In this document: in pieces, positions 1 through 64,000 of the stretch
Layout: the number at the start of each line of letters is the position of its first letter
How positions within the stretch are numbered: the first letter of the stretch is position 1
From: an uncultured Flavobacteriales bacterium
Lineage (GTDB): Bacteria; Bacteroidota; Bacteroidia; Flavobacteriales_D; Sanyastnellaceae
Reading direction: 5' to 3'
Assembly (NCBI GenBank): GCA_905479115.1
Contig: CAJQLF010000008.1
Location: forward strand, 1-64,000
Length of the DNA: 64,000 nucleotides
The notes under the pieces: generated by a model
What the model was told of the DNA's origin: nothing
The model's database searches: none
Seen by the model: the letters and a program-made list of their open reading frames with translations, nothing else
Position numbers and translations under genes: made by a program

Positions 1-243
1 TCAAAGAAACGGGTCACTCCAGCGGAGATTTGAAGGGTACGCAGCTGTCCATTCCATGGCGCCAGCGAAGGATTTGTCAGTTCTTCACTCTGCAAACTTC
101 CCATCCGTTGGAAGCCCGCAGCCAACGTGTTTGTACATTTTTATTACTTACTCGTCGTTCCCCAAATTTGTGACCTCAAAGCGGGTTTTTTCCAAAAAAG
201 AGGCCAACCACTCATCCTTGCCTGAAAGAGTTGAAGATAACGA
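1..243. other. intergenic region upstream of carotenoid operon
   Basis: No convincing gene is visible here. One plus frame is open from base 2 to 247, but its translation is low-complexity Ser/Pro-rich text with no recognisable domain. Another plus frame entering from the left edge stops at base 33, so the end of an upstream gene cannot be excluded. The stretch around 125-160 is AT-rich and contains TGTACA at 132-137 followed by a T/A run, which could be regulator or promoter sequence. Operons of this kind are often light- or MerR-controlled, but no regulator gene lies in the window. Confidence 0.4.
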
Positions 244-273
244 TTGAACAAGAGGATAAAGGTCTTTGTTTTG
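244..273 (+). promoter_or_regulatory. candidate promoter of the carotenoid operon
   Basis: TTG at 244-246 is followed after 19 bases by TTGTTTTG at 266-273, one mismatch from the Bacteroidota -7 element TAnnTTTG. The spacing fits the -33/-7 arrangement known for this phylum. Only five bases separate the element from the ATG at 279, so the transcript would have almost no leader. Inferred, not demonstrated. Confidence 0.4.
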
Positions 274-278
274 CACTC

Positions 279-1781
279 ATGTCAAACGCCAATTCTTCAG
301 ACGTCCTGGTCATCGGTGCAGGATTTGCCGGGATCGCCGCAGCTACGCAGCTTGCCCATCTCGGATACCAGGTCGACTTACTCGAGCGGCATGACCATGC
401 AGGGGGACGCGCCCGGGTATTCGAAGCAGCGGGATTCACCTTTGACATGGGGCCGAGTTGGTATTGGATGCCGGACGTATTTGAAGCGTATTTCAAAAAG
501 TTCGGAAGCGACGTACAAAAGGAATTGAACCTGGTCCGTTTGGATCCCTCCTACACGGTTTGGTTTGAAGACGGGCCTGTCGACATAGCGGCGGACCTCG
601 AAACATTGAAAGCGACCTTCGACTCCATGGAAGCTGGCGCAGGAGCTCGGCTTCAAGCTTTTTTGGACGAAGCCGAAATTAAATACGAGATTGGCATGAA
701 CAATTTCGTCCGCAAACCCGCTCATAGCGTGCTGGAGTTTGCGACATGGGAGACCCTTCAGCAATCCACTAAACTCTCCCTTCTCAAGAGCTTTAGTGCA
801 CACGCCCGATCGTATTTCACAGACAAACGCTTGCTGCAAATCATCGAATTTCCTGTTTTGTTTCTCGGAGCCAAACCGGAGAAAACTCCTGCGCTTTATA
901 GCCTCATGAATTATGCGGATACGGTGCTTGGCACGTGGTACCCCATGGGCGGCATGCACGAAATTGTGCGGGCCATGGTACGGATTGCTGAAAAGAAAGG
1001 CGTGCGGTTTCACTACAACGCCGATGTCAAATGCATCACAGATGACGGGCAAAAAGCGACGGGCGTGGAACTGCAGGATGGCACCCAATGGTCGGCTCGG
1101 ACCGTGGTAGCCGGGGCCGATTACCACCATGTAGAACAGCACTTACTGCCTGCACAATGGCGGCGCTACGACCAGCATTACTGGGACAGCCGGGTGATGT
1201 CGCCGAGTTCATTGCTTTTTTATGTGGGAGTCGACACACGGGTGCCCAAGCTCCAGCACCACAACTTATTTTTTGACACGCCTTTTGGACCGCATGCCGA
1301 AACAATCTACGACACCCAAACATGGCCAGATGATCCGCTTTTCTATATCAGCGCTCCTTCCAAGACGGACAGCGGTATCGCTCCCGAAGGCCATGAAAAT
1401 ATGTTTTTTCTCATTCCATTGGCTCCCGGCTTGAAGGATGAGCCTGGCTTGCGCGACCGCTATTTCGAGGAAATGTGCGACCGCCTCGCCAAGCACGTTG
1501 GGATGGACATTCGTCCTCACATTGTGTACAAACGATCCTTCGCTCACGAGGAGTTTGAAGAGGATTACCGCGCCTTCAAAGGCAACGCATACGGCCTCGC
1601 CAACACCCTGCGGCAGACGGCATTCTGGAAACCCAAGATGAAAAGTAAGCTGCCGGGCATGTTCTTCACCGGCCAACTCACCACGCCCGGCCCCGGTGTA
1701 CCGCCAAGCCTGATCAGCGGGGAAGTCGTCGGAAATGAGGCCCATCGATGGCTGTTAAAATTATCAGATGGACGAGATTGA
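279..1781 (+). CDS. crtI: phytoene desaturase (lycopene-forming), CrtI
   Basis: This FAD-dependent desaturase of 500 residues converts colourless phytoene to lycopene, the red precursor of all downstream carotenoids. The N-terminal dinucleotide fold shows GAGFAG at residues 13-18 and an acidic residue ending the second strand, followed by GGRAR. The C-terminal amino-oxidase signature lies around the GPGVPPS segment near residues 475-480. The ATG at 279 was chosen over an in-frame ATG at 231 because the protein then begins a few residues before the nucleotide-binding strand, as is usual, and because a promoter-like element sits directly upstream. It is the first gene of the operon and overlaps crtB by 14 bases if crtB uses its earliest start. 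Confidence 0.93.
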   Translation: MSNANSSDVLVIGAGFAGIAAATQLAHLGYQVDLLERHDHAGGRARVFEAAGFTFDMGPSWYWMPDVFEAYFKKFGSDVQKELNLVRLDPSYTVWFEDGPVDIAADLETLKATFDSMEAGAGARLQAFLDEAEIKYEIGMNNFVRKPAHSVLEFATWETLQQSTKLSLLKSFSAHARSYFTDKRLLQIIEFPVLFLGAKPEKTPALYSLMNYADTVLGTWYPMGGMHEIVRAMVRIAEKKGVRFHYNADVKCITDDGQKATGVELQDGTQWSARTVVAGADYHHVEQHLLPAQWRRYDQHYWDSRVMSPSSLLFYVGVDTRVPKLQHHNLFFDTPFGPHAETIYDTQTWPDDPLFYISAPSKTDSGIAPEGHENMFFLIPLAPGLKDEPGLRDRYFEEMCDRLAKHVGMDIRPHIVYKRSFAHEEFEEDYRAFKGNAYGLANTLRQTAFWKPKMKSKLPGMFFTGQLTTPGPGVPPSLISGEVVGNEAHRWLLKLSDGRD

Positions 1782-2655
1782 ACCTAAGCAACCCGTAACT
1801 TGTTCTCCCTCTATGGATGCCATGAATTTATATGACAATGTGTGCAAAGCGTGCAGCGTTTTGGCCACCAAATCATATAGCACATCTTTTTCAATGGGCA
1901 TCCGCTTTCTCAGTCCTGCGCTGCGTCAGCCCATCTACTCCATCTATGGCTTTGTTCGGTTTGCGGATGAAATCGTGGACAGTTTTCATCATGCAGACAA
2001 GGCGGTCCTATTCGAACGCTTCAAACAAGACACCGAAAATGCTCTCAACGAGCGCATCAGCCTCAATCCGATTTTGCACGCTTTCCAAGATGTCTATCAC
2101 ACGTACAACCTGGACAAAAAGCATGTCGACTTGTTCCTGCGCAGCATGGAGTGGGATCTGCATAAGTCCGACTACGACCGCATGGGCTTTGAAGAATACA
2201 TTGTAGGCTCCGCAGAAGTTGTGGGCCTGATGTGCCTAAAAGTCTTTGTCGATGGTGATCAAGCAGAAAATGACCGGCTGATGCCGTTCGCGGAACGACT
2301 AGGTGCAGCTTTCCAGAAGATTAACTTCCTTCGGGATTTGAAGGCCGATTACCAAGAAATGGGCCGCACGTACTTCCCAAACCTGGACTTATCCAACTTC
2401 AACGAGGAAACCAAAAAGCGCATCGAAGATGAAATCGATGCGGACTTTCAAGAAGCGTACCGCGGCATTGTTCAACTTCCTCGCTCCAGCCGCCTAGGAG
2501 TTTACATCGCCTACATTTATTACCAACGGTTGTTCCAAAAAATCCGCTCCCTCCCTAGCCACCGTATCATGGAAGAGCGAATTCGCATTGCCAATGCGCA
2601 CAAAGTGACCTTGGCGTTTAGTTCTTATTTGCGGCACAGCCTCAACTTGCTCTAA
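1768..2655 (+). CDS. crtB: phytoene synthase, CrtB
   Basis: CrtB condenses two geranylgeranyl diphosphate molecules to phytoene, the first committed carotenoid step. The two aspartate-rich motifs of trans-isoprenyl squalene/phytoene synthases are present: DEIVD about a quarter of the way in, and RDLKAD followed by a GRTYFP segment in the second half. Three in-frame starts are possible, at 1768 (overlapping crtI), 1813 and 1822. The family normally begins a few residues before the YSTSF segment, so 1822 giving about 277 residues is quite possible; the longest form is 295. The stop TAA shares its last base with the next ATG, which points to coupled translation. Confidence 0.93.
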   Translation: MDEIEPKQPVTCSPSMDAMNLYDNVCKACSVLATKSYSTSFSMGIRFLSPALRQPIYSIYGFVRFADEIVDSFHHADKAVLFERFKQDTENALNERISLNPILHAFQDVYHTYNLDKKHVDLFLRSMEWDLHKSDYDRMGFEEYIVGSAEVVGLMCLKVFVDGDQAENDRLMPFAERLGAAFQKINFLRDLKADYQEMGRTYFPNLDLSNFNEETKKRIEDEIDADFQEAYRGIVQLPRSSRLGVYIAYIYYQRLFQKIRSLPSHRIMEERIRIANAHKVTLAFSSYLRHSLNLL

Positions 2656-3194
2656 TGGTACCGACGGCTTCATCGCATCTCGTCATGAAGGCGGCTATGA
2701 CTTGCGGGCTGCTTGCCTTCTGCTTATCGAGTTGGGCGCAGACGCCTCCTTCCATGTCAGAGGCCCGTGAAGCCTATCGCAATGCATGCTCATCTCCTGA
2801 GGAAAAGGCCGTGGTCCTTTCGTTCATCTCAACCGCAGAAAAGCTCAAAGCCGAGACGGATAATCCATGGACCCTGCAAGGCATGGAAGCTACCGCGCAA
2901 ATGATGTTGGCAGAATCGATGATGAACCCCTTCGAAAAGTTGCAGCAATTCAACACGTGGAAAGGTCCACTTGAAGATGCCATCGACCAAGCACCAAACA
3001 ATCCCGATTTGAGGTTATTTCGATTATCCATCCAATGGACCGTCCCGCCTCTCTTGGGTTATTCGGACGACATGGAGACCGACATGGCCTTGATTGAAGA
3101 GTCCATTGCATCGGGGCAGTGGTCAGAAGATTCCGCTCATTTGGCTTTCGTCTCTGCCTTTATCCAACACATCCGCGATGACCATTCCCACTGA
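2655..3194 (+). CDS. secreted protein of unknown function in carotenoid operon
   Basis: This 179-residue protein has a cleavable signal peptide when read from the inner ATG at 2685: a Lys-containing start, a hydrophobic stretch rich in Leu, Cys and Ala, and a likely cut after SWAQ. The mature part is helical and acidic, and includes an NNPDLRLFRLSIQ segment and a LGYSDD segment. I recall similar small proteins in carotenoid clusters of other Bacteroidota, with no assigned function. It overlaps crtB by one base and idi by 17 bases, so it is an integral operon member. A periplasmic or outer-membrane role, for instance in carrying or placing carotenoid, is only a guess from context. Confidence 0.8.
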   Translation: MVPTASSHLVMKAAMTCGLLAFCLSSWAQTPPSMSEAREAYRNACSSPEEKAVVLSFISTAEKLKAETDNPWTLQGMEATAQMMLAESMMNPFEKLQQFNTWKGPLEDAIDQAPNNPDLRLFRLSIQWTVPPLLGYSDDMETDMALIEESIASGQWSEDSAHLAFVSAFIQHIRDDHSH

Positions 3195-3744
3195 GAACTT
3201 GTCACCTTTGAGCGGGACCGACATGGTGGTCCTGGTGGATCCCCAGGACCGAGAACTTGGCTTAATGGAAAAGATGGAGGCCCATCAAAAAGGCGTGTTG
3301 CACCGGGCTTTTTCGTTTTTCATTTTCAACAGCAAAGGTGAATGGCTTCTGCAACAACGCGCATGGGATAAGTACCACAGTCCGGGGCTTTGGACGAATG
3401 CTTGTTGCAGTCATCCCCGCCAAGGCGAGACCCCAGCAGCTGCAGCCACCCGACGGCTCCAAGAAGAAATGGGATTGTATTGCCAGGCTTCACCGGCCTT
3501 TAAGTTTTTGTACCGCAGTGAGTTTTCGAACGCCCTCATTGAACATGAATTGGATCACGTCCTCATCGGATATTCTGATACTCCACCAGCACCTTGCCCC
3601 GATGAAGTGGCGAGCTACCGGTACGTGAGCCTCTCGGATTTGGAAGTTGAGATGAAACAAAATCCAGCCCACTTCACGGTGTGGTTCCGCATTTGTTTTG
3701 GGGAAATCAAAGCCAAACTCGCAGCCCATCCATTTGTCACATAA
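3178..3744 (+). CDS. idi: isopentenyl-diphosphate delta-isomerase type I
   Basis: This Nudix-fold enzyme interconverts isopentenyl and dimethylallyl diphosphate and so balances precursors from the MEP pathway, whose ispH gene lies nearby at 12093-13352. At 188 residues it has the usual length. The catalytic cysteine motif TNACCSHP is at residues 73-80, the Nudix helix REEMG-like segment RRLQEEMGL follows near 92-100, and the second catalytic acid motif EHELDHV is at 122-128. The ATG at 3178 gives a normal N-terminus; a longer frame from 3094 would add residues encoded in the preceding gene. The stop overlaps the crtD start as TAATG. Confidence 0.93.
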   Translation: MTIPTENLSPLSGTDMVVLVDPQDRELGLMEKMEAHQKGVLHRAFSFFIFNSKGEWLLQQRAWDKYHSPGLWTNACCSHPRQGETPAAAATRRLQEEMGLYCQASPAFKFLYRSEFSNALIEHELDHVLIGYSDTPPAPCPDEVASYRYVSLSDLEVEMKQNPAHFTVWFRICFGEIKAKLAAHPFVT

Positions 3745-5255
3745 TGCCTGCATCTAAGCCACAGGTTGCGATCATTGGAGCCGGTGTAGCAGGGCTTGCC
3801 GCCGCCATTCGTGCCGCCGCCGCCGGAAGGGAAGTCACAGTGATTGAGCAGGCGTCTGAGCCCGGAGGAAAGCTCCGAGAAGAGCAGCACGGTGCATACC
3901 GGTTTGATGTGGGGCCTTCGCTGTTCACTTGGCCCGAACTCGTGCTGGAACTCGATGAGCTTGCGCGCGGAGCCGTCCCCAACAGCCCGGCCTTGCCACC
4001 GCCCTTCGCCTACCGGCAACTCGACCGTTCCACACACTACTTCTGGGAGGATGGGACGCGCCTGACGGCATGGAGTGATTCCGAACGCTTTGCCCAAGAA
4101 TGCGCCGACAAACTGGAGGTAAACGCTTCAATTGTAGCCAACCACCTTGCTCATAGCACCCAATCTTTCCACGCTACCCGGCGTATTTTTCTGGAGCAAA
4201 GCCTGCACGAGTGGAATGGCAATTCAAATGGGAAATGGTCTGCCGCAGCGCGGTTTGCTCACCGGCTGCCTTGGCTCGGGACGTTGCATTCGTGGAACCG
4301 CAAGCGACTGAAAGAACCGCATTTGGTGCAGCTTTTTGACCGCTACGCGACGTACAATGGCTCGGACCCGCACCGCGCCCCATCGATGATGCATGTCATT
4401 CCTCATCTGGAACACGGACACGGCACATTTTTTCCAGAAAATGGCATGATCGGAATCACCCGGCACCTGCACGCCCTTGCCTCTGCGCTCGGGGTTGAAT
4501 TCGTATTTGATCACACCGCAACGAGCATTCAACACCAATCCGGGCACGTTGAAGGAGTTCGAGCAATGGACTCGGCAGGTCATCCTGTCTTTTTTCCGGC
4601 CCAGTGCGTCGTATCGAATGCGGATATCTGGCCAACCTACCGTCATCTGCTCCCCACCCTAAAAGCCCCGGAGCGCATCCTCTCGCAAGAACGTTCAACC
4701 AGCGGTGTCATCTTCTATTGGGGTGTCCGCGGCATTCGGCCTGAACTGCACCTGCACAACATCTTATTTAGCAAGGACTACCGGACAGAATTTGAGGCCA
4801 TTCAACAATTCGGCCATCCCGGCGAAGACCCGACTGTTTACATTCATATCAGTTCGAAGCTCAAACCGGATGATGCACCGGCTGATGCCGAGAACTGGTT
4901 CGTCATGGTCAACGTGGCCGCAGATCCGGATCACGTGGAATCCCTGGTGCCAGCTATTCGCCGAGCCGTGCTGGCTAAAATAAATCGCACCCTTGGCGCA
5001 GATATTGAACCGCTGATCGAAACCGAAACCCATTTTACGCCGCGCACCATTGCGCAGCGGACCAGCTCTCATTTGGGAGCCCTTTACGGAGCCAGTTCCA
5101 ACAGCACCCTCTCAGCCTTCTTTCGGCACCGCAACCGAAGTACAAAACTGAAAGGTTTGTACTTTTGCGGAGGAAGCGTGCATCCGGGTGGCGGTATTCC
5201 TCTGTGTCTTTTGAGCGCCCGCATCACTTCTGAATTGATTGAGCAACACGCATGA
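3744..5255 (+). CDS. crtD: carotenoid 3,4-desaturase, CrtD-like
   Basis: This 503-residue FAD-dependent oxidoreductase belongs to the CrtI/CrtD family, with the dinucleotide-binding GAGVAG at residues 12-17 and a GGKLRE segment after the second strand. The C-terminal FAD motif around HPGGGIP is intact. It is a second, distinct desaturase in the same operon as crtI and lies directly before the carotenoid hydratase gene cruF. In Bacteroidota this pairing makes the 1'-hydroxy-3',4'-didehydro end group, so CrtD is preferred over a second phytoene desaturase. The start at 3744 overlaps the idi stop by one base, and the stop overlaps the cruF start by four. Confidence 0.85.
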   Translation: MPASKPQVAIIGAGVAGLAAAIRAAAAGREVTVIEQASEPGGKLREEQHGAYRFDVGPSLFTWPELVLELDELARGAVPNSPALPPPFAYRQLDRSTHYFWEDGTRLTAWSDSERFAQECADKLEVNASIVANHLAHSTQSFHATRRIFLEQSLHEWNGNSNGKWSAAARFAHRLPWLGTLHSWNRKRLKEPHLVQLFDRYATYNGSDPHRAPSMMHVIPHLEHGHGTFFPENGMIGITRHLHALASALGVEFVFDHTATSIQHQSGHVEGVRAMDSAGHPVFFPAQCVVSNADIWPTYRHLLPTLKAPERILSQERSTSGVIFYWGVRGIRPELHLHNILFSKDYRTEFEAIQQFGHPGEDPTVYIHISSKLKPDDAPADAENWFVMVNVAADPDHVESLVPAIRRAVLAKINRTLGADIEPLIETETHFTPRTIAQRTSSHLGALYGASSNSTLSAFFRHRNRSTKLKGLYFCGGSVHPGGGIPLCLLSARITSELIEQHA

Positions 5256-5908
5256 AGACCTCCAGTTTTGAACTCCATTGGATTCCCAGGATCATGCTTT
5301 TGTTGCACGCGGTCGGCGTGGTGGGCATCTTGGCGGGTTATGGTCAGTACTTTCTGGACTTCACAGCAGCTAATCTCTTCATCAACGGTTTGCTCGCGGC
5401 ATGGGCGGATTGGGAGCAGCGGCATGGGTCTTGGATTGTTGCTGTTGTCGGAGGAATCGGAGTCGAAATCATCGGGGTGCAAACGGGATGGTTGTTTGGG
5501 AATTATGGATACGGCGAAGTACTTGGCCCCATGTTGGCGGGTGTTCCGCTGATTTTGGGTGTCCTGTGGTGGGTGTCTTTGATGGGATGTGGCCATTGGA
5601 CAAACCGGCTAATGGAATGGCGCAATTGGTCTTCGGAAGGGAAGCGTGGCGCCGTCCTGAGGGCTTCAATCGCGGCCACCATGATGACCGCATTTGATGG
5701 GATAATTGAACCGGTAGCCATCCAAGCTGGATGGTGGCAATGGGATGGATTCGCGGTGCCGTGGTCCAATTACGGTTCTTGGTGGGTCCTCTCCTTTTTG
5801 TTTTATCTGATGCCGAGAAAGGCCGGGAAAAACATCGGCACTGGATTACTTGTTGCCATCTTTGTATGCTTCTTTCTCTTTCTGAATTGGTTCCCATGGA
5901 CACGTTGA
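5252..5908 (+). CDS. cruF: carotenoid 1,2-hydratase CruF (DUF422 family)
   Basis: This integral membrane protein of 218 residues has about six or seven hydrophobic segments. It carries features of the CruF/DUF422 family: an E(I/L)IGVQTGW-type segment near residue 72, a GNYGYG motif soon after, and an FDGIIEPVA segment in the second half. CruF adds water across the terminal double bond of the acyclic end of gamma-carotene to give a 1'-hydroxyl. Its position after crtD fits the saproxanthin/myxol-type pathway. It overlaps crtD by four bases and crtZ by thirteen. Confidence 0.88.
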   Translation: MKTSSFELHWIPRIMLLLHAVGVVGILAGYGQYFLDFTAANLFINGLLAAWADWEQRHGSWIVAVVGGIGVEIIGVQTGWLFGNYGYGEVLGPMLAGVPLILGVLWWVSLMGCGHWTNRLMEWRNWSSEGKRGAVLRASIAATMMTAFDGIIEPVAIQAGWWQWDGFAVPWSNYGSWWVLSFLFYLMPRKAGKNIGTGLLVAIFVCFFLFLNWFPWTR

Positions 5909-6393
5909 CAGCCCTCTTTCCTGCACTCATTGTCATTGCTACGTTTGTAACGATGGAAGGCGTCGCGTGGTTTGCCCACAAGTACTTGATGCACGGGTTG
6001 ATGTGGTATTTTCACGAAGATCACCACGTCCATAAGCCTGGATTCTTTGAAAAAAACGATTCCTTTTTCTTGATTTTCGCAGTACCCAGTGCGTGGTGTT
6101 TTATCTCGGGATCCATGGCAGGCGGTGATTTTCGGGTATGGATTGGGACGGGCATTGCCGCGTATGGGCTCGCTTATTTCCTGGTACACGATATCTTTAT
6201 CCATCAGCGATTCAAGATTTTTACCCGCACAGAAAACACCTACTTGATGGCCATCCGCAAAGCTCATAAAGTCCACCACAAGCACCTGAGCAAAGAGGAG
6301 GGCGAGTGCTTCGGTATGCTGTGGGTTCCATGGCATTACTTCGTTGATGCCCGCCGGGCCATGCGTGCGAGACGACAAACAACTGCGGGCTGA
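5896..6393 (+). CDS. crtZ: beta-carotene 3-hydroxylase, CrtZ
   Basis: This di-iron membrane hydroxylase of 165 residues adds the 3-hydroxyl group to the beta-ionone ring. The full set of histidine clusters is present: HKYLMH at 28-33, HEDHH at 40-44, HDIFIH at 98-103 and HKVHHKH at 124-130. Hydrophobic segments flank them, as in the fatty acid hydroxylase superfamily. The ATG at 5896 lies inside the end of cruF and gives a normal N-terminus; a longer frame from 5731 runs antisense-free through cruF and is not credible. The stop overlaps the crtY start by one base. Confidence 0.94.
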   Translation: MDTLTALFPALIVIATFVTMEGVAWFAHKYLMHGLMWYFHEDHHVHKPGFFEKNDSFFLIFAVPSAWCFISGSMAGGDFRVWIGTGIAAYGLAYFLVHDIFIHQRFKIFTRTENTYLMAIRKAHKVHHKHLSKEEGECFGMLWVPWHYFVDARRAMRARRQTTAG

Positions 6394-7163
6394 TGGAGTG
6401 GTATCAATTCAAAGGGCTGTACCTCGCTGTGGATTTGGCTGTGCTCGCCTTGCCCTTGATCCTGAGTTTTGATAAAAACGTCCAGTTCTATAAGCACTGG
6501 AAGCACTTTTTCCTGACCAACTTGGGGGTCGGTGGCTTTTTCATCCTTTGGGATGCCCTCTTCTCGGAGATGGGAGTTTGGGCATTCAACCCCGACTATT
6601 TGCTGGGGCCTGAGCTGTTGGGGTTGCCACTGGAAGAGTGGCTCTTTTTCTTTTGCATTCCCTATGCGAGCGTATTCACGTACTTCTCTTTGAAACATTA
6701 CGTCAAGCGCAACCCGCTCATCCATGCTGACACCACACTGAACTTCGCCGCTATTCTGACGTGCGCAGGGCTCATCATCGCTTATTTCCCGAGATACTAC
6801 ATCGCGCTGACCTCGTTTTATGCGCTGGTATGGCTGGTATGGGCCACACGCAATTCAAAGTCCTTCATGGCCGATTTGTGGCTGGCCTACTTCGTATTGC
6901 TCCCACCGTTCATCATCTCCAATGGTGTACTGACTGGATTGTCATTTTGGGAATTTCCTCTGCTGCACCATTCTGCTGAGAATATTTTGGACCAAATTGT
7001 CTGGTATCATCCCGGTCACAACACAGGATGGCGCATATTTACCATGCCTGTGGATGATTTAGTCTATGGCTTTTTGCTCATCGCCATGCACGTGGCCGGC
7101 ATGGAGCGATTAATAACACGGGATCAGCGCAAGGCCGCCTTATCCCAAGCAAAAACAGCTTGA
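6393..7163 (+). CDS. crtY: lycopene beta-cyclase, fused CrtYc/CrtYd type
   Basis: This 256-residue membrane protein is the fused form of the heterodimeric CrtYc-CrtYd cyclase found in Bacteroidota. The acidic PxEE motif occurs in each half: PLEEWLFFF at 79-87 and PVDDLVYG at 219-226. About six hydrophobic segments are visible. It closes one or both ends of lycopene to beta rings; with CruF and CrtD competing for the other end, a monocyclic product is expected. It is the last gene of the operon. Its last 13 codons overlap the 3' end of the convergent gene on the other strand, and no terminator hairpin follows. Confidence 0.9.
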   Translation: MEWYQFKGLYLAVDLAVLALPLILSFDKNVQFYKHWKHFFLTNLGVGGFFILWDALFSEMGVWAFNPDYLLGPELLGLPLEEWLFFFCIPYASVFTYFSLKHYVKRNPLIHADTTLNFAAILTCAGLIIAYFPRYYIALTSFYALVWLVWATRNSKSFMADLWLAYFVLLPPFIISNGVLTGLSFWEFPLLHHSAENILDQIVWYHPGHNTGWRIFTMPVDDLVYGFLLIAMHVAGMERLITRDQRKAALSQAKTA

Positions 7164-8251
7164 ACGGGACGGTGATCCGACAATTCCACTGCGCCCGTCT
7201 CGTAAGAAAGTACCTCCAGCTCAGGACTCGCCCACATCTGATCAATCCGTAAAAACGGGAGTTGACCTGTGTACGTGGCTCCCAAGAAGGAGCCTCCCTG
7301 AGGCCGGCAACTTCCGTACGCATCCTTCAAGGTACCGCTCAAGCGTTCCGCGGCATAGGAAACGGGTGCATCGTTGAAGTCGCCAGCAAGTACCACTGGA
7401 AACGGACTGCCTTCGACGCTCGATTGAACCTGCAGCGCCTGCTGAGCACGTTTGGACCAAGCGTTTGACAACCGTGCAAACAAGCGGCTGCGGTTTTGCT
7501 CATCGCCCACGTTGCGCGCTGCTTCGTAATCCTCTTTTTCGAAACCGATGCTACTCAAATGCACATTGTACACCCTGACGGTGTCCCCTTCAACAAGGAG
7601 ATCCACCGACATCGCACTGTTGTTCTTGTCGTTCTCAAAGCGAATGGCCTCCTTTGCTGCAATGGGATATCGCGAGAGTACGGCCAAACCAAACAGCTTA
7701 TCCTGCCCTCTGCCCAATTTGAACTCCTCCTCCCAATGAGTCATTCCCGTCGCTTGCTTGAGCCGCTCAGAAGACATCCAAGGCTGGCGCCGGTCTTCCA
7801 AGAAGCACTCTTGCAAACAAATCACATCGGCCTCTTGTCGAGACAAGTAGGCTAGAATGGAATCCCGCACATGCGGCTTCTCAATCCAGGCGTAGCGATT
7901 AAATTGGCGCACATTCCAAGTCAGCACCCGGAGAGTTTGTACCTCTGCTTCTTGTGCCTGACCCCTTCCCCAACCGCCCCATGTGGAGGTGTAATGGGAA
8001 CTCAACACCGAAATGACCAAGAGCCCTATCAAGCCGAGTCTCCAACGCCGGACTGCCCAAGCGCCAAGTGTGCCGACCAAAAACACTGCCGAACTCAGTG
8101 GATAGGCCAAGCCAAAGAGCGCCAACCACGGCAGTTGCTCTGGTCTAAGCATTACCGCAAGTTCCCCCAATAGAAGCATCGTCAAGCCACCATACCAGAA
8201 CAAAACCGGCCAAAATGAACGTGGCCTAGATGGCGTGGTAAGTGCACTCAT
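7124..8251 (-). CDS. membrane-anchored endonuclease/exonuclease/phosphatase family protein
   Basis: Residues 15-90 hold two or three hydrophobic segments, and a catalytic domain of the endonuclease/exonuclease/phosphatase superfamily fills the rest of the 375 residues. The metal and catalytic residues are readable: TWNVR with Asn113, QE at 147-148, GDFND at 290-294 and SDH at 358-360. With the membrane anchor the active domain probably faces the periplasm, where members act on nucleic acids or on phosphoester head groups; the substrate cannot be told. The start overlaps the upstream rhomboid gene by four bases (ATGA), so it is the last gene of the mutL-rhomboid operon. Its 3' end overlaps crtY by 40 bases. 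Confidence 0.87.
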   Translation of the reverse strand: MSALTTPSRPRSFWPVLFWYGGLTMLLLGELAVMLRPEQLPWLALFGLAYPLSSAVFLVGTLGAWAVRRWRLGLIGLLVISVLSSHYTSTWGGWGRGQAQEAEVQTLRVLTWNVRQFNRYAWIEKPHVRDSILAYLSRQEADVICLQECFLEDRRQPWMSSERLKQATGMTHWEEEFKLGRGQDKLFGLAVLSRYPIAAKEAIRFENDKNNSAMSVDLLVEGDTVRVYNVHLSSIGFEKEDYEAARNVGDEQNRSRLFARLSNAWSKRAQQALQVQSSVEGSPFPVVLAGDFNDAPVSYAAERLSGTLKDAYGSCRPQGGSFLGATYTGQLPFLRIDQMWASPELEVLSYETGAVELSDHRPVQAVFAWDKAALR

Positions 8252-9153
8252 TGGTTGGACTGACGGAACAAAAAAGCCTTTTCTGCTTCCGTTAAATTGT
8301 CATAGCCGTGCTTGGAAATCTTGTCCAAGATGAGATCCATTTGCTCACTTCGCTTCTTCTTCTCCAAGTTGAATTCCTCATCGGACTTTACCCTCGAAGA
8401 ACGCGTGTCTTTTACCTTGCGGAACTTTGTTTTTCGGCGCAAGTTGGGCACGCCTCCTCCCTTCCAAAGGGTCACCACTCCATCGATGAGTCGCTCAAAC
8501 CACCTCACCCAATCCCTGCCAGCCGAGGCCTGCTTGATCATCGCATACCCAAAAGCTGCTCCGCCGAGGTGTGCTAAATTCCCACCCGGATTGGCCCCTT
8601 GGCCCAAGGCGAAATAATCCAAAAGCACCCAGCCAATGGCCAAGTACTTCAGCGGAATGGAACCCAATAGGAAGAGACGTACCATATAATTCGGTTGGGC
8701 GGTGGCCGTGGCGGACATGATGGCCATCACTGCGGCGCTCGCACCATAAGCAAACGTGCCCTGCTGCAACCCGGGAAACACATTGCTCGCCAACGCATAG
8801 ACAAGAAAACCTGCGAGACCTCCAACGAAATAGGTACTCAACAATCTGCGCTCTCCAAACTGCCCCATGTACAACCGCCCCATCCAATACAGCCAGAGCA
8901 TATTCATCACCAAGTGCCAAACATCTACATGCACAAACAAGTGCGTCAACACCGACCAAGGACGCATCAAAAGCAATTCAGCTTTCCAAGTCGTTGCAAG
9001 CCCAAACACCCCTGAATCCGATTCAAAATCGAACGCCCCCAATTTCTTGAGTAGACGGAGAGTCATGACAAGCGTGAACATGGCCACATTGACAAAAACC
9101 AGCCGGGTCAACATGTTGCCCGAGCTCCATTGTCGTTTTAAGTCATCCCACAT
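8248..9153 (-). CDS. rhomboid family intramembrane serine protease with C-terminal extension
   Basis: The first two thirds of this 301-residue protein are a rhomboid domain of about six membrane helices. The catalytic serine sits in GASA at 137-140 (Ser139), the partner histidine in HLGG (His195), and the oxyanion-supporting His80 in the HLVMNM segment. A basic linker follows, and the C-terminal 30 residues form a predicted amphipathic helix with an ILDKIS...LTEAEKAFL pattern that I recall from other Bacteroidota rhomboids. It probably cleaves membrane proteins in the inner membrane; the substrate is unknown. It lies 18 bases after a second rhomboid gene. Confidence 0.9.
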   Translation of the reverse strand: MWDDLKRQWSSGNMLTRLVFVNVAMFTLVMTLRLLKKLGAFDFESDSGVFGLATTWKAELLLMRPWSVLTHLFVHVDVWHLVMNMLWLYWMGRLYMGQFGERRLLSTYFVGGLAGFLVYALASNVFPGLQQGTFAYGASAAVMAIMSATATAQPNYMVRLFLLGSIPLKYLAIGWVLLDYFALGQGANPGGNLAHLGGAAFGYAMIKQASAGRDWVRWFERLIDGVVTLWKGGGVPNLRRKTKFRKVKDTRSSRVKSDEEFNLEKKKRSEQMDLILDKISKHGYDNLTEAEKAFLFRQSNQ

Positions 9154-9171
9154 GCGTTCGATTCCCTTTCA

Positions 9172-9855
9172 TCAATAAAACGTTCCTCTGTCCTTTTGCC
9201 AGCGTTTCAAGAGCAAATAGCCAAAAAGCATTCCGCCCAAATGCGCAAAGTGCGCTACGTTATCGCCGGAAGCATTGTCCAATGCCAGGCTCAATTCCAA
9301 CACGCCGTAACCAATAACAAAGTATTTCGCCTTGATGGGAATGGGCGGAAAGAGTAGCATCAACCGTGTATCAGGGAAGAGCATTCCGAAAGCAAGCAAG
9401 ATTCCAAATACCGCCCCAGAAGCACCCACAACCCGACCAAATTGCATGTCCAGACTCATCACCCAACGATCATCGGAAACCGATAAAGGCTGCTCGAATA
9501 CCGGAAAAAATGAACCGTATGCATTATACAATTCCACCCCGAGCACGAACTCGTGGAGGAAGAACCCTCCCAAACCACAAATGATGTAATAATTAAGAAA
9601 CCGCTGCCCTCCCCACAATCGCTCAAGCTGGCCACCAAACATATACAAGGCGAACATATTGAAAAACAGGTGACTAATGCCCCCGTGCATGAACATGTGG
9701 GTGATGACTTGCCAGGGATAAAAATTCGGAGATCCTGGATAGGTTCCAGAAAAATAATACAGCATTTCACTTTCTCCCAAAGCAACGGTCGCCAGGTAAA
9801 ATAGCACGTTGATGATGATCAAGTTTTTGACGACAGGGGGGACGTTGTTCAGCAT
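9172..9855 (-). CDS. rhomboid family intramembrane serine protease
   Basis: This compact 227-residue rhomboid has no long extensions. Catalytic Ser146 lies in GASG at 144-147, His205 in HFAHLGG, and the conserved HLFFN motif starts at His62. Six hydrophobic helices match the basic GlpG-like core. The start codon overlaps the mutL stop codon by one base, so the two are translated together. Two adjacent, diverged rhomboids downstream of mutL may be a duplication whose members split substrates; the second has gained a cytoplasmic tail. Confidence 0.92.
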   Translation of the reverse strand: MLNNVPPVVKNLIIINVLFYLATVALGESEMLYYFSGTYPGSPNFYPWQVITHMFMHGGISHLFFNMFALYMFGGQLERLWGGQRFLNYYIICGLGGFFLHEFVLGVELYNAYGSFFPVFEQPLSVSDDRWVMSLDMQFGRVVGASGAVFGILLAFGMLFPDTRLMLLFPPIPIKAKYFVIGYGVLELSLALDNASGDNVAHFAHLGGMLFGYLLLKRWQKDRGTFY

Positions 9856-11702
9856 TAGCGGAATCGTTGCTCTAATTCATTTGACTCAAAAGTAACAATC
9901 ACGGTGCGGCCAAATGGATCCAAGACGGGCGTCGAGCAACCAAAAAGGCGGTCCACCAAATCCACCATTTCTTCAGGCTTCAGCGACTTACCGACACGAA
10001 CGGCCATCGTCTCCGCCAACCGCGCAGCGACCCGCTCTTCACGGCTCACTCCAGCGACTTCCTCTTCTCGTTCTTCCAAAACGGCCAATATCATGGATTC
10101 TGGGGTATTCTCTCCTTCCACCGGCATGCCTTGTACTTCGATGCCGTCCTCACTTTCGGCGACGAGCAATCCAAACTTTGCGAGCCAAGTGCTCGACTCA
10201 AGGACGAATAGCTGGTCCGCAGCATTCAAATCAACCTGAGTCGGAAACAACAATTGTTGGGTAGCAGATTGATTGACGTCGCTCTCCAGCTGACGCACCA
10301 GTGTCTCGTACAAGATCCGCTGATGAGCGCGGTGCTGATCTACCAAAATCAAGCCGGACTTGGTGGATGTGACGATGTAGCGATTCTGCAATTGGAACAG
10401 CGGTCGTGCAGAAGAAGATTCCGCCTCCGTGAATGGCATTTCTGGAAAACCCGCACCCACGGCCGACCGATGAGTCGTGCCCTGCGCTTCGGTGACACCT
10501 TGTCCTGTGTCCGCATTCCACGTCTTCTCATACAAGGATTTCCAAGCATCCAATTGACCCCGTCCGGGACGGAGACCTCCTCCGGCATGTTGAGGCGCAA
10601 ACGGATTATAATCCGGGTTGACCTGCACCGATGGTTCCGAGACCACACGGCCTTCTTCAAGTGGTTGAATATTCAACCCCGTTTCTTGCTCAAAATCCAA
10701 GGATGGTGCAACCGCATATTTTCCCAATCCTCGGCGAATGGCTGGAAGAAGGAGGGATTGAATGTGTCGGTCCTCATCGAATTTCACTTCTGTTTTGGTG
10801 GGATGAATATTGACATCCAAACGAGCCGGGTCAATCGTCAAAAACAGCACGTAGAGCGGGAATTGATCGCGCGGCAACAAACCTTCGTACGCGTCCATGA
10901 TGGTCCGATGCAATACGTGGTGCCGAACAAAGCGCTGGTTGACAAACAGGAACTGTTCACCGCGTGTTCGTCGGGCAAAATCAGGTTTTCCGACAAAACC
11001 CTTAACACCCACGACATCGGTTGACTCTTCCACCGGCACCAATCGCTCATCGTACTTGCTCCCAAACACGCCGACAATGCGCTTCCGCAGCATCGCTTCT
11101 CGCAGGTTAAATAATTCTTTGTCATTGTGCACCAAGACAAAATGAATCGATTCGTGCGCCAGAGCTACGCGATGAAATTCATCAATGACATGGCGCATTT
11201 CAACCGCATCTGATTTGAGGAAATTCCGGCGGGCCGGTACATTGTAAAACAAGTGACGAACCGAAATTTGTGTACCAACCTCCATCGCGCATGGCAGGCT
11301 CTCCATGGTGGTTCCGCCCTCGAGGTTCATTTGAAAACCATGCGCTGAATCGGCATGGCAAGTCTTGAGCTCAACATGTGCGATGCTCGCGATCGATGCA
11401 AGCGCTTCTCCGCGGAATCCCTTCGATACAATACTATACAAATCGTCCGCTGAACTGATCTTAGAAGTCGCGTGGCGACTGAAACATCGCCGTGCATCCG
11501 CTTCCACCATGCCCGAGCCGTTGTCTTCGACTTGAATTAACGTTCTTCCTGCATCCACGACGCGCACTTCCACCCGAGTCGATCCGGCATCGACAGCGTT
11601 TTCCATTAACTCCTTCACCGCCGAGGCTGGACGCTGAATCACCTCCCCTGCAGCGATTTGATTCGCTACTTGTTCTGGCAGTTGTTTGATCACTTCAGGC
11701 AT
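9855..11702 (-). CDS. mutL: DNA mismatch repair protein MutL
   Basis: MutL links mismatch recognition by MutS to strand removal. The 615 residues begin with a complete GHKL ATPase: QIAAGEV, the ENAVDAG Mg/ATP motif, DNGSGM, ATSKI and GFRGEAL. The C-terminal dimerisation domain keeps a DQH-type motif at 455-466, but it reads DQHRAHQRILYE, with Arg and Gln where endonuclease MutL proteins have Ala and Glu. The last cysteine-histidine metal motif near the C-terminus is replaced by an FGCSTPVLDPFGRT segment. The endonuclease centre therefore looks altered or lost. The start overlaps the upstream small gene by eight bases. Confidence 0.95.
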   Translation of the reverse strand: MPEVIKQLPEQVANQIAAGEVIQRPASAVKELMENAVDAGSTRVEVRVVDAGRTLIQVEDNGSGMVEADARRCFSRHATSKISSADDLYSIVSKGFRGEALASIASIAHVELKTCHADSAHGFQMNLEGGTTMESLPCAMEVGTQISVRHLFYNVPARRNFLKSDAVEMRHVIDEFHRVALAHESIHFVLVHNDKELFNLREAMLRKRIVGVFGSKYDERLVPVEESTDVVGVKGFVGKPDFARRTRGEQFLFVNQRFVRHHVLHRTIMDAYEGLLPRDQFPLYVLFLTIDPARLDVNIHPTKTEVKFDEDRHIQSLLLPAIRRGLGKYAVAPSLDFEQETGLNIQPLEEGRVVSEPSVQVNPDYNPFAPQHAGGGLRPGRGQLDAWKSLYEKTWNADTGQGVTEAQGTTHRSAVGAGFPEMPFTEAESSSARPLFQLQNRYIVTSTKSGLILVDQHRAHQRILYETLVRQLESDVNQSATQQLLFPTQVDLNAADQLFVLESSTWLAKFGLLVAESEDGIEVQGMPVEGENTPESMILAVLEEREEEVAGVSREERVAARLAETMAVRVGKSLKPEEMVDLVDRLFGCSTPVLDPFGRTVIVTFESNELEQRFR

Positions 11703-12066
11703 TCTCCATCCATTTTAATACACCCGAAAAATCACTCGTTTCGATCCACTGGATTCCTTTCCAGGCTAGCCAGACTAATGCAGAGGCAATCAACGCTGCT
11801 CTCAAAATTGCGTACCGTGCGCCCGAAATTTGAGTGCGACGGCGGTGTCTCCAAGCTGAACTCGACGGCCGATTCGCCGATTGGAATCGGATGGGACGGT
11901 TATTCGCCGTTTCTGGCGCAGGCTGTTCGGCAAGTTCCGCTTCTATTTGCTCTTTACGCTCCGACCACTTAGCGTCCAATTCTGGCAAATGCCGCGACCG
12001 AAACACAAACCTCCGGGGTTCCGTTCGGACGTTTCTAAACATGGAGCGAAGTTTGGGGGCCTGCAT
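11695..12066 (-). CDS. small membrane protein upstream of mutL
   Basis: This 123-residue protein starts with a basic stretch containing a RRFVFRSRHLPE segment, continues with a charged, Pro/Arg-rich cytoplasmic part, and ends in one hydrophobic helix (ILRAALIASALVWLAW) with a short acidic tail. Bacteroidota often carry a gene of this shape just before mutL; some database entries mislabel it as riboflavin synthase beta, which nothing here supports. It overlaps mutL by eight bases, suggesting coupled translation. The function is unknown. Confidence 0.7.
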   Translation of the reverse strand: MQAPKLRSMFRNVRTEPRRFVFRSRHLPELDAKWSERKEQIEAELAEQPAPETANNRPIRFQSANRPSSSAWRHRRRTQISGARYAILRAALIASALVWLAWKGIQWIETSDFSGVLKWMENA

Positions 12067-12092
12067 AGGCTACTAAATTAAGCAAGCGTCAC

Positions 12093-13352
12093 TCACTGTG
12101 CGGCCTGATCGGCTAATCGTTGTTCAAATTTGATTAACACGTCTTCCACATTGTACAAACCAGCATACCGACTCAACACAAAGTGCATGACGCGGTCGAC
12201 GGTGGCGTCTGGGCAGGAAGCACCACTGGTGATTAAAATAGTCGGCGCCGTGCCCGCCGCACCAGCCGCTCTCACGGGCCAGGGGTCCTCCGTTTCTTGG
12301 TGCACACTGGCCCTCCAATCAAAGTGCTTTATCCGGCCGTCATCGCTAAATTCTTGCTCATTTTTAACAAAGAACGTTGGAGCCGTTGCTTCGCACAACT
12401 CCACAAGATGGGAGGTATTCGAGCTGTTATAGCCTCCCACGACCAACGCCATGTCCAGAGGCTGAGCCTCCAAAGCCGCCTTGGTCGCTTGCTGGTTGTC
12501 GTTGGTTGCATAGCACAGCGTATCGCGGGTATTGGCAAAAGCGTCTTCAGGATGCTCTTTTGATTCCACAGCGCGGCGGATTCGATCACTGATGGCTTGG
12601 GTATCCGAAGCCAACATAGTCGTTTGATTGACAACGCCCAATCGCTTCAAATGCTTAGCAGGATCAAACCCATTCGAACACCGGTCTTTGAAGAAATCCC
12701 AAAATTGGGATAAGGGTCGATCGCCGGTGATGAAATCCGACAAAATCTCCGCCTCTTGCATGTTCTTCACAACCACTGCATGTCCCGCGTTGCGAGCATG
12801 ACTGAAGGTAGCTCGCGTCTCCTCATGCTGCGGCTTGCCGTGGATTACAATGGTATAATCCGAAGACGCCAGCTTCGCCGCACGGTTCCAAACTTTTTCA
12901 ACGAAAGGACACGTCGTATTGTATTGTTCGATATCCACGCCAATTTCCCTCAATTTCTCCTCCAACTCCAACGTGGTTCCAAAAGCTGGAATCAGCACGA
13001 CATCGTCAGCTCCAAGCTCCGAAAGCGGGGTGATGGACCTGCCTTCTGTGTCCTGCAAAAACCGGATACCTTGATCCTTCAAGTCTTGATTGACCTCTGG
13101 ATTGTGAATCATTTGGCTCAGCAAGAAAATTCTTTTACCCTCATTCTCTTGCATGGCCTTGTAGGCGATTTCGATGGCATTTTCAACGCCAAAACAAAAT
13201 CCAAAATGCCTCGCCAAAACAATGCGTACACTGCCAAAATCCAGCACACTCGGTTGAAAGTCCTGTTTTCGCGGATCCCTCGACTTGCGCCGTTGCTTCA
13301 CGCGGGAAATAATAGGGGAATGATAAAAGTCGGGAACTTCGAACGAGCGCAT
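12093..13352 (-). CDS. ispH: 4-hydroxy-3-methylbut-2-enyl diphosphate reductase, long form IspH
   Basis: IspH is the last enzyme of the MEP pathway and makes IPP and DMAPP using a [4Fe-4S] cluster. The three cluster cysteines are recognisable at Cys53 (GFCFGV), Cys148 (TTCPFV) and Cys280 (DTLCYATND). The 419 residues match the longer class found in Bacteroidota, cyanobacteria and plants rather than the roughly 310-residue E. coli type. A 40-residue basic N-terminal extension precedes the first motif; a later start is possible but no better ATG is evident. It supplies precursors to the carotenoid operon five kilobases away, although it is transcribed separately. Confidence 0.94.
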   Translation of the reverse strand: MRSFEVPDFYHSPIISRVKQRRKSRDPRKQDFQPSVLDFGSVRIVLARHFGFCFGVENAIEIAYKAMQENEGKRIFLLSQMIHNPEVNQDLKDQGIRFLQDTEGRSITPLSELGADDVVLIPAFGTTLELEEKLREIGVDIEQYNTTCPFVEKVWNRAAKLASSDYTIVIHGKPQHEETRATFSHARNAGHAVVVKNMQEAEILSDFITGDRPLSQFWDFFKDRCSNGFDPAKHLKRLGVVNQTTMLASDTQAISDRIRRAVESKEHPEDAFANTRDTLCYATNDNQQATKAALEAQPLDMALVVGGYNSSNTSHLVELCEATAPTFFVKNEQEFSDDGRIKHFDWRASVHQETEDPWPVRAAGAAGTAPTILITSGASCPDATVDRVMHFVLSRYAGLYNVEDVLIKFEQRLADQAAQ

Positions 13353-13467
13353 GAAATTCAGAATCTGAATGTAAACCTAACCTCAAGGTGTGAAAGAAAC
13401 GGGAGTCAAATGCTAAAATACCCTTCGAAACCGAAACTTCTCGAAGCCATGACCCGTAAATGGGGAT

Positions 13468-13554
13468 ATGAAAGCACTGCCTTTAAAATATTGGGCGTTG
13501 GTCATTTTGATGTTCGTGGCTTCTGTCACGACGTTTGTGGTAGCCTGTCCCTGA
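13468..13554 (+). CDS. possible 28-residue membrane peptide
   Basis: An ATG at 13468 opens a 28-codon frame that ends at TGA 13552-13554. The peptide begins MKALPLKYW, then has a continuous hydrophobic stretch of about 17 residues and ends ACP. This is the profile of a single-pass small membrane protein or toxin-like peptide. It lies in the 170-base gap between ispH and the next minus-strand gene and overlaps the 3' end of the latter by 29 bases. No strong promoter match is seen upstream. A chance frame cannot be excluded. Confidence 0.3.
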   Translation: MKALPLKYWALVILMFVASVTTFVVACP

Positions 13555-13942
13555 GGTAGGGGCGAACGCGACGGTACGACCAATTGCTGGAGCGTCTCAC
13601 GACCCGACGCATGGTTCGGAGCACATCACCACGGGCGGTTTCTCCCTGTTGCATTTGAACCAAAGCAAGCGCTTGGATCAACGGCGTTTTCAATCCTGAA
13701 TAGAACTTAAGAAAAGGCCACTCTTGGGTCTGAATGCGCACTACAATTTTAGGGGATTCGGATATCCACTCCAACGTGAGGGCGTCCACTGCTTTTGCAG
13801 TTTCTTCACACCGCCCTGTTGCCGCATGCAACCGCCACTCCAAAGCTTGCTCCACCCAAACGGCGTCAGCTTTGCCGTCCGCTGGCCAATCTGGGACACC
13901 GGCACATCCACACCAGAGCGTGAGCAGCGATGTTAGGAGCAT
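13526..13942 (-). CDS. small putative lipoprotein of unknown function
   Basis: The 138-residue product begins with a short hydrophobic leader that runs into two cysteines (LWCGCAG), which could serve as a lipobox, although there is no Lys or Arg ahead of the hydrophobic part. The remainder is a mixed helical domain with an Arg-rich C-terminus. No family is recognised. The gene starts ten bases inside the end of the upstream saccharopine-dehydrogenase-family gene, so the two are probably co-transcribed. Confidence 0.55.
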   Translation of the reverse strand: MLLTSLLTLWCGCAGVPDWPADGKADAVWVEQALEWRLHAATGRCEETAKAVDALTLEWISESPKIVVRIQTQEWPFLKFYSGLKTPLIQALALVQMQQGETARGDVLRTMRRVVRRSSNWSYRRVRPYLRDRLPQTS

Positions 13943-15270
13943 ATCCGATGGGTTTCTTCGAATTTCACACCCTTCTCTTCCAATGCCGGTAAAATGACTT
14001 CGTAATAATCCCGGTGCAACGGCACATGGACACCGCGGTCTTTAAACTGGCCATTCAAAAAGGCCTCCGCAGCCAAAGCAACCGGCCAACCAACAGTATT
14101 TGACATGCCCGTGTAAGTCGCATCCTGGCCTTCCAATCGCAATGCACTTGTGATTTCGTGAATTTCATTTCCTTTTCGGTAGTTGAATCGATGCCACATG
14201 ACAATCATGTCGAGGTCATGTGGTCGCAGCTTCCACTTCTCTTCAAGCAGCGACTGAATCACTTCCGCCGGCGTGCCTGAAACCAATTCAGGTCCCACTT
14301 CCTCAGAAAACAACCCGAGCCATTCTAAGCGGTCCAACGTCGCTTCCGTGGCGCCACATGATGCTTTCACCGCCGACCTAGTATCCAGAGATTCCAGAGA
14401 TGCCGGCAGAAATGTGCGCATCCAATCTGCCCAAGTGATCCCGGTATTCCACGTCATTGAGGTATCATCTCGCACACATCCCAATTGCACCAACGCATCC
14501 CATCCAGCGCAAAATCCTTCACCTCGAAGGGTGCCTCGGATTAACGTCTGGATCCCCTCCAAACCATAAATTTCCTCGTACGCAATGGAGTCGCGGTTCG
14601 GATACCCTTCAAATACCTCGCCTCCGACCTCGACCGTTCGGGCATTTTGGAAGGTGCGATGGGGTGGAACCAGGCGCGCATTGCCTCCGGAGAGGAAGGT
14701 CGCTGATCCTCCCTGCCCCGCTAAAACCACGTTGCGTGGATTCCAGCTGAACTTATAATGCCAGGGATTATCATCGGATTCCGGCGCAATCAACCCGCCA
14801 CAATAAGACTCAAACTCCAACATCTCCCCTCCTTCTGCGGCAATGCGATCCAGTACAGCTTTCGCGCTGAGGTGGTCAATCCCTGGATCTAGACCGATTT
14901 CATTCAAAATCAACACATCGGCTTCAACGGCACGGTCGTGCAAGGCCTTCATTTGAGGACTGACATAGCTCGGAGTGATAACTGAAACCCCTGCAGAGAT
15001 GGCAACTTCTGCAATCTCTGGGTGCATGAACGCCGGAACCATGGAAATGACTAAGTCAGATGAAGCAATGTGTGCATTGCGACGCTGCGAGTCATTCGGG
15101 TCAATTTCAAACGGATGCGCAGCGGGATGTCCAGCACATTTATTGGTCGCATTTTGAACGTCTAAGTCACCCACGTACACCTCCCATTCATTCGACCCAG
15201 CGCGCGCCAACAATTCCGCAATCAAAGAGGAACTGGACCTGCCCGCACCCAAAACACATATCTTATTCAT
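13933..15270 (-). CDS. saccharopine dehydrogenase family oxidoreductase
   Basis: This 445-residue protein has an N-terminal Rossmann fold (VLGAGRSSSSLI from residue 5) and the overall form of saccharopine reductase/LYS9-like enzymes, including an LNEIGLDPGIDHL segment that contributes to the active site. The family forms or cleaves saccharopine from lysine or aminoadipate semialdehyde, or acts on related carboxylated amines; the precise substrate here is uncertain. The start at 15270 was preferred to one at 15375 because the Rossmann strand follows at once, an exact TATCTTTG element lies 18 bases upstream, and the longer form would run into the divergent lipoprotein gene. Confidence 0.85.
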   Translation of the reverse strand: MNKICVLGAGRSSSSLIAELLARAGSNEWEVYVGDLDVQNATNKCAGHPAAHPFEIDPNDSQRRNAHIASSDLVISMVPAFMHPEIAEVAISAGVSVITPSYVSPQMKALHDRAVEADVLILNEIGLDPGIDHLSAKAVLDRIAAEGGEMLEFESYCGGLIAPESDDNPWHYKFSWNPRNVVLAGQGGSATFLSGGNARLVPPHRTFQNARTVEVGGEVFEGYPNRDSIAYEEIYGLEGIQTLIRGTLRGEGFCAGWDALVQLGCVRDDTSMTWNTGITWADWMRTFLPASLESLDTRSAVKASCGATEATLDRLEWLGLFSEEVGPELVSGTPAEVIQSLLEEKWKLRPHDLDMIVMWHRFNYRKGNEIHEITSALRLEGQDATYTGMSNTVGWPVALAAEAFLNGQFKDRGVHVPLHRDYYEVILPALEEKGVKFEETHRICS

Positions 15271-15288
15271 TTCATTCAGATTCTCTCC

Positions 15289-15296
15289 CAAAGATA
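15289..15296 (-). promoter_or_regulatory. -7 element TATCTTTG of the saccharopine dehydrogenase-like gene
   Basis: An exact match to TAnnTTTG on the minus strand, 18 bases before the ATG at 15270. No good -33 TTG is seen. It lies in the divergent gap of about 100 bases shared with the lipoprotein operon. Confidence 0.5.
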
Positions 15297-15317
15297 AGGA
15301 TGCAGAATAGCCTGGCA

Positions 15318-15325
15318 TAAATTTG
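15318..15325 (+). promoter_or_regulatory. -7 element TAAATTTG of the lipoprotein operon
   Basis: An exact match to TAnnTTTG on the plus strand, 48 bases before the ATG at 15374. It is a candidate promoter for the three-gene lipoprotein cluster and would give a short leader of about 40 bases. Confidence 0.45.
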
Positions 15326-15373
15326 GTATAAGACACTGATGATGACGTTAACTTGCACGTGCAAAACCCTTCC

Positions 15374-16750
15374 ATGCTCGCAGCTCGCTTTATTCAATTT
15401 TCCTGGGTCCTCGTAATTGCAATCGCATGGACCGGATGTTCTGGCTCCAAGGCGTACGTCAAAAGAGGCCTTAAAATGGAGGAACTGGGCATGATGGATC
15501 AGGCTGCGCGCTTTTACCAGACAGCCGTAAGCAAAAACTCCTACAACCCCGATGCGCTAGCGGGCCTGCAGCGTGCAGGGCAATGGGTCCTGAATGATTA
15601 CTTACGCCAATTTGATGAATTCCGGATGGCGCACAACCGTGCCCGCGCGGTTGTCGTATTTGAAGAAGCTGAAGCCTATGCGTCCAAGATCGAAAAATTA
15701 GGTGTCCGACTGGTGTTTTTGGAAAGTGCTCGAACCGCGTTTGAACAAGTCAAGAATGCTCATTTGGATGAGCTTTACGCCGACGGAGTAGAAGCGTTGG
15801 AAACCGAAGATTTCGGGACCGCGCTCGAACAATTCTCAGAGATATTGCGGCTTCAGGAAGATTATGAAGATACCGCTGCGTTGGCCCGCATCGCCTACTG
15901 TGAACCGCTGTACCGAGAGGGAGTCCAAGCCTTGGACATAGAACATTGGCGAACCGCCTTCACCAACTTAGAACGTTTGATGGAGCGCGACGACTTGTAC
16001 AAAGATGCCGCAGAACTCCGTGCATTAGCTCTCGAAAACGGCCGTTTTGCCATGGCGTTGGTAGCCTTTGAAAACGGTTCCAATCGAATGGGCATGGAAA
16101 CCAAATTGCGGTCTTTTGTTCAACAAGCCATTGCCAAAAGTAGCGATCCCTTTTTGATGCTCGTGGACCGAGAAAACCAGGCCTTGATTCTGCAAGAACA
16201 TCAACTCGCTCTTAGCGGCGTGTTGGATGGAAGCACCAGTGTGCAAGTAGGCAGCATGATGGGAGCGAAGGCTATCCTCAAGGGCACCGTCGTTTCATGC
16301 GACGTCAATACCTCCCGGCTCCAGAAATTTGACCAAGCTGGATTCGAAAGCTACCGGGTAGAGCGCGTCAATGAAGACGGGAAAAAGGTGTACGACACAA
16401 AATACCGGTCGGTTCGGTACCAGGAGTATACACGCAGTCGATCAGTAAATTTGACAATTCAAATTCAACTAATTTCATTGGAAACGGGCAAAACCGAAAT
16501 GTCAGAAATCCTGACCCGAAGTCTTCGCGACGAAGTCGATTACGTGCGATACAGCGGCAATGCCAAGTACTTATATCCCGCCACATCCAGCGGAACGGTA
16601 AGTCGTTCAGGTCGCTCAGCCCTCATGCGAAAGATGCAAAACCGGACGGAACTCAATTCCGAATCCAAGATGGTGGATGACCTCATTATAGACTGCGCTA
16701 GTAGCGTCAATCGTCTTGTGGAAAATGAACTCAAAAGGTTGGTGCCATGA
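15374..16750 (+). CDS. TPR-like lipoprotein with C-terminal CsgG-like domain
   Basis: The 458 residues start with a lipoprotein signal ending in WTGC (Cys22). Residues 30-230 are helical and repeat-like, resembling TPR units (for example the MDQAARFYQTAVSKNSYNPDAL segment). Around residue 260 comes a CsgG-type block: a DRENQALILQEHQLALSG segment, then VQVGSMMGAKAILKGTV, both typical of the fold used by CsgG and penicillin-binding protein activators. It probably sits in the inner leaflet of the outer membrane. The start at 15374 is preferred over a TTG at 15353 because it gives a standard signal. It overlaps the next gene by four bases. Confidence 0.8.
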   Translation: MLAARFIQFSWVLVIAIAWTGCSGSKAYVKRGLKMEELGMMDQAARFYQTAVSKNSYNPDALAGLQRAGQWVLNDYLRQFDEFRMAHNRARAVVVFEEAEAYASKIEKLGVRLVFLESARTAFEQVKNAHLDELYADGVEALETEDFGTALEQFSEILRLQEDYEDTAALARIAYCEPLYREGVQALDIEHWRTAFTNLERLMERDDLYKDAAELRALALENGRFAMALVAFENGSNRMGMETKLRSFVQQAIAKSSDPFLMLVDRENQALILQEHQLALSGVLDGSTSVQVGSMMGAKAILKGTVVSCDVNTSRLQKFDQAGFESYRVERVNEDGKKVYDTKYRSVRYQEYTRSRSVNLTIQIQLISLETGKTEMSEILTRSLRDEVDYVRYSGNAKYLYPATSSGTVSRSGRSALMRKMQNRTELNSESKMVDDLIIDCASSVNRLVENELKRLVP

Positions 16751-18114
16751 AGGTTCATCATCCTCTCAACCTGAGCATTTGGATCGTTTGGATCTTTGTG
16801 TTGGTCGGCTGTTCTGGCACTCAAAAGTGGGCCGAACCACCCGCTTGGGTCAATCAGAGGCCGACTGTTCCAGCTCATTACATTGGCATTTCGAGCGCGA
16901 ATAAGGCGCAGTATGGCAGCGATGCATCGGCAACCGCCCGGAAGCGCGCACTGGCTGAATTGTCTGGTCAAATTCGAGTGGTGATTGAATCAACCTCCAT
17001 TTTGCACACTACCCAATTTCAAGGAATTGCCGGTCAAAACTTTTCGGAGCGTATCCAAAGCGCGAGCACAGAAGATTTGGAGGGCTATGAATTGGTTGGG
17101 GAATACGAAAATGACTCCGAAATCTGGGCTTATTACAGGCTCAACATGGCGACGTATGAGCGCATTCGAAATGAGCGCAAATTAGCCACCTTGAACATCG
17201 CTGGGGGCTATTGGCGGTCCGGCTTGGATGCGCGGGCGGGAGGTCGAGTTGCCGCAGCCCTCGACTTTTATATCCGCGCCTTAGAAACCATGGAACCGTA
17301 TTGGGGAGAGTTCAATGAGTGGACAACTTCTGAGGGTACAGTATCATTGGACCGCGCATGCCTCGAGGGCATTACCCGAATCCTCGCTTCGCTCAAGCTT
17401 TCCTTAAACGCTGAAGAAGTCACGCTGACTTTTGCTGATCGTTATGCAGGGCGGGTGGGCTGCACTGTTAAATTGGATGGGCAACCCGTCGGGCAAATCC
17501 CCGTCTGGTCTCGTTATAATCGAGGGACCTTACCCAAAACTTCAACACAAACGACCAACGCGCAAGGCGCATGCTCATTTGAACTGGGTCAGTTCGAACC
17601 CCGTACGCAATCGTCGGAACTGAGGCTGGAAATTCGAATGGAAGATTTGGTTCCTCGGCTGCAAGAATCACCGGTTGCCAAGCTGATTCAAACGTTACCG
17701 ACTCCCACAGCGTCGATTCCCATTCTCTTAGAATCACCAACCGTTTACCTAGCGTGCATAGAACGAACCAACGGTAAGCTTAATGGCAAAACAGTGCTCA
17801 ACAACGCAATCGCTCAGGGGCTCAATGACCGGGGCATTCAATGGGTAAAAAAGGAGGCAGAAGCGGATTTGATATTGGAGCTCACGGCAGACACCCGTGA
17901 GGCAGGATCAGCTGCTGGATTCTTCACGGTCCTCCTGAACGCTTCGGCCGTTCTTCACACACCGGACGGCCGTCCCGTATTGCAACAAAATCTCACAGAT
18001 ATCAAGGGCGTTCAACTCAACTGGGAAGCGGCTCACGACGCGGCTTACCGGAATGCGCAAATGGAAATTCAAGGAACATTCTTGAAGAAAATGATTCAGG
18101 CTTTGTATCAATAA
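16747..18114 (+). CDS. LPP20-like lipoprotein, large
   Basis: This 455-residue lipoprotein has a hydrophobic leader ending LVGC (Cys22). Directly after it, PPAWVNQRP followed by a YIGISSA segment is the signature of the LPP20 family, as is the A..RA..ELS helix that follows. The C-terminal half contains an immunoglobulin-like or PEGA-like stretch (VKLDGQPVGQIPVW) and a final domain resembling the nucleotide-free CsgG/TolB-like fold (VYLACIERTNG...). It is co-transcribed with the CsgG-like gene, overlapping it by four bases. The function is unknown; an envelope assembly role is inferred from family and context. Confidence 0.75.
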   Translation: MKVHHPLNLSIWIVWIFVLVGCSGTQKWAEPPAWVNQRPTVPAHYIGISSANKAQYGSDASATARKRALAELSGQIRVVIESTSILHTTQFQGIAGQNFSERIQSASTEDLEGYELVGEYENDSEIWAYYRLNMATYERIRNERKLATLNIAGGYWRSGLDARAGGRVAAALDFYIRALETMEPYWGEFNEWTTSEGTVSLDRACLEGITRILASLKLSLNAEEVTLTFADRYAGRVGCTVKLDGQPVGQIPVWSRYNRGTLPKTSTQTTNAQGACSFELGQFEPRTQSSELRLEIRMEDLVPRLQESPVAKLIQTLPTPTASIPILLESPTVYLACIERTNGKLNGKTVLNNAIAQGLNDRGIQWVKKEAEADLILELTADTREAGSAAGFFTVLLNASAVLHTPDGRPVLQQNLTDIKGVQLNWEAAHDAAYRNAQMEIQGTFLKKMIQALYQ

Positions 18115-18185
18115 AGCCATTAAAAACCATCTTTGAAGTGAAATTGGCACGCTAATTGAAACGATTGAAATGAAAAGATTAATCC

Positions 18186-18773
18186 ATGACCATGAATAAA
18201 CACCTCTCCTCCTTCTTGCTCATAGCCGCCGGAGCTGCCATCACCCTGACGGGGTGCAAGGGAAAAAAAGAAACTTCATCGACACCGGACTCACGCGGTG
18301 AAGTGCGCATTGTGGAATACTGCTCTGGGCCTGATTTCTTGACCAACGGCGAGTATTTCCGAGCTTCCGCTACGGGCACAAGTCCACAGCGTGAAATTGC
18401 CAAGAAAATTGCACGCCAAAATGCAGAAGCCACCCTGGCAAGGGCGGTAGAGGCTACCGTCGAAATCGTGGCCGAAAACCAAGCTACACAGCTCGGTTTT
18501 GGCACGACCGAAGAAGCTACGAGCAAGTTCAATGAATTGTCTCGGACCATCGTCAACAAAAAATTAACGGGTGCTATCACCATTTGCCAAGAATTGACCA
18601 TGACCGACGACAAAAAGTACATTGCGTACTTGGCCGTTGAACTCAGTGGTGGCGAATTAGCTGACGCCTACGTGGAAGGCTTGAAAAAAGAAGAGCGTAT
18701 TCGCGCGGAATACAATTACGATCAATTCAAAGACACCTTTGAAGAAGTGATGTCCACCTACCGAGATCAATAA
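18186..18773 (+). CDS. LPP20-like lipoprotein, small
   Basis: This 195-residue lipoprotein has a signal ending TLTGC (Cys24; Cys22 if the second ATG is used). It has the LPP20 core: an FRASATGTSP segment matching the Y..G.G.G motif region, followed by a long helix of alternating Ala and Arg (IARQNAEATLARAVEA). It is about the size of a single LPP20 domain, so it looks like the stripped-down relative of the gene 71 bases upstream. A strong terminator follows, which closes the three-gene unit. Confidence 0.78.
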   Translation: MTMNKHLSSFLLIAAGAAITLTGCKGKKETSSTPDSRGEVRIVEYCSGPDFLTNGEYFRASATGTSPQREIAKKIARQNAEATLARAVEATVEIVAENQATQLGFGTTEEATSKFNELSRTIVNKKLTGAITICQELTMTDDKKYIAYLAVELSGGELADAYVEGLKKEERIRAEYNYDQFKDTFEEVMSTYRDQ

Positions 18774-18791
18774 ACGAAAGCAAAACTTTTA

Positions 18792-18827
18792 AAGCCCCCA
18801 CGCCACCCGGTGCTGGGGGTTTTTTTA
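18792..18827 (+). terminator. intrinsic terminator of lipoprotein cluster
   Basis: A G+C-rich stem with CCCCCA at 18795-18800 and TGGGGG at 18814-18819, with a nested CACC/GGTG pair, is followed by eight T residues. It stands 20 bases after the third lipoprotein gene and just before the 3' end of the convergent trpG-like gene. Confidence 0.88.
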
Positions 18828-18843
18828 TTCTTTAAAACTGGCA

Positions 18844-19488
18844 TTACCCTATCTCATCTGGCTCGGTCAACCAAATCGGAATGGCAGAGCGCTCAATGGG
18901 GTGAGCCTGCCGAAAGGTCGCCACCCCGTCCAGCCAATTTCTCATCATCTTCTTCCCCATGGGTGTCAAGACTGATTCAGGATGAAATTGCACGGCCTCC
19001 AAGGGGAGGTTTCTGTGCGCCAGCGCCATAGGCAAGCCCGTTGTGTTGCGCGCCGTTATCTCCAGATTCGCTGGAAATTCGACGTCCTCAATGACCCAGC
19101 TGTGATAGTGGCCTATTTGCACGGGTGGAATTAAATCCGACAAAATTCCCGTAGCCGTTAATTCTGTTAAGGCTGTCGCTTGACCATGGAGCACAGCATC
19201 CAAGTTTTTCAGCGTTCCACCAAAATGCTGGGCAATGGCCTGCATGCCCAAACAAATTCCAAGGGTCGGAACTCTGTGCGCCGCAGCAATGGGAATAATG
19301 CGCATCAATTGACCTGCCTCATCTGGTAATCCGGGACCCGGTGACAAAACCAATCCATCAAATTGCACGACAGCATGCGGATTGATGGCATCATTGCGCA
19401 CCACATCGACTTGCGCACCCGCGCTCACAAGCATGTGTTGGATATTCCAGGTAAAGGAATCGTAGTTATCTACCAGTAGAATGCGCAT
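18844..19488 (-). CDS. glutamine amidotransferase subunit of anthranilate/aminodeoxychorismate synthase
   Basis: This 214-residue class I glutamine amidotransferase supplies ammonia to a chorismate-using partner. The catalytic triad is in place: Cys79 in GICLGMQ, and His169 with Glu171 in QFHPES. The oxyanion motif SPGPG is at 49-53. It could be TrpG (tryptophan synthesis) or PabA (folate synthesis) or serve both; no partner gene is adjacent, so the choice is open. The start at 19488 gives the normal MRILLVDNYDSFT beginning; a longer frame to 19587 would cross the divergent ridA start. Confidence 0.88.
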   Translation of the reverse strand: MRILLVDNYDSFTWNIQHMLVSAGAQVDVVRNDAINPHAVVQFDGLVLSPGPGLPDEAGQLMRIIPIAAAHRVPTLGICLGMQAIAQHFGGTLKNLDAVLHGQATALTELTATGILSDLIPPVQIGHYHSWVIEDVEFPANLEITARNTTGLPMALAHRNLPLEAVQFHPESVLTPMGKKMMRNWLDGVATFRQAHPIERSAIPIWLTEPDEIG

Positions 19489-19526
19489 CTGCGGACATTG
19501 AGGTGCAAAGGTGGGAAATCCATCCG

Positions 19527-19534
19527 TAGTTTCG
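19527..19534 (+). promoter_or_regulatory. -7-like element TAGTTTCG four bases before ridA
   Basis: One mismatch from TAnnTTTG, with exactly four bases between it and the ATG at 19539. This spacing recurs in the window and suggests a leaderless transcript. Confidence 0.4.
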
Positions 19535-19538
19535 CACC

Positions 19539-19922
19539 ATGTCTGATCGCATTTCATCCTCCGACGCTGCAGCGCCAGTCGCCGCATACAGTCAAGCCGT
19601 TACCGCAGGTGACTTGGTCTTTGTGAGTGGCCAAATTCCATTGAACCCGGAAAGCGGAGAACTCATAGCTGCATCCATTGAAGCAGCGACTCGTCAAAGC
19701 CTGCATAATGTGGAACACATACTCCATGCCGCCAAATTGTCCCTCGATCACGTGGTGAAAGCCTCCGTGTTCTTAATTAATACAGAGGACTACGCAGGCA
19801 TGGATAGCACGTACAGAGAAATCATGCCCGAGCCATTCCCAGCACGCGAGGCCGTATTCGTCGCAGGCCTACCGAAGGGGGCTCGGGTAGAAATTTCTGT
19901 CATCGCCCACCAAAACCGATAA
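19539..19922 (+). CDS. ridA: RidA family enamine/imine deaminase
   Basis: This 127-residue protein has the YjgF/RidA fold. RidA hydrolyses reactive 2-aminoacrylate and other enamines released by PLP enzymes. Conserved features are the FVSGQIPLNP segment, the SLHNVEHILHAA helix, and the C-terminal PAREAVFVAGLPKGARVEI stretch, whose arginine binds the carboxylate of the substrate. It is divergent from the amidotransferase gene with only 50 bases between the starts. Confidence 0.93.
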   Translation: MSDRISSSDAAAPVAAYSQAVTAGDLVFVSGQIPLNPESGELIAASIEAATRQSLHNVEHILHAAKLSLDHVVKASVFLINTEDYAGMDSTYREIMPEPFPAREAVFVAGLPKGARVEISVIAHQNR

Positions 19923-19931
19923 TTCTAGGCC

Positions 19932-20096
19932 ATGTTCTTCAAGAAAATCCTGTATTACATCAACCCCGCGAACCTCTTTCACCGCGATCCAGAAGCTGGA
20001 GTCAGTTTACGGATGATGCACGGAGTCAATAAGATTAGCTTTTTGATGTTCCTCGTATGCCTCGTTGTGATGCTCGTTCGTTGGTATACACGCTGA
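19932..20096 (+). CDS. 54-residue membrane protein, DUF6728-like
   Basis: A short gene begins nine bases after ridA and ends at TGA 20094-20096. The peptide begins MFFKKILYYINPANLFHRD, contains LRMMHGVNKISF in the middle and ends with one hydrophobic helix of about 17 residues and a basic tail. This layout, especially the MMHG(V/I)NKIS motif, matches small proteins I recall as DUF6728 in Bacteroidota; the identification is from memory. It is probably co-transcribed with ridA. The function is unknown. Confidence 0.7.
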   Translation: MFFKKILYYINPANLFHRDPEAGVSLRMMHGVNKISFLMFLVCLVVMLVRWYTR

Positions 20097-20123
20097 ATCA
20101 AACCCCAGAACACTCGTTTCTGG

Positions 20124-22586
20124 TTAGAACGGCAAATCACTGTCCCTGAACTCCAGTTTCAAATCTTTGAGCATGGAAGCCTTGATATTCAGGCGAACAT
20201 AGAAGCTTTTCCGAATGCCGATCGGCACCCAATTGAAGGAGAGTTCCCAGCAATGTAAATCCCAGTACACATCCAATTGAGTGGGCGTCAATTCCCGCTG
20301 TATGAAGTCATAGCCTCCATTCACATCCACGCGCCAGCGTTCAGCCAAACTCACCGAACCGCGAATGCGCGCGGATTGGGACATGATCAACGTATCCCGC
20401 TGGCTCCCTGCGAGCCAATTCTTGCGCACATCGAGGTTATAGTCTACTCGGCAATTCCATGGAAATTGCGTGTCCTCTCCCCCTTTGAAATTGCTGCCGA
20501 ATGCTGCATTTGCGCGCGTCATGCGGAGAAACCCTTCACCTCGATCCCATAGAAATTCATCGACCCGCATCCCGGACGAATCTCTCGCATAAGCGCTGTG
20601 CGTGACACCCACATTAATGCGCATGCGATTGAATAAATCGGTGTTGGCCCGTGTCGTAATGTCACTTAACCCCAACGAATCAGCAATCAGGTTGTAATTG
20701 GCCGATGTAACGACGTTGTCGATCAGTCGAACCTTTTTGACTTCTCCCGTCTCTCGGTCGCGCACTTTGGCCTCCAGGTTCTGCGAGATCCCCACATTGA
20801 CAGCTCCCGAAGCTCGGATATCTTGTGGGGTAAATCGGTTGAGGCTGTAGGGGTTAAATTCCCACGATTCGTCGTTGAGGCTCACCTCTTGTGTTCGCTG
20901 ACGTTCCGGTGTGTAACTCAATCCCACCGAAGGGCTGATTACGTGGCGAAGGGCTTGGACGCGCTTGTCCTTCCCCCGTTCAAATATCCCATAAAAACGC
21001 GTAGAGGCATTGGCTGACAAACGCCAATCCCGCGTGGATTGGAATCCGGCCAACGTATCCCGAACCTGCATCACTCCTTCGTCAGTCTCCTCCAAGAATC
21101 CATCCAAGGATTCAAACGCCCAAAATTCATTGTAATTGAATGAAGGCGTCAAACTGACAAATCCCAACCGCATCTGTGTGGATGCTGATGCCGTGTGCTT
21201 GAGGCCATTTCTAAATGAAACTTGATCCCAATCACCCGAGCTAAAAACACTATCTGGCGCCTGCATGGTTTGCTCAAATCGGGTCGAACCTGTGATGGCA
21301 ATCTCATCGAGCAGTCGGTTGCCCACGGTTTGCAAGCCCATCAATTTGGCCAAACTCGATCGCTGCAAGTTGAAGGTCAATGAAGGAAGGGTGAGGTCAA
21401 CATTCCCTGTTTGGGAGTTTTGGGCATGCCGCGCGCTCATGGCCACATTAAATGGCTTTCCGGGAAACGACCTGGAATACTGCACACTCGATTGAAACGT
21501 ATTGGTCAGAAAGTCCTGCTGTGTGGCTCCTAGGTTGGACTGAAAGTGGTCACTTGAGCCAAAGTTGACACTCGTATTGAAGCGACTGTTGGGCTTAGCC
21601 CGGTTGTCTTGGTTGTGCGTCCACCGCACAAAGAATTGGCTCTTCTTCGTCAGACTGGGCAACCCACTGAAGCCAAATCGCTGTCGCTGGTAACTGAGGT
21701 TGAGGTTGCCACTGGCCCAATACCGCGCCTTATAATTCGTACTGCTTCGAATTGCCCAAGAACCTCCCGTATAAATATCCCCCGTGAGTCGAGTGTCCGC
21801 GTACTCACCTAGCGGCATGTAATACCCCAAATCTTTGAGGAAAAAACCGAGGCTCCCTCCATTTCCATAGCCCGGCATAAGTAACCCGTGGCTGCGCTTT
21901 TCTGGGGCGGTGGGAAACCAGCCAAATGGCAAGGCGAGGGGAGTCGGTATTTTTCGAAACTTTAAATAAAACGGGCCCGAAATCACCTTTTCACCCGGAA
22001 TCATAATGGCGCGCTTCAGGTGAAAATGAAAATGGGGATTCTCAGCTGTGCACGTGGTAAACTTGGCGTCGGATACGTGGATTTTTTCATTCGACTGGCG
22101 CTTGGCAATTTCCGCGTGAAACACCGCCTCTCCTTGCACTGTAACAGCCTGCCTGCTCAATCCTCTGCGGGATTTTAGGTCAAAACACAGCTCATCCTGG
22201 TCGAAGGTTTGACCACCCTGAGTCAATACAGGTCGACCGATCCAGGCCCCCGCAGAATCCCGGCGTCCATACGCGCAAGCTTGATTGGTCGAAGCCGTGT
22301 AAATAATTCGATCGGCCTCGAGGCGAATGTCATCAAGAGCAACAAATGCCTTCCCATACAGCTCTACTTGAGACGAATCCACATTCAAACGGGTGGAGTC
22401 CGAAGCTCCCCACGTCACCTCAAACGAAGCTTCCACTGGCGCGGCGATGGAGTCCTGCACCCCTGCTTCGATTGGGGATTGGCCCAACGCAAAAAGGGGG
22501 GCGATTATCCACATTCCAACACGGAAAATCCCCTGCAAACAGACGATGCAAAGACCCGACGACGTTTTAGATTTGATGTTACCCAT
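20124..22586 (-). CDS. lptD: LPS assembly outer-membrane protein LptD (OstA family)
   Basis: This 820-residue protein has a signal peptide ending FALGQ, an N-terminal OstA/LptA-like beta-jellyroll (residues about 60-190, with repeated strands such as VELYGKAFVALDDIRLEADRI) and a long C-terminal beta-barrel rich in alternating aromatic strands. It inserts lipopolysaccharide into the outer leaflet. The conserved barrel-entry segment LPFGWFPTAPEKRSHGLLMPGYG marks the LptD domain of Bacteroidota. The start at 22586 is preferred because TAGTTTTG lies 11 bases upstream; a later ATG at 22514 would lose the basic part of the signal. The ATG shares CATG with the divergent amidase start. Confidence 0.9.
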   Translation of the reverse strand: MGNIKSKTSSGLCIVCLQGIFRVGMWIIAPLFALGQSPIEAGVQDSIAAPVEASFEVTWGASDSTRLNVDSSQVELYGKAFVALDDIRLEADRIIYTASTNQACAYGRRDSAGAWIGRPVLTQGGQTFDQDELCFDLKSRRGLSRQAVTVQGEAVFHAEIAKRQSNEKIHVSDAKFTTCTAENPHFHFHLKRAIMIPGEKVISGPFYLKFRKIPTPLALPFGWFPTAPEKRSHGLLMPGYGNGGSLGFFLKDLGYYMPLGEYADTRLTGDIYTGGSWAIRSSTNYKARYWASGNLNLSYQRQRFGFSGLPSLTKKSQFFVRWTHNQDNRAKPNSRFNTSVNFGSSDHFQSNLGATQQDFLTNTFQSSVQYSRSFPGKPFNVAMSARHAQNSQTGNVDLTLPSLTFNLQRSSLAKLMGLQTVGNRLLDEIAITGSTRFEQTMQAPDSVFSSGDWDQVSFRNGLKHTASASTQMRLGFVSLTPSFNYNEFWAFESLDGFLEETDEGVMQVRDTLAGFQSTRDWRLSANASTRFYGIFERGKDKRVQALRHVISPSVGLSYTPERQRTQEVSLNDESWEFNPYSLNRFTPQDIRASGAVNVGISQNLEAKVRDRETGEVKKVRLIDNVVTSANYNLIADSLGLSDITTRANTDLFNRMRINVGVTHSAYARDSSGMRVDEFLWDRGEGFLRMTRANAAFGSNFKGGEDTQFPWNCRVDYNLDVRKNWLAGSQRDTLIMSQSARIRGSVSLAERWRVDVNGGYDFIQRELTPTQLDVYWDLHCWELSFNWVPIGIRKSFYVRLNIKASMLKDLKLEFRDSDLPF
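22568..22575 (+). promoter_or_regulatory. -7 element TAGATTTG of the amidase gene, inside lptD
   Basis: An exact match to TAnnTTTG on the plus strand, nine bases before the amidase ATG at 22585. It lies within the first codons of lptD on the other strand. No TTG is found at the expected -33 distance. Confidence 0.5.
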
Positions 22587-23754
22587 GAACCGGCAGCCAA
22601 AACTAACGAAACGGGCGGTGCTATGCGCCATGACAGCAATGATAATGCTGTCCGTTTCTTTTGCGCCCCTTCCTCCTAGCATGGTTTTGGTCATCGATGC
22701 CGGGCACGGCGGTTCGGACCCGGGCAACCTCGGGACTGGACGGTATGGCGAAACTGAAAAAGCCGTCACCTTGGATGTGGCGTTGCTTTTGCGCAAGTAC
22801 ATCACTGAACGCTTCCCCGACGTGAAAATTGTCATGACGCGAACGGGGGATTCTTACCCATCGCTTAAGAAACGGGTAGCGATCGCAAACGATGTCCAGG
22901 CCGACCTCTTTATGAGCATCCATTGCGACGCTTTCACCAACGCAAACGCGAGCGGCTCGAGCACATTTGTCATGGGAATGCATAAATCCGAAGAAAGCCT
23001 CCGAGTGGCTATGCAGGAGAATGCTTCGATGTTCAGGGAGGATGACTACAAAACACGGTATGCAGGTTTCGACCCAGACGATCCGGACACCTACATCGCC
23101 CTTGCATTGAAGCAATCGGTCTTTGTCAACAAAAGTCTGGAACTGGGGAGCCTCATTCAAGATCAATTCCAAAGCCGGGTAGGCAGAAAAGATCGCGGGG
23201 TTCGCCAAGCTGGTTATTACGTAATCAGCTTCACACAAATGCCTTCTGTCCTCGTAGAGTTGGGGTTCTTGACCAATCCATCCGAAGAGGACTTTTTGAA
23301 TTCCACAAATGGAAAGGAACTCATGGCTTCGGCCTTGCTTCGCGCATTCAGAACCTATAAAGAGAAGCACCATCCCGGTCCCGAAGAACGCCTTCCACAG
23401 GCCACGGAAGACGTATCACCCGAACCCTCTGCCCTTTTAGAAATGAGCCCAGCATCTGCTGAACCATCCGACGAATCCTCCTCTGCCCTTGTGTCGCCAA
23501 GCTTTCGTGTGCAGATATTGGCATCGCAGGACCCCTTATCCACAGATGATTCACGGCTTGAAGGGCTCACGCCTGTGGTGGAGTATCTTCGCAATGGTCT
23601 TTATAAATACGCGGTGGGTTCATTTTCCACTTCTGTCCAAGCCAGCGTCTACAAATCCCAACTGCAACAGATGGGGTATCCGGACGCCTTCGTTGTGAAG
23701 TTCGAAGGAACAAATTGGGCAGAACAAGGTGTGAAACCCCTCCGTAAAAATTAA
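22585..23754 (+). CDS. N-acetylmuramoyl-L-alanine amidase with C-terminal SPOR-like domain
   Basis: This 389-residue secreted enzyme cuts the bond between N-acetylmuramic acid and the stem peptide and so helps separate or remodel the cell wall. After a signal peptide (MNRQPKLTKR then a hydrophobic run) comes an Amidase_3 domain: DAGHGG with zinc ligand His41, the acidic ligand in RYGETEKAV, SIHCDA with the second histidine, and the catalytic VELGFLTN glutamate. A Ser/Pro/Glu-rich linker leads to a C-terminal SPOR-like domain (FRVQILAS ... YKYAVGSF ... DAFVVKF) for peptidoglycan binding. It heads an operon with the MCE and Fe-S genes. Confidence 0.9.
   Translation: MNRQPKLTKRAVLCAMTAMIMLSVSFAPLPPSMVLVIDAGHGGSDPGNLGTGRYGETEKAVTLDVALLLRKYITERFPDVKIVMTRTGDSYPSLKKRVAIANDVQADLFMSIHCDAFTNANASGSSTFVMGMHKSEESLRVAMQENASMFREDDYKTRYAGFDPDDPDTYIALALKQSVFVNKSLELGSLIQDQFQSRVGRKDRGVRQAGYYVISFTQMPSVLVELGFLTNPSEEDFLNSTNGKELMASALLRAFRTYKEKHHPGPEERLPQATEDVSPEPSALLEMSPASAEPSDESSSALVSPSFRVQILASQDPLSTDDSRLEGLTPVVEYLRNGLYKYAVGSFSTSVQASVYKSQLQQMGYPDAFVVKFEGTNWAEQGVKPLRKN
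22598..22605 (-). promoter_or_regulatory. -7 element TAGTTTTG of lptD, inside the amidase gene
   Basis: An exact match to TAnnTTTG on the minus strand, eleven bases before the lptD ATG at 22586 and inside the amidase signal-peptide codons. With the plus-strand element it forms two promoters that face each other. Confidence 0.5.
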
Positions 23755-23759
23755 TTCAC

Positions 23760-24809
23760 GTGGCACAAGTTTCGAAAGAATTTCGCATTGGAGCATTGGT
23801 CCTAGTCGGACTCATCCTCCTTGTGCTGGGTGTGAATTACATGAAAGGCTTCAATCCTTTTGCTGCGTCGAACACCTACTACGCTCATTACGAGGAAATC
23901 GATGGCTTAGCCGTTTCCAACCCCGTGCTGGTAAATGGCTTCAAAGTTGGTCAAGTAACCCAAGTGAAGTTTTCGGAATCAGGTAATGGGTCGCTCATTG
24001 TCAGCTTTGATATTGAAGAGTCCGCTCTGCAATTGAACCGAGACACCAAAGCCAAAATCACCTCCAATGACTTATTCGGCACCAAGGCCATTGACCTGAT
24101 CTACGGAACAAGCGAAGAGTTGGCTCAACCAGGCGACACGCTCTTAAGTGAACTCGAAGTAGGCATTGCGGAGGCCGTAAGAATTGAACTGATGCCGCTC
24201 AAAACCAAAACGGATCAACTCATTGACGGGGTCGACGACATCCTCGAGAACCTTAAAGCGGTCTTTGAAGCGGATGCCACCTTGGGGTTGCCTACTGCCT
24301 TCGAAAGCATCCAGCGCACGGTCGAGAGCTTGGAGCAAACATCCTTGAAGCTGGACGCGATGGTTGCTGAAAACCGATCAACCTTGCAAAATATTTTTAA
24401 AAATGTCGATGGCATCACGTCCAACTTGAAAAATCACAACGACGATTTGTCCAATGTCATGGAGAATTTCTCTGAAATCTCGGATTCGCTCGCTGCCTCC
24501 AATTTCGCCCAAACCATTCACCGCGCAAACTCCGCGTTGACCCAAGTGGATGAAATCACCCGTAAAATAAATAACGGGGAGGGTTCACTCGGGCAATTAG
24601 TCAACAGCGATTCACTGCACAACGGATTGGTCGCTACCAACCTCGAACTGCAGTACTTGATTAATGACCTCTACTTGAATCCTTGGCGGTACGTCCGAGT
24701 CTCGGTTTTTGGTAAGAAACAAGAAAAGTCATTGTCCAACAAAGAGCTCAAGAAATTGCGCGACATCATTGACGAAGAACTCGATAAGCGTTCTTCTGAC
24801 GATTTATGA
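23760..24809 (+). CDS. MlaD/MCE-family phospholipid transport protein
   Basis: The 349-residue protein starts with a GTG codon five bases after the amidase stop. One N-terminal membrane helix (residues 9-26) is followed by a single MCE domain, visible as NPVLVNGFKVGQV and the ITSNDLFGTKAIDL segment. The rest is a long helical, coiled-coil-like region with a charged tail. Such proteins form hexameric rings that move lipids between the membranes. No MlaE/MlaF transporter genes are adjacent here, so its partners must be elsewhere. It overlaps the following Fe-S gene by four bases. Confidence 0.88.
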   Translation: MAQVSKEFRIGALVLVGLILLVLGVNYMKGFNPFAASNTYYAHYEEIDGLAVSNPVLVNGFKVGQVTQVKFSESGNGSLIVSFDIEESALQLNRDTKAKITSNDLFGTKAIDLIYGTSEELAQPGDTLLSELEVGIAEAVRIELMPLKTKTDQLIDGVDDILENLKAVFEADATLGLPTAFESIQRTVESLEQTSLKLDAMVAENRSTLQNIFKNVDGITSNLKNHNDDLSNVMENFSEISDSLAASNFAQTIHRANSALTQVDEITRKINNGEGSLGQLVNSDSLHNGLVATNLELQYLINDLYLNPWRYVRVSVFGKKQEKSLSNKELKKLRDIIDEELDKRSSDDL

Positions 24810-26140
24810 ACCTCGCCTCTATGACCAGTCAACTCCTGTTCCTTCTGCTTCTCAGCACTGGTATTTTCTTCTTTGCCAAGCGCATCGGAGTGATCCGTCG
24901 AAACATTCGGTCAGGTCGCGACTGGGACGGGTCTGATCGCAAAGCAGAACGCTGGGCGACCATGGCGCGGGTGGCACTGGGGCAAGGTAAAATGACCGCT
25001 CGACCGGTGGCAGGGGTCATGCATATATTGATCTATGTTGGATTCGTTATCATCAACATCGAGATCCTGGAAATCCTCATCGACGGCCTGTTTGGAACAC
25101 ACCGCGTCTTTGCATTCCTCGGTCCGGTGTACGACTTTTTAATCGCATCATTTGAATGGCTCGCGGCAGGGGTGATTTTGGCTTGTATAGTCTTCTTCGT
25201 TCGCCGAAATGGCATCGCACTGGCTCGATTCAAATCCAACGAGCTAAAGGGATGGCCATCGCTCGACGCCAACATCATCTTGGTGGTGGAGGTACTCCTC
25301 ATGTTCGCATTCTTGAGTATGAATGCGGCGGATGCCATTGCACAGAGCCGTGGACTCGATCATTACGTGCCTGCCGGCTCATTTCCAGTCAGTTCGTTGT
25401 TGACTCCACTGTATGCGGGATTGACTAATGCTGGTTTGATTGCTGTCGAGCGCGGCATGTGGTGGTTCCATATTGCGGGAGTGCTGGCCTTCTTGGTCTA
25501 TGTGCCCTATTCCAAGCACTTCCACATCATTTTGGCCTTTCCCAACACCTATTTCTCCAACTTGAACCCCAAAGGCCAGATGGACAACATGGCAGCGGTC
25601 AAAAAAGAAGTGGACCTCATGATGGACCCTCAGGCCGACCCGTATGCCGCAGCACCAGCCAGCGAAGGCCCTCCCGAACGGTTTGGCGTGAAAGACGCCT
25701 CCGACTTGACGTGGAAACAACTGCTCGAAGCATACACTTGCACAGAATGTGGCCGTTGTACGTCAGAATGCCCCGCCAACCAAACCGGAAAACTCCTGAG
25801 TCCTCGCAAAATCATGATGTCCACACGAGATCGGGTGGAAGAGATTGGTAAGCAACGCGAAGCCCAAGGAGGCGAATGGAAACCAGACGGCAAGTCTTTG
25901 CTAGGCGATTGGATCACCGAGGAGGAATTATGGGCATGTACGAGCTGTCAGGCTTGCATCACAGCGTGTCCCATCAACATTTCCCCGATGGGCATTATTC
26001 TGGACATGCGGCGCAGCCTGATCATGGAAGACAGCAAATCGCCTGAATCCATCACATCCATGTTCAATAACATTGAAAACAATGGCGCACCGTGGGCGTT
26101 CCCAGCAGGGAGCCGCGGCGATTGGACCCAAGAAGTATAA
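24806..26140 (+). CDS. membrane (Fe-S)-binding protein, HdrD/GlpC-like
   Basis: This 444-residue protein has about five to six transmembrane helices in the first 270 residues and then a cytoplasmic domain with two [4Fe-4S] ferredoxin motifs: C-T-E-C-G-R-C-T-S-E-C-P near residues 312-323 and C-T-S-C-Q-A-C-I-T-A-C-P near 378-389. Together with the next gene it resembles a split heterodisulfide-reductase-type or lactate/glycolate-oxidase-type electron-transfer module. The physiological donor and acceptor are unknown. I recall this pair behind an MCE gene in many Bacteroidota, but no function has been proved. Confidence 0.85.
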   Translation: MNLASMTSQLLFLLLLSTGIFFFAKRIGVIRRNIRSGRDWDGSDRKAERWATMARVALGQGKMTARPVAGVMHILIYVGFVIINIEILEILIDGLFGTHRVFAFLGPVYDFLIASFEWLAAGVILACIVFFVRRNGIALARFKSNELKGWPSLDANIILVVEVLLMFAFLSMNAADAIAQSRGLDHYVPAGSFPVSSLLTPLYAGLTNAGLIAVERGMWWFHIAGVLAFLVYVPYSKHFHIILAFPNTYFSNLNPKGQMDNMAAVKKEVDLMMDPQADPYAAAPASEGPPERFGVKDASDLTWKQLLEAYTCTECGRCTSECPANQTGKLLSPRKIMMSTRDRVEEIGKQREAQGGEWKPDGKSLLGDWITEEELWACTSCQACITACPINISPMGIILDMRRSLIMEDSKSPESITSMFNNIENNGAPWAFPAGSRGDWTQEV

Positions 26141-26147
26141 CCACACC

Positions 26148-26957
26148 ATGAGCTCAATTCACATTCCAACTATGGCCGAAATGACGGCCTCCGGACAAGC
26201 CCCCGAGGTGTTGTTTTGGGTCGGTTGTGCCGGCAGCTTCGACGACCGAGCCAAGCGAATTACCAAAGCCATTGCCCGAATCCTGCACGCATCTGAAACG
26301 TCCTTTGCCGTGCTCGGACAAGAAGAATCTTGCACAGGCGACCCCGCAAAACGAGCGGGAAACGAGTTTTTGTACCAAATGCAAGCTGCCCAAAACATTG
26401 CGACGTTGAATGGATACGGTATCAAACGCATTATCACGGGGTGTCCGCACTGTTTTAATATGCTCAAAAATGAGTACCCTGAACTGGGCGGACAATACGA
26501 GGTATTGCACCATACCCAGTTCATTCGAGAGTTAATCGAAACGGGCAAATTGCGCATGTCAGGCGATCAGCCATTCAAAGGTCGCCGGATCACCTTCCAT
26601 GATCCCTGCTACCTCGGACGGGCCAATGGTGAATACCTAGCCCCCCGAGAAGTAATCACAAAACTCGATGCAGAGCTCCTTGAGATGCGGCGATGCAAGC
26701 AAAACGCCATGTGTTGTGGAGCCGGTGGAGCACAAATGTTCAAAGAAGCAGAGCCTGGTGAGCGCGAAGTCAATCACGCCCGAACAGATGAAGCCCTTGA
26801 AACCCAACCGGAAGTCATTGCTACGGGCTGTCCCTTTTGCAATACCATGATGACCGATGGCGTGAAAAATGCCAACCAAGAGTCCAACGTAGAAGTCAAA
26901 GACATTGCTGAATTAATTGCTGAGGCGGCCGATCTGCTGGAAGCACCTGCACCATAA
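26148..26957 (+). CDS. cysteine-rich (CCG) domain Fe-S protein, HdrB-like
   Basis: The 269-residue cytoplasmic protein has the two cysteine-rich CCG repeats of HdrB/HdrD-type subunits: the first around FWVGCAGSFD, GQEESCTGD and TGCPHCFN, the second around DPCYLGR, MCCGAGG and GCPFCN. Such domains bind unusual iron-sulfur clusters and reduce disulfides or pass electrons. The start at 26148 lies seven bases after the membrane partner's stop; a longer frame from 26073 would overlap the partner. It is probably the catalytic partner of the preceding membrane protein. Confidence 0.86.
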   Translation: MSSIHIPTMAEMTASGQAPEVLFWVGCAGSFDDRAKRITKAIARILHASETSFAVLGQEESCTGDPAKRAGNEFLYQMQAAQNIATLNGYGIKRIITGCPHCFNMLKNEYPELGGQYEVLHHTQFIRELIETGKLRMSGDQPFKGRRITFHDPCYLGRANGEYLAPREVITKLDAELLEMRRCKQNAMCCGAGGAQMFKEAEPGEREVNHARTDEALETQPEVIATGCPFCNTMMTDGVKNANQESNVEVKDIAELIAEAADLLEAPAP

Positions 26958-26965
26958 CTATCCCC

Positions 26966-27712
26966 ATGCTATTAGAAGGAAAAGTCGCCATCATCACGGG
27001 CGCATCCCGCGGAATTGGCAAAGCCATCGCACACGAGTTTGTACAACAAGGAGCTACCGTCGCTTTCACCTATCATTCGTCCGAAGAAAAAGCGCGCGCC
27101 TTGGAAAAAGAATTAGCGCAAACCGGCGGCAACGTGAAAGGATTTAAGTCCGATGCTGCGCAAATGGATCAGGCTGAGGTTCTTGTCAAAGACGTCGTAG
27201 AAGCCTTTGGCACGGTCGACATTGTGGTCAATAACGCCGGCATTACAGACGATACCTTGTTGATGCGCATGAACGAAGAACAATGGGACCGCGTGATCAA
27301 CGTCAACCTTAAATCATGCTTTGCATTGACGAAGGCGGTGATGCGAACCATGCTGAAGGCACGCGCGGGAAGCATCATCAATGTTAGCTCTGTTGTGGGC
27401 GTGCAGGGCAATGCAGGTCAAGCGAATTACGCCGCTTCAAAAGCAGGCATCTTGGGATTCACCAAATCTGTCGCCCTGGAACTGGGCTCCCGCAACATTC
27501 GATGCAACGCCATCGCACCGGGATTCATTGAGACGGAAATGACTGCAGCATTGGACGAAAACACGGTTCAAGGCTGGCGCGATGCCATTCCGCTGAAGCG
27601 AGGCGGCCAACCAAAAGATGTGGCCCAATTGTGCACCTTCCTTGCCAGCGAGATGAGCTCGTACATCACCGGTCAAACAATCTGCATCGACGGCGGAATG
27701 ATCACAGCATGA
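26966..27712 (+). CDS. fabG: 3-oxoacyl-[acyl-carrier-protein] reductase FabG
   Basis: This short-chain dehydrogenase of 248 residues reduces beta-ketoacyl-ACP with NADPH in fatty acid elongation. It shows the TGASRGIG cofactor motif at residues 12-19, NNAGI at the end of the fourth strand, the catalytic Ser in NVSSV, and YAASKAG with Tyr and Lys. The C-terminal IDGGM motif is also present. It starts eight bases after the Fe-S gene and seems part of the same operon, which is an uncommon place for fabG and might indicate a paralog with a special substrate. Confidence 0.93.
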   Translation: MLLEGKVAIITGASRGIGKAIAHEFVQQGATVAFTYHSSEEKARALEKELAQTGGNVKGFKSDAAQMDQAEVLVKDVVEAFGTVDIVVNNAGITDDTLLMRMNEEQWDRVINVNLKSCFALTKAVMRTMLKARAGSIINVSSVVGVQGNAGQANYAASKAGILGFTKSVALELGSRNIRCNAIAPGFIETEMTAALDENTVQGWRDAIPLKRGGQPKDVAQLCTFLASEMSSYITGQTICIDGGMITA

Positions 27713-27731
27713 GGCGCTCCACCACCTGAAG

Positions 27732-29918
27732 ATGCTGCTTCAAATTGACATACCCCGCGACTGGATCGTGGAGGTCGAAGCCTGGCACTGGGCGGTCGTT
27801 CTAGGTGCCGCTGCACTGATGGCGTTTTGGTTGTATGGTTGGGGGGCTGGTATTGGACGTAAAAGCACCGGGAGCGGCCTATCGCCTGCTGGGCGAATGC
27901 TGCTGGGCACCATGCGTTTCATTACTCTAGCGGGCTTGGGATTTTTGCTGCTGGAACCTCTGATTCGAAGTCAACTCTTTGACGAGGAACAGCCCGTTGC
28001 CGTGGTTTTGATGGACGAAAGCACCTCAATCTTTTCACGTGGAGACTCCGCTGCCGAATCCAAGCAAATCCTCGCTTGGACTGATGGACTGCGAACCGCG
28101 ATTGAAGGAGCTGGAATGACTGCAGAATGGTATGGCTTCGACAAACAATTGCGCCCGTTACCAAGCACCTCCGATTCCACATGGAACTGGGCTGGAGCCC
28201 AAACCAATCTCGATGCTGCTATGCGAGAGCTTACCGTCCGCATCGAAAACCGCAACATCGCTGGAATTATTCTCGCGAGTGATGGCCTAGTCAACCGCGG
28301 AGCAACACCTGATTTTGGAATAGACTGGCCAAATATTCCAGTTTGGACACTGGGACTAGGCGATACAACGACGGTCAAGGACCGGTGGATTAGCAGAATC
28401 AATCACAACCCCATTGCCTACTTGGGCAATACCTTCCCGATAGAGGTTTTTGTGGAATCTCAGGGACTTGTTGGGGAACTCGCCCAAATTCAGGTGTACC
28501 ATGGCGGAGAGCTTTTGAAGTCTCAACAATGGACCACATCCGGGGATAGGGAGGTTCAAAAATGCGCTTTTCAATTGCCTACAGCTGATGTTGGAATGCA
28601 ACGGTATGAAGTACGCATAGCCGCCACTAGCGGGGAGATTGACCCGAGCAATAACCAGCGCACTTTTTATGTTGAGGTGTTGGAAAGCCGTCGCATCATC
28701 ACATGCATTGCGGCTTCACCTCATCCTGATTTGGGCGCCATTCGCATGGCACTTTCTGAATTGGAACCTTATGAAATCCGTTCATTTCAATTAGCCAATC
28801 TGCAAGATGCTCAGGCGCTAACCGATGCCTTGGCAGCATCTGATGTCGTCATTGCGCACGATTTGATTGGAACATCGTGGGGCGGTATGCCTTGGACTAA
28901 GCTAGTCGGCATGAACGACACACCGGTGTGGTGGTTGGCTGCTTCCCAAGATACCTGGACATACTTGCAACAGCCCAATGCATTGGGCGTCGAAATGACG
29001 CGCTCAGGTGACCTGACTCAAACCCACCGTGCACGGCTCAACCCCTCTTTCAGCGCCCTGGAATTCCCCAATGGAATCGAAGAGGCCATTCGAGCGTGGC
29101 CGCCGATGATGGGGCCTTTTGAGCAAACGACATGGTCCCCCGCTTGGTCCCCCATGGTGTATCGGCAGTTTGGAGACATCGAAACCAACGAGGCCTTTTG
29201 GGGAATTCGGGGAGGATCAGCCGGAACATCAGGTGCGCGACAAATCCTATCGATTGGTAAAGGCCTGTGGCGCTGGCGTATGCGGAATTACATTCAAAAT
29301 GGAGATCATTCGGCGTTTAACCAATTCATCCAACAGCAAGTGCAATTCCTTGCGGCCAAGGATGTTCGCAAGCGGCTGATTGTTCAAACAGAAAAGCGCA
29401 TTGCTGTCGATGAACGAATCAACTTCCGCGCCCAAGTATATGATGCGTCCTGGAGCGCCACGCGAGAAGCCACCGTCATAGTTTATTTAACAGACGAAGT
29501 CGGTCAAGTCTATAACCGCACCTTGCTGCTTACAGAAGATGGCTACGCAGCAGATTTTGGACGAATGGCGGATGGGAATTACCGATGGAAAGCGACTTGT
29601 GAAGTTGATGAACAGACATTCGAAGCTTCCGGGAACCTGGTTGTCGAGGACACCCAGCTTGAACGCACCAATTTGGCTGCAGACCATGATATTTTGATGA
29701 GAATCTCCCGTAGAACTGGAGGAACCTTCCTAGGTGACATGGCCAATATCACACCTGAATCCGTCGTCCAAGAAATGGATCAAATGGGAATCCCCGCCCC
29801 CATTTTGCACGAGCAAACCACCTTGCGCGATGCAGTAGAATGGATCGCTCTGCTTCTGGCAATTCTCGGGTTATTGACTGCAGAATGGATCGTCCGACGC
29901 CGGACCATCGGGTACTGA
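27732..29918 (+). CDS. VWA-like membrane protein of unknown function
   Basis: The 728-residue protein has two hydrophobic helices near the N-terminus (residues about 20-40 and 62-80), a von Willebrand A-like domain beginning at DESTS (95-99, a MIDAS-type metal motif), an Ig-like region, a large periplasmic part, and a final helix just before a basic tail (AEWIVRRRTIGY). Proteins of this design in Bacteroidota often sit near MoxR and BatA-type genes, but none are here. It follows fabG by 19 bases. The function is unknown. Confidence 0.72.
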   Translation: MLLQIDIPRDWIVEVEAWHWAVVLGAAALMAFWLYGWGAGIGRKSTGSGLSPAGRMLLGTMRFITLAGLGFLLLEPLIRSQLFDEEQPVAVVLMDESTSIFSRGDSAAESKQILAWTDGLRTAIEGAGMTAEWYGFDKQLRPLPSTSDSTWNWAGAQTNLDAAMRELTVRIENRNIAGIILASDGLVNRGATPDFGIDWPNIPVWTLGLGDTTTVKDRWISRINHNPIAYLGNTFPIEVFVESQGLVGELAQIQVYHGGELLKSQQWTTSGDREVQKCAFQLPTADVGMQRYEVRIAATSGEIDPSNNQRTFYVEVLESRRIITCIAASPHPDLGAIRMALSELEPYEIRSFQLANLQDAQALTDALAASDVVIAHDLIGTSWGGMPWTKLVGMNDTPVWWLAASQDTWTYLQQPNALGVEMTRSGDLTQTHRARLNPSFSALEFPNGIEEAIRAWPPMMGPFEQTTWSPAWSPMVYRQFGDIETNEAFWGIRGGSAGTSGARQILSIGKGLWRWRMRNYIQNGDHSAFNQFIQQQVQFLAAKDVRKRLIVQTEKRIAVDERINFRAQVYDASWSATREATVIVYLTDEVGQVYNRTLLLTEDGYAADFGRMADGNYRWKATCEVDEQTFEASGNLVVEDTQLERTNLAADHDILMRISRRTGGTFLGDMANITPESVVQEMDQMGIPAPILHEQTTLRDAVEWIALLLAILGLLTAEWIVRRRTIGY

Positions 29919-29929
29919 ATTACCTTCGA

Positions 29930-29946
29930 TTGGGAAAAATTCCCAA
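29930..29946. repeat. 7-bp inverted repeat between VWA gene and prohibitin
   Basis: TTGGGAA and TTCCCAA are separated by AAA. No T-tract follows, so this is a weak terminator candidate and may instead be an operator for the prohibitin promoter 40 bases downstream. Confidence 0.45.
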
Positions 29947-29985
29947 ATGAATTCGTCGGCGTGATTTATGCCTCGCATCCTGCCT

Positions 29986-29993
29986 TAATTTTG
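29986..29993 (+). promoter_or_regulatory. -7 element TAATTTTG four bases before prohibitin gene
   Basis: An exact match to TAnnTTTG with four bases (AGGC) to the ATG at 29998. The geometry implies transcription starting at or next to the start codon. No -33 TTG is seen. Confidence 0.5.
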
Positions 29994-29997
29994 AGGC

Positions 29998-30828
29998 ATG
30001 TCACAACAGCCCAACCCAGCCAACATGCGACGATTACTAATCGTCACACTGATACTTGGCCCCATTCTTCTGCTATGGGGTTCACTCACCGTTAACATCC
30101 CCTCAGGCCATGCTGGCCTCTTGTTTCACACCTTTGGTGAGGGAATTAATCCCGATGATGAACCGCTCAACTCTGGTTTTCACTTCAAAGCACCATGGAA
30201 CAAAGTCTACGATTATGAAATCCGACAAAAGGATCGAATGGAGCGTTTGGAAGTCCTCAGTTCCAATTTGCTCAAAATCGAAATGGACTTGACCGTTTTC
30301 TACCAACCCGAATTCGCATCCCTGGGCTTATTGGAAATTGAACGAGGAAGGAATTACGAAGAAAAAGTCGTTGTTCCTGCCATGCGATCCGTGGCTCGAG
30401 AAGTCATCGCAAAGTACTTGCCCGAGGAGTTTAACACCACTCGACGCGATGAGATTCAAACTGAAATCGACGAACGGATGCGCGAAAAGCTCTCCGAAAA
30501 TTACCTTCAGTTGAATGACGTGTTAATCCGCAATATCAGCTTGCCCAAGAAGCTGGAAGAAGCCATTGAACGCAAGCTTCAGCAAGAACAAGAATCATTG
30601 GAGTACGAGTTCCGCCTCGAAAAAGCATCAAAGGAAGCTCAACGTATGCGGATCGAAGCTGAGGGAATTCGAGATTATCAGGCAATTGTTTCGAAGGGCA
30701 TCAGCCAAGAGTTGCTCAAGTGGAAGGGGATTGAAGCCACGTCGGCCTTGGCGAATAGTCCGAACACGAAAGTGGTGGTCATCGGCTCAGCCAAAGACGG
30801 TCTGCCTCTCATCCTCGGAAACAACTAA
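29998..30828 (+). CDS. prohibitin family (SPFH/Band 7) membrane protein
   Basis: This 276-residue protein has one N-terminal membrane anchor (residues 11-30), then the SPFH/Band 7 domain with a GLLFHTFGEGIN opening and an RGRNYEEKVVVPAMRSVAREVI segment typical of prohibitins, and a long charged coiled coil from about residue 165 to 230. It forms ring-like assemblies that organise inner-membrane proteases such as FtsH; an ftsH gene lies at 36131-38200. It is transcribed alone from a leaderless-type promoter and ends ahead of a perfect bidirectional terminator. Confidence 0.92.
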   Translation: MSQQPNPANMRRLLIVTLILGPILLLWGSLTVNIPSGHAGLLFHTFGEGINPDDEPLNSGFHFKAPWNKVYDYEIRQKDRMERLEVLSSNLLKIEMDLTVFYQPEFASLGLLEIERGRNYEEKVVVPAMRSVAREVIAKYLPEEFNTTRRDEIQTEIDERMREKLSENYLQLNDVLIRNISLPKKLEEAIERKLQQEQESLEYEFRLEKASKEAQRMRIEAEGIRDYQAIVSKGISQELLKWKGIEATSALANSPNTKVVVIGSAKDGLPLILGNN

Positions 30829-30843
30829 ATCGACGAACGAGCT

Positions 30844-30869
30844 CAACGAGCTAGCGCAACGAACTAGCG
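30844..30869. repeat. two tandem 13-bp repeats after prohibitin gene
   Basis: CAACGAGCTAGCG at 30844-30856 is followed directly by CAACGAACTAGCG at 30857-30869, with one difference, and a partial copy precedes them. They lie between the prohibitin stop and the terminator hairpin. No function is evident. Confidence 0.7.
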
Positions 30870-30880
30870 CGACCAAACAT

Positions 30881-30910
30881 AAAAAACCCCACCAATTGGT
30901 GGGGTTTTTT
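30881..30910. terminator. perfect bidirectional terminator between prohibitin and rpmB
   Basis: A 30-base perfect palindrome: six A, then CCCCACCAATTGGTGGGG, then six T. It can end both the plus-strand prohibitin transcript and the minus-strand rpmB transcript. Confidence 0.93.
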
Positions 30911-30952
30911 CTTATGCGGTCCCTGAGGACCTTGAGTAATTCTAATGAGAGA

Positions 30953-31195
30953 CTAAGCCTCGACGTAAGTTCCTTTGGCTTTGGCTTGCGCAATAGCGGT
31001 CTTCAAACCCAATTTACCAATTGTTCGGATCGCCGAAGTCGAAACACGCAACGTAATGAACGAACCGCTCTCGACATCGAAGAAACGTTTCTTCTGCAGA
31101 TTGGGGTAAAACGTGCGCTTGGTGCGGCGCTTCGAGTGGGAAACGTTGTTTCCTACCATTACTTTCTTACCTGTAAGTTGACAAATACGGCTCAT
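30953..31195 (-). CDS. rpmB: 50S ribosomal protein bL28
   Basis: The 80-residue ribosomal protein has the standard start MSRICQLTGKK and the HSKRRTKR segment, with the STSAIRTI(G)K region that follows. Only one cysteine is present, so it is the zinc-free form. The longer frame from 31258 lacks support. It ends 43 bases before a perfect terminator, so no rpmG (bL33) or DUF4295-type gene follows, unlike the rpmB-rpmG arrangement familiar in the phylum. It lies downstream of cinA with 85 bases between. Confidence 0.96.
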   Translation of the reverse strand: MSRICQLTGKKVMVGNNVSHSKRRTKRTFYPNLQKKRFFDVESGSFITLRVSTSAIRTIGKLGLKTAIAQAKAKGTYVEA

Positions 31196-31280
31196 AGCTA
31201 TGCTTTTTCGGACGGCAAAGAAACGAAATAAATCACTGCAATCCAACAGAGAATGCAACTTCTCATCGTTTATGCAGCTC

Positions 31281-32528
31281 CTACGCCGACCTCAATTCAC
31301 GCAGTAACCATCCCATGCATTCCAATGCAGTGCGCGCAACGTTCCGACCGCGATGATTTCCGAGTTGAAGGCATCGAGAAGACGTCCCATTGGACGAAGC
31401 CAGCGCAATCCAAATCGTTCCAACCGGTTTAGACGCTGTACCTCCCCCTGGCCCGGCAATTCCAGACGTCGCCAGCGCGTATGTCGTGCCCAAACGCGTT
31501 CTTGCACCCTCAGCCATGGCCCGAACCACCTCTTCACTCACTGCCCCATGCGATTTGATCAGTTGAGCATCGACTCCCAAGGAATTTATTTTCACTGCAT
31601 TGGCATATGCAACAATCGAGCCTTCAAAAACAGCACTGGATCCAGGTATGGCCGTCAAACGAGCAGCGATCGATCCGCCTGTGCATGATTCTGCGGTAGA
31701 CAAATTCGCCCCTGCCCGACCCAAGGCTGCGACCAATGCCTCCTCCAATGTCATCCCCTCATCGGCAACAACGTGCTCACCGGCTTGATTTAAAAACTCA
31801 TTCATCGCGTCATCCACAAGGGACCTCGCATGCTCACCCGTTGCACTCAGCCGCAGGCGCACTTGACCCGGTGCTGGCAAATAGGCGATGCCAATTCCTC
31901 GCGATTCCAACCGCTCCTCCCACTCATGTACAATGGAACTCAAAAAACTCTCCCCAATTCCTTGCGTCAAGACCGTCCTTTGATACCGAATCGGCAAGGA
32001 CCATTTCGACTGCATGCGCGGCAACACCTCCTCCACCATCAGCCCCTTCATTTCATACGGCACTCCAGGCATACTGACGACAACTTTCTCCCGCCCGCCG
32101 CGTTGCGTGTCAAACCACATGCCCATCGCTGTCCCACGTGGATTAGGTAAGACCAAGCAAGCCTCCGGTAAGAGGGCCTGATCTCGATTGGATGGCAACA
32201 TTTTCAACCCTCGACCCTCGAACCATGCCGTAATCCGATCCAAAACAGGTTGATTCAAAACCAATTCCGTGTCAAAGTAGTCTGCCAAGGTGTGCTTGGT
32301 CACGTCATCTCGCGTGGGGCCCAAGCCTCCGGTTACCAGCACAAAATCCACGCGCGAAAGGGCTTCATCCAGAGCAGACTTGATTTCCGAAGGCCGGTCA
32401 GATATCGAAACAACCCGGTTTACTGCAACGCCCTTTTGCCTCAATTCATCGCCCATCCATGCCGAATTTGTGTCTACCGTCTGACCCAGCAACAACTCGT
32501 CTCCAATGGTAATAATTTCAGCTTGCAT
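31281..32528 (-). CDS. cinA: CinA family protein (ADP-ribose/NMN processing)
   Basis: This 415-residue protein has both CinA domains. The N-terminal MoaB/MogA-like domain starts with EIITIGDELLLGQ and contains GGLGPTRDD; the C-terminal PncC-type domain has STAESCTGG with the catalytic Ser and later TSGIAGPGGG. In other bacteria CinA cleaves ADP-ribose and deamidates NMN in pyridine nucleotide salvage, and it is induced with competence in some species. The start at 32528 gives the normal N-terminus. A terminator for the upstream secreted-protein gene lies between them, so cinA needs its own promoter. Confidence 0.94.
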   Translation of the reverse strand: MQAEIITIGDELLLGQTVDTNSAWMGDELRQKGVAVNRVVSISDRPSEIKSALDEALSRVDFVLVTGGLGPTRDDVTKHTLADYFDTELVLNQPVLDRITAWFEGRGLKMLPSNRDQALLPEACLVLPNPRGTAMGMWFDTQRGGREKVVVSMPGVPYEMKGLMVEEVLPRMQSKWSLPIRYQRTVLTQGIGESFLSSIVHEWEERLESRGIGIAYLPAPGQVRLRLSATGEHARSLVDDAMNEFLNQAGEHVVADEGMTLEEALVAALGRAGANLSTAESCTGGSIAARLTAIPGSSAVFEGSIVAYANAVKINSLGVDAQLIKSHGAVSEEVVRAMAEGARTRLGTTYALATSGIAGPGGGTASKPVGTIWIALASSNGTSSRCLQLGNHRGRNVARTALECMGWLLRELRSA

Positions 32529-32556
32529 GCCGCGAAAATACGGCGAGAATTCAGGG

Positions 32557-32594
32557 CAAAAAAAGCCCCTTGCCGCAATGGCAAAGGGCTTTCA
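32557..32594 (-). terminator. terminator of the secreted BNR-repeat protein gene
   Basis: Read on the minus strand, AGCCCTTTGCC and GGCAAGGGGCT pair with one mismatch around a five-base loop and are followed by eight T. It lies 17 bases after the stop of the gene ending at 32611. Confidence 0.85.
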
Positions 32595-32610
32595 TCAAGA
32601 TGCATTTAAA

Positions 32611-34533
32611 TTATTGAATCGCCAAGCGAATAACCGCCTGATGATCGCCTTGAGCAATGTTCACGAGGTAAATCCCCGGTGCCCAATCCGATGTTTCGAT
32701 TCGTTCCACCAAGGCTGAAGTTTGCATGGACAACACCTGCTGTCCTGTCATGCTCCACACAACGATTTGGTGTGCTCCTGGTCGGTTGATCACCAATTCA
32801 ACTTGGTCATCCGCAGGGTTTGGATACAATGAGATATCGTTCAAATCAATGGGCTCAGCAATGCCTACCCAATCTTCGTATTCCAACGACGCACAATCAC
32901 CCAAGTCATCTGCAGGCACGCGCAAGTGGACAATATCATTGATGTCCGCAGGATCCTCGTCGCCTCGCACGTGCAATCCTGGCTCAAAGTCGCGTTGGTA
33001 AATGATTTCCAATTGTCCATTCACCACATCTGGAGCAATGGATCCAAATACTGCTTCGTACCCGTCATAATCCTCATCGGGAGTTAGGTCACAGGCCTCA
33101 TCGGCATTCCATGACAATCCGCCATCCATGGAGTGAACTAAAAACTGGTGGCGGTAATTCTGAGCTCCCGTGGAGAAATTCTCCATGATGGCAGAATACG
33201 TCACATAAAGGTTGCCCGCGGCATCCGAAGCAATGCTCGGGAATCCAGCGCATCCGACATAGTAGGCAGCAATTTCATCAAAATCCAACGTACCGCTTTC
33301 ATCGTAATCGAATGAATAGCCAATGATTTGAGCGCTGTCCGCACCCATGGATTCATTCCAATAAGCCAACCCATTGGTACCTGGGAAGTAGCTCGTGGTT
33401 CCGTCAATGGTATCGGCATCCATATAGTACATGCTTCCATAGGAGACGTGCACCTGTCCATAGGTGTCAATGTGGACATCACCTGCACCATCCGTATTGA
33501 AATACTCTTGGAACAATCCATCATCATTGTAGTCTTCTGCAAACTCCTCGCCTTCTGGCAAGCCCATATCCGCTACATACAAATCAACAGGGAAATCGAC
33601 GAGCAATTGCTTGGCCCATGTTTCGCCGTTGTCTTGAGAAATCATCACAAATGAATCGCTAAAATCATTGAATGACGCAAAGGCCACGGTATTGCCTCGC
33701 GCATGGATGGCATACGTATCTCCGCTGAAGTTTGCGAAATTCGAGCTATCCAAATCAGCAAAGGAATGATCAATGATGTCCCAGGAGTCACCGCCATCTT
33801 GTGATCGGTAGTACAACAAAGAACCGTCTTGACCATTGTGTACCACACCTCCGTTGCCCGTGGGTGTGGTGATGCAAATCACGTGAAGGCTGTTTCCATC
33901 CTCTCCACCAGCGGCCATCCGAGGCCACAGTTTACCGACTTCAAGGTCACTCGGTACGGAAGCTTCACTCCAAGCTCCGGTGCCCGCATCGCGCCATGCC
34001 ATGTGCAAGGGCGTGTCAATTCCTGGGTGGCTCACCACCACCTCTCGACCACTCGCCGTATGAACAATCGAGGGCCAGCCAATGCGTACCGATTCGATTC
34101 GCTCGTACGAGATTTCGCCCCAGGTATTTCCATCAAAATAATTGTATCCCGTTCCTCGATCGCTAAATGGAGTCAATTCCAAACTCATGGTCCAAGCTGC
34201 AGAAACAGCCTCTGCTCCACCAGCCATTCGATCATCGATGGCCGCGTTGGATTGTAAGTCATACTGCGTATAGCCAATCACTTGGCGTTGTACCACAAGC
34301 TCCCGATTTTGAATGTGCTCGATGTCCATGTCAGATTGACCTTCTAAAGGCTGCTGAGGACGGTCGCTGAAATCTGCTATTGCCACGGTAGGCATGGGAG
34401 CAGCAATCCGCAGTGCTGGAGCAAGTTGCGGAACATCTTGGAGAATGGTTTGGCCAGTAGATTGAACCGATTGGGCCCATCCTGCACCGGCGATAGTCGC
34501 CCACATCAGAACGACAAGGGTAAAGTGCTTCAT
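32611..34533 (-). CDS. secreted BNR/Asp-box repeat protein with T9SS sorting domain
   Basis: The 640-residue protein has a signal peptide ending GWAQ. The middle has three Asp-box-like turns (RSQDGGDSWD, ISQDNGETWA and HSMDGGLSWN) typical of sialidase-like beta-propellers, spaced through an acidic sequence with many DxDxD-like loops that could bind calcium. The last 80 residues form a type IX secretion sorting domain, beginning SLYPNPADD and ending in a hydrophobic strand. Export to the surface through the T9SS is therefore expected. The catalytic residues of sialidases are not evident, so it may be a binding protein. It has its own terminator. Confidence 0.85.
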   Translation of the reverse strand: MKHFTLVVLMWATIAGAGWAQSVQSTGQTILQDVPQLAPALRIAAPMPTVAIADFSDRPQQPLEGQSDMDIEHIQNRELVVQRQVIGYTQYDLQSNAAIDDRMAGGAEAVSAAWTMSLELTPFSDRGTGYNYFDGNTWGEISYERIESVRIGWPSIVHTASGREVVVSHPGIDTPLHMAWRDAGTGAWSEASVPSDLEVGKLWPRMAAGGEDGNSLHVICITTPTGNGGVVHNGQDGSLLYYRSQDGGDSWDIIDHSFADLDSSNFANFSGDTYAIHARGNTVAFASFNDFSDSFVMISQDNGETWAKQLLVDFPVDLYVADMGLPEGEEFAEDYNDDGLFQEYFNTDGAGDVHIDTYGQVHVSYGSMYYMDADTIDGTTSYFPGTNGLAYWNESMGADSAQIIGYSFDYDESGTLDFDEIAAYYVGCAGFPSIASDAAGNLYVTYSAIMENFSTGAQNYRHQFLVHSMDGGLSWNADEACDLTPDEDYDGYEAVFGSIAPDVVNGQLEIIYQRDFEPGLHVRGDEDPADINDIVHLRVPADDLGDCASLEYEDWVGIAEPIDLNDISLYPNPADDQVELVINRPGAHQIVVWSMTGQQVLSMQTSALVERIETSDWAPGIYLVNIAQGDHQAVIRLAIQ

Positions 34534-34600
34534 GTTGTTTTGGGTTTGAGTTGAAAAAGTAGCGCAAAGAACCCAAAAATTTTAATTCTCGGGGCGATAC

Positions 34601-35266
34601 TTATTCAGAATGAGCCAATCTGGCCAAAATACTTTCCCGTCCAACCACTTTTTGGTCGAGTTCCACGCAGACTTCAGCATCCAATGGTAAAAAAACATCA
34701 ATGCGCGATCCAAACTTGATGAAACCGACCTCATCCCCCGCATTTAATTCTTGTCCCTCCTTCATGTACCAGCAAATTCTCCGAGCAACAGCACCGGCAA
34801 TTTGCCGAAACATCACCGTTCCAAACTTTCCTTCAATGACGTGGGTCGTGCGTTCATTCTCTGTGCTGGATTTTGGATGCCAAGCCACCAAGTACTTTCC
34901 AGGATGATAGCGAGAAGCCAGCACCTTTCCGGCAAGTGGCGCCCATTGCGCATGGACATTCAAAGGGCTCATAAAAATACTCACCTGAATGCGCTCATCG
35001 TTGAACCATTCGGTCTCTTTAACTCGCTCAATGACCACTACTTTTCCATCACTTGGGCACAGAACATCCGACGCCTCCTTCTGGCCAATTTTCCGCGATG
35101 GCATGCGGAAAAAATTTATTACTAGCCCCAACAAAACACTCCACAGCAAAACCCCTAACGCGGTTCCTACCCATCCGGGAATTAACCAATGCAGTGCAGC
35201 TGCGAGCGCTCCGCCTGTGAGAAAAACCAAGATCAGGGTTGCTTTTCCCTCCGGATGAAACGTCAT
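34601..35266 (-). CDS. psd: phosphatidylserine decarboxylase, short form
   Basis: This 221-residue enzyme decarboxylates phosphatidylserine to phosphatidylethanolamine. Two hydrophobic segments occupy residues 10-55, followed by the catalytic domain with the LCPSDGKVV segment and MSPLNVHAQWAPLAG. The self-cleavage motif near the end reads IKFGSRIDVFLP, where the chain is cut between Gly and Ser to give the pyruvoyl group. The start at 35266 overlaps cdsA by four bases; a longer frame to 35422 is an artefact. It is the last gene of the ftsH-cdsA-psd operon. Confidence 0.92.
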   Translation of the reverse strand: MTFHPEGKATLILVFLTGGALAAALHWLIPGWVGTALGVLLWSVLLGLVINFFRMPSRKIGQKEASDVLCPSDGKVVVIERVKETEWFNDERIQVSIFMSPLNVHAQWAPLAGKVLASRYHPGKYLVAWHPKSSTENERTTHVIEGKFGTVMFRQIAGAVARRICWYMKEGQELNAGDEVGFIKFGSRIDVFLPLDAEVCVELDQKVVGRESILARLAHSE

Positions 35267-35913
35267 GGTAGAATGGTTTTCAGCGTGAATTCGAATGGCA
35301 ACAAAGATAGCAGAACGAAGTAAATTGGACCGGTTAGCATGAAACCATCGAATCGATCCAAAACGCCTCCATGACCCGGCATCAATGCGCCTGAATCTTT
35401 GATTCCATTTCGGCGCTTCCATGCACTTTCAATGAGATCGCCCGAAGTCGCGAACACGGCCACAAAGGGTCCCATCCACACAAAAGACCATCCCCAGAGC
35501 CACACCGCTAACAGCGATGCCAATGCGGCACCACCCAGTAGACCTTCCCAGGATTTTCCCGGTGAAATGCTCGGCATCAATTTATGCTTCCCGAGCGGTT
35601 TACCTACGAAATATGCTCCAGAATCATTGGTCCAAATCATCAGAATGAGGCTCAAAAGGGCCGAAGGTTCGTACGCTCCAGAATTTTGCCATGGAATACC
35701 GATAACCATGCTCATCCATAGCGCTACAAATGCGGAAAACCCCCAGACTGTGTTCGTTGATATTTTCTTGGAACCTTGAATGAATTCACGAACAGCCAGC
35801 GAGGAAACCGAAATCCAGAGCAAGGCGTTGCTCCATGGACCCATTGAAACCGAAGCAATGACGATAATGCCAAACACCAATCCCGTCCCCATTCTGGTGA
35901 GGGTCTCCTTCAT
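35263..35913 (-). CDS. cdsA: phosphatidate cytidylyltransferase, short
   Basis: CdsA makes CDP-diacylglycerol, the precursor of acidic phospholipids and of phosphatidylserine. The signature S-(x)n-KD-(x)5-PGHGG-(x)2-DR-(x)-D is intact as ESAWKRRNGIKDSGALMPGHGG followed by VLDRFD. At 216 residues it is about 50 shorter than the family in related bacteria, the loss lying in the hydrophobic central region between residues 45 and 80. Six or so membrane helices remain. It overlaps psd and the DUF2007 gene by four bases each, so the three are translated as a unit. Confidence 0.92.
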   Translation of the reverse strand: MKETLTRMGTGLVFGIIVIASVSMGPWSNALLWISVSSLAVREFIQGSKKISTNTVWGFSAFVALWMSMVIGIPWQNSGAYEPSALLSLILMIWTNDSGAYFVGKPLGKHKLMPSISPGKSWEGLLGGAALASLLAVWLWGWSFVWMGPFVAVFATSGDLIESAWKRRNGIKDSGALMPGHGGVLDRFDGFMLTGPIYFVLLSLLPFEFTLKTILP

Positions 35914-36134
35914 GATGGGTCATCAATGCTCAGCTCCTCCTTGTTCGCGCCAAGGATGGCTTTCGCACGTTCGGCGTCCGCCTCTTGCACCAGCAATTCA
36001 ACAAAACCGAATAGGTAGCTGCTATCTCGCTTATTCAATACAACCGCCGGAATTTGATGCTCATCTAATACGGCCCTTCTCAGCTCTACCGCCGGGGGAA
36101 ATGCATCCGTGTATATGACGGTCCAACCGTTCAT
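35910..36134 (-). CDS. DUF2007-like small protein
   Basis: The 74-residue protein has the compact alpha/beta pattern of the DUF2007 putative signal-transducing family: an opening strand WTVIYTDAFPP, a helix with a LRRAVLDEHQIPAVVLN run, and the closing VELLVQEADAERAKAIL helix. These small proteins are thought to bind a ligand or nucleotide, but their function is not known. It sits between ftsH and cdsA and overlaps each by four bases. Confidence 0.75.
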   Translation of the reverse strand: MNGWTVIYTDAFPPAVELRRAVLDEHQIPAVVLNKRDSSYLFGFVELLVQEADAERAKAILGANKEELSIDDPS

Positions 36135-38200
36135 TCTGGAGCATTCACGTTCTCCTCGTGCGCTGATGTTTCATCGGTATCACCATCTTTTGAGTGAGAT
36201 GCACTCTTCGAGTCAACCTCTGACGCAGGCTCCGGCGAATTGGAAATTTCAGGCTCAGCCTCAGAGGCTTTGACAGGAGGCACATAGGGAACGGGTTGCT
36301 CTCGATTTTTGAACGGTCGTTCACCTAAAATGCGTTCCACATCTTCTCGGAAGATGACCTCATTTTTCAGGAGTGAATCCGCCAAGGCACTCAACTTATC
36401 CGAATTCTTTTGCAGGATTTCCTTTGCACGGATATAGGCCCCTTCGATGAGTTTACCCACCTCCTCATCAATGATGCGCGAAGTCTCTTCAGAATACGGC
36501 TTCGTGAACATTTGGTCGCCCTGACTATCATAATAGCTGCGGTTCCCTATGCGTTTATTCAGGCCATAAACAGAAACCATTGCATAGGCTTGCTTTGTCA
36601 CCTTTTCCAGATCACTTAAAGCGCCGGTAGAAATTCTATCGAACACTAGGTCCTCAGCTGCTCTGCCACCTAATGCCGCGCACATCTCATCCAACATTTG
36701 CTCTGTGGTGGTGATCTGTCGCTCCTCCGGCAGGTACCAAGCTGCTCCCAAGGACTGTCCACGAGGCACAATACTCACTTTAACAAGCGGAGAAGCAAAC
36801 TCAACCAACCAACTCACAACTGCATGCCCCGCCTCGTGGAAAGCAATCGTGCGCTTCTCCTCTTCCGAAATAATTTTGGTGCGCTTTTCAAGCCCTCCGA
36901 TGATGCGATCTACGGCATCGAGGAAATCTTGATGTATCACCTTTTCCCTTCCTTTCCTCGCAGCGAACAAAGCCGCTTCATTGCATACATTGGCAATATC
37001 AGCTCCGCTGAAACCCGGTGTTTGACGTGATAAAAACTCCACGTCAATGGACTCATCCACCTTGATTGGACGCAGGTGAACTTCAAAAATGGCTCGTCGC
37101 TCCGTCAAATCTGGCATGTCCACATAAATCTGACGGTCAAATCGGCCTGCCCGCATAAGGGCTTTATCAAGAATGTCAGCCCGGTTGGTTGCAGCCAAAA
37201 TGATGACGCCGCTGTTCGTCCCGAAACCATCCATTTCGGTCAGCAATTGATTCAATGTGTTCTCACGCTCGTCATTGGATCCCATACTCGCGTTTTTGCC
37301 GCGGGCACGACCGATGGCATCAATCTCATCGATGAAAATAATGGCCGGCGCTTTCTCTTTGGCCTGCTTGAATAAGTCCCGGACCCGCGAAGCTCCCACT
37401 CCCACGAACATCTCAACAAAGTCCGAACCGCTGAGTGAAAAGAAAGGAACCTGTGCTTCACCTGCAACTGCTTTTGCTAGCAAGGTCTTACCTGTTCCAG
37501 GAGGCCCCACCAGCAAGGCTCCTTTCGGAATTTTGGCCCCTAAGTTGGTATACTTCTCAGGGGCTTTCAAAAACTCTACAATTTCCTCTAGTTCCTCTTT
37601 CGCACCATCCAGCCCTGCAACGTCACCAAAATCCGCGTCCGTTCCTTTGCCCTTCTCGAACAGCTGAGCTTTTGATTTTCCAATATTGAAAATTTGTCCA
37701 CCACCTGCTCCTCCGCCACCAAGACGCCTCATGATCAGAATCCACACCCCAATCATCAATGCGAAAAATACCACGTAGGTAAGCATTTGCTGACCCCACT
37801 CATTGACTGGCTCATACACGTAATCTAAGTCAGTGGACTCCGACAACGTTTTTAAGTCTTGCCCGTACGCATCTCCTGCAGGCACATTCAACCAGAAATC
37901 CGCTCCCTGATAGACCGACTTTAGGAACCCTGGCTCCTCAGCATCTTTCCGCAGTGATTCCCTCGCTGCGTCCTTGAGGTATACGCTGGCGCGCTGGCCA
38001 TCAAAAACAACGCGTTTGATCTTCCCGTCTTCGATGTACGTTTTGAATTCAGACCATTGAATTTCTCGGCCATCTTGGCTGCTATTCATCATCAGCATCC
38101 CGAGGAGCAGGACACCAATGATGGCATAAATCCAATAAAAATTCATGGAAGGCTTCCCCTCTCCTTTGCTGCCCGCAGGCTGATTCTGCTTGTCTTCCAT
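36131..38200 (-). CDS. ftsH: ATP-dependent zinc metalloprotease FtsH
   Basis: FtsH degrades misfolded or short-lived membrane and cytoplasmic proteins. The 689-residue protein has two membrane helices (about 22-40 and 140-158) around a periplasmic domain. The AAA module shows Walker A GPPGTGKT at 232-239, Walker B with Asp291 and Glu292, and the second region of homology near 338-357. The zinc site HEAGH is at 455-459. A long acidic tail extends beyond residue 640. It lies between rsfS and the phospholipid genes and overlaps DUF2007 by four bases. Confidence 0.96.
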
Positions 38201-38207
38201 AGATTAT

Positions 38208-38579
38208 TTAAACTTCTTCGAGGGTCTCAATGTTCGCATCACCCCACAATTCCTCTAAGGCATACCGACTTCGCGCTTCCTCGTGGAACACATGGACAAC
38301 AATATCACAGTAGTCCAAAATCGCCCATTCTCCATTTCTCAGTCCTTGCTTCCCCCAGGGCTTTTCATCGGCCTCCTTTGCCGTTAATTTCTCCACCGAC
38401 TCTGCTAAAGCCTCAACCTGGGTGCGGCTCGTCCCATGTGCCACGACAAACCAACCTGCAACCGCATGGGGGATTTGACGAAGGTCCAAAATGGTAATTT
38501 GCTTGCCTTTCACTTCTTGCAAGCCGTTGATGACGGCTCCGAGCAATGGCGTCTCGTGTAACGATGCGGGGCTTTTCAT
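38208..38579 (-). CDS. rsfS: ribosomal silencing factor RsfS
   Basis: The 123-residue protein has the RsfS/Iojap fold, with an ILDLRQIPHAVAGWFVVAHGTSRTQVEALAESV run that matches its core helix-strand pattern. RsfS binds L14 on the large subunit and stops premature joining of the subunits under starvation. It is the first gene of the rsfS-ftsH-DUF2007-cdsA-psd operon, only seven bases ahead of ftsH, and is divergent from birA. A TATCTTTC element, one mismatch from the consensus, lies about 18 bases before the start. Confidence 0.92.
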   Translation of the reverse strand: MKSPASLHETPLLGAVINGLQEVKGKQITILDLRQIPHAVAGWFVVAHGTSRTQVEALAESVEKLTAKEADEKPWGKQGLRNGEWAILDYCDIVVHVFHEEARSRYALEELWGDANIETLEEV

Positions 38580-38678
38580 TCACTTTCGATCTGCTCGAAA
38601 GATACGATGCTTCCGTGGTAAAGCGACCGCGACGTATGCGAAAACATGCCAACTTTCCCCCTATTTTCACGGGCAACG

Positions 38679-39482
38679 ATGAAGGTATTTTTTCAACACC
38701 TGAAGCAGACCACCAGCTCGAATGACATCGCCAGCACCTGGTTGAAACAAGCCGATCCCGGAAGTGCCTGCGTGGTAACGACCGAAGAGCAAACAGGCGG
38801 CCGAGGACAACGTGGCCGGACATGGGATCAACAGGCCGCATTGGACTTGGCGTGGTCAATGGCCATCAAGTGGCCCGTGGATGGGCGTGGTGAATCCAAG
38901 ATTCCGGAGCCGATTTTATTCAACAAAGCAATTGCGGTGGCCATCTGGACCATGGTTGACTCCTTGATTCCTGCCCCAGGATTGACCGGAATCAAATGGC
39001 CGAATGACATTTTAATTCGACAAGACGGAAATCAAATAGCGTGGCAAAAATGCGCGGGAATGCTCATCGAGAACGTCTGGAAAGGCGAGCGCTGGGACGG
39101 AACGGTCATTGGCGTGGGCATCAACATCAATTCCGACCGCTCGGAAGAAACTGGACGCACGTCGCTTCGTTCGGAGACTCAAACATGGTCGGATATTTCG
39201 CGCTTCGCCGTAAACCTTCAAGAAGAGGTCATGCGCCAAATGCACTCCCTTGAACAGGATGCGGGTGCAATAGAAGCGGCGTATCAGCGTGCACTTATTG
39301 GAACGGACCAGTGGCATCCGTATACGCTGCTTAATGAAAAGGGCTGGGGGAAAATCAATGCCGTCGGTCAGGATGGAGAATTACAGATGCACTGGCGGGT
39401 CTCCGACGCTTCGAGCGCAAAAAAAACCTCTGTAAACCAGTCGAATCAACTTCGCTGGGATTGGCTGGACTTGAATGCTTAA
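38679..39482 (+). CDS. birA: biotin--[acetyl-CoA carboxylase] ligase
   Basis: This 267-residue protein is the catalytic part only of BirA and has no N-terminal DNA-binding domain, so it probably does not regulate. It activates biotin with ATP and attaches it to the carboxyl carrier protein. The biotinyl-AMP loop GGRGQRGRTW is present, as is the KWPNDI motif after it. The start at 38679 fits the family; an ATG at 38646 would add eleven residues of no family resemblance. It is divergent from rsfS, with about 100 bases between the starts. Confidence 0.93.
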   Translation: MKVFFQHLKQTTSSNDIASTWLKQADPGSACVVTTEEQTGGRGQRGRTWDQQAALDLAWSMAIKWPVDGRGESKIPEPILFNKAIAVAIWTMVDSLIPAPGLTGIKWPNDILIRQDGNQIAWQKCAGMLIENVWKGERWDGTVIGVGININSDRSEETGRTSLRSETQTWSDISRFAVNLQEEVMRQMHSLEQDAGAIEAAYQRALIGTDQWHPYTLLNEKGWGKINAVGQDGELQMHWRVSDASSAKKTSVNQSNQLRWDWLDLNA

Positions 39483-39517
39483 AACTTGACTTCGAACGAC
39501 GACCTCGTGCGCAAGGA

Positions 39518-39934
39518 CTAGCCAGCGGGAAACGCTTTTTCCACCGCTTCTGCCATGCTGCTAAAAATGGACTGCAATGGTTTTTCTGCCATCATCTTCA
39601 TGAAGGGATTCAACTCGGCGTCGCATTTCACTTGCAATGTGCTCGTCGTTTCAGAACCCAACTGATCTGCTTCAATCCAAATGTCGAGCACAAAGCGAAT
39701 CGGCGTTCCTTTTTGAGACGCATACCGCACCTGACGAGGTGGTTCTCCACCTGATTGCTTGATTACCACCGAAAAACCCCCAACCACCTTGAACGAGCAT
39801 TGATCACCTTCAGATTCGAAGTCCTGAACATACTCCGCAGGCAACAAGGGCTCGAGGTTCGCCGGATTGCTTAAGTGCTCATGGAGCTCACGCTGCGCCA
39901 GGCCGACGCGGATTACGGGACTTTCAATGATCAT
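39518..39934 (-). CDS. START-like domain protein
   Basis: The 138-residue protein has the layout of a SRPBCC/START-like lipid-binding fold: an opening strand, the HEHLSNPANLEPLLP helix, a middle of beta-strands, and a long C-terminal helix (PLQSIFSSMAEAVEKAF). It lies one base after pyrE, so it is co-transcribed with that gene. I recall the same neighbour in several Bacteroidota. The ligand is unknown. Confidence 0.8.
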   Translation of the reverse strand: MIIESPVIRVGLAQRELHEHLSNPANLEPLLPAEYVQDFESEGDQCSFKVVGGFSVVIKQSGGEPPRQVRYASQKGTPIRFVLDIWIEADQLGSETTSTLQVKCDAELNPFMKMMAEKPLQSIFSSMAEAVEKAFPAG

Positions 39935-40603
39935 TTACTTGCTTGATTGCCTTTCTTCAAAAGCCTCACTCCACCCTTTTGGATCCTGGTTCCAATCATC
40001 CAGCATAATGCGCTGCTTGTTGTTCAAGTATCCCTCTTGCAGAGCCTGATCCAGCATGGTTGGGTAATCCGTCAGCGTCAACCAAGGGCAGTTTGCAGTC
40101 TCAAAGGCCGCTTTCGCAACTTCAAAGCCGTAGGTAAAAATAGCGATGAGCCCTTTGACCTCGATTCCTGCTTCCCGCAATTCATGAACAGCTTTCAGGC
40201 TGCTCTGTCCTGTTGAAATTAAATCTTCAATCACCACCACATTAGACAATACCGTCAGGTCTCCTTCGATGGCGTTGCCCATCCCATGATCTTTCGCCTT
40301 TGAACGAACATAAATAAACGGCAGACCAAGCTCTTGAGCGACTAACGCCCCAAGCGCGATTCCACCCGTCGCCACACCGGCTATGGCATCCACCTTGCCG
40401 TATTGATTTTCGATCGCTTCGACAGCCAGTTGTCGAACAAATGTTCGAACCGTTGGGTGACTTAAGGCTTTCCGGTTATCACAATAAATCGGCGACTTGC
40501 GGCCGCTGGCCCACGTAAAGGGCTCATTTGGACGAAGTTGAATTGCTTTAATTCGCAAAAGGAATTCCGCAACTTTTCGCCTACTTTCAACGGACAAAAT
40601 CAT
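39935..40603 (-). CDS. pyrE: orotate phosphoribosyltransferase
   Basis: PyrE joins orotate to PRPP to make OMP in pyrimidine synthesis. The 222-residue protein has the PRPP-binding loop VVVIEDLISTGQSS, GVATGGIALGALVA before it, and the RSKAKDHGMGN flexible loop. The length is typical. Its start codon is only seven bases from the divergent NUDIX start codon. A TACATTCG element, one mismatch from the -7 consensus, lies four bases before the ATG and so inside the NUDIX coding region. Confidence 0.95.
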   Translation of the reverse strand: MILSVESRRKVAEFLLRIKAIQLRPNEPFTWASGRKSPIYCDNRKALSHPTVRTFVRQLAVEAIENQYGKVDAIAGVATGGIALGALVAQELGLPFIYVRSKAKDHGMGNAIEGDLTVLSNVVVIEDLISTGQSSLKAVHELREAGIEVKGLIAIFTYGFEVAKAAFETANCPWLTLTDYPTMLDQALQEGYLNNKQRIMLDDWNQDPKGWSEAFEERQSSK

Positions 40604-40610
40604 AGCGCGA

Positions 40611-41225
40611 ATGTATGAAGTTTATATAATGAATCGGCCGGTATTTTTTCAAGAAAATGTCCCGACGAACGAGCGCTCAATGGTGATCCGTGAGCCCGAA
40701 AAATCCAGCTTGAACGAACTCCCCAATCTAATCCGTCAACACCCAGATATTCAATCGTTTGTGTTGTTGAGCGACCACCCTGAAAAACTATGGATGCAAT
40801 TTTGTTACGGATACAAAGAAGTCCTCGCAGCTGGATGTGTAGTCAAAAACAACGAAGGAGCCTATCTGTGGATTGAACGGAATGGAAAGTGGGACTTGGC
40901 TAAAGGAAAAGTCGAAGCCGATGAAAGCATCGAGAACGCCGCGGTGCGCGAAGTACAAGAAGAAACAGGAATTGGGAAATTAAAATTGAAACAAGAACTG
41001 GGGAAAACATACCACACGTACGACGACGCTGGAACTCCTGTTCTGAAAACTACTTTTTGGTTTCTCGCAGAACATGCGGGTGCAGCGACAAAAGGCTCCC
41101 CGCAAGCTGCAGAGGGCATTACGGGCGTTCACTGGATAAAGCGCCCTTTTGACTCCGTGATCAGAACAAACACCTACCCCAGTATTCTCGGCCTCATGGA
41201 TCGAATCGACTCTCCAGAAGCCTAA
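40611..41225 (+). CDS. NUDIX hydrolase
   Basis: This 204-residue protein has a complete Nudix box beginning GKVEADESIENAAVREV, followed by QEETGI, which binds the metal ions for pyrophosphate-bond cleavage. The N-terminal 80 residues form an extra domain that I recall in Bacteroidota homologues divergent from pyrE. The substrate, probably a nucleotide diphosphate derivative, cannot be told. The ATG at 40611 was chosen over 40629 because the family begins MYxV. The 3' end is 10 bases from the convergent gene. Confidence 0.9.
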   Translation: MYEVYIMNRPVFFQENVPTNERSMVIREPEKSSLNELPNLIRQHPDIQSFVLLSDHPEKLWMQFCYGYKEVLAAGCVVKNNEGAYLWIERNGKWDLAKGKVEADESIENAAVREVQEETGIGKLKLKQELGKTYHTYDDAGTPVLKTTFWFLAEHAGAATKGSPQAAEGITGVHWIKRPFDSVIRTNTYPSILGLMDRIDSPEA

Positions 41226-41235
41226 GTCCGACGCA

Positions 41236-42648
41236 TTACTTCTTGGGAAGCAACTCCAGCAGATGGGCACCCAATCCTTGACTTGGTAACGGCGTGTTAT
41301 CGACCGCTACCCGCCCATCTTGATCGAGCACAAGGACTTGTGGAATGACTGACAAGCCCAGTCGCTCCATGATTTGAGGAGAATTTCCCACCCATCCAAT
41401 TGTTTCATCAAGTGTGCGACGTGCTGACAAGGTTTCTCGCCAAAGCTCCTCGTTTTCATCCAAGGAAAGCACAACCCAGCAGACATCCCTTCGATCTAGG
41501 TTTTCTGCCACCTGATTGAACATTTCCCGCTCTCGTCGCGCAGCACCTGATCCACTTTTCAATGCTAAGATCACCTTCCAAGGCTGACGGCATTGGTCTT
41601 CAATGGATCCCAACTCTCCATTGGGCAGCGTCCACGGTACGGACCCCACAGTTGACCCCGACTGGCCTTCGGCTCTCTGAACTGTGAGACGCTCGTACGC
41701 AACTAAGAATGGCTTTGGAAATCGGAATGTACTCCAGACCAATTCGGTCAGTTCGCTTGGCGATGAAATCGCCTTATCCAGCCACGCGGCAGCAACTTCC
41801 GACCATGGTTCGTCTCGCCAGCGCGGACCCATAGCAGCCGCTAAGGAGTCTCCATCAGCTAAGAAAATGGCCTCATTAATTTTCTCCCAATCCGCATCTG
41901 TACCCTTCCACCAGCCGCCGTGCGCAAGCCGCCAGCAAGAAAAGTTACCCGGTGACATGAGCCATTCTGTCCAATTGGCTCCTTCCAAAGCCATCTCGCT
42001 TTGATGCCAAAGCGAATCCATCGCTCTCTGTCCCTTGCCGCTGTTCAAAGCGCCCGCCATTCGAATTTGCCAGAGCAATTGACGTTCCACCGGCTCGGAG
42101 GCATGCGTCTCCATGTCCTTCCAGAGGGAGTCAAATTGCCATTCCAGTCGATCCGTCAAGTCCTGCAATGAATCTCGGGACGCCATCGCGACGCCAGACA
42201 TTCGAAGGACCAAGCTCTCTGACAACAGGCTGTTCGCCCGGTTTTGAAACGCCATCAATGAGTCCATTCGCGAACTCGGATGCGCGCCATCCCAGCGCGC
42301 CAAACCTGGACTGCCCAGCAACCGAGTGGCCGTCAAGCTGCCCGGACGGATTTCCAATGTCGCCTGTTCCTGGGGGCGGACAAGGACCATCCAAGACCAC
42401 GGAGGAGCAAGCAATTCAAATATCGTAGGAGTTTCCAGTATTCCGATATTCCAATCGAAAGAGCCGTCTTCTGCGACCAATATCTCAGGGGTCCAATCTG
42501 CGACTTGAAGGGCCGGATAGACCACCTTCTTCACATGGATAATGCTGGGTGTAATCTCCATTTGAATCACCCTACCGGAGACCACCGTTTCTTGAGAAAG
42601 CATGGGGCTCACTCCAAACAAGGCAAGTGCGAGGACAATCCGCAACAT
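41236..42648 (-). CDS. secreted thioredoxin-fold protein without CXXC
   Basis: The 470-residue protein has a signal peptide (MLRIVLALALFGVSPMLSQ) and a long N-terminal domain like those of Bacteroidota AhpC/TSA/TlpA proteins. The C-terminal 130 residues have the thioredoxin-like fold (WKVILALKSGSG..., then WVVLSLDENEELW, IPQVLVLDQDGRV), but the usual active-site CXXC is missing: the position reads KSGSGAARRE. It is therefore not expected to be a disulfide oxidoreductase and may act as a chaperone-like or binding protein. It starts one base after coaD. The longer frame to 42708 overlaps coaD. Confidence 0.75.
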   Translation of the reverse strand: MLRIVLALALFGVSPMLSQETVVSGRVIQMEITPSIIHVKKVVYPALQVADWTPEILVAEDGSFDWNIGILETPTIFELLAPPWSWMVLVRPQEQATLEIRPGSLTATRLLGSPGLARWDGAHPSSRMDSLMAFQNRANSLLSESLVLRMSGVAMASRDSLQDLTDRLEWQFDSLWKDMETHASEPVERQLLWQIRMAGALNSGKGQRAMDSLWHQSEMALEGANWTEWLMSPGNFSCWRLAHGGWWKGTDADWEKINEAIFLADGDSLAAAMGPRWRDEPWSEVAAAWLDKAISSPSELTELVWSTFRFPKPFLVAYERLTVQRAEGQSGSTVGSVPWTLPNGELGSIEDQCRQPWKVILALKSGSGAARREREMFNQVAENLDRRDVCWVVLSLDENEELWRETLSARRTLDETIGWVGNSPQIMERLGLSVIPQVLVLDQDGRVAVDNTPLPSQGLGAHLLELLPKK

Positions 42649-42649
42649 G

Positions 42650-43117
42650 CTATTGAGGCGATGGGAATTCCAATCCTTCGGGCACAAAAGCAGATACGTC
42701 TCCTCCATTCTTGAGGATCTCCCGTACTACATTCGAATGGATGTGAGCGAACTCAGGGTCCGTGAACAATATCACCGTTTCAAGCATCGGGTGGAGCACC
42801 TTCGTCATTTGCGCAATCGTTCGCTCATACTCAAAATCGCCTCCATTGCGCACCCCACGAATCAACCACTGAGCGCCGAGCGATTTGCAAAAATCTGCTG
42901 TCAAGCCTTGGAAAGATTCCACCCGAACGGACGGAAATTCTTGGCAAACCGACTTCAACCATTCCGTTCGTTGATCGAGCGAATACATGGAATGCTTGGA
43001 AGAATTCACCCCAACTCCGAGGATAATCTCGTCAAATAGCGGCAGCGACCGCTCAAGAATGTTCAGGTGTCCGCGGGTGATGGGATCAAAGGAACCAGGA
43101 AAAACTGCGCGTTTCAT
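42650..43117 (-). CDS. coaD: pantetheine-phosphate adenylyltransferase
   Basis: CoaD makes dephospho-CoA from 4'-phosphopantetheine and ATP. The 155-residue protein starts with the nucleotidyltransferase signature FPGSFDPITRGH, keeps the WLIRGVRNGGDFEYE motif that binds phosphopantetheine, and has the C-terminal helix VVREI. The HSN segment replaces the more usual SS(T/S) before the last motif. It overlaps rsmD by four bases. Confidence 0.96.
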   Translation of the reverse strand: MKRAVFPGSFDPITRGHLNILERSLPLFDEIILGVGVNSSKHSMYSLDQRTEWLKSVCQEFPSVRVESFQGLTADFCKSLGAQWLIRGVRNGGDFEYERTIAQMTKVLHPMLETVILFTDPEFAHIHSNVVREILKNGGDVSAFVPEGLEFPSPQ

Positions 43118-43665
43118 AGGGACGATGGTTTGGGCGTTTGGAACAAGCTAAAATGCACGTGGCCATACTTTCGTGTCTCAATGTAGTGAGAAGCTTCGGA
43201 TACGTCTGTTCGCTCCCCGTGCTCCAAGATAAACCACCCGCCCGGGACCAGCAATGATCCGCTCAGCACAGCTTCAGGAAGCTTCGTAAGCTGAGGCAAG
43301 TCAAAGGGGGGATCAGCGAAAACCAAATCAAATTGAGTCAAGGATTTCCTCGCAAATTGCACCGCATCACCCCGCACGATGTGCCACTGATCCAATTCCC
43401 ATTCCCGGGCCAGTTGCGAGAGGCCTTTTGTTGCCCGTGCATCCAGTTCCACCGAAGTAACTGATTCTGCTCCGCGGCTCATAAACTCCAGGCCAACCAT
43501 TCCTGTTCCTGCGAACAAATCCAAGACCACGGCCTCTGCAATCTCAGCCCTGGATCTCAATAAATTAAAGAGGCCCTCACGTCCGAAGTCCGTTGTTGGA
43601 CGTCCGCGAAACCCCTTCGCAATCTTGGGGCGCCGGCCCTTCCATTGTCCTCCTGTAATTCTCAT
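43114..43665 (-). CDS. rsmD: 16S rRNA (guanine(966)-N2)-methyltransferase RsmD
   Basis: RsmD methylates G966 of 16S rRNA. The 183-residue protein starts MRITGGQWKGRR, then shows the SAM-binding LDLFAGTGMVGLE motif and the catalytic DPPF tetrapeptide. The start at 43665 gives an ATGA overlap with the DUF3822 stop; an ATG at 43692 is also in frame and would add nine residues. The DUF3822-rsmD-coaD block is familiar in Bacteroidota. Confidence 0.94.
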   Translation of the reverse strand: MRITGGQWKGRRPKIAKGFRGRPTTDFGREGLFNLLRSRAEIAEAVVLDLFAGTGMVGLEFMSRGAESVTSVELDARATKGLSQLAREWELDQWHIVRGDAVQFARKSLTQFDLVFADPPFDLPQLTKLPEAVLSGSLLVPGGWFILEHGERTDVSEASHYIETRKYGHVHFSLFQTPKPSSL

Positions 43666-44468
43666 CGCAACGCGTGAGATAGAAGATTCCATTCACCAAC
43701 TTGAGCAGGCGCCTCCGTTTTCCATTGCAGCCCCCCCTCATCCACTTCGACATGCGGGAAAAATCTTTCAAACTGTTGAATCATCTGACGGTTGTTTTCA
43801 ATTGCACCCGAAAAGACAACCCATGTTCGGTGCAGTCCATTCTCCAGCCCTTCTTCAAAATCATTGCGCATCAAAGAATTAACAGCATGGTACAAGATGC
43901 CGTCTCCATCTACGTCCTCGGCTACAATGCACCAGGCCAATCGCCCCTCATCAAAACGAGACATCAAGGCTTTTGAGGTTCCCACATCGATGCTCAACAA
44001 GGAAGTGAATTCAGCAGAAATCGAACGTCTTTTTTGATGTTCTAACCATCCCAACGTCGCCGAAGTCCAGCGCACTTGAGGCCACGATTTTAAAAAGGCA
44101 TCACCCTGTTCCCACTTTCCGCTTTCGATGAGTGTGATTTCTTCCCCAAAGCGTTCTGAGTGAAAAGAGCGACGAAACGGATTGGACGGGCCGTGGTGCA
44201 CTTGCAGCACCTCCTTCTCAATGCCGCTTGCCACTGCAGAAGGCATTAAACTGAAGACAGGACGCAAAAAAGACACGCAAACGGAGCGAACATCAGCATG
44301 CAGATCGATCAGTGGCTGAAATCCTGCAACCTCCTTTTCCTCGCCAAAATCAAGCACCTCATTCCCATCAATGAGCATCCAACGCAAGACGATTCCGTCC
44401 CACCCCAAGAGGAGGTCGGATTTCAATGCAGTCAAATCAATTTCGCCAGTTTCCATCGGTGTGCGCAT
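43662..44468 (-). CDS. DUF3822 family protein
   Basis: The 268-residue protein is of the ASKHA-like shape that I recall for DUF3822, whose members sit just before rsmD in Bacteroidota. The fold is indicated by an alternating strand-helix pattern and an SIDVGTSKALMSRF segment that resembles an actin-like phosphate loop. The function is unknown; the position suggests a link with ribosome or CoA metabolism. An ATG at 44456 is an alternative start. It overlaps the preceding membrane protein gene by 32 bases. Confidence 0.75.
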   Translation of the reverse strand: MRTPMETGEIDLTALKSDLLLGWDGIVLRWMLIDGNEVLDFGEEKEVAGFQPLIDLHADVRSVCVSFLRPVFSLMPSAVASGIEKEVLQVHHGPSNPFRRSFHSERFGEEITLIESGKWEQGDAFLKSWPQVRWTSATLGWLEHQKRRSISAEFTSLLSIDVGTSKALMSRFDEGRLAWCIVAEDVDGDGILYHAVNSLMRNDFEEGLENGLHRTWVVFSGAIENNRQMIQQFERFFPHVEVDEGGLQWKTEAPAQVGEWNLLSHALR

Positions 44469-45318
44469 CGGTCAGAGAGCCGAAGCGTAAGGTATCCTTT
44501 TTTACTTTCTCCCGGCCGAAAGGCGTCGGATCCTTGACCAGTACTGTCGAAAGCAATAGACCACCGGTCTCGATGCTATCTGTAGCTAACAGAAAGCGTT
44601 CTCCGCTCAACGGATTAAACCATAAACTATCCACAGAAACTCGAGGCAGTCGCTTCGAGTCTCGGATCTCGGGCGTGAAATTCTCCGCATAAAACGAGGT
44701 GTAAATCACGTCGCGAACCTTGTAAGTCAGGGAATCCATGGAAATTAAATCGATAAACGCCGATTCTGTTAAACCCAGCTCTTCCGCCTTCAATGGAAGG
44801 TCTTCACGGGTCAAGACGTATCCCAACTCTCGGCTCTTCTCCTCAGGAAGGGTATCGTTGAACGACCCCATATTAAAACTCACCGGTATCACGTCCTCGA
44901 AGAGAAAGGCCTGCAGGGTATCATAATCGTTGCAATAAATCCCATGAATGTCGTGGTAAGCATCCTGGGCATCCCGGATGTCCTTCAAGGCTTGGATTGT
45001 CTCGGAGTCCACTTGTGCTTTGAGGGTTCGGAATTCAATCTCTTCGTCTACACTGTAAAACACTTCATACCCCAGCAACAACGCTGAAACCGTTCCAGCA
45101 ATCATCAGCGCTCGGTAATGCGTCGAATTCATCTTGGAGAGGATCACAGGAGTAGCCAAGATGGCCACTGCAATTAAGGCAAGGGATGCAATCAGCATAG
45201 CCGTCGGTTGGCTTTCGAGTTCATCCCCACTCAAGTACTTTACCAAAAAACTCGCTCCCGCAAAGAAGAGGAAGATTGAAATGACGTACTTGTTGATTTC
45301 TTTGAAAAACTTATCCAT
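44437..45318 (-). CDS. membrane protein of unknown function
   Basis: The 293-residue protein has three N-terminal hydrophobic helices (about 12-28, 40-62 and 70-86), followed by a soluble periplasmic-type domain. A stretch from about residue 110 (ALKDIRDAQDAYHDIHGIYCNDYDTLQAF) looks like the conserved helix of a pilin-like fold, but this is only a resemblance. It heads the DUF3822-rsmD-coaD operon. I do not recognise a named family. Confidence 0.7.
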   Translation of the reverse strand: MDKFFKEINKYVISIFLFFAGASFLVKYLSGDELESQPTAMLIASLALIAVAILATPVILSKMNSTHYRALMIAGTVSALLLGYEVFYSVDEEIEFRTLKAQVDSETIQALKDIRDAQDAYHDIHGIYCNDYDTLQAFLFEDVIPVSFNMGSFNDTLPEEKSRELGYVLTREDLPLKAEELGLTESAFIDLISMDSLTYKVRDVIYTSFYAENFTPEIRDSKRLPRVSVDSLWFNPLSGERFLLATDSIETGGLLLSTVLVKDPTPFGREKVKKDTLRFGSLTDAHTDGNWRN

Positions 45319-45442
45319 TTGAATAGAATCAATCGGCCCGGAGTGTAACCGAGTGCGAATCTACAACACATCCGGAAGTCGGCAAATAATGCAAGCCATG
45401 AAGTTGCTTTCAGTCCGTGCCTCACCACCTACCTTCGCTTGG

Positions 45443-46891
45443 ATGTTGAAGACCTCTGATCAAATAGAAACATTCATCGACCGAATGGCGGGGCATTTTC
45501 CGCATGAACCAACGGAAGGCCAAGGCCGTTTGATTCATGCGTTGGCTCGGTTTTATTTCAGCACACAAGCTCGGTGTACGATCATGATTCGAGGGTACGC
45601 TGGAACCGGGAAGACCACGAGTGTCGGAGCGCTGGTAGGCGCATTGCGCATGTATGGCCAGCGGCCTGTCCTGCTCGCTCCGACAGGACGAGCCGCCAAA
45701 GTGATGCAGTCGTATTCAAGGATGCAAGCATCAACGATTCACAGGCACATATACCGCAGCCAAAAAAGCACGGATGGCAATCCGGCATTTGGCTTGGCAC
45801 CCAATACACGAGAAAACACCGTCTTTATCGTCGATGAGGCCTCCATGATCGGAGAAGGAGGGCAACGCAGTAATGAAAAAAGCCTGAACTACAGGAGCTT
45901 ACTGGATGACTTGATGGAGTTCGTGTTCAGCGGGACGGGATGCCGTTTGGTCCTGGTTGGAGACGATGCCCAGCTACCTCCCGTCGGCGAATCCGAAAGT
46001 CCCGCTTTAAACGAAACACAAATGCGGCGCGATTTTGCATTGACCGTTGCCACGATGCGGCTCACCGATGTAGTTCGCCAAGAAATGGACAGCGGCATCC
46101 TGTCGAATGCGCATCGTTTGCGCCTTCAAATCGATGAGCAAAATATCGGTTGGCCGCGCTTTTCGTTAGAGGGTATGGCCGATTTACATCGGATCAATGG
46201 GCATGAACTGCAGGAGTACATCGAAGACGCTTTTGCCCAACACGGCGAAGATCATGTCGCTATCATCACCCGTTCCAATAAGCGGGCACAAGCGTTCAAC
46301 CAGCAGATTCGTCACCGCATTCTTTGGAGGGAGGAATCCCTCGAAGCGGGAGATCGCCTGATGGTCGTCAAAAACAATTACCACTGGCTTGCATCCGTGG
46401 ATAACATTCCCACTTCACTGCTCGCCAATGGGGATGTCGTGGTCGTTACCAAGGTGTTAAAGCGTTTTGAACGGTATGAAATCGAATTTGCCCAAGTGGA
46501 AGTCGAGCTGGCTGATGCAAAAGACTGGGGACCTTTTGAAGTATGCATCAACCTCAGCGTTCTTGAATCTGATTTACCCTCGATCCCTTTCGCTCAAGTT
46601 CAAGCACTGCAAGATGCCATTGCCAAAGACTACCTGCACTTGGGAAGTAAATCAGCCATTATTAAGGCCGTCAAACGAGACGAATGCTATCAAGCTCTGC
46701 AAGTAAAATTTGCTTGGTCTATGACATGCCATAAGGCGCAAGGAGGTCAATGGACCTCCGTCATAGTCGACCCCGGATTTGTCACAGAGGACACCCTGAG
46801 CACCGATTGGCTGCGCTGGCTCTACACCGCCTTTACCCGAGCGCAAAGCGAACTCGCTTTGCTCAATTTTTCGGATGATTTTTTTGATTAA
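45443..46891 (+). CDS. RecD-like superfamily 1 DNA helicase
   Basis: This 482-residue protein is a short RecD2-like ATP-dependent helicase. It shows the Walker A GYAGTGKTT at residues 51-59, Walker B with DEAS at 131-134, the GDDAQLPPVG motif III, and the C-terminal UvrD_C_2-type motifs CHKAQGGQW and YTAFTRA. It lacks the N-terminal RecD2 region, so it resembles the Bacteroidota 'AAA family/ATP-dependent RecD-like' proteins rather than RecBCD. It likely resolves R-loops or unwinds forks. The start at 45443 was chosen by the family N-terminus; 45398 is also possible. Confidence 0.88.
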   Translation: MLKTSDQIETFIDRMAGHFPHEPTEGQGRLIHALARFYFSTQARCTIMIRGYAGTGKTTSVGALVGALRMYGQRPVLLAPTGRAAKVMQSYSRMQASTIHRHIYRSQKSTDGNPAFGLAPNTRENTVFIVDEASMIGEGGQRSNEKSLNYRSLLDDLMEFVFSGTGCRLVLVGDDAQLPPVGESESPALNETQMRRDFALTVATMRLTDVVRQEMDSGILSNAHRLRLQIDEQNIGWPRFSLEGMADLHRINGHELQEYIEDAFAQHGEDHVAIITRSNKRAQAFNQQIRHRILWREESLEAGDRLMVVKNNYHWLASVDNIPTSLLANGDVVVVTKVLKRFERYEIEFAQVEVELADAKDWGPFEVCINLSVLESDLPSIPFAQVQALQDAIAKDYLHLGSKSAIIKAVKRDECYQALQVKFAWSMTCHKAQGGQWTSVIVDPGFVTEDTLSTDWLRWLYTAFTRAQSELALLNFSDDFFD

Positions 46892-46906
46892 CCGGCGAGA
46901 TGGAGT

Positions 46907-46940
46907 AAAAAAAAGCCCCTGCTTTTCAGCGGAGGCTTTT
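46907..46940. terminator. terminator between RecD-like helicase and ndk
   Basis: Two arms AAAAGCCCCTGC (46911-46922) and GCGGAGGCTTTT (46929-46940) pair with one mismatch and one wobble around a six-base loop. On the minus strand it is followed by eight T, so it should end the ndk transcript; it could also act on the helicase transcript, with weaker T after it. Confidence 0.75.
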
Positions 46941-46960
46941 GAAATTTTTCTCGTTCAGAA

Positions 46961-47380
46961 TCAGGCCATCTCACGCGCGCTGAAATAGAACGCTCCTTCG
47001 ATAGCGGCGTTCTCATCGCTGTCCGAACCATGCACGGCATTCGCCGCGATGCTCTCGGCAAAATCTGCGCGAATCGTCCCCGGTGCTGCTTCAGCAGGAT
47101 TAGTCGCTCCGATCAACTCCCGAAAATCTGCCATGGCATTGTCCTTTTCCAGAATAGCCGCAACAATGGGACCGCTTGACATGTATTCCGTCAATTCACC
47201 AAAAAATGGCCGCTCTGCATGCACAGCATAAAACGCTTGAGCGTCTTCGAGGGTGAGTTGCGTCCACTTCATTGCCTTAATGCTGAATCCAGCCTGAATG
47301 ATGCGGTCGATGATTTTTCCAGTGTGCCCTGCGCCTGTAGCATCGGGCTTAATCATGGTAAATGTGCGGTTCGTCGCCAT
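46961..47380 (-). CDS. ndk: nucleoside diphosphate kinase
   Basis: Ndk transfers the gamma phosphate between nucleoside triphosphates and diphosphates. The 139-residue protein has the active-site motif NAVHGSDS with catalytic His117, the [10 protein letters not shown] start and the ERPFFGEL segment. An exact TACTTTTG element lies 23 bases before the ATG, the same gap as in front of the aconitase gene. It is transcribed alone and ends at a terminator. Confidence 0.96.
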
Positions 47381-47403
47381 GGTAATTTTGTTCTATTGGA
47401 GTG

Positions 47404-47411
47404 CAAAAGTA
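47404..47411 (-). promoter_or_regulatory. -7 element TACTTTTG of ndk
   Basis: An exact match to TAnnTTTG on the minus strand, 23 bases before the ndk ATG. No TTG is seen at -33. Confidence 0.5.
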
Positions 47412-47546
47412 GTTCGCAATTCTTAAATGCAGCCTGCGGAGAATTCGAAAACACTCCGAAGACCCCGAAGCGGGCACGGGTATTTTGGCATATCTCATCG
47501 CTTGGGCGATCCTAGCCAAGGAAGCTGTTCAGCCCTCCCCCTTCCG

Positions 47547-47554
47547 TATCTTTG
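47547..47554 (+). promoter_or_regulatory. -7 element TATCTTTG of rocD
   Basis: An exact match to TAnnTTTG with four bases (CCTC) to the ATG at 47559, which implies a leaderless rocD mRNA. A TTC at 47528-47530 is a weak -33 candidate. Confidence 0.55.
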
Positions 47555-47558
47555 CCTC

Positions 47559-48839
47559 ATGAAGGTTACTATTCCGAAGAGTTCTGCTCAGGCCATGGAG
47601 ATGGAGAACGCGCATGGCGCTCACAATTATCACCCCTTACCCGTCGTGTTGGACCGAGGAAACGGCGTCCACGTCTGGGACATTGAGGGCAACCAGTATT
47701 TTGACTTTCTGAGCGCTTATTCTGCGGTAAATCAAGGCCACTGCCATCCCCGTATTGTAGGCGCCATGAAAGACCAAGCGGACAAGTTGACCTTGACCTC
47801 TCGGGCTTTCTTCAACAGCACATTGGGCAAATACGAGGCCTTCGTAACATCCTACTTCGGCTACGACAAAGTCCTGCCGATGAATACGGGAGCCGAAGCG
47901 GTGGAAACCGCCATTAAAATTGCGCGAAAGTGGGCCTATGACGTCAAGGGTGTTCCAGCTGGATTAGCCAAAATCATCACGTGTGAAGGCAACTTTCACG
48001 GCCGAACAACCACCATTGTTAGTTTCAGCACAGACCCCGACTCAACGGGTGGATTTGGCCCTTTCACACCGGGATTCGAAGTCATTCCCTACGACGACAC
48101 CGAAGCTTTGAAAGTAGCGCTCCAAGACCCCCATGTTGCCGGCTTTTTGGTGGAGCCCATTCAGGGCGAAGCCGGTGTTTACACGCCTTCGGAAGACTTT
48201 GTTCAAAAGGCTAAAGCCCTGTGTGAAGCTGCCGGAGTACTCTTCATTGCAGACGAAGTTCAGACCGGTATTGCACGGACGGGATCCCTGCTCGCGACGT
48301 GCGGAAATTGCACTTGCGCTGGACACTGCGAACGGCAATCAACCTATACCAAGGCAGATATTTTGATTTTAGGGAAAGCCCTCTCTGGTGGGGCTTACCC
48401 AGTCAGTGCTGTGCTCGCTGACGATGAAATCATGGGCGTGATTCATCCCGGCCAGCACGGATCTACCTTCGGCGGAAACCCTGTTGCCGCTGAGGTCGGC
48501 ATCGCCGCATTGCAAGTCGTGGTGGATGAAAATTTGTCGCAGAATGCACGTCAACTGGGGGTGCAATTCCGTCGAGCAATGGAGTCGCTCATCGCCGAAT
48601 CGGACCTCCTGGTCCATGTCAGGGGAAAGGGGATGTTAAATGCCGTTGTAATCAACGACTCCCCGCAAAGCTCAACGGCGTGGGACTTGTGCGTGGCCCT
48701 CAAAAACAACGGCTTGCTCGCCAAGCCCACTCACGGCAACATCATTCGGTTCGCGCCGCCTTTGGTCATGACAGAAAAAGAACTCGATGCATGCATCGAG
48801 ATTATCCGCAAAACCGTTTTGGATTTTAAAAGGGGTTAG
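47559..48839 (+). CDS. rocD: ornithine aminotransferase
   Basis: RocD transfers the delta-amino group of ornithine to 2-oxoglutarate, a step in arginine breakdown and proline formation. The 426-residue PLP enzyme has the family's [15 protein letters not shown] motif, [21 protein letters not shown] and the PLP lysine (Lys273) in GKALSGG. A cysteine-rich loop, C248-x2-C251-x-C253-x3-C257, lies about 15 residues before the lysine; a metal site is possible. The start at 47559 was chosen because of the adjacent -7 element; a long frame from 47427 has no family support. Its end overlaps the convergent cysteine-synthase-like gene by four bases. Confidence 0.93.
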
Positions 48840-49825
48840 AGCCAACCGTGGCCCTTCATCCATTCATCGTTATAGACCTTACCCACATACCGCGAACCGT
48901 GGTCGTGGAATAAGCAAACAACGACATCTGTTGGCTTCAATCGGTCCTTCAGTTGACGCAAGCCTTGAAAGGTGCTCCCGCAGCTGTAGCCCAAAAACAA
49001 GCCTTCTTTTCGAGCCATCTCACGGGCCATTAAGGCACCATCTTTATCGGTGACCTTTTCGAAATGATCAATCACATCAAAGTTGACGTTGGATGGCAAA
49101 ATGTCCTCGCCAACACCCTCGGTGATGTAAGGATAAATTTCACTTTCGTCGAACTCACCCGTCTCATGGTATTTTTTCAATACGCTGCCGTACGAGTCGA
49201 TGCCCCAAATTTGAATTTCTGGATTTTGCTCCTTCAAAAAACGTCCGGTACCACTGATGGTTCCTCCCGTGCCAACACCAACCACAAAGTGTGTCACGCG
49301 CCCTTCCGTTTGATCCCAAACTTCTGGACCCGTTGAAGCGTAGTGGGCCTCTTGATTCGACAAGTTATCGTACTGATTGCACCAAAAACTATTCTCAGTT
49401 TCCTCTTGGCATCGTTTAGCGACACTGTAATAGCTGTCGGGATGATCTGACTCTACATCAGTCGGACAAACATGCACTTGGGCACCCATCGCCCGAAGGA
49501 TGTCAATCTTTTCTTTTGATTGCTTGTCGCTCATCGTACAAATGAGCTGATACCCCTTCACGGCGCAAGCCAATGCCAGTCCCATACCGGTATTCCCGCT
49601 TGTGCATTCGATGATAGTACCCCCCGGCTTGAGCAAGCCATTTGACTCGGCGTCTTCAACCATCCGCAGCGCCATGCGATCCTTTACGCTGTGTCCTGGG
49701 TTGAAGTACTCCACCTTCCCATAAACAGGGCACGGAAAGTCCTTTGCTATTTTCTGAAGTCGGATCATCGGCGTATTGCCAATGGTCGAAAGAATGTTGT
49801 CGTGGACGTTTCGTTGTGGGTGCAT
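48836..49825 (-). CDS. PLP-dependent cysteine synthase family protein
   Basis: This 329-residue enzyme has the fold-type II PLP core of cysteine synthase and cystathionine beta-synthase. The PLP lysine is Lys48 in NPGHSVKDR, and the SGNTG loop is at 76-80, with GTGGTISG later. CBS regulatory domains are absent. It may make cysteine from O-acetylserine or cystathionine from homocysteine; the sequence alone does not settle this. It follows rocD tail-to-tail. Confidence 0.88.
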
Positions 49826-49903
49826 CGGAAGCCAAAGGTAGGCAGGAGAATCCTCCTAGAAATGAAAAAACTTCAAAATTGCCCCCATTATTGCCTTCTC
49901 TTC

Positions 49904-51406
49904 TCAACGATTTATGCGAAGCGCTTCTGCAGGGCGGATCCGTATTGATGCTAGGCTAGGCAACCACATCATCAATGCGCATGCCCCAAAAGCCATGATC
50001 TCCACTGCTAATAAGTATCCCCAGTCAAAATGCACTGGCACCACATCCAAGTAATACGCCTCGGGATTCAAGGTCACCACGCCTGTTTGGGATTGGAGAA
50101 CAACCAATAAAACACCAATGGTATTGCCCCATAGAAATCCGCGCCCCAAGATGCGGACGGACTGCCAAAAAAAGATTCGCATCACATCCCCATCCGCCAT
50201 CCCAAGCGCCTTGAGCATACCGACCATGGGGCGTCGCTCAAGAATTAAAATCAGCAACGCAGACGTCATGTTGATGATGGAAATCAACACCATCAAGCCG
50301 ATGATGATTTCCACATTGAGGTCCAACATCCCCAACCAGGTGAACATTTCAGGAGCTTGTTGCAGCACCGTCTCTGTTCTCCAGCCCAGCGGAAGCTCAG
50401 CATATACGGTCTCTTCAGCATCCCATAATTCCGTCTGAGAATTAACAAACACCTCCAATCCGCTTGCAGTGGCCTGCCACCCTGCTCCCATGCGCTCCCA
50501 CTCCCATTCTCCAGCAACATTCCGAAACAAACGCACCGAATCAGGATGCATTCGCTGCCCGTATTCTCGGCTTGATGCGGTCACGACATACTCGTCTTCC
50601 GTCAAGGCCTCCCATGCAACTTCATTTCCAATCCAACCGCTGACAGACCGCCAAGCTTTTCCCTCTTTCTCGCCCCGGCGAAGCCATTCAATCCTGGGTG
50701 GCTTCGATCCACCATATCCTCGGGCCACGACACCGACTGAATCGAACACCAATTGCACATCAAACCCCCATCCCGCTGATTGCTGAATCAACGCCGCAGG
50801 CAAAAACATGAATTCTTCGTCGTATTCCAGCAATCCCGAACGATAGATTCCTGCCAACACCAAACTCCGAGCTCTTACACCTGTCGGCCCCCCTACCAAG
50901 TAAACGGTAAATCGGTCGCTCAACACTAGTCCCAGCCGCTTGGTTTGTTCGTAGGATAAAACAGCCTCTCCTTCCTCCAAGTCGGAGTGTCCTTCAATCA
51001 AAAACCGCCCCAAGAGCCTTTCTGACGTCTCGGCATTAAGCCCTTTGGCGACCGCACCTTTGACGCCTTCGCCTGACTCCAGAATAGCCGGCATGCTGTA
51101 AAAAGGATGCACCTCATCCACTCCAGATAGTGCAGCAAGTTTGCGCTCCACCCCAGCACTTCGGACTATTTTTTGTTCCTCGTAATCCGCATTGAGCACC
51201 TGCATATCTGCACCAAATCCCACCACTAATTCCTTAACTTCTTCTTGAAATCCGTGCACAATAGATGTCGCCAATACGATGAGTGCCATACCAACTGCGA
51301 CACCAACGGTCGCGATTTGTACCACAGGGCGAGACCAGGAGGCTGTTGCACCTCGCGTCGACAGGCGTCGGGCAATTTTTTGGGGAAGAGCGAATCGGTT
51401 GAACAT
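49904..51406 (-). CDS. ABC transporter permease, LolE/FtsX-like
   Basis: The 500-residue protein has one N-terminal membrane helix (near residues 28-50), a large periplasmic domain, and three C-terminal helices with the FtsX-type IINMTSALLILILERRPMVGMLKALG pattern. It resembles the LolC/LolE permeases that release lipoproteins. No ATPase gene is adjacent. It is divergent from namZ with 38 bases between the starts. A one-permease Lol system using a partner ATPase elsewhere is likely. Confidence 0.85.
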   Translation of the reverse strand: MFNRFALPQKIARRLSTRGATASWSRPVVQIATVGVAVGMALIVLATSIVHGFQEEVKELVVGFGADMQVLNADYEEQKIVRSAGVERKLAALSGVDEVHPFYSMPAILESGEGVKGAVAKGLNAETSERLLGRFLIEGHSDLEEGEAVLSYEQTKRLGLVLSDRFTVYLVGGPTGVRARSLVLAGIYRSGLLEYDEEFMFLPAALIQQSAGWGFDVQLVFDSVGVVARGYGGSKPPRIEWLRRGEKEGKAWRSVSGWIGNEVAWEALTEDEYVVTASSREYGQRMHPDSVRLFRNVAGEWEWERMGAGWQATASGLEVFVNSQTELWDAEETVYAELPLGWRTETVLQQAPEMFTWLGMLDLNVEIIIGLMVLISIINMTSALLILILERRPMVGMLKALGMADGDVMRIFFWQSVRILGRGFLWGNTIGVLLVVLQSQTGVVTLNPEAYYLDVVPVHFDWGYLLAVEIMAFGACALMMWLPSLASIRIRPAEALRINR

Positions 51407-51444
51407 CGTTTCGAGTTGGCAAATTACGTTGGTACATTCGTCTC

Positions 51445-52800
51445 ATGAAGCTTTTAGCTCAATTATCCTGCATTATCCTCGTTTGGATGTCCTCGCTGCC
51501 TTGTGCAGGCACCCCGTGTCTGCCCGGATATCAGCCGATAGAAGCCGCAAACGAAGACTCTTTGACCCGAGCATCCATGGTACTGGATTCCCTCCATGGC
51601 GCTTTGCACGTTCAGCACCGCTCCGAGCCTCCAATGCGCATCCAGCTGGGCAACGAAGACATCCGAGCCATCTACGAAGGCTGCAGCCGGGCAGGCGTGG
51701 CTGTGGTCGCCAATCAAACCTCCGTAATTGGGGATGGGACGACAAAGCAACAAACTCACTTGGTGGACTCCCTTCTGGCCCTGGGCATTGATGTTCGGAA
51801 GGTTTTTGCCCCGGAGCATGGGTTTAGAGGCAATGCCCACAATGGAGCCCACATTGAAGACAACGTGGATCCGGTCACGGGACTGCCCATTTTGAGTCTG
51901 CATGGAAAGCACAAGAAACCAAGTGCGGAAAGCTTGAGCGACGTGCGCATCATCATCTTCGACATTCAAGACGTAGGAGCCCGTTTTTACACGTACCTCA
52001 GCACATTGTTCTTGGTGATGGAGGCTGCGGCAGAAAACGGAAAGGTGGTGGTCGTTCTGGACCGGCCCAATCCTCAGGGTCACCAAATCGCTGGCCCAAT
52101 CATCCATCCTGAGCTCATTTCTTATGTAGGTCAACTTCCCGTTCCCGTTGTACACGGCATGACCTTAGGTGAAATGGCGCAAATGATCAACGGCGAAGGT
52201 TGGCTCGCGAATGGTGCTTTGTGCGAGCTTGTGGTGATTCCATGCAAGGGCTACACCCATAGCGATGCATGGTATCCCCCCATTGCGCCAAGTCCCAACC
52301 TACCGACAGCAGAGTCGATTGCTCTCTATCCCTCCTTGTGTCCCTTCGAACCCACCACCGTCAGCGTGGGACGGGGAACCGCCACTCCTTTCGAAGTCAT
52401 TGGAATGCCCACAGGATCAATGGGTTCATACACCTTTACACCACAGCCGGTTCCTGGAGCAGCGCCCAACCCCAAGCACAACGGAATGCTTTGTTACGGC
52501 CAAAACCTGCATGCTTTGGGCGCAGAATGGACCCGTTCAAATACGGGGTTCGATTGGTCGTGGATTGTGGAATATGCTCACGCTTGGCAAGCGGGGACAT
52601 CCTCAGAAGAACCTTTTATCAAGTCGCCCTCTTTTCTGGACAAACTCGTGGGCAATACCGGACTTCAATCTGTGATCAAGGGGGAGCTATCCTATGCGGC
52701 TTACGTGTCCGATTGGCTGATCGGATTGCGTGAATTCGAACACAAAAGAGCCCCCTATTTATTGTATCCTGTGCAACGAAAGCTTGAACATGGGGGTTGA
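51445..52800 (+). CDS. namZ: exo-beta-N-acetylmuramidase NamZ (DUF1343)
   Basis: The 451-residue secreted protein begins with a signal peptide and has the DUF1343 domain from about residue 70 on, with the conserved VVANQTSVIGDG, FAPEHGFRG, VLDRPNPQG and SPNLPTAES segments. NamZ removes terminal N-acetylmuramic acid from peptidoglycan fragments during cell-wall recycling. A TACATTCG element lies four bases upstream of the ATG, one mismatch from the -7 consensus. It is followed by a lipoprotein gene that starts 44 bases after its stop. Confidence 0.92.
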   Translation: MKLLAQLSCIILVWMSSLPCAGTPCLPGYQPIEAANEDSLTRASMVLDSLHGALHVQHRSEPPMRIQLGNEDIRAIYEGCSRAGVAVVANQTSVIGDGTTKQQTHLVDSLLALGIDVRKVFAPEHGFRGNAHNGAHIEDNVDPVTGLPILSLHGKHKKPSAESLSDVRIIIFDIQDVGARFYTYLSTLFLVMEAAAENGKVVVVLDRPNPQGHQIAGPIIHPELISYVGQLPVPVVHGMTLGEMAQMINGEGWLANGALCELVVIPCKGYTHSDAWYPPIAPSPNLPTAESIALYPSLCPFEPTTVSVGRGTATPFEVIGMPTGSMGSYTFTPQPVPGAAPNPKHNGMLCYGQNLHALGAEWTRSNTGFDWSWIVEYAHAWQAGTSSEEPFIKSPSFLDKLVGNTGLQSVIKGELSYAAYVSDWLIGLREFEHKRAPYLLYPVQRKLEHGG

Positions 52801-52844
52801 TATTACGCGCATCAGTATCTTGCGCACACTTACTTGCTACGAAG

Positions 52845-53384
52845 ATGAAATTTGAACACACGCTCACTGTTTTTGGCACACTACTGCTTCTGGCTTTTGC
52901 GGCTACTGGCTGTTACAAAGGTTCGGACTTTGACAACCCGGTTTACTTGTGCGATTGCGGCACGGTAAACTTTCAAAATTCAGAGTACCCGCTGAAAATG
53001 GCAGAGGCGGTAGTACCGGATAGTTTGGAGCCTCTTTCACGAAGTTACCATATCGTAGCAGACCTACGCAGTGCTGAGGAGGTAGATGCACATGTCGATG
53101 CGCACGATTTAACATTCCACTTTTCGTTTCCTGTTCTAGATGATGTGGTATACTATGTGCAACAGGAAGACATCCAGCACTTGGTGCAAGTCATCAACCA
53201 TGGGGATGACTTGATTCCCGTCCGGGACTACCAAGCAACGGACGGCTCAATCGTGATTAATCCTGCGTACTCAGGAGGTGAAGAACTCGTTGAATTTAAC
53301 CTGACACTCCGAGAGCAGGTGGACAGCATCTTGGTTGGTTTGCCCTTGGTTTTCTCCGGCTCGTTTACGGGCATCATTGACTGA
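52845..53384 (+). CDS. lipoprotein of unknown function
   Basis: This 179-residue lipoprotein has a signal ending ATGC (lipobox) and then a CDCGTVNF segment with two more cysteines. The rest is mostly beta-sheet with a long helical-acidic stretch. No family is recognised. It stands alone between namZ and pdeM, and the start was moved from 52797 to 52845, where the signal begins. Confidence 0.6.
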   Translation: MKFEHTLTVFGTLLLLAFAATGCYKGSDFDNPVYLCDCGTVNFQNSEYPLKMAEAVVPDSLEPLSRSYHIVADLRSAEEVDAHVDAHDLTFHFSFPVLDDVVYYVQQEDIQHLVQVINHGDDLIPVRDYQATDGSIVINPAYSGGEELVEFNLTLREQVDSILVGLPLVFSGSFTGIID

Positions 53385-53420
53385 ATCTAAGTCCGCACGC
53401 AGAAGGTTCCGCTTCGGACC

Positions 53421-54110
53421 TCAACTCACGGGGACTGCAATGACCGCTTCACCTGTTGTGACCCAACATAAATCTTGCTTGGAAGGAGAAACTGAAACCG
53501 AACCGGTAAACGCTCCGAAGGTGGGTACAACCAGGACTCCGTTGTTTCGATGGTACCACCAGCAAGGCAACTTCAAAGACTGACGACCTTTCCCTCGCAT
53601 TGATACAGCAGGGTGTAAATGCCCGGCAACACCTACCATCCCCTCACCCAATCCCTTCAATTCAGCGGGGTCATGTGCAAAAACAAACGGACCCTCGGTC
53701 CAAGATGTGCATCGTTCCATGGGTAAGCCTTCAAAAGCAGAAGGAGGGAGGATGTCGTGGTTGCCCTCGACGAGGCGAAACGATTGCACGACGCCTCCGG
53801 CATGCAATCCCATAAGCCAGGCCCTAAATTCCTGCCACTCCTCGTTCTCTTCGCTGTGAAACAGGTCCCCGAGCACCAAGACGTTCCGGGGCTTAAATTG
53901 GGTAATCAACTGGTCCAAGCGTTGAAGCGTATCCGCGTTTACCGCATTCGGAACGGCGATGCCGTGTTTCCGAAAATGAGCAGCTTTGCCCAAATGCAAG
54001 TCCGAAACAATGAGCATGGAGCGAAGCGGCCACCAAATTGCACGTTGAGGCAACAATTGCCAGTCCGCAAAATCGACGGGGTTCAGCCTCACATCTTGGG
54101 AGGCACTCAT
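53421..54110 (-). CDS. pdeM: PdeM-like metallophosphoesterase
   Basis: This 229-residue calcineurin-type metallophosphoesterase has the dimetal motifs DLHLGK (37-42), GDLFH (81-85), GNHD (116-119) and GHLHP. It matches the 'ligase-associated DNA damage response endonuclease' family, which usually sits beside an ATP-dependent DNA ligase and a DEXH helicase. Neither is present here: it begins four bases after the aconitase gene. It probably hydrolyses nucleic-acid phosphodiesters; the link to aconitase is positional only. Confidence 0.85.
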   Translation of the reverse strand: MSASQDVRLNPVDFADWQLLPQRAIWWPLRSMLIVSDLHLGKAAHFRKHGIAVPNAVNADTLQRLDQLITQFKPRNVLVLGDLFHSEENEEWQEFRAWLMGLHAGGVVQSFRLVEGNHDILPPSAFEGLPMERCTSWTEGPFVFAHDPAELKGLGEGMVGVAGHLHPAVSMRGKGRQSLKLPCWWYHRNNGVLVVPTFGAFTGSVSVSPSKQDLCWVTTGEAVIAVPVS

Positions 54111-54114
54111 TCGA

Positions 54115-56376
54115 TCACTGCTGCCGCTTGATCAAATTCAACGCAGAACCCGCACGGAACCACTCAATCTGCTGGTCATTGTACGTGTGATTGGTTACGA
54201 TGGTATCCTTCGAACCATCGGCATGCTCTACTTCAATCGTCAAGGGTTTGCCCGGTGCAAAGGATTCCAAATCCACGAAATGAAAGCGATCATCCTCCTG
54301 GATCAAATCGAAATCCACCTCATTCGCGAACGTAAGCCCTAACATTCCTTGTTTTTTGAGGTTGGTCTCGTGGATGCGAGCGAATGATTTGACCAAGACG
54401 GCCGCGACGCCCAAAAAGCGGGGTTGCATCGCAGCGTGCTCACGAGAGCTGCCTTCGCCATAATTCGAATCCCCCACGACAAGTGTAGAAATGCCTGCTG
54501 CTTTGTAAGCGCGCTGGACGGCTGGCACCTCACCGTACTCTCCCGTAAGTTGGTTCTTGACGCAGTTCGTCTTCCCGTTGAAGGCGTTGTTCGCCCCCGT
54601 CAACGTGTTGTTCGATATGTTATCCAAATGCCCGCGGTACCGCAACCACGGCCCCGCCATGGAAATGTGGTCCGTGGTGCATTTGCCTGCAGCCTTGATT
54701 AAGAGGCGAACATTGAGAAGGTTTCCACCATCCCATGCGCTGAAAGGCTCGAGCAATTGCAGTCGTTCCGATTCAGGATTCACCACGACCTGAACTCCGC
54801 TTCCGTCTTCCGCAGGCGCGAGATATCCCGCATCTTCAACATCAAATCCTTTTTCGGGCAACTCTTCTCCCGAAGGCTCTGTGAGCATAACTTCTGTTCC
54901 ATCTTCCAGTTTGAGGGCATCCTTCAAAGGATTAAAGGTCAAATCACCCGCTATGGCCAGTGCCGTGACCAGCTCCGGCGAACCCACGAAAGCATGGGTG
55001 TTGGGATTGCCATCCGCCCGTTTGGAAAAATTCCGGTTGAACGAATGCACAATGGAGTTCTTCTCTTTCTTATCGGCGCCCGATCTCGCCCATTGGCCGA
55101 TGCAGGGACCGCAGGCATTCGCAAACACGCTGCCTCCCATTCCTTCAAAAATGGAGATGAATCCATCTCGTTCGATGGTGTAACGGACTTGCTCCGATCC
55201 AGGCGTAATGGTCAAGTGCGCCTTGGCCTTTATGCCCTTTTCAATCGCTTGCTTGGCTATACTAGCCGAACGACTAATGTCCTCGTAGCTGGAATTTGTG
55301 CACGAACCGATCAATCCGTATTCCAGATCAGTTGGCCAATCGTTGGCCGCTGCTGCCGCTTTCATTTGACTAATTGGCGTGGCCAAATCCGGCGTAAACG
55401 GACCGTTCAAATGCGGCTCTAATTCGCTCAAATTAATTTCAAGGACTTGATCAAAATAGCGTTCAGGGTTCGCATATACTTCCGCATCCCCAGTAAGGTG
55501 TTCGCGAATTCCATTGGCCAAGTCAGCGACGTCCGCTCGATCCGTTGCCTGCAGGTAACGCTCCATGCTGTCGTCGTATCCAAAAGTCGAAGTGGTCGCT
55601 CCAATCTCCGCCCCCATGTTGCAAATTGTTCCTTTCCCTGTGCAACTCAACGACTCTGCTCCATCCCCAAAATACTCCACAATGCAGCCTGTTCCCCCCT
55701 TCACTGTCAAAATACCTGCCACCTTCAGGATCACATCCTTAGCCGAAGCCCAACCTGACAAACGCCCCGTTAACTTAATACCGATGAGCTTGGGGAACTT
55801 TAATTCCCATGGCATGCCCGCCATCACATCAACCGCATCAGCACCTCCCACTCCAATCGCAACCATTCCCAGCCCACCGGCATTCACCGTGTGCGAATCT
55901 GTTCCAATCATCATGCCTCCAGGAAACGCATAATTTTCCAGAACGACTTGGTGAATAATACCCGCCCCAGGCTTCCAAAATCCAATCCCATATTTGTCCG
56001 AAACGGACTCCAAGAAATTATAGACCTCGTTGTTTTTATTGATCGCCTCTTGCAAATCAGATTCCGCTTGCACTTTGGCTTGAATCAAATGGTCGCAATG
56101 GACCGTTGATGGAACCGAAACCTTTGCTTTTCCTGCTTGCATGAATTGCAAAAGAGCCATTTGGGCTGTCGCATCCTGCATCGCCACACGATCAGGAGCG
56201 AAATCCACATAATTTTTTCCACGCTCAAACGATTGCGATGCATCGCCCTCCCAAAGGTGGCTGTACAAAATCTTTTCGGCCAAGGTCAATGGCTTTCCAG
56301 TTGCTCGTCGTGCGGCCTCAAGTCTACCGGGAATCCGTGCATAATGTTCGCGGATTATATCCAAATCAAAAGTCAT
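54115..56376 (-). CDS. acnA: aconitate hydratase, mitochondrial-type
   Basis: Aconitase converts citrate to isocitrate in the TCA cycle. The 753-residue enzyme resembles mitochondrial rather than AcnB-type proteins. Its [4Fe-4S] cysteines are recognised in the GSCTNSS motif and in the CGPCIG motif. The C-terminal swivel domain has [10 protein letters not shown]. An exact TACATTTG element lies 23 bases before the ATG. It is divergent from a FtsX-like permease gene (50 bases between starts). Confidence 0.94.
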
Positions 56377-56399
56377 GCTGTCGTTTTTGCTGTGGACTG

Positions 56400-56407
56400 C
56401 AAATGTA
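56400..56407 (-). promoter_or_regulatory. -7 element TACATTTG of aconitase gene
   Basis: An exact match to TAnnTTTG on the minus strand, 23 bases before the ATG, with a CAA (TTG on the minus strand) about 13 bases further upstream, closer than the usual -33 spacing. Confidence 0.5.
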
Positions 56408-56426
56408 AGCAGTACTTTCGCAATAC

Positions 56427-57665
56427 ATGAAGCGCGAATTGCTCATTGAAATGGCGCAGATTGCCATCCGCTCAATCCGAGGAAACCTCCTAAGGACGGG
56501 CCTAACTGTTGGTGTTATTGGACTGGGAATCATGGCGTTAATTAGCATGACGACAGCCACCTCCTCCTTGGAGGCCAACGTAGTGCGCCAATTCTCCACG
56601 CTGGGTACGGACGTATTCACCTTTTCCCAACGGACTGAAACTGGAGTTAATCGGGGGCGTCGCGTGCGCGTGGGCGAACCGATTTCCTACGAGGAGGCTC
56701 AGCGGTTTGCAAAAGAGGCGCCCAAGGACTTGCAAGTGGCCTATTCCATTTTTGGGACATCGCAGGCGACACTCACTCGGGGGACTGATCGCACCAATCC
56801 CAACATTCAAGTGCTGGGCATCGAAGAAAATTACACCGACGTGGGTGGGTATACGATCGAATCAGGTCGAGGGTTTACAGCAGACGAAGCTCAATCTTCC
56901 CGCCGTTTGGCCATCTTAGGAGCGGACCTCGTGAAAGAACTTTTCAATCCTTGGGAAGACCCCCTGGGACAAGAATTTTCAATTGGAGCTCAGCGCTATC
57001 AGGTGATTGGGGTGCTGGCCCAAAAAGGTCAAGCATTCGGCATGTCCCAAGACAATCAATGCTATGTCCCCATCCCTTGCGTACGCCAGCAATTCTCGGA
57101 TGAAAATCGCAGCTACCGCATCGCCTGCAAGGCGCCTACTCCCGAGGATGTTATGGAGTTAGCCGAAGCCGCGACAGGGGTACTCCGCGTCGTCCGCAGA
57201 GACAAGCCAGGGCAAGACCTCTCCTTCAATATCAGCATGAGCAACAGCCTCGTCTCCACCCTCGGGGAGGCCATCAGTGGTATCACGATCGCCGCTTCCA
57301 TTATTGGCATAATCACCTTATTCGGGGCGGGTATCGGATTGATGAACATCATGCTCGTCAGCGTCTCTGAGCGGACGCGGGAAATAGGAACACGCAAGGC
57401 ACTCGGAGCATCCCCTCAAGCCATTCGGATGCAATTTTTAATCGAAGTAATTCTCATTGGCCAACTCGGTGGTGCCGCAGGAATTATTCTCGGTGTTTCC
57501 GCTGGAAATGGCATCGCCTTCGCCATGGACACCCCCTTTGTTTTGCCGTGGGGATGGATTCTTACGGGAGTCATACTCAGCCTCATCACAAGCCTTATTA
57601 GCGGATATTATCCTGCGCGCCAAGCTGCGCGACTCGATCCCATCGTGGCCCTCGGCCGCGTCTAG
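56427..57665 (+). CDS. MacB/FtsX-like ABC transporter permease
   Basis: The 412-residue protein has the MacB layout: one N-terminal helix (residues about 22-45), a periplasmic MacB_PCD domain to about residue 280, then three helices with the signature [17 protein letters not shown]. It probably moves lipids, peptides or lipoproteins with an ATPase that is not adjacent. A TACTTTCG element lies six bases before the ATG. Confidence 0.88.
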
Positions 57666-57679
57666 ATACGGAACGATAC

Positions 57680-58246
57680 TCAGCTGATTTCTCGCTCCAA
57701 AATCTGAGCCATACGCGCTCTTTCTTGCGCAATCAATTGCTGGGACCACGTCTCTTTGCTTTCGATGGATTCCAGCAACTTTTGCCATTCAGCCTCATCA
57801 CGCGCAGGCACCTTCTCTTCGTGAATAAATTCACTTGCAACGTCCAGGGAAAGGACCAAGAATTGTTCCATGTAACGGAGCTGCAGATTGCTCGCGGTGT
57901 TCCCAAACCTCACCAAGACATCGGGATCTAACGTACCCGCCATCGCCGTTCGGAGGCGTCGAATATTCTCAACATGATTTCGCACCAACAGCACGAAGTT
58001 GGATCCGGAAGGAAGCAAACCCGGCAGTTCTACAGGGGCACCCAATGGCTGCACGTTTAGCACTTGAGCAATATCACTGAGCTCAACCAACCGGTTAATG
58101 CGCGAACGAAACAGCGCCGGAATCACCGGCTGACGCATGAAGTGATCACGCACCGCGAAGACTTCCGCATCCAATCTTTCCATCACGTCTTCATGATCCG
58201 CCGGCTCGCTCAATCCGAGCAATGTTAAGGCCGTTCCTTTATCCAT
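57680..58246 (-). CDS. conserved helical protein of unknown function
   Basis: This 188-residue protein begins MDKGTALTLLGLSEPADHEDVMERLD, then an entirely helical, charged sequence. The first part resembles a J-domain-like helix but lacks the HPD motif. The start was moved from 58276 to 58246, the first position that gives a well-formed N-terminus. No family is recognised. It is tail-to-tail with the MacB-like permease gene. Confidence 0.6.
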   Translation of the reverse strand: MDKGTALTLLGLSEPADHEDVMERLDAEVFAVRDHFMRQPVIPALFRSRINRLVELSDIAQVLNVQPLGAPVELPGLLPSGSNFVLLVRNHVENIRRLRTAMAGTLDPDVLVRFGNTASNLQLRYMEQFLVLSLDVASEFIHEEKVPARDEAEWQKLLESIESKETWSQQLIAQERARMAQILEREIS

Positions 58247-58331
58247 GTTCTTTATCCGTCTTTTTTTACTTCGCAAAAGTGAAGATACGTCAACAAACGA
58301 GATATCCTTCGCATCCTTGGGAATCGCGTAT

Positions 58332-58339
58332 TAAATTTG
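58332..58339 (+). promoter_or_regulatory. -7 element TAAATTTG before the TlpA-like lipoprotein gene
   Basis: An exact match to TAnnTTTG 18 bases before the ATG at 58358. A TTG at 58317-58319 lies 12 bases upstream, short of the normal spacing. Confidence 0.5.
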
Positions 58340-58357
58340 AAGAAAACAGATAATCCC

Positions 58358-59818
58358 ATGAAGATGACTGCGTTTGCAACGATTTTGATGACTTTCGCCA
58401 CCCTCGTGGCCTGCGGAGACTCCTCAACACAAGACCGTTCGAGCTCGCGAGAGGTAGCACAACCCGAAGCTGCATCGGCAGAAAGCTCGGTGCAAAACGA
58501 CGTGATTTCTCCGCTCTTCAAAGATGGAGTCAACGAACAAAACCGCGGAGACAAAACCGGCATGGTCCGCATACACGGCACAATCAATGCCAACGGTGGA
58601 GGGCAAGTCACTCTGTCTGAGAGTGAAGGACGCAACTATTCCGTCATCGCAACGACCCAATTGAGCAACCGCCAATTTGACTTTGGCGAAGTCGAAGTCG
58701 GGCGAGGATTTTACAAAATCAGCCTCAACGGAGACAACAATGCAGCAGACATCATTTTGAACCCGGACGAATCCGACCTTGAATTGACATTCAATTCCTC
58801 CCGTCTGAGTGCCAATCGATCGGCCAACGGATCGAATGAAAACACCGGATGGTTCCAATACGGAACACTGGAAACCACCAACGCAAGTGAAGTGCGGAAG
58901 CTCCGCCAAAGCATCAAAGACGCTGGAGCTTTTCGATCCCGAATTGAAGAGCAAATCAAGCAGAAAGAAAAAGAATTGGTGGACCAACAGCATGCCTTGA
59001 TGGACCAATATCCCGGGACATTTCTGGCCAAATACCTGGGCTGGAAAAACCCCAAATACCCCTCAAACAAAGGCCGATTCTTCGAAGATATTGACCCCTT
59101 GGACAACAGCGCTGTGCGGTCCATGGCTCCCAGCGACCGCATCCAAAACATGATGCGTTCTTTCAGCGGCGGAACCGACAGCGGCTTCCTCGCTTGCATT
59201 GACTTGGTCAAAGCACATTTCGAACCGAACCCTGTAGCCCTTGAAAGTGTGCTTTATGCCATGCTCGATGGATTCTACAATACGGGCAAGGAGACCATTT
59301 GTCAGTACATCTTAGACAATTACATCTTCGATGAAGATTGCGGTGCTGACTTGAGCGATGCCATCCGGATTCGCGCCCAAGGCATTATCAATCTCCAAGT
59401 CGGAAAAACACCTCCAAATTTTCAAATAGACAAATGGAATGGTGGGGCAGTAGACCTCTACAAAACCTGTGAAGCGAATGAATACACCCTGCTTATGTTT
59501 TGGGCATCGTGGTGCCATAAGTGCGAGCAGGAAATGCCCAACATCGGCCCCATGTACGCCAAGCATGGCTACAAAGGATTTGAAGTGATTGGCATCAGCT
59601 TGGACCAGGTCCGAAACACATGGGAGAAGGCCATCAGTGACAACGCCATGACTTGGCCCAATGTGAGTCAATTGCAAGCATGGAAGAGCCCGGTCGTGAC
59701 GGATTACAAAATCACCGCAACCCCAACTTATTTCCTTTTGGATCGAGAAGGCGAGATTGTACTAAAACCCAAACGCTACTTCGAAGTCGATAAGTTCTTG
59801 ACGGAAAACTTGAAGTAA
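58358..59818 (+). CDS. TlpA-like thiol-disulfide oxidoreductase lipoprotein
   Basis: The 486-residue lipoprotein has a lipobox LVAC, a Ser/Gln-rich linker, an N-terminal DUF4369-like beta domain (residues about 70-170), a helical middle, and a C-terminal thioredoxin domain with the active-site WCHKC at Cys386 and Cys389 and the cis-proline segment TATPTYF. It is a typical Bacteroidota envelope disulfide reductase, perhaps for cytochrome maturation or stress repair. The start at 58358 is preferred to a TTG at 58337. Confidence 0.9.
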   Translation: MKMTAFATILMTFATLVACGDSSTQDRSSSREVAQPEAASAESSVQNDVISPLFKDGVNEQNRGDKTGMVRIHGTINANGGGQVTLSESEGRNYSVIATTQLSNRQFDFGEVEVGRGFYKISLNGDNNAADIILNPDESDLELTFNSSRLSANRSANGSNENTGWFQYGTLETTNASEVRKLRQSIKDAGAFRSRIEEQIKQKEKELVDQQHALMDQYPGTFLAKYLGWKNPKYPSNKGRFFEDIDPLDNSAVRSMAPSDRIQNMMRSFSGGTDSGFLACIDLVKAHFEPNPVALESVLYAMLDGFYNTGKETICQYILDNYIFDEDCGADLSDAIRIRAQGIINLQVGKTPPNFQIDKWNGGAVDLYKTCEANEYTLLMFWASWCHKCEQEMPNIGPMYAKHGYKGFEVIGISLDQVRNTWEKAISDNAMTWPNVSQLQAWKSPVVTDYKITATPTYFLLDREGEIVLKPKRYFEVDKFLTENLK

Positions 59819-59854
59819 CTCGCCCGATTTCTGTTCGAGGCGCTGGAGGTGAAA

Positions 59855-60751
59855 TCAATGCTTGCGGCTCGCATCAGGATGATGCGTGGAGACCAAGCGC
59901 AAAATGATGCCATCCGAAAGCCCCACCTTGGGCACCCAAACGGAGTCCAGACCTGCTAATTTGAGCACCGCGATGTATATCTCTCCCGCGGGAACAATCA
60001 CGTCTGCCCGGTTGCTTTTAAGGCCAAATTTCGTTGAACGTTGCTCCAAGGGAACTAAGCGAATTCGCTCTACCCATTTTTTCAGTTTGGCCAGGCTGAG
60101 GTCTTCCGATTTCTTGAGACGAGCTAATTTGTGAAATCGATTGATATTCCCTCCTGTTCCCGCAACACGCACTTCATTGGAGCCGAGGTTTTCTTTGAAA
60201 AAACGTTCCATTCTTTTCCATTCCGCAGCATCCACTGCTTGATTCATCCGACGCACGGTACCAATTTGGAAACTACTCCAAGCGATACGTTTGGTTCCAC
60301 GCAACAAGGAAAGCTCCGTTGACCCGCCTCCCACATCGACGCACAGTAAATCTTGAGCATCGTCCAAGCCAAAGTGCTTAAAATTCTCAAAAATTAATTC
60401 CGCCTCCTCTTCGCCATCAATGCATTCGACATGGATCCCAGAAATCGATTCCACCGCGTCAATCACCTTCCACCGGTTTTCGGCGTTTCGCAAAGCACTC
60501 GTTGCACACGCGCGGTAGTGGACGACGTCCTGCACCTCCATCAATAAGCGAAACGCCTCCAGCGTCTGACCCAGCGCCTCAGCATTCGACGAGGAAACCC
60601 GTCCGGAATCGAACACCTTTCCTCCCAGCCTCAATGGCGCACGATAATAAGCGATGCGCTCTTCACGAACAGCGCCCTTCTTGCTTATTTCAATATCCTT
60701 GATCAGCAAACGAACGGCATTCGACCCTATGTCAATGGCGGCAAATCGCAT
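59855..60751 (-). CDS. ppx: exopolyphosphatase (Ppx/GppA family)
   Basis: The 298-residue protein is the catalytic core of a Ppx/GppA phosphatase, which removes terminal phosphates from polyphosphate or pppGpp. It starts MRFAAIDIGSNAVRLLI, with the phosphate-loop DIGSN, and has VDVGGGSTELS later. It is smaller than the E. coli enzyme and lacks the C-terminal domains. The start at 60751 is preferred to the longer frame from 60793. It lies 34 bases after ppk1, so the synthesis and breakdown genes form one transcription unit. Confidence 0.9.
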   Translation of the reverse strand: MRFAAIDIGSNAVRLLIKDIEISKKGAVREERIAYYRAPLRLGGKVFDSGRVSSSNAEALGQTLEAFRLLMEVQDVVHYRACATSALRNAENRWKVIDAVESISGIHVECIDGEEEAELIFENFKHFGLDDAQDLLCVDVGGGSTELSLLRGTKRIAWSSFQIGTVRRMNQAVDAAEWKRMERFFKENLGSNEVRVAGTGGNINRFHKLARLKKSEDLSLAKLKKWVERIRLVPLEQRSTKFGLKSNRADVIVPAGEIYIAVLKLAGLDSVWVPKVGLSDGIILRLVSTHHPDASRKH

Positions 60752-60785
60752 GCATCTAAAGTAGGGTAGAATTCGATGAAAATCG

Positions 60786-62852
60786 TTATTCATCCGCGGC
60801 GTAACGCCGGTATGTTTCGCTTTGCGAATCGCGCAAAGGCTGATTCTTTCGTCCTTTGATGAAGGCGTTTTTCATTCCTGCATCCAATGACCGTGCACGC
60901 ACGTTGTCTTTGAGTTGGTCCTCCAAGCAATGGGCCAATTGTGATTGAAGCAAGGGATCGTGAATGGGCACACTGACTTCCACCCTCCTGTCCAGGTTCC
61001 GGGTCATCCAATCTGCCGAACTGATGTAATACTTCGCCTCGCCACCGTTTTCGAAATACACGACTCGCGCATGTTCTAAGTAACGCCCCACAATGCTCCG
61101 TAACTTAATGTTTTCGCTCATTCCGGGCACCCCTGGAATCAAACAACAAATACCGCGCACGATCACATCAATCTTAACCCCGGCATTGCTTGCAGCGTAG
61201 AGCAACTCGATCATCGCCGCGTCGACCAAGTTATTCAGTTTGAGAATGATCCGCCCGCCGATTCCAGCCTCCACATTTCTCATTTCCTGGCGCACCAATT
61301 GAGAGAATTTTTTTCGGGTAGCGAATGGGCTCACAACCAATTGCTTGAATTGGGGACGCTCGTAATTATGTGAGAAAAAGCTAAACAGCTGAGCAACCTC
61401 TTGAGCCATCGCAGGCTCTGACGTTAACAAACCAAAATCACTAAAAACCTCGGCGGCCTTTTCATGGAAGTTCCCTGTTCCCAAGTAAGCGATGCGCTGA
61501 TTAACATTGCCCTCCTGGCGGGTGATCAAAAAGAGCTTCGAGTGCACCTTTAAGCCCGAAACACCAAAGCCTACTGTGATGCCCGCCTCCTGAAGCAAAT
61601 TTGACACTTTGATGTTCTGACGCTCATCGAACCGAGCAGCCAATTCAATGATGGCGTGGACACGTTTGCCATTGTGAGCAGCATTGATCAGGGCATTGAT
61701 AACCTTAGAATGCGGTGCTACACGATACAAGTTAATTTGAATGGACTCTACGCATGGATCAATGGCAGCCTCGCGCAGAACGTCTACGACATGGCCAAAT
61801 GTATGGTAGGGGAAATGCAATAAAATGGGTTGCTTCAGTACTTGTTGCAACAGACTACTCTTCCCCTCAAGCCGAGGGTGATGAAGCGGCTCTTGCCGCG
61901 GGAAAACCAAATCCTCGCGCCCAAAACCGGGAAACCTCATTAAGTCCTTGCGGTTGTGGTATCGGCTTCCAGAAAGGATGTTTTTCGAATCTCCCGCATC
62001 CAACTTACGGCGCAACAGGCTCAGCATATTTTCCGGCATTTCCCGATCGTAGATGATGCGCACAAAATCACCCGTCTTCCGCTGGTCGACCCCTTCAGCC
62101 ATCTTATCCATCAGTGAACGAGACAAATCATCGTCCATGTCAATCTCAGCATCCCGGGTCACCTTAATGGTATGTGCTACGACAGATTCCGGCTGAAAAA
62201 GCCGAAAGATTCGAGACAGGTTGCATCGAATCACGTCATCAATGAAAGCAACGTTTCGTTCGCCTTGTTCGGACGGCAAAATCACGAAACGCGGCAAGTG
62301 CGGAGGAATCTGCATCAGGGCATACTCCAACTCGAAACCCTTTGAACGCTCCACCGTCAATTCCACCATGAAATACAAAACTCCGTCCTTGAGATCGGGA
62401 AACGGGCGCGATTCGTCCACCATAATGGGCACGAGATGAGACCGAATCTGATTCTTGAAATAATTCAAGACGAACGCGGTCTGTTCTTCCGAAAATTCCA
62501 ATTCATTCAGGATGCTGATCCGCGCGTCACTCAATTCCGATTCAACCGATTGGTACGTTTCATTGTACATTCCCTGCAACTCCAAAACCCTGCTGGAAAC
62601 ATCGGAAAGGGTGGATGAAACATCAAACCCCAAAGTCGTTTTGGCTGATTCATCTACCGCGATTGCCCGCTGCAAGTTGGCCACCCGAACCCGAAAAAAC
62701 TCGTCCATGTTATTGGAGAAAATCCCCAAGAAGCGGACGCGCTCAATCAAGGGGTTATCCGACCGCGAGGCTTCTTGAAGCACCCGGTGATTGAAGGACA
62801 ACCAGCTGAGTTCGCGGTTCAAGTACCGGTTGGTGTTGACGTTTAGGCTCAC
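60786..62852 (-). CDS. ppk1: polyphosphate kinase 1
   Basis: Ppk1 makes inorganic polyphosphate from ATP. The 688-residue enzyme has the four expected domains, beginning with YLNRELSWLSFNHRVL. The phosphorylated histidine is His437 in KVHSKLFLI, and the second histidine motif with DWMTRNLDRRVE follows near the C-terminus. Translation begins with GTG. An exact TATCTTTG element lies four bases upstream, giving a probable leaderless transcript. The ppx gene follows it on the same strand. Confidence 0.95.
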   Translation of the reverse strand: MSLNVNTNRYLNRELSWLSFNHRVLQEASRSDNPLIERVRFLGIFSNNMDEFFRVRVANLQRAIAVDESAKTTLGFDVSSTLSDVSSRVLELQGMYNETYQSVESELSDARISILNELEFSEEQTAFVLNYFKNQIRSHLVPIMVDESRPFPDLKDGVLYFMVELTVERSKGFELEYALMQIPPHLPRFVILPSEQGERNVAFIDDVIRCNLSRIFRLFQPESVVAHTIKVTRDAEIDMDDDLSRSLMDKMAEGVDQRKTGDFVRIIYDREMPENMLSLLRRKLDAGDSKNILSGSRYHNRKDLMRFPGFGREDLVFPRQEPLHHPRLEGKSSLLQQVLKQPILLHFPYHTFGHVVDVLREAAIDPCVESIQINLYRVAPHSKVINALINAAHNGKRVHAIIELAARFDERQNIKVSNLLQEAGITVGFGVSGLKVHSKLFLITRQEGNVNQRIAYLGTGNFHEKAAEVFSDFGLLTSEPAMAQEVAQLFSFFSHNYERPQFKQLVVSPFATRKKFSQLVRQEMRNVEAGIGGRIILKLNNLVDAAMIELLYAASNAGVKIDVIVRGICCLIPGVPGMSENIKLRSIVGRYLEHARVVYFENGGEAKYYISSADWMTRNLDRRVEVSVPIHDPLLQSQLAHCLEDQLKDNVRARSLDAGMKNAFIKGRKNQPLRDSQSETYRRYAADE

Positions 62853-62856
62853 TGAC

Positions 62857-62864
62857 CAAAGATA
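62857..62864 (-). promoter_or_regulatory. -7 element TATCTTTG of ppk1
   Basis: An exact match to TAnnTTTG on the minus strand, four bases before the GTG start. The exact position may be one base off. Confidence 0.5.
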
Positions 62865-62897
62865 TTCGCTTGGAAGAAGTTTCCTCGTGTCTGTGCC

Positions 62898-62905
62898 TAA
62901 CTTTG
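62898..62905 (+). promoter_or_regulatory. -7 element TAACTTTG of the peroxiredoxin gene
   Basis: An exact match to TAnnTTTG on the plus strand, 28 bases before the ATG at 62934. Confidence 0.5.
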
Positions 62906-62933
62906 TCCGCTCACATCATTGAACAACTCAACC

Positions 62934-63503
62934 ATGCTCGTAGGTCAACAAGCTCCATCTTTTTCTGCCCGTGCATACGTCAACGGCGAAATTGTCACCG
63001 ACTTTTCACTCAGCCAATTTCTCGGCAAAAAATATGTGTACCTCCTCTTTTACCCCAAGGACTTCACAGGCATTTGTCAATCAGAAGTGGTTGCATTCCA
63101 AAATCGGCTCTCGGACTTTGAGTCCCGCGATACAGCCCTCGTGGCTTGCTCGACCGATACCGCTGACGTGCATGCTGCAGCAGCCGGTGTCCCTCAGAGC
63201 CAAGGTGGATTAGAAGGTGTAACGTTCCCTCTGATCGGGGATGCCAACAAGAGCATTACCACAAATTATGATGTCATCAGTGGCGAGTACCACTACTCAG
63301 ATGACGGACTTTTGTCCGGCACCACCGAAATGACCTCTCTCCGGGCGAGCTTCCTCATTGACAAATCAGGAATGGTTCAGCACGAATTGATCAATTTTTT
63401 CACCATCGGCCGGAACGTAGACGAAGCCCTGCGTATGGTGGATGCGCTGCGAAACGTCCAAGAAAACGGAGAGGTCTGCATGGCCAATTGGACTCAATCA
63501 TGA
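62934..63503 (+). CDS. 2-Cys peroxiredoxin (AhpC/TSA family)
   Basis: The 189-residue peroxiredoxin reduces hydrogen peroxide and organic peroxides. The peroxidatic cysteine is Cys48 in PKDFTGIC; the following residues (QSE) differ from the common PTE. The resolving cysteine is Cys182 in the C-terminal GEVCMANW, where Met replaces the usual Pro. The ATG at 62934 was chosen over a TTG at 62919. It is divergent from ppk1. The 3' end overlaps the next minus-strand gene by six bases. Confidence 0.92.
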   Translation: MLVGQQAPSFSARAYVNGEIVTDFSLSQFLGKKYVYLLFYPKDFTGICQSEVVAFQNRLSDFESRDTALVACSTDTADVHAAAAGVPQSQGGLEGVTFPLIGDANKSITTNYDVISGEYHYSDDGLLSGTTEMTSLRASFLIDKSGMVQHELINFFTIGRNVDEALRMVDALRNVQENGEVCMANWTQS

Positions 63504-64000
63504 TGCGGCTCCTTCAGGATTGGAGGCCATCTTAAACCACTGAAGCGTGCGATCGAGCACCCTTGAAGCGCCGGTCATGGTTAATTTAACCGTTTCCTCG
63601 TCGCGCTGGAAGTGCAGCACTAGTCTGGATTGCGCTGCATCTGCGTAATCGGCGTCCACGGATAAAATTTCAGGGAAGCGTATCGGCACAGCATACACTT
63701 CCAGCCGCACTTTCGTGTAGGCGATTACCCCTTCTGTGGTGCGTTGAAAGTTTACCGATGTGCGATGATTCAAGGAAAGACGTAAACGCTCCAACTCCTT
63801 CAATCCCTCTACACCGACCAGGTCCAACTTGGGCGAACCCACCGTTCGGCCTCGAATCGAATCGGTGATCGATTGAGCCCAGGGGATGCGTTTGCCAGCG
63901 ATCAAATGCACCTGCTCCCAGCGCTGGGCATCGTTATAGGTCACATTCCAAATCATGTCGGTATGCTTTCCGGAGCGCAAGGAAAAATCCCTCCCTGTTG
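63498..64000 (-). CDS. gene cut by the right edge, unknown function
   Basis: The minus frame is open from 63498 up to the window edge, so the start lies beyond base 64000 and at least 167 codons are visible. The visible part is a mixed alpha/beta sequence with no recognised motif; it contains a SGKHTDMIWNVTYNDAQRW stretch near the edge. In-frame TTG at 63980 and ATG at 63956 exist but look internal. It is convergent with the peroxiredoxin gene. Confidence 0.55.
   Translation of the reverse strand, partial: TGRDFSLRSGKHTDMIWNVTYNDAQRWEQVHLIAGKRIPWAQSITDSIRGRTVGSPKLDLVGVEGLKELERLRLSLNHRTSVNFQRTTEGVIAYTKVRLEVYAVPIRFPEILSVDADYADAAQSRLVLHFQRDEETVKLTMTGASRVLDRTLQWFKMASNPEGAAS

Follow-up and report, generated by a model that had tools for sequence, protein, structure and literature searches.

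Facing −7 elements around a shared CATG at the divergent lptD/amidase junction of a Flavobacteriales bacterium, with a candidate regulator site at a fixed distance

Face-to-face divergent promoters with a shared operator are found in Escherichia coli at the bioA/bioBFCD and argE/argCBH gene pairs. The junction described here, between lptD and an amidase gene, bears on an open question in Gram-negative cells, the coordination of outer-membrane LPS assembly with turnover of the cell wall. Our search of the literature on the regulation of this gene pair found nothing beyond a study of PhoP in Riemerella anatipestifer, a member of the same order (PMC9603813). That study reports DAP-seq peaks of PhoP upstream of both the amidase gene KYF39_04370 and lptD (KYF39_04375), among a total of 583 peaks over 764 genes, and gives TTTAACA as the core motif (PMC9603813). 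Both genes went up in a phoP deletion, with log2FC values of +1.61 for the amidase and +1.84 for lptD (PMC9603813).

The locus lies in the window, by which we mean the whole stretch of 64,000 nucleotides analysed, part of one contig (CAJQLF010000008.1) from an uncultured Flavobacteriales bacterium whose draft genome measures 2.27 Mb. The coordinates of its features are collected in Table 1. lptD and the amidase gene diverge from two ATG codons that overlap on a CATG, and the positions given for them in a preliminary description of this DNA, made from the sequence alone, hold. The CATG is the sole start for both genes that recurs in 21 of 21 genomes of the genus (this one and 20 others in which the locus was found). 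The other start codons considered, at 22630 for the amidase, at 22514 for lptD and at 22576 and 22546, are not conserved and were rejected. Neither reading frame closes at the shared CATG: upstream of it both continue for about 190-250 nt (22393-22835), so that automatic gene callers may misplace either start and call overlapping genes.

Table 1 Features of the lptD/amidase junction (positions in the window)
Feature	Position	Strand	Remarks
lptD, LPS assembly outer-membrane protein (LptD_2)	20124..22586	-	820 aa from ATG 22586; Pfam PF19838, E 1e-125
N-acetylmuramoyl-L-alanine amidase (Amidase_3)	22585..23754	+	389 aa from ATG 22585; Pfam PF01520, E 2.3e-50
mlaD	23760-24809		directly 3' of the amidase gene; MlaD PF02470
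CATG with both start codons	22584..22587	.	invariant in 21 genus genomes; also common to genera g7, g14, g18, g21
Amidase promoter -7 element TAGATTTG	22568..22575	+	inside lptD codons 4-7; genus-invariant; synonymous codons frozen; TAnnTTTG kept across the order
lptD promoter -7 element TAGTTTTG	22605-22598	- (plus strand CAAAACTA)	inside amidase codons 5-7; TAG[CT]TTTG across the order
Predicted amidase transcription start	22580..22581	+	4-5 nt leader; inferred from F. johnsoniae spacing (PMC6847099)
Predicted lptD transcription start	22592..22593	-	6-7 nt leader; inferred from F. johnsoniae spacing (PMC6847099)
Upstream element TTATCCACA	22505..22513	+	54 bp before the amidase -7; codes Trp-Ile of lptD; order consensus TTAT[C/T/G][A/C]ACA
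Second conserved block CGGAAAAT	22522..22529	+	about 9 nt after the TTAT element; order consensus CGnGGA[TA]AAT; in the lptD signal-peptide region

Upstream of each ATG, at the positions first proposed, lies an exact match to TAnnTTTG. The plus-strand element TAGATTTG ends 9 nt before the amidase ATG and the minus-strand element TAGTTTTG ends 11 nt before that of lptD; the two face each other with 22 bp between them. The preliminary description was also right in finding no −33 TTG: neither TTG nor TTTG is present at this position at the locus, and none is conserved in the relatives. In Flavobacterium johnsoniae, too, the −33 element is weak (PMC6847099), so that it is not a strict requirement of Bacteroidota sigma-A promoters. 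The genome-wide motif and codon statistics were drawn from 390 kb of stretches of this genome. In these 390 kb, TAnnTTTG occurs in 168 copies (two strands together). Of 350 ORF-called genes, 64 have it no more than 60 nt upstream of an ATG, whereas 29 permuted motifs with the same composition averaged 15.4; TAnnTTTG therefore marks promoters in this genome. The more restrictive form TAHHTTTG, defined in F. johnsoniae and with no G at −10/−9, does not describe the locus, where both −7 elements carry a G at −10, a base nearly absent from there in the −7 elements of F. johnsoniae. TAG forms of the element also precede other genes of this genome. Across the order the lptD element is nearly always TAG[CT]TTTG, and the G at −10 may mark a distinct promoter subclass.

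In F. johnsoniae, 4-5 nt separate the −7 element from the start site (PMC6847099). With this spacing the transcription starts, which had been expected near 22582 on the plus strand and 22591 on the minus strand, are corrected to the predicted positions in Table 1. Leaderless genes are expected to show a gap of 4-5 nt after the −7 element, and the genome's own leaderless peak is at a gap of 4; the gaps of 9 and 11 nt at this locus lie outside that range. With predicted leaders of 4-7 nt the two mRNAs would be nearly but not quite leaderless, between the leaderless peak and ordinary leaders. The peak itself is sharp: in the window and stretches L032-L051 (390 kb of G000), TAnnTTTG stands exactly 4 nt before the ATG of 16 genes, and at 3-5 nt in 24 compared with about 2.3 expected from permuted motifs, implying many truly leaderless mRNAs in this genome. 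An example of the leaderless type is the gene for an MnmA-like product starting MRIVVGLSGGVDSS. For F. psychrophilum a leaderless share of 5.5% has been reported (PMC9723704), and most leaders of F. johnsoniae are longer than 10 nt (PMC6847099).

The junction alignment revealed both −7 elements and the CATG in 21 of 21 genus genomes; in L016 the lptD element reads TAATTTTG, with a change at an unspecified base. Codon identity, calculated over same-residue codon pairs in the genus, is 1.0 over codons 4-8 of lptD (0.45 gene-wide) and 0.81-1.0 over codons 2-9 of the amidase gene (0.48 gene-wide). The plus-strand element encodes K-S of lptD in the window, the minus-strand element lies within P-K-L of the amidase (S-K-L in most relatives), and in the genus both fall in the basic n-regions of two signal peptides. 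Conservation might then reflect coding constraint on these signal peptides, as both elements code lysine-rich n-regions in the genus. Against this, synonymous positions are frozen, including the rare codons ATA (7.9% of the genome's Ile codons) and CTA (4.3% of Leu). Moreover, the elements are retained in genera in which they do not code for protein. Coding constraint was rejected on these grounds and is, in our view, hardly credible.

Beyond the genus, the facing pair TAnnTTTG...CAAAnnTA within 45 bp was found at 53 of 69 order-wide loci from 12 Flavobacteriales families, mostly with a gap of 20-27 bp, against a chance expectation of 0.33% per locus in Markov-resampled DNA; the relatives are non-independent samples. 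In a comparison whose search itself demands the six specified bases, the unspecified ones vary around them (TAA, TAC, TAG, TAT), which indicates that the surrounding DNA has diverged. Within the family, most genera have the pair at the lptD/amidase boundary with a gap of 19-24 bp (31 in g21), and most other families of the order have it too, with gaps of 11-42 bp. The full arrangement is absent from the f4 and g20 lineages. At the class level, in other Bacteroidia, lptD is divergent from the amidase gene in 27 of 28 loci, 14 of these 27, including one in a Prevotellaceae genome, having the facing pair within 45 bp. Conservation of both elements, put forward earlier as a check on the promoter model, thus held in the genus, in the order and in part of the class.

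The inverted symmetry and the near-constant spacing in the family could also be those of a dyad operator, TTTG-N-CAAA, recognized by a DNA-binding protein, the two halves then not being promoters. This is very improbable. Both halves are complete sigma-A −7 elements whose orientation and position suit their own genes, spacing is variable in other families, and halves occur singly: g20 has the lptD half only, and several f3 loci the amidase half only, together with its TTAT module (see below). That both elements are real, facing sigma-A promoters is, on the sequence data, well supported.

The lptD/amidase pair is the sole facing pair present in all 21 genus genomes. A second facing −7 pair in the window, at 47383-47411 with 13 bp between its elements, is flanked by genes for a nucleoside diphosphate kinase (46961-47380, minus strand) and a class-III aminotransferase (47427-48839, plus strand); it is not conserved across the genus. 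Another recurrent facing pair, TACTTTTG...CAAAAATA around CCATG, was seen at G002:C10:13923-13956, G003:C94:9668-9701, G015:C33:23279-23313 and G020:C160:7932-7965.

The preliminary description had placed each promoter in the first codons of the opposite gene. This applies to the genera that share the CATG (g1, g7, g14, g18 and g21) and to no others; elsewhere the start codons are outside the promoters, which lie in intergenic DNA or leaders, and embedding in coding regions is therefore secondary. On a tree of lptD N-terminal parts the shared CATG is explained by one or two changes. As judged from these sequences, the shared CATG is a derived, later step and the facing promoters are older. In the clade of the window the start codons would have moved inward until a single CATG was shared, whereupon the −7 elements came to code parts of the opposite signal peptides.

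The facing elements of the earlier account stood, but it had missed an upstream element, TTATCCACA, that keeps a fixed distance. In 32 of 35 order-wide loci (one locus being taken for g1) the spacing from this upstream TTAT element to the amidase −7 element is 53-54 bp; that to the lptD −7 element ranges from 73 to 143 bp. Since the first spacing is fixed and the second variable, the TTAT element must be assigned to the amidase promoter, even though its position is within lptD. Its synonymous positions, like those of the CGGAAAAT block (22505-22529 together), are frozen in the genus, where the rare Ile codon ATA is invariant. Several f3 loci have the element without having the facing pair, and outside the order sample it also occurs at three loci of the class-level set, L209, L210 and L214. 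Conservation across the loci compared thus bears out the facing geometry of the −7 elements as well as the locked position of the TTAT element.

In g1 and g14, TTATCCACA is an exact match to the DnaA consensus, and a DnaA box could tie the gene pair to replication. However, the forms found outside these two genera (TTATCAACA, TTATTAACA and TTATGAACA) are poor DnaA boxes, the box is single at the locus, and TTATCCACA occurs 5 times in 390 kb. With a good box in g1 and g14 only, it was rejected as the main reading and we consider it very improbable. The TTAT element is probably a regulator site, to judge from its conservation. Class I activators sit about 60-70 bp upstream of the transcription start in E. 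coli. The center of the TTAT region would lie at about this distance from the predicted start, an activator-like position, with repression equally possible. Searches of the genus genomes for TTATNNACA-N53/54-TANNTTTG and for TTATNNACA-N9-GGANAA each returned this locus only, once per genome, so that no regulon emerged by either exact pattern, and a phylum-wide pattern scan was swamped by chance matches in AT-rich genomes.

When compared to the PhoP core motif TTTAACA, the form TTATTAACA, present in several families, is close, whereas the genus form TTATCCACA fits poorly. The genome encodes three OmpR-family regulators. As PhoP has 583 peaks in R. anatipestifer, a single peak is weak evidence, and the link to PhoP is a good lead, not proof. 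Both genes rise without PhoP there, which favors shared control over simple opposition in a see-saw. Experiments in a relative thus support co-regulation of lptD and the amidase gene and give no such support to simple mutual exclusion.

We consider it likely that the junction is a head-to-head regulatory region, ancient within Bacteroidia, with two facing sigma-A promoters, mutually exclusive polymerases and an OmpR-family regulator at the TTAT element that sets both genes. lptD and the amidase-mlaD unit would be read in opposite directions from two sigma-A promoters with −7 elements about 22 bp apart. By sequence geometry and conservation the promoters are opposed and their transcripts would cross each other's promoter. 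Taking a polymerase to cover −50 to +20, the footprints would presumably extend over roughly 22530-22600 at the amidase promoter and 22573-22643 at that of lptD. These estimates overlap, so that the two promoters would exclude each other. The predicted starts are about 12 bp apart; the transcripts would overlap at their 5' ends, with one promoter occupied at a time, and each elongating polymerase would cross the other promoter. Mutual interference would be physically expected from this layout and is plausible. The regulator is most likely a PhoP-type response regulator from the OmpR family; it would bind the TTAT element and set the output of both genes. Polymerase exclusion, interference and the identity of the regulator are what we infer from this arrangement.

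Alternatively, the facing arrangement may come from compaction, with a regulator acting on both genes and interference negligible at these promoter strengths. We give such coordinate control somewhat less than an even chance. The joint rise of both genes without PhoP in the R. anatipestifer data (PMC9603813) speaks for it, as do the gaps of 11-42 bp outside the family, for which no exact geometry is needed, but the gap hardly varies within the family, where most genera have 20-24 bp. Facing pairs are also no by-product of compaction in the genus, being in general rare and unenriched (1-5 per genome vs 2-14 for a control pattern); the type that is enriched is the back-to-back −7 pair, with 8 seen where 2.2 were expected. 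Tentatively, the locus may be a module in which promoter competition keeps LPS insertion and peptidoglycan cutting in balance. Kept since early Bacteroidia, it would leave the total to one regulator and the ratio to polymerase exclusion, and in one marine clade it would have been taken up into the coding regions of two signal peptides, around one start codon that both genes share.

The wide recurrence in Bacteroidia suggests a long-standing transcriptional tie between LPS making and cell-wall cutting. A single short segment of DNA appears to control one key gene from either process, and the same layout is met again across a class with gut and marine bacteria. The junction offers a concrete element for mutation and an instance of promoter sequence becoming part of two proteins.

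Face-to-face divergent promoters are a known arrangement, of which lptD/amidase is an old, widespread, housekeeping case. As far as the literature that we searched shows, its deep conservation at a pair of envelope housekeeping genes, the fixed-distance upstream element and the absorption into two signal peptides are undescribed. The convergent transcription proposed to give interference and switching at scbA/scbR of Streptomyces coelicolor (PMC3134472) is similar, but it serves a dedicated antibiotic switch, whereas lptD and the amidase gene co-vary in a relative. In bidirectional promoters of Salmonella plasmids (PMC10268837), sigma-A elements likewise drive both strands within a few bases; those are symmetric within a shared promoter, whereas here separate −7 elements, one per gene, are 22 bp apart. 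The PhoP regulon of R. anatipestifer includes the same gene pair, bound upstream and PhoP-repressed there (PMC9603813). With E. coli bioA/bioBFCD and argE/argCBH the locus has in common divergent genes, facing promoters, transcripts that would overlap at their 5' ends and one regulator for both, here a candidate. Those operons serve biosynthesis and have their operator between the promoters, whereas the present pair belongs to envelope housekeeping and uses the Bacteroidota −7 element; its candidate regulator site is 54 bp upstream from one of the two promoters, and in one clade the pair is entirely contained in the two coding regions.
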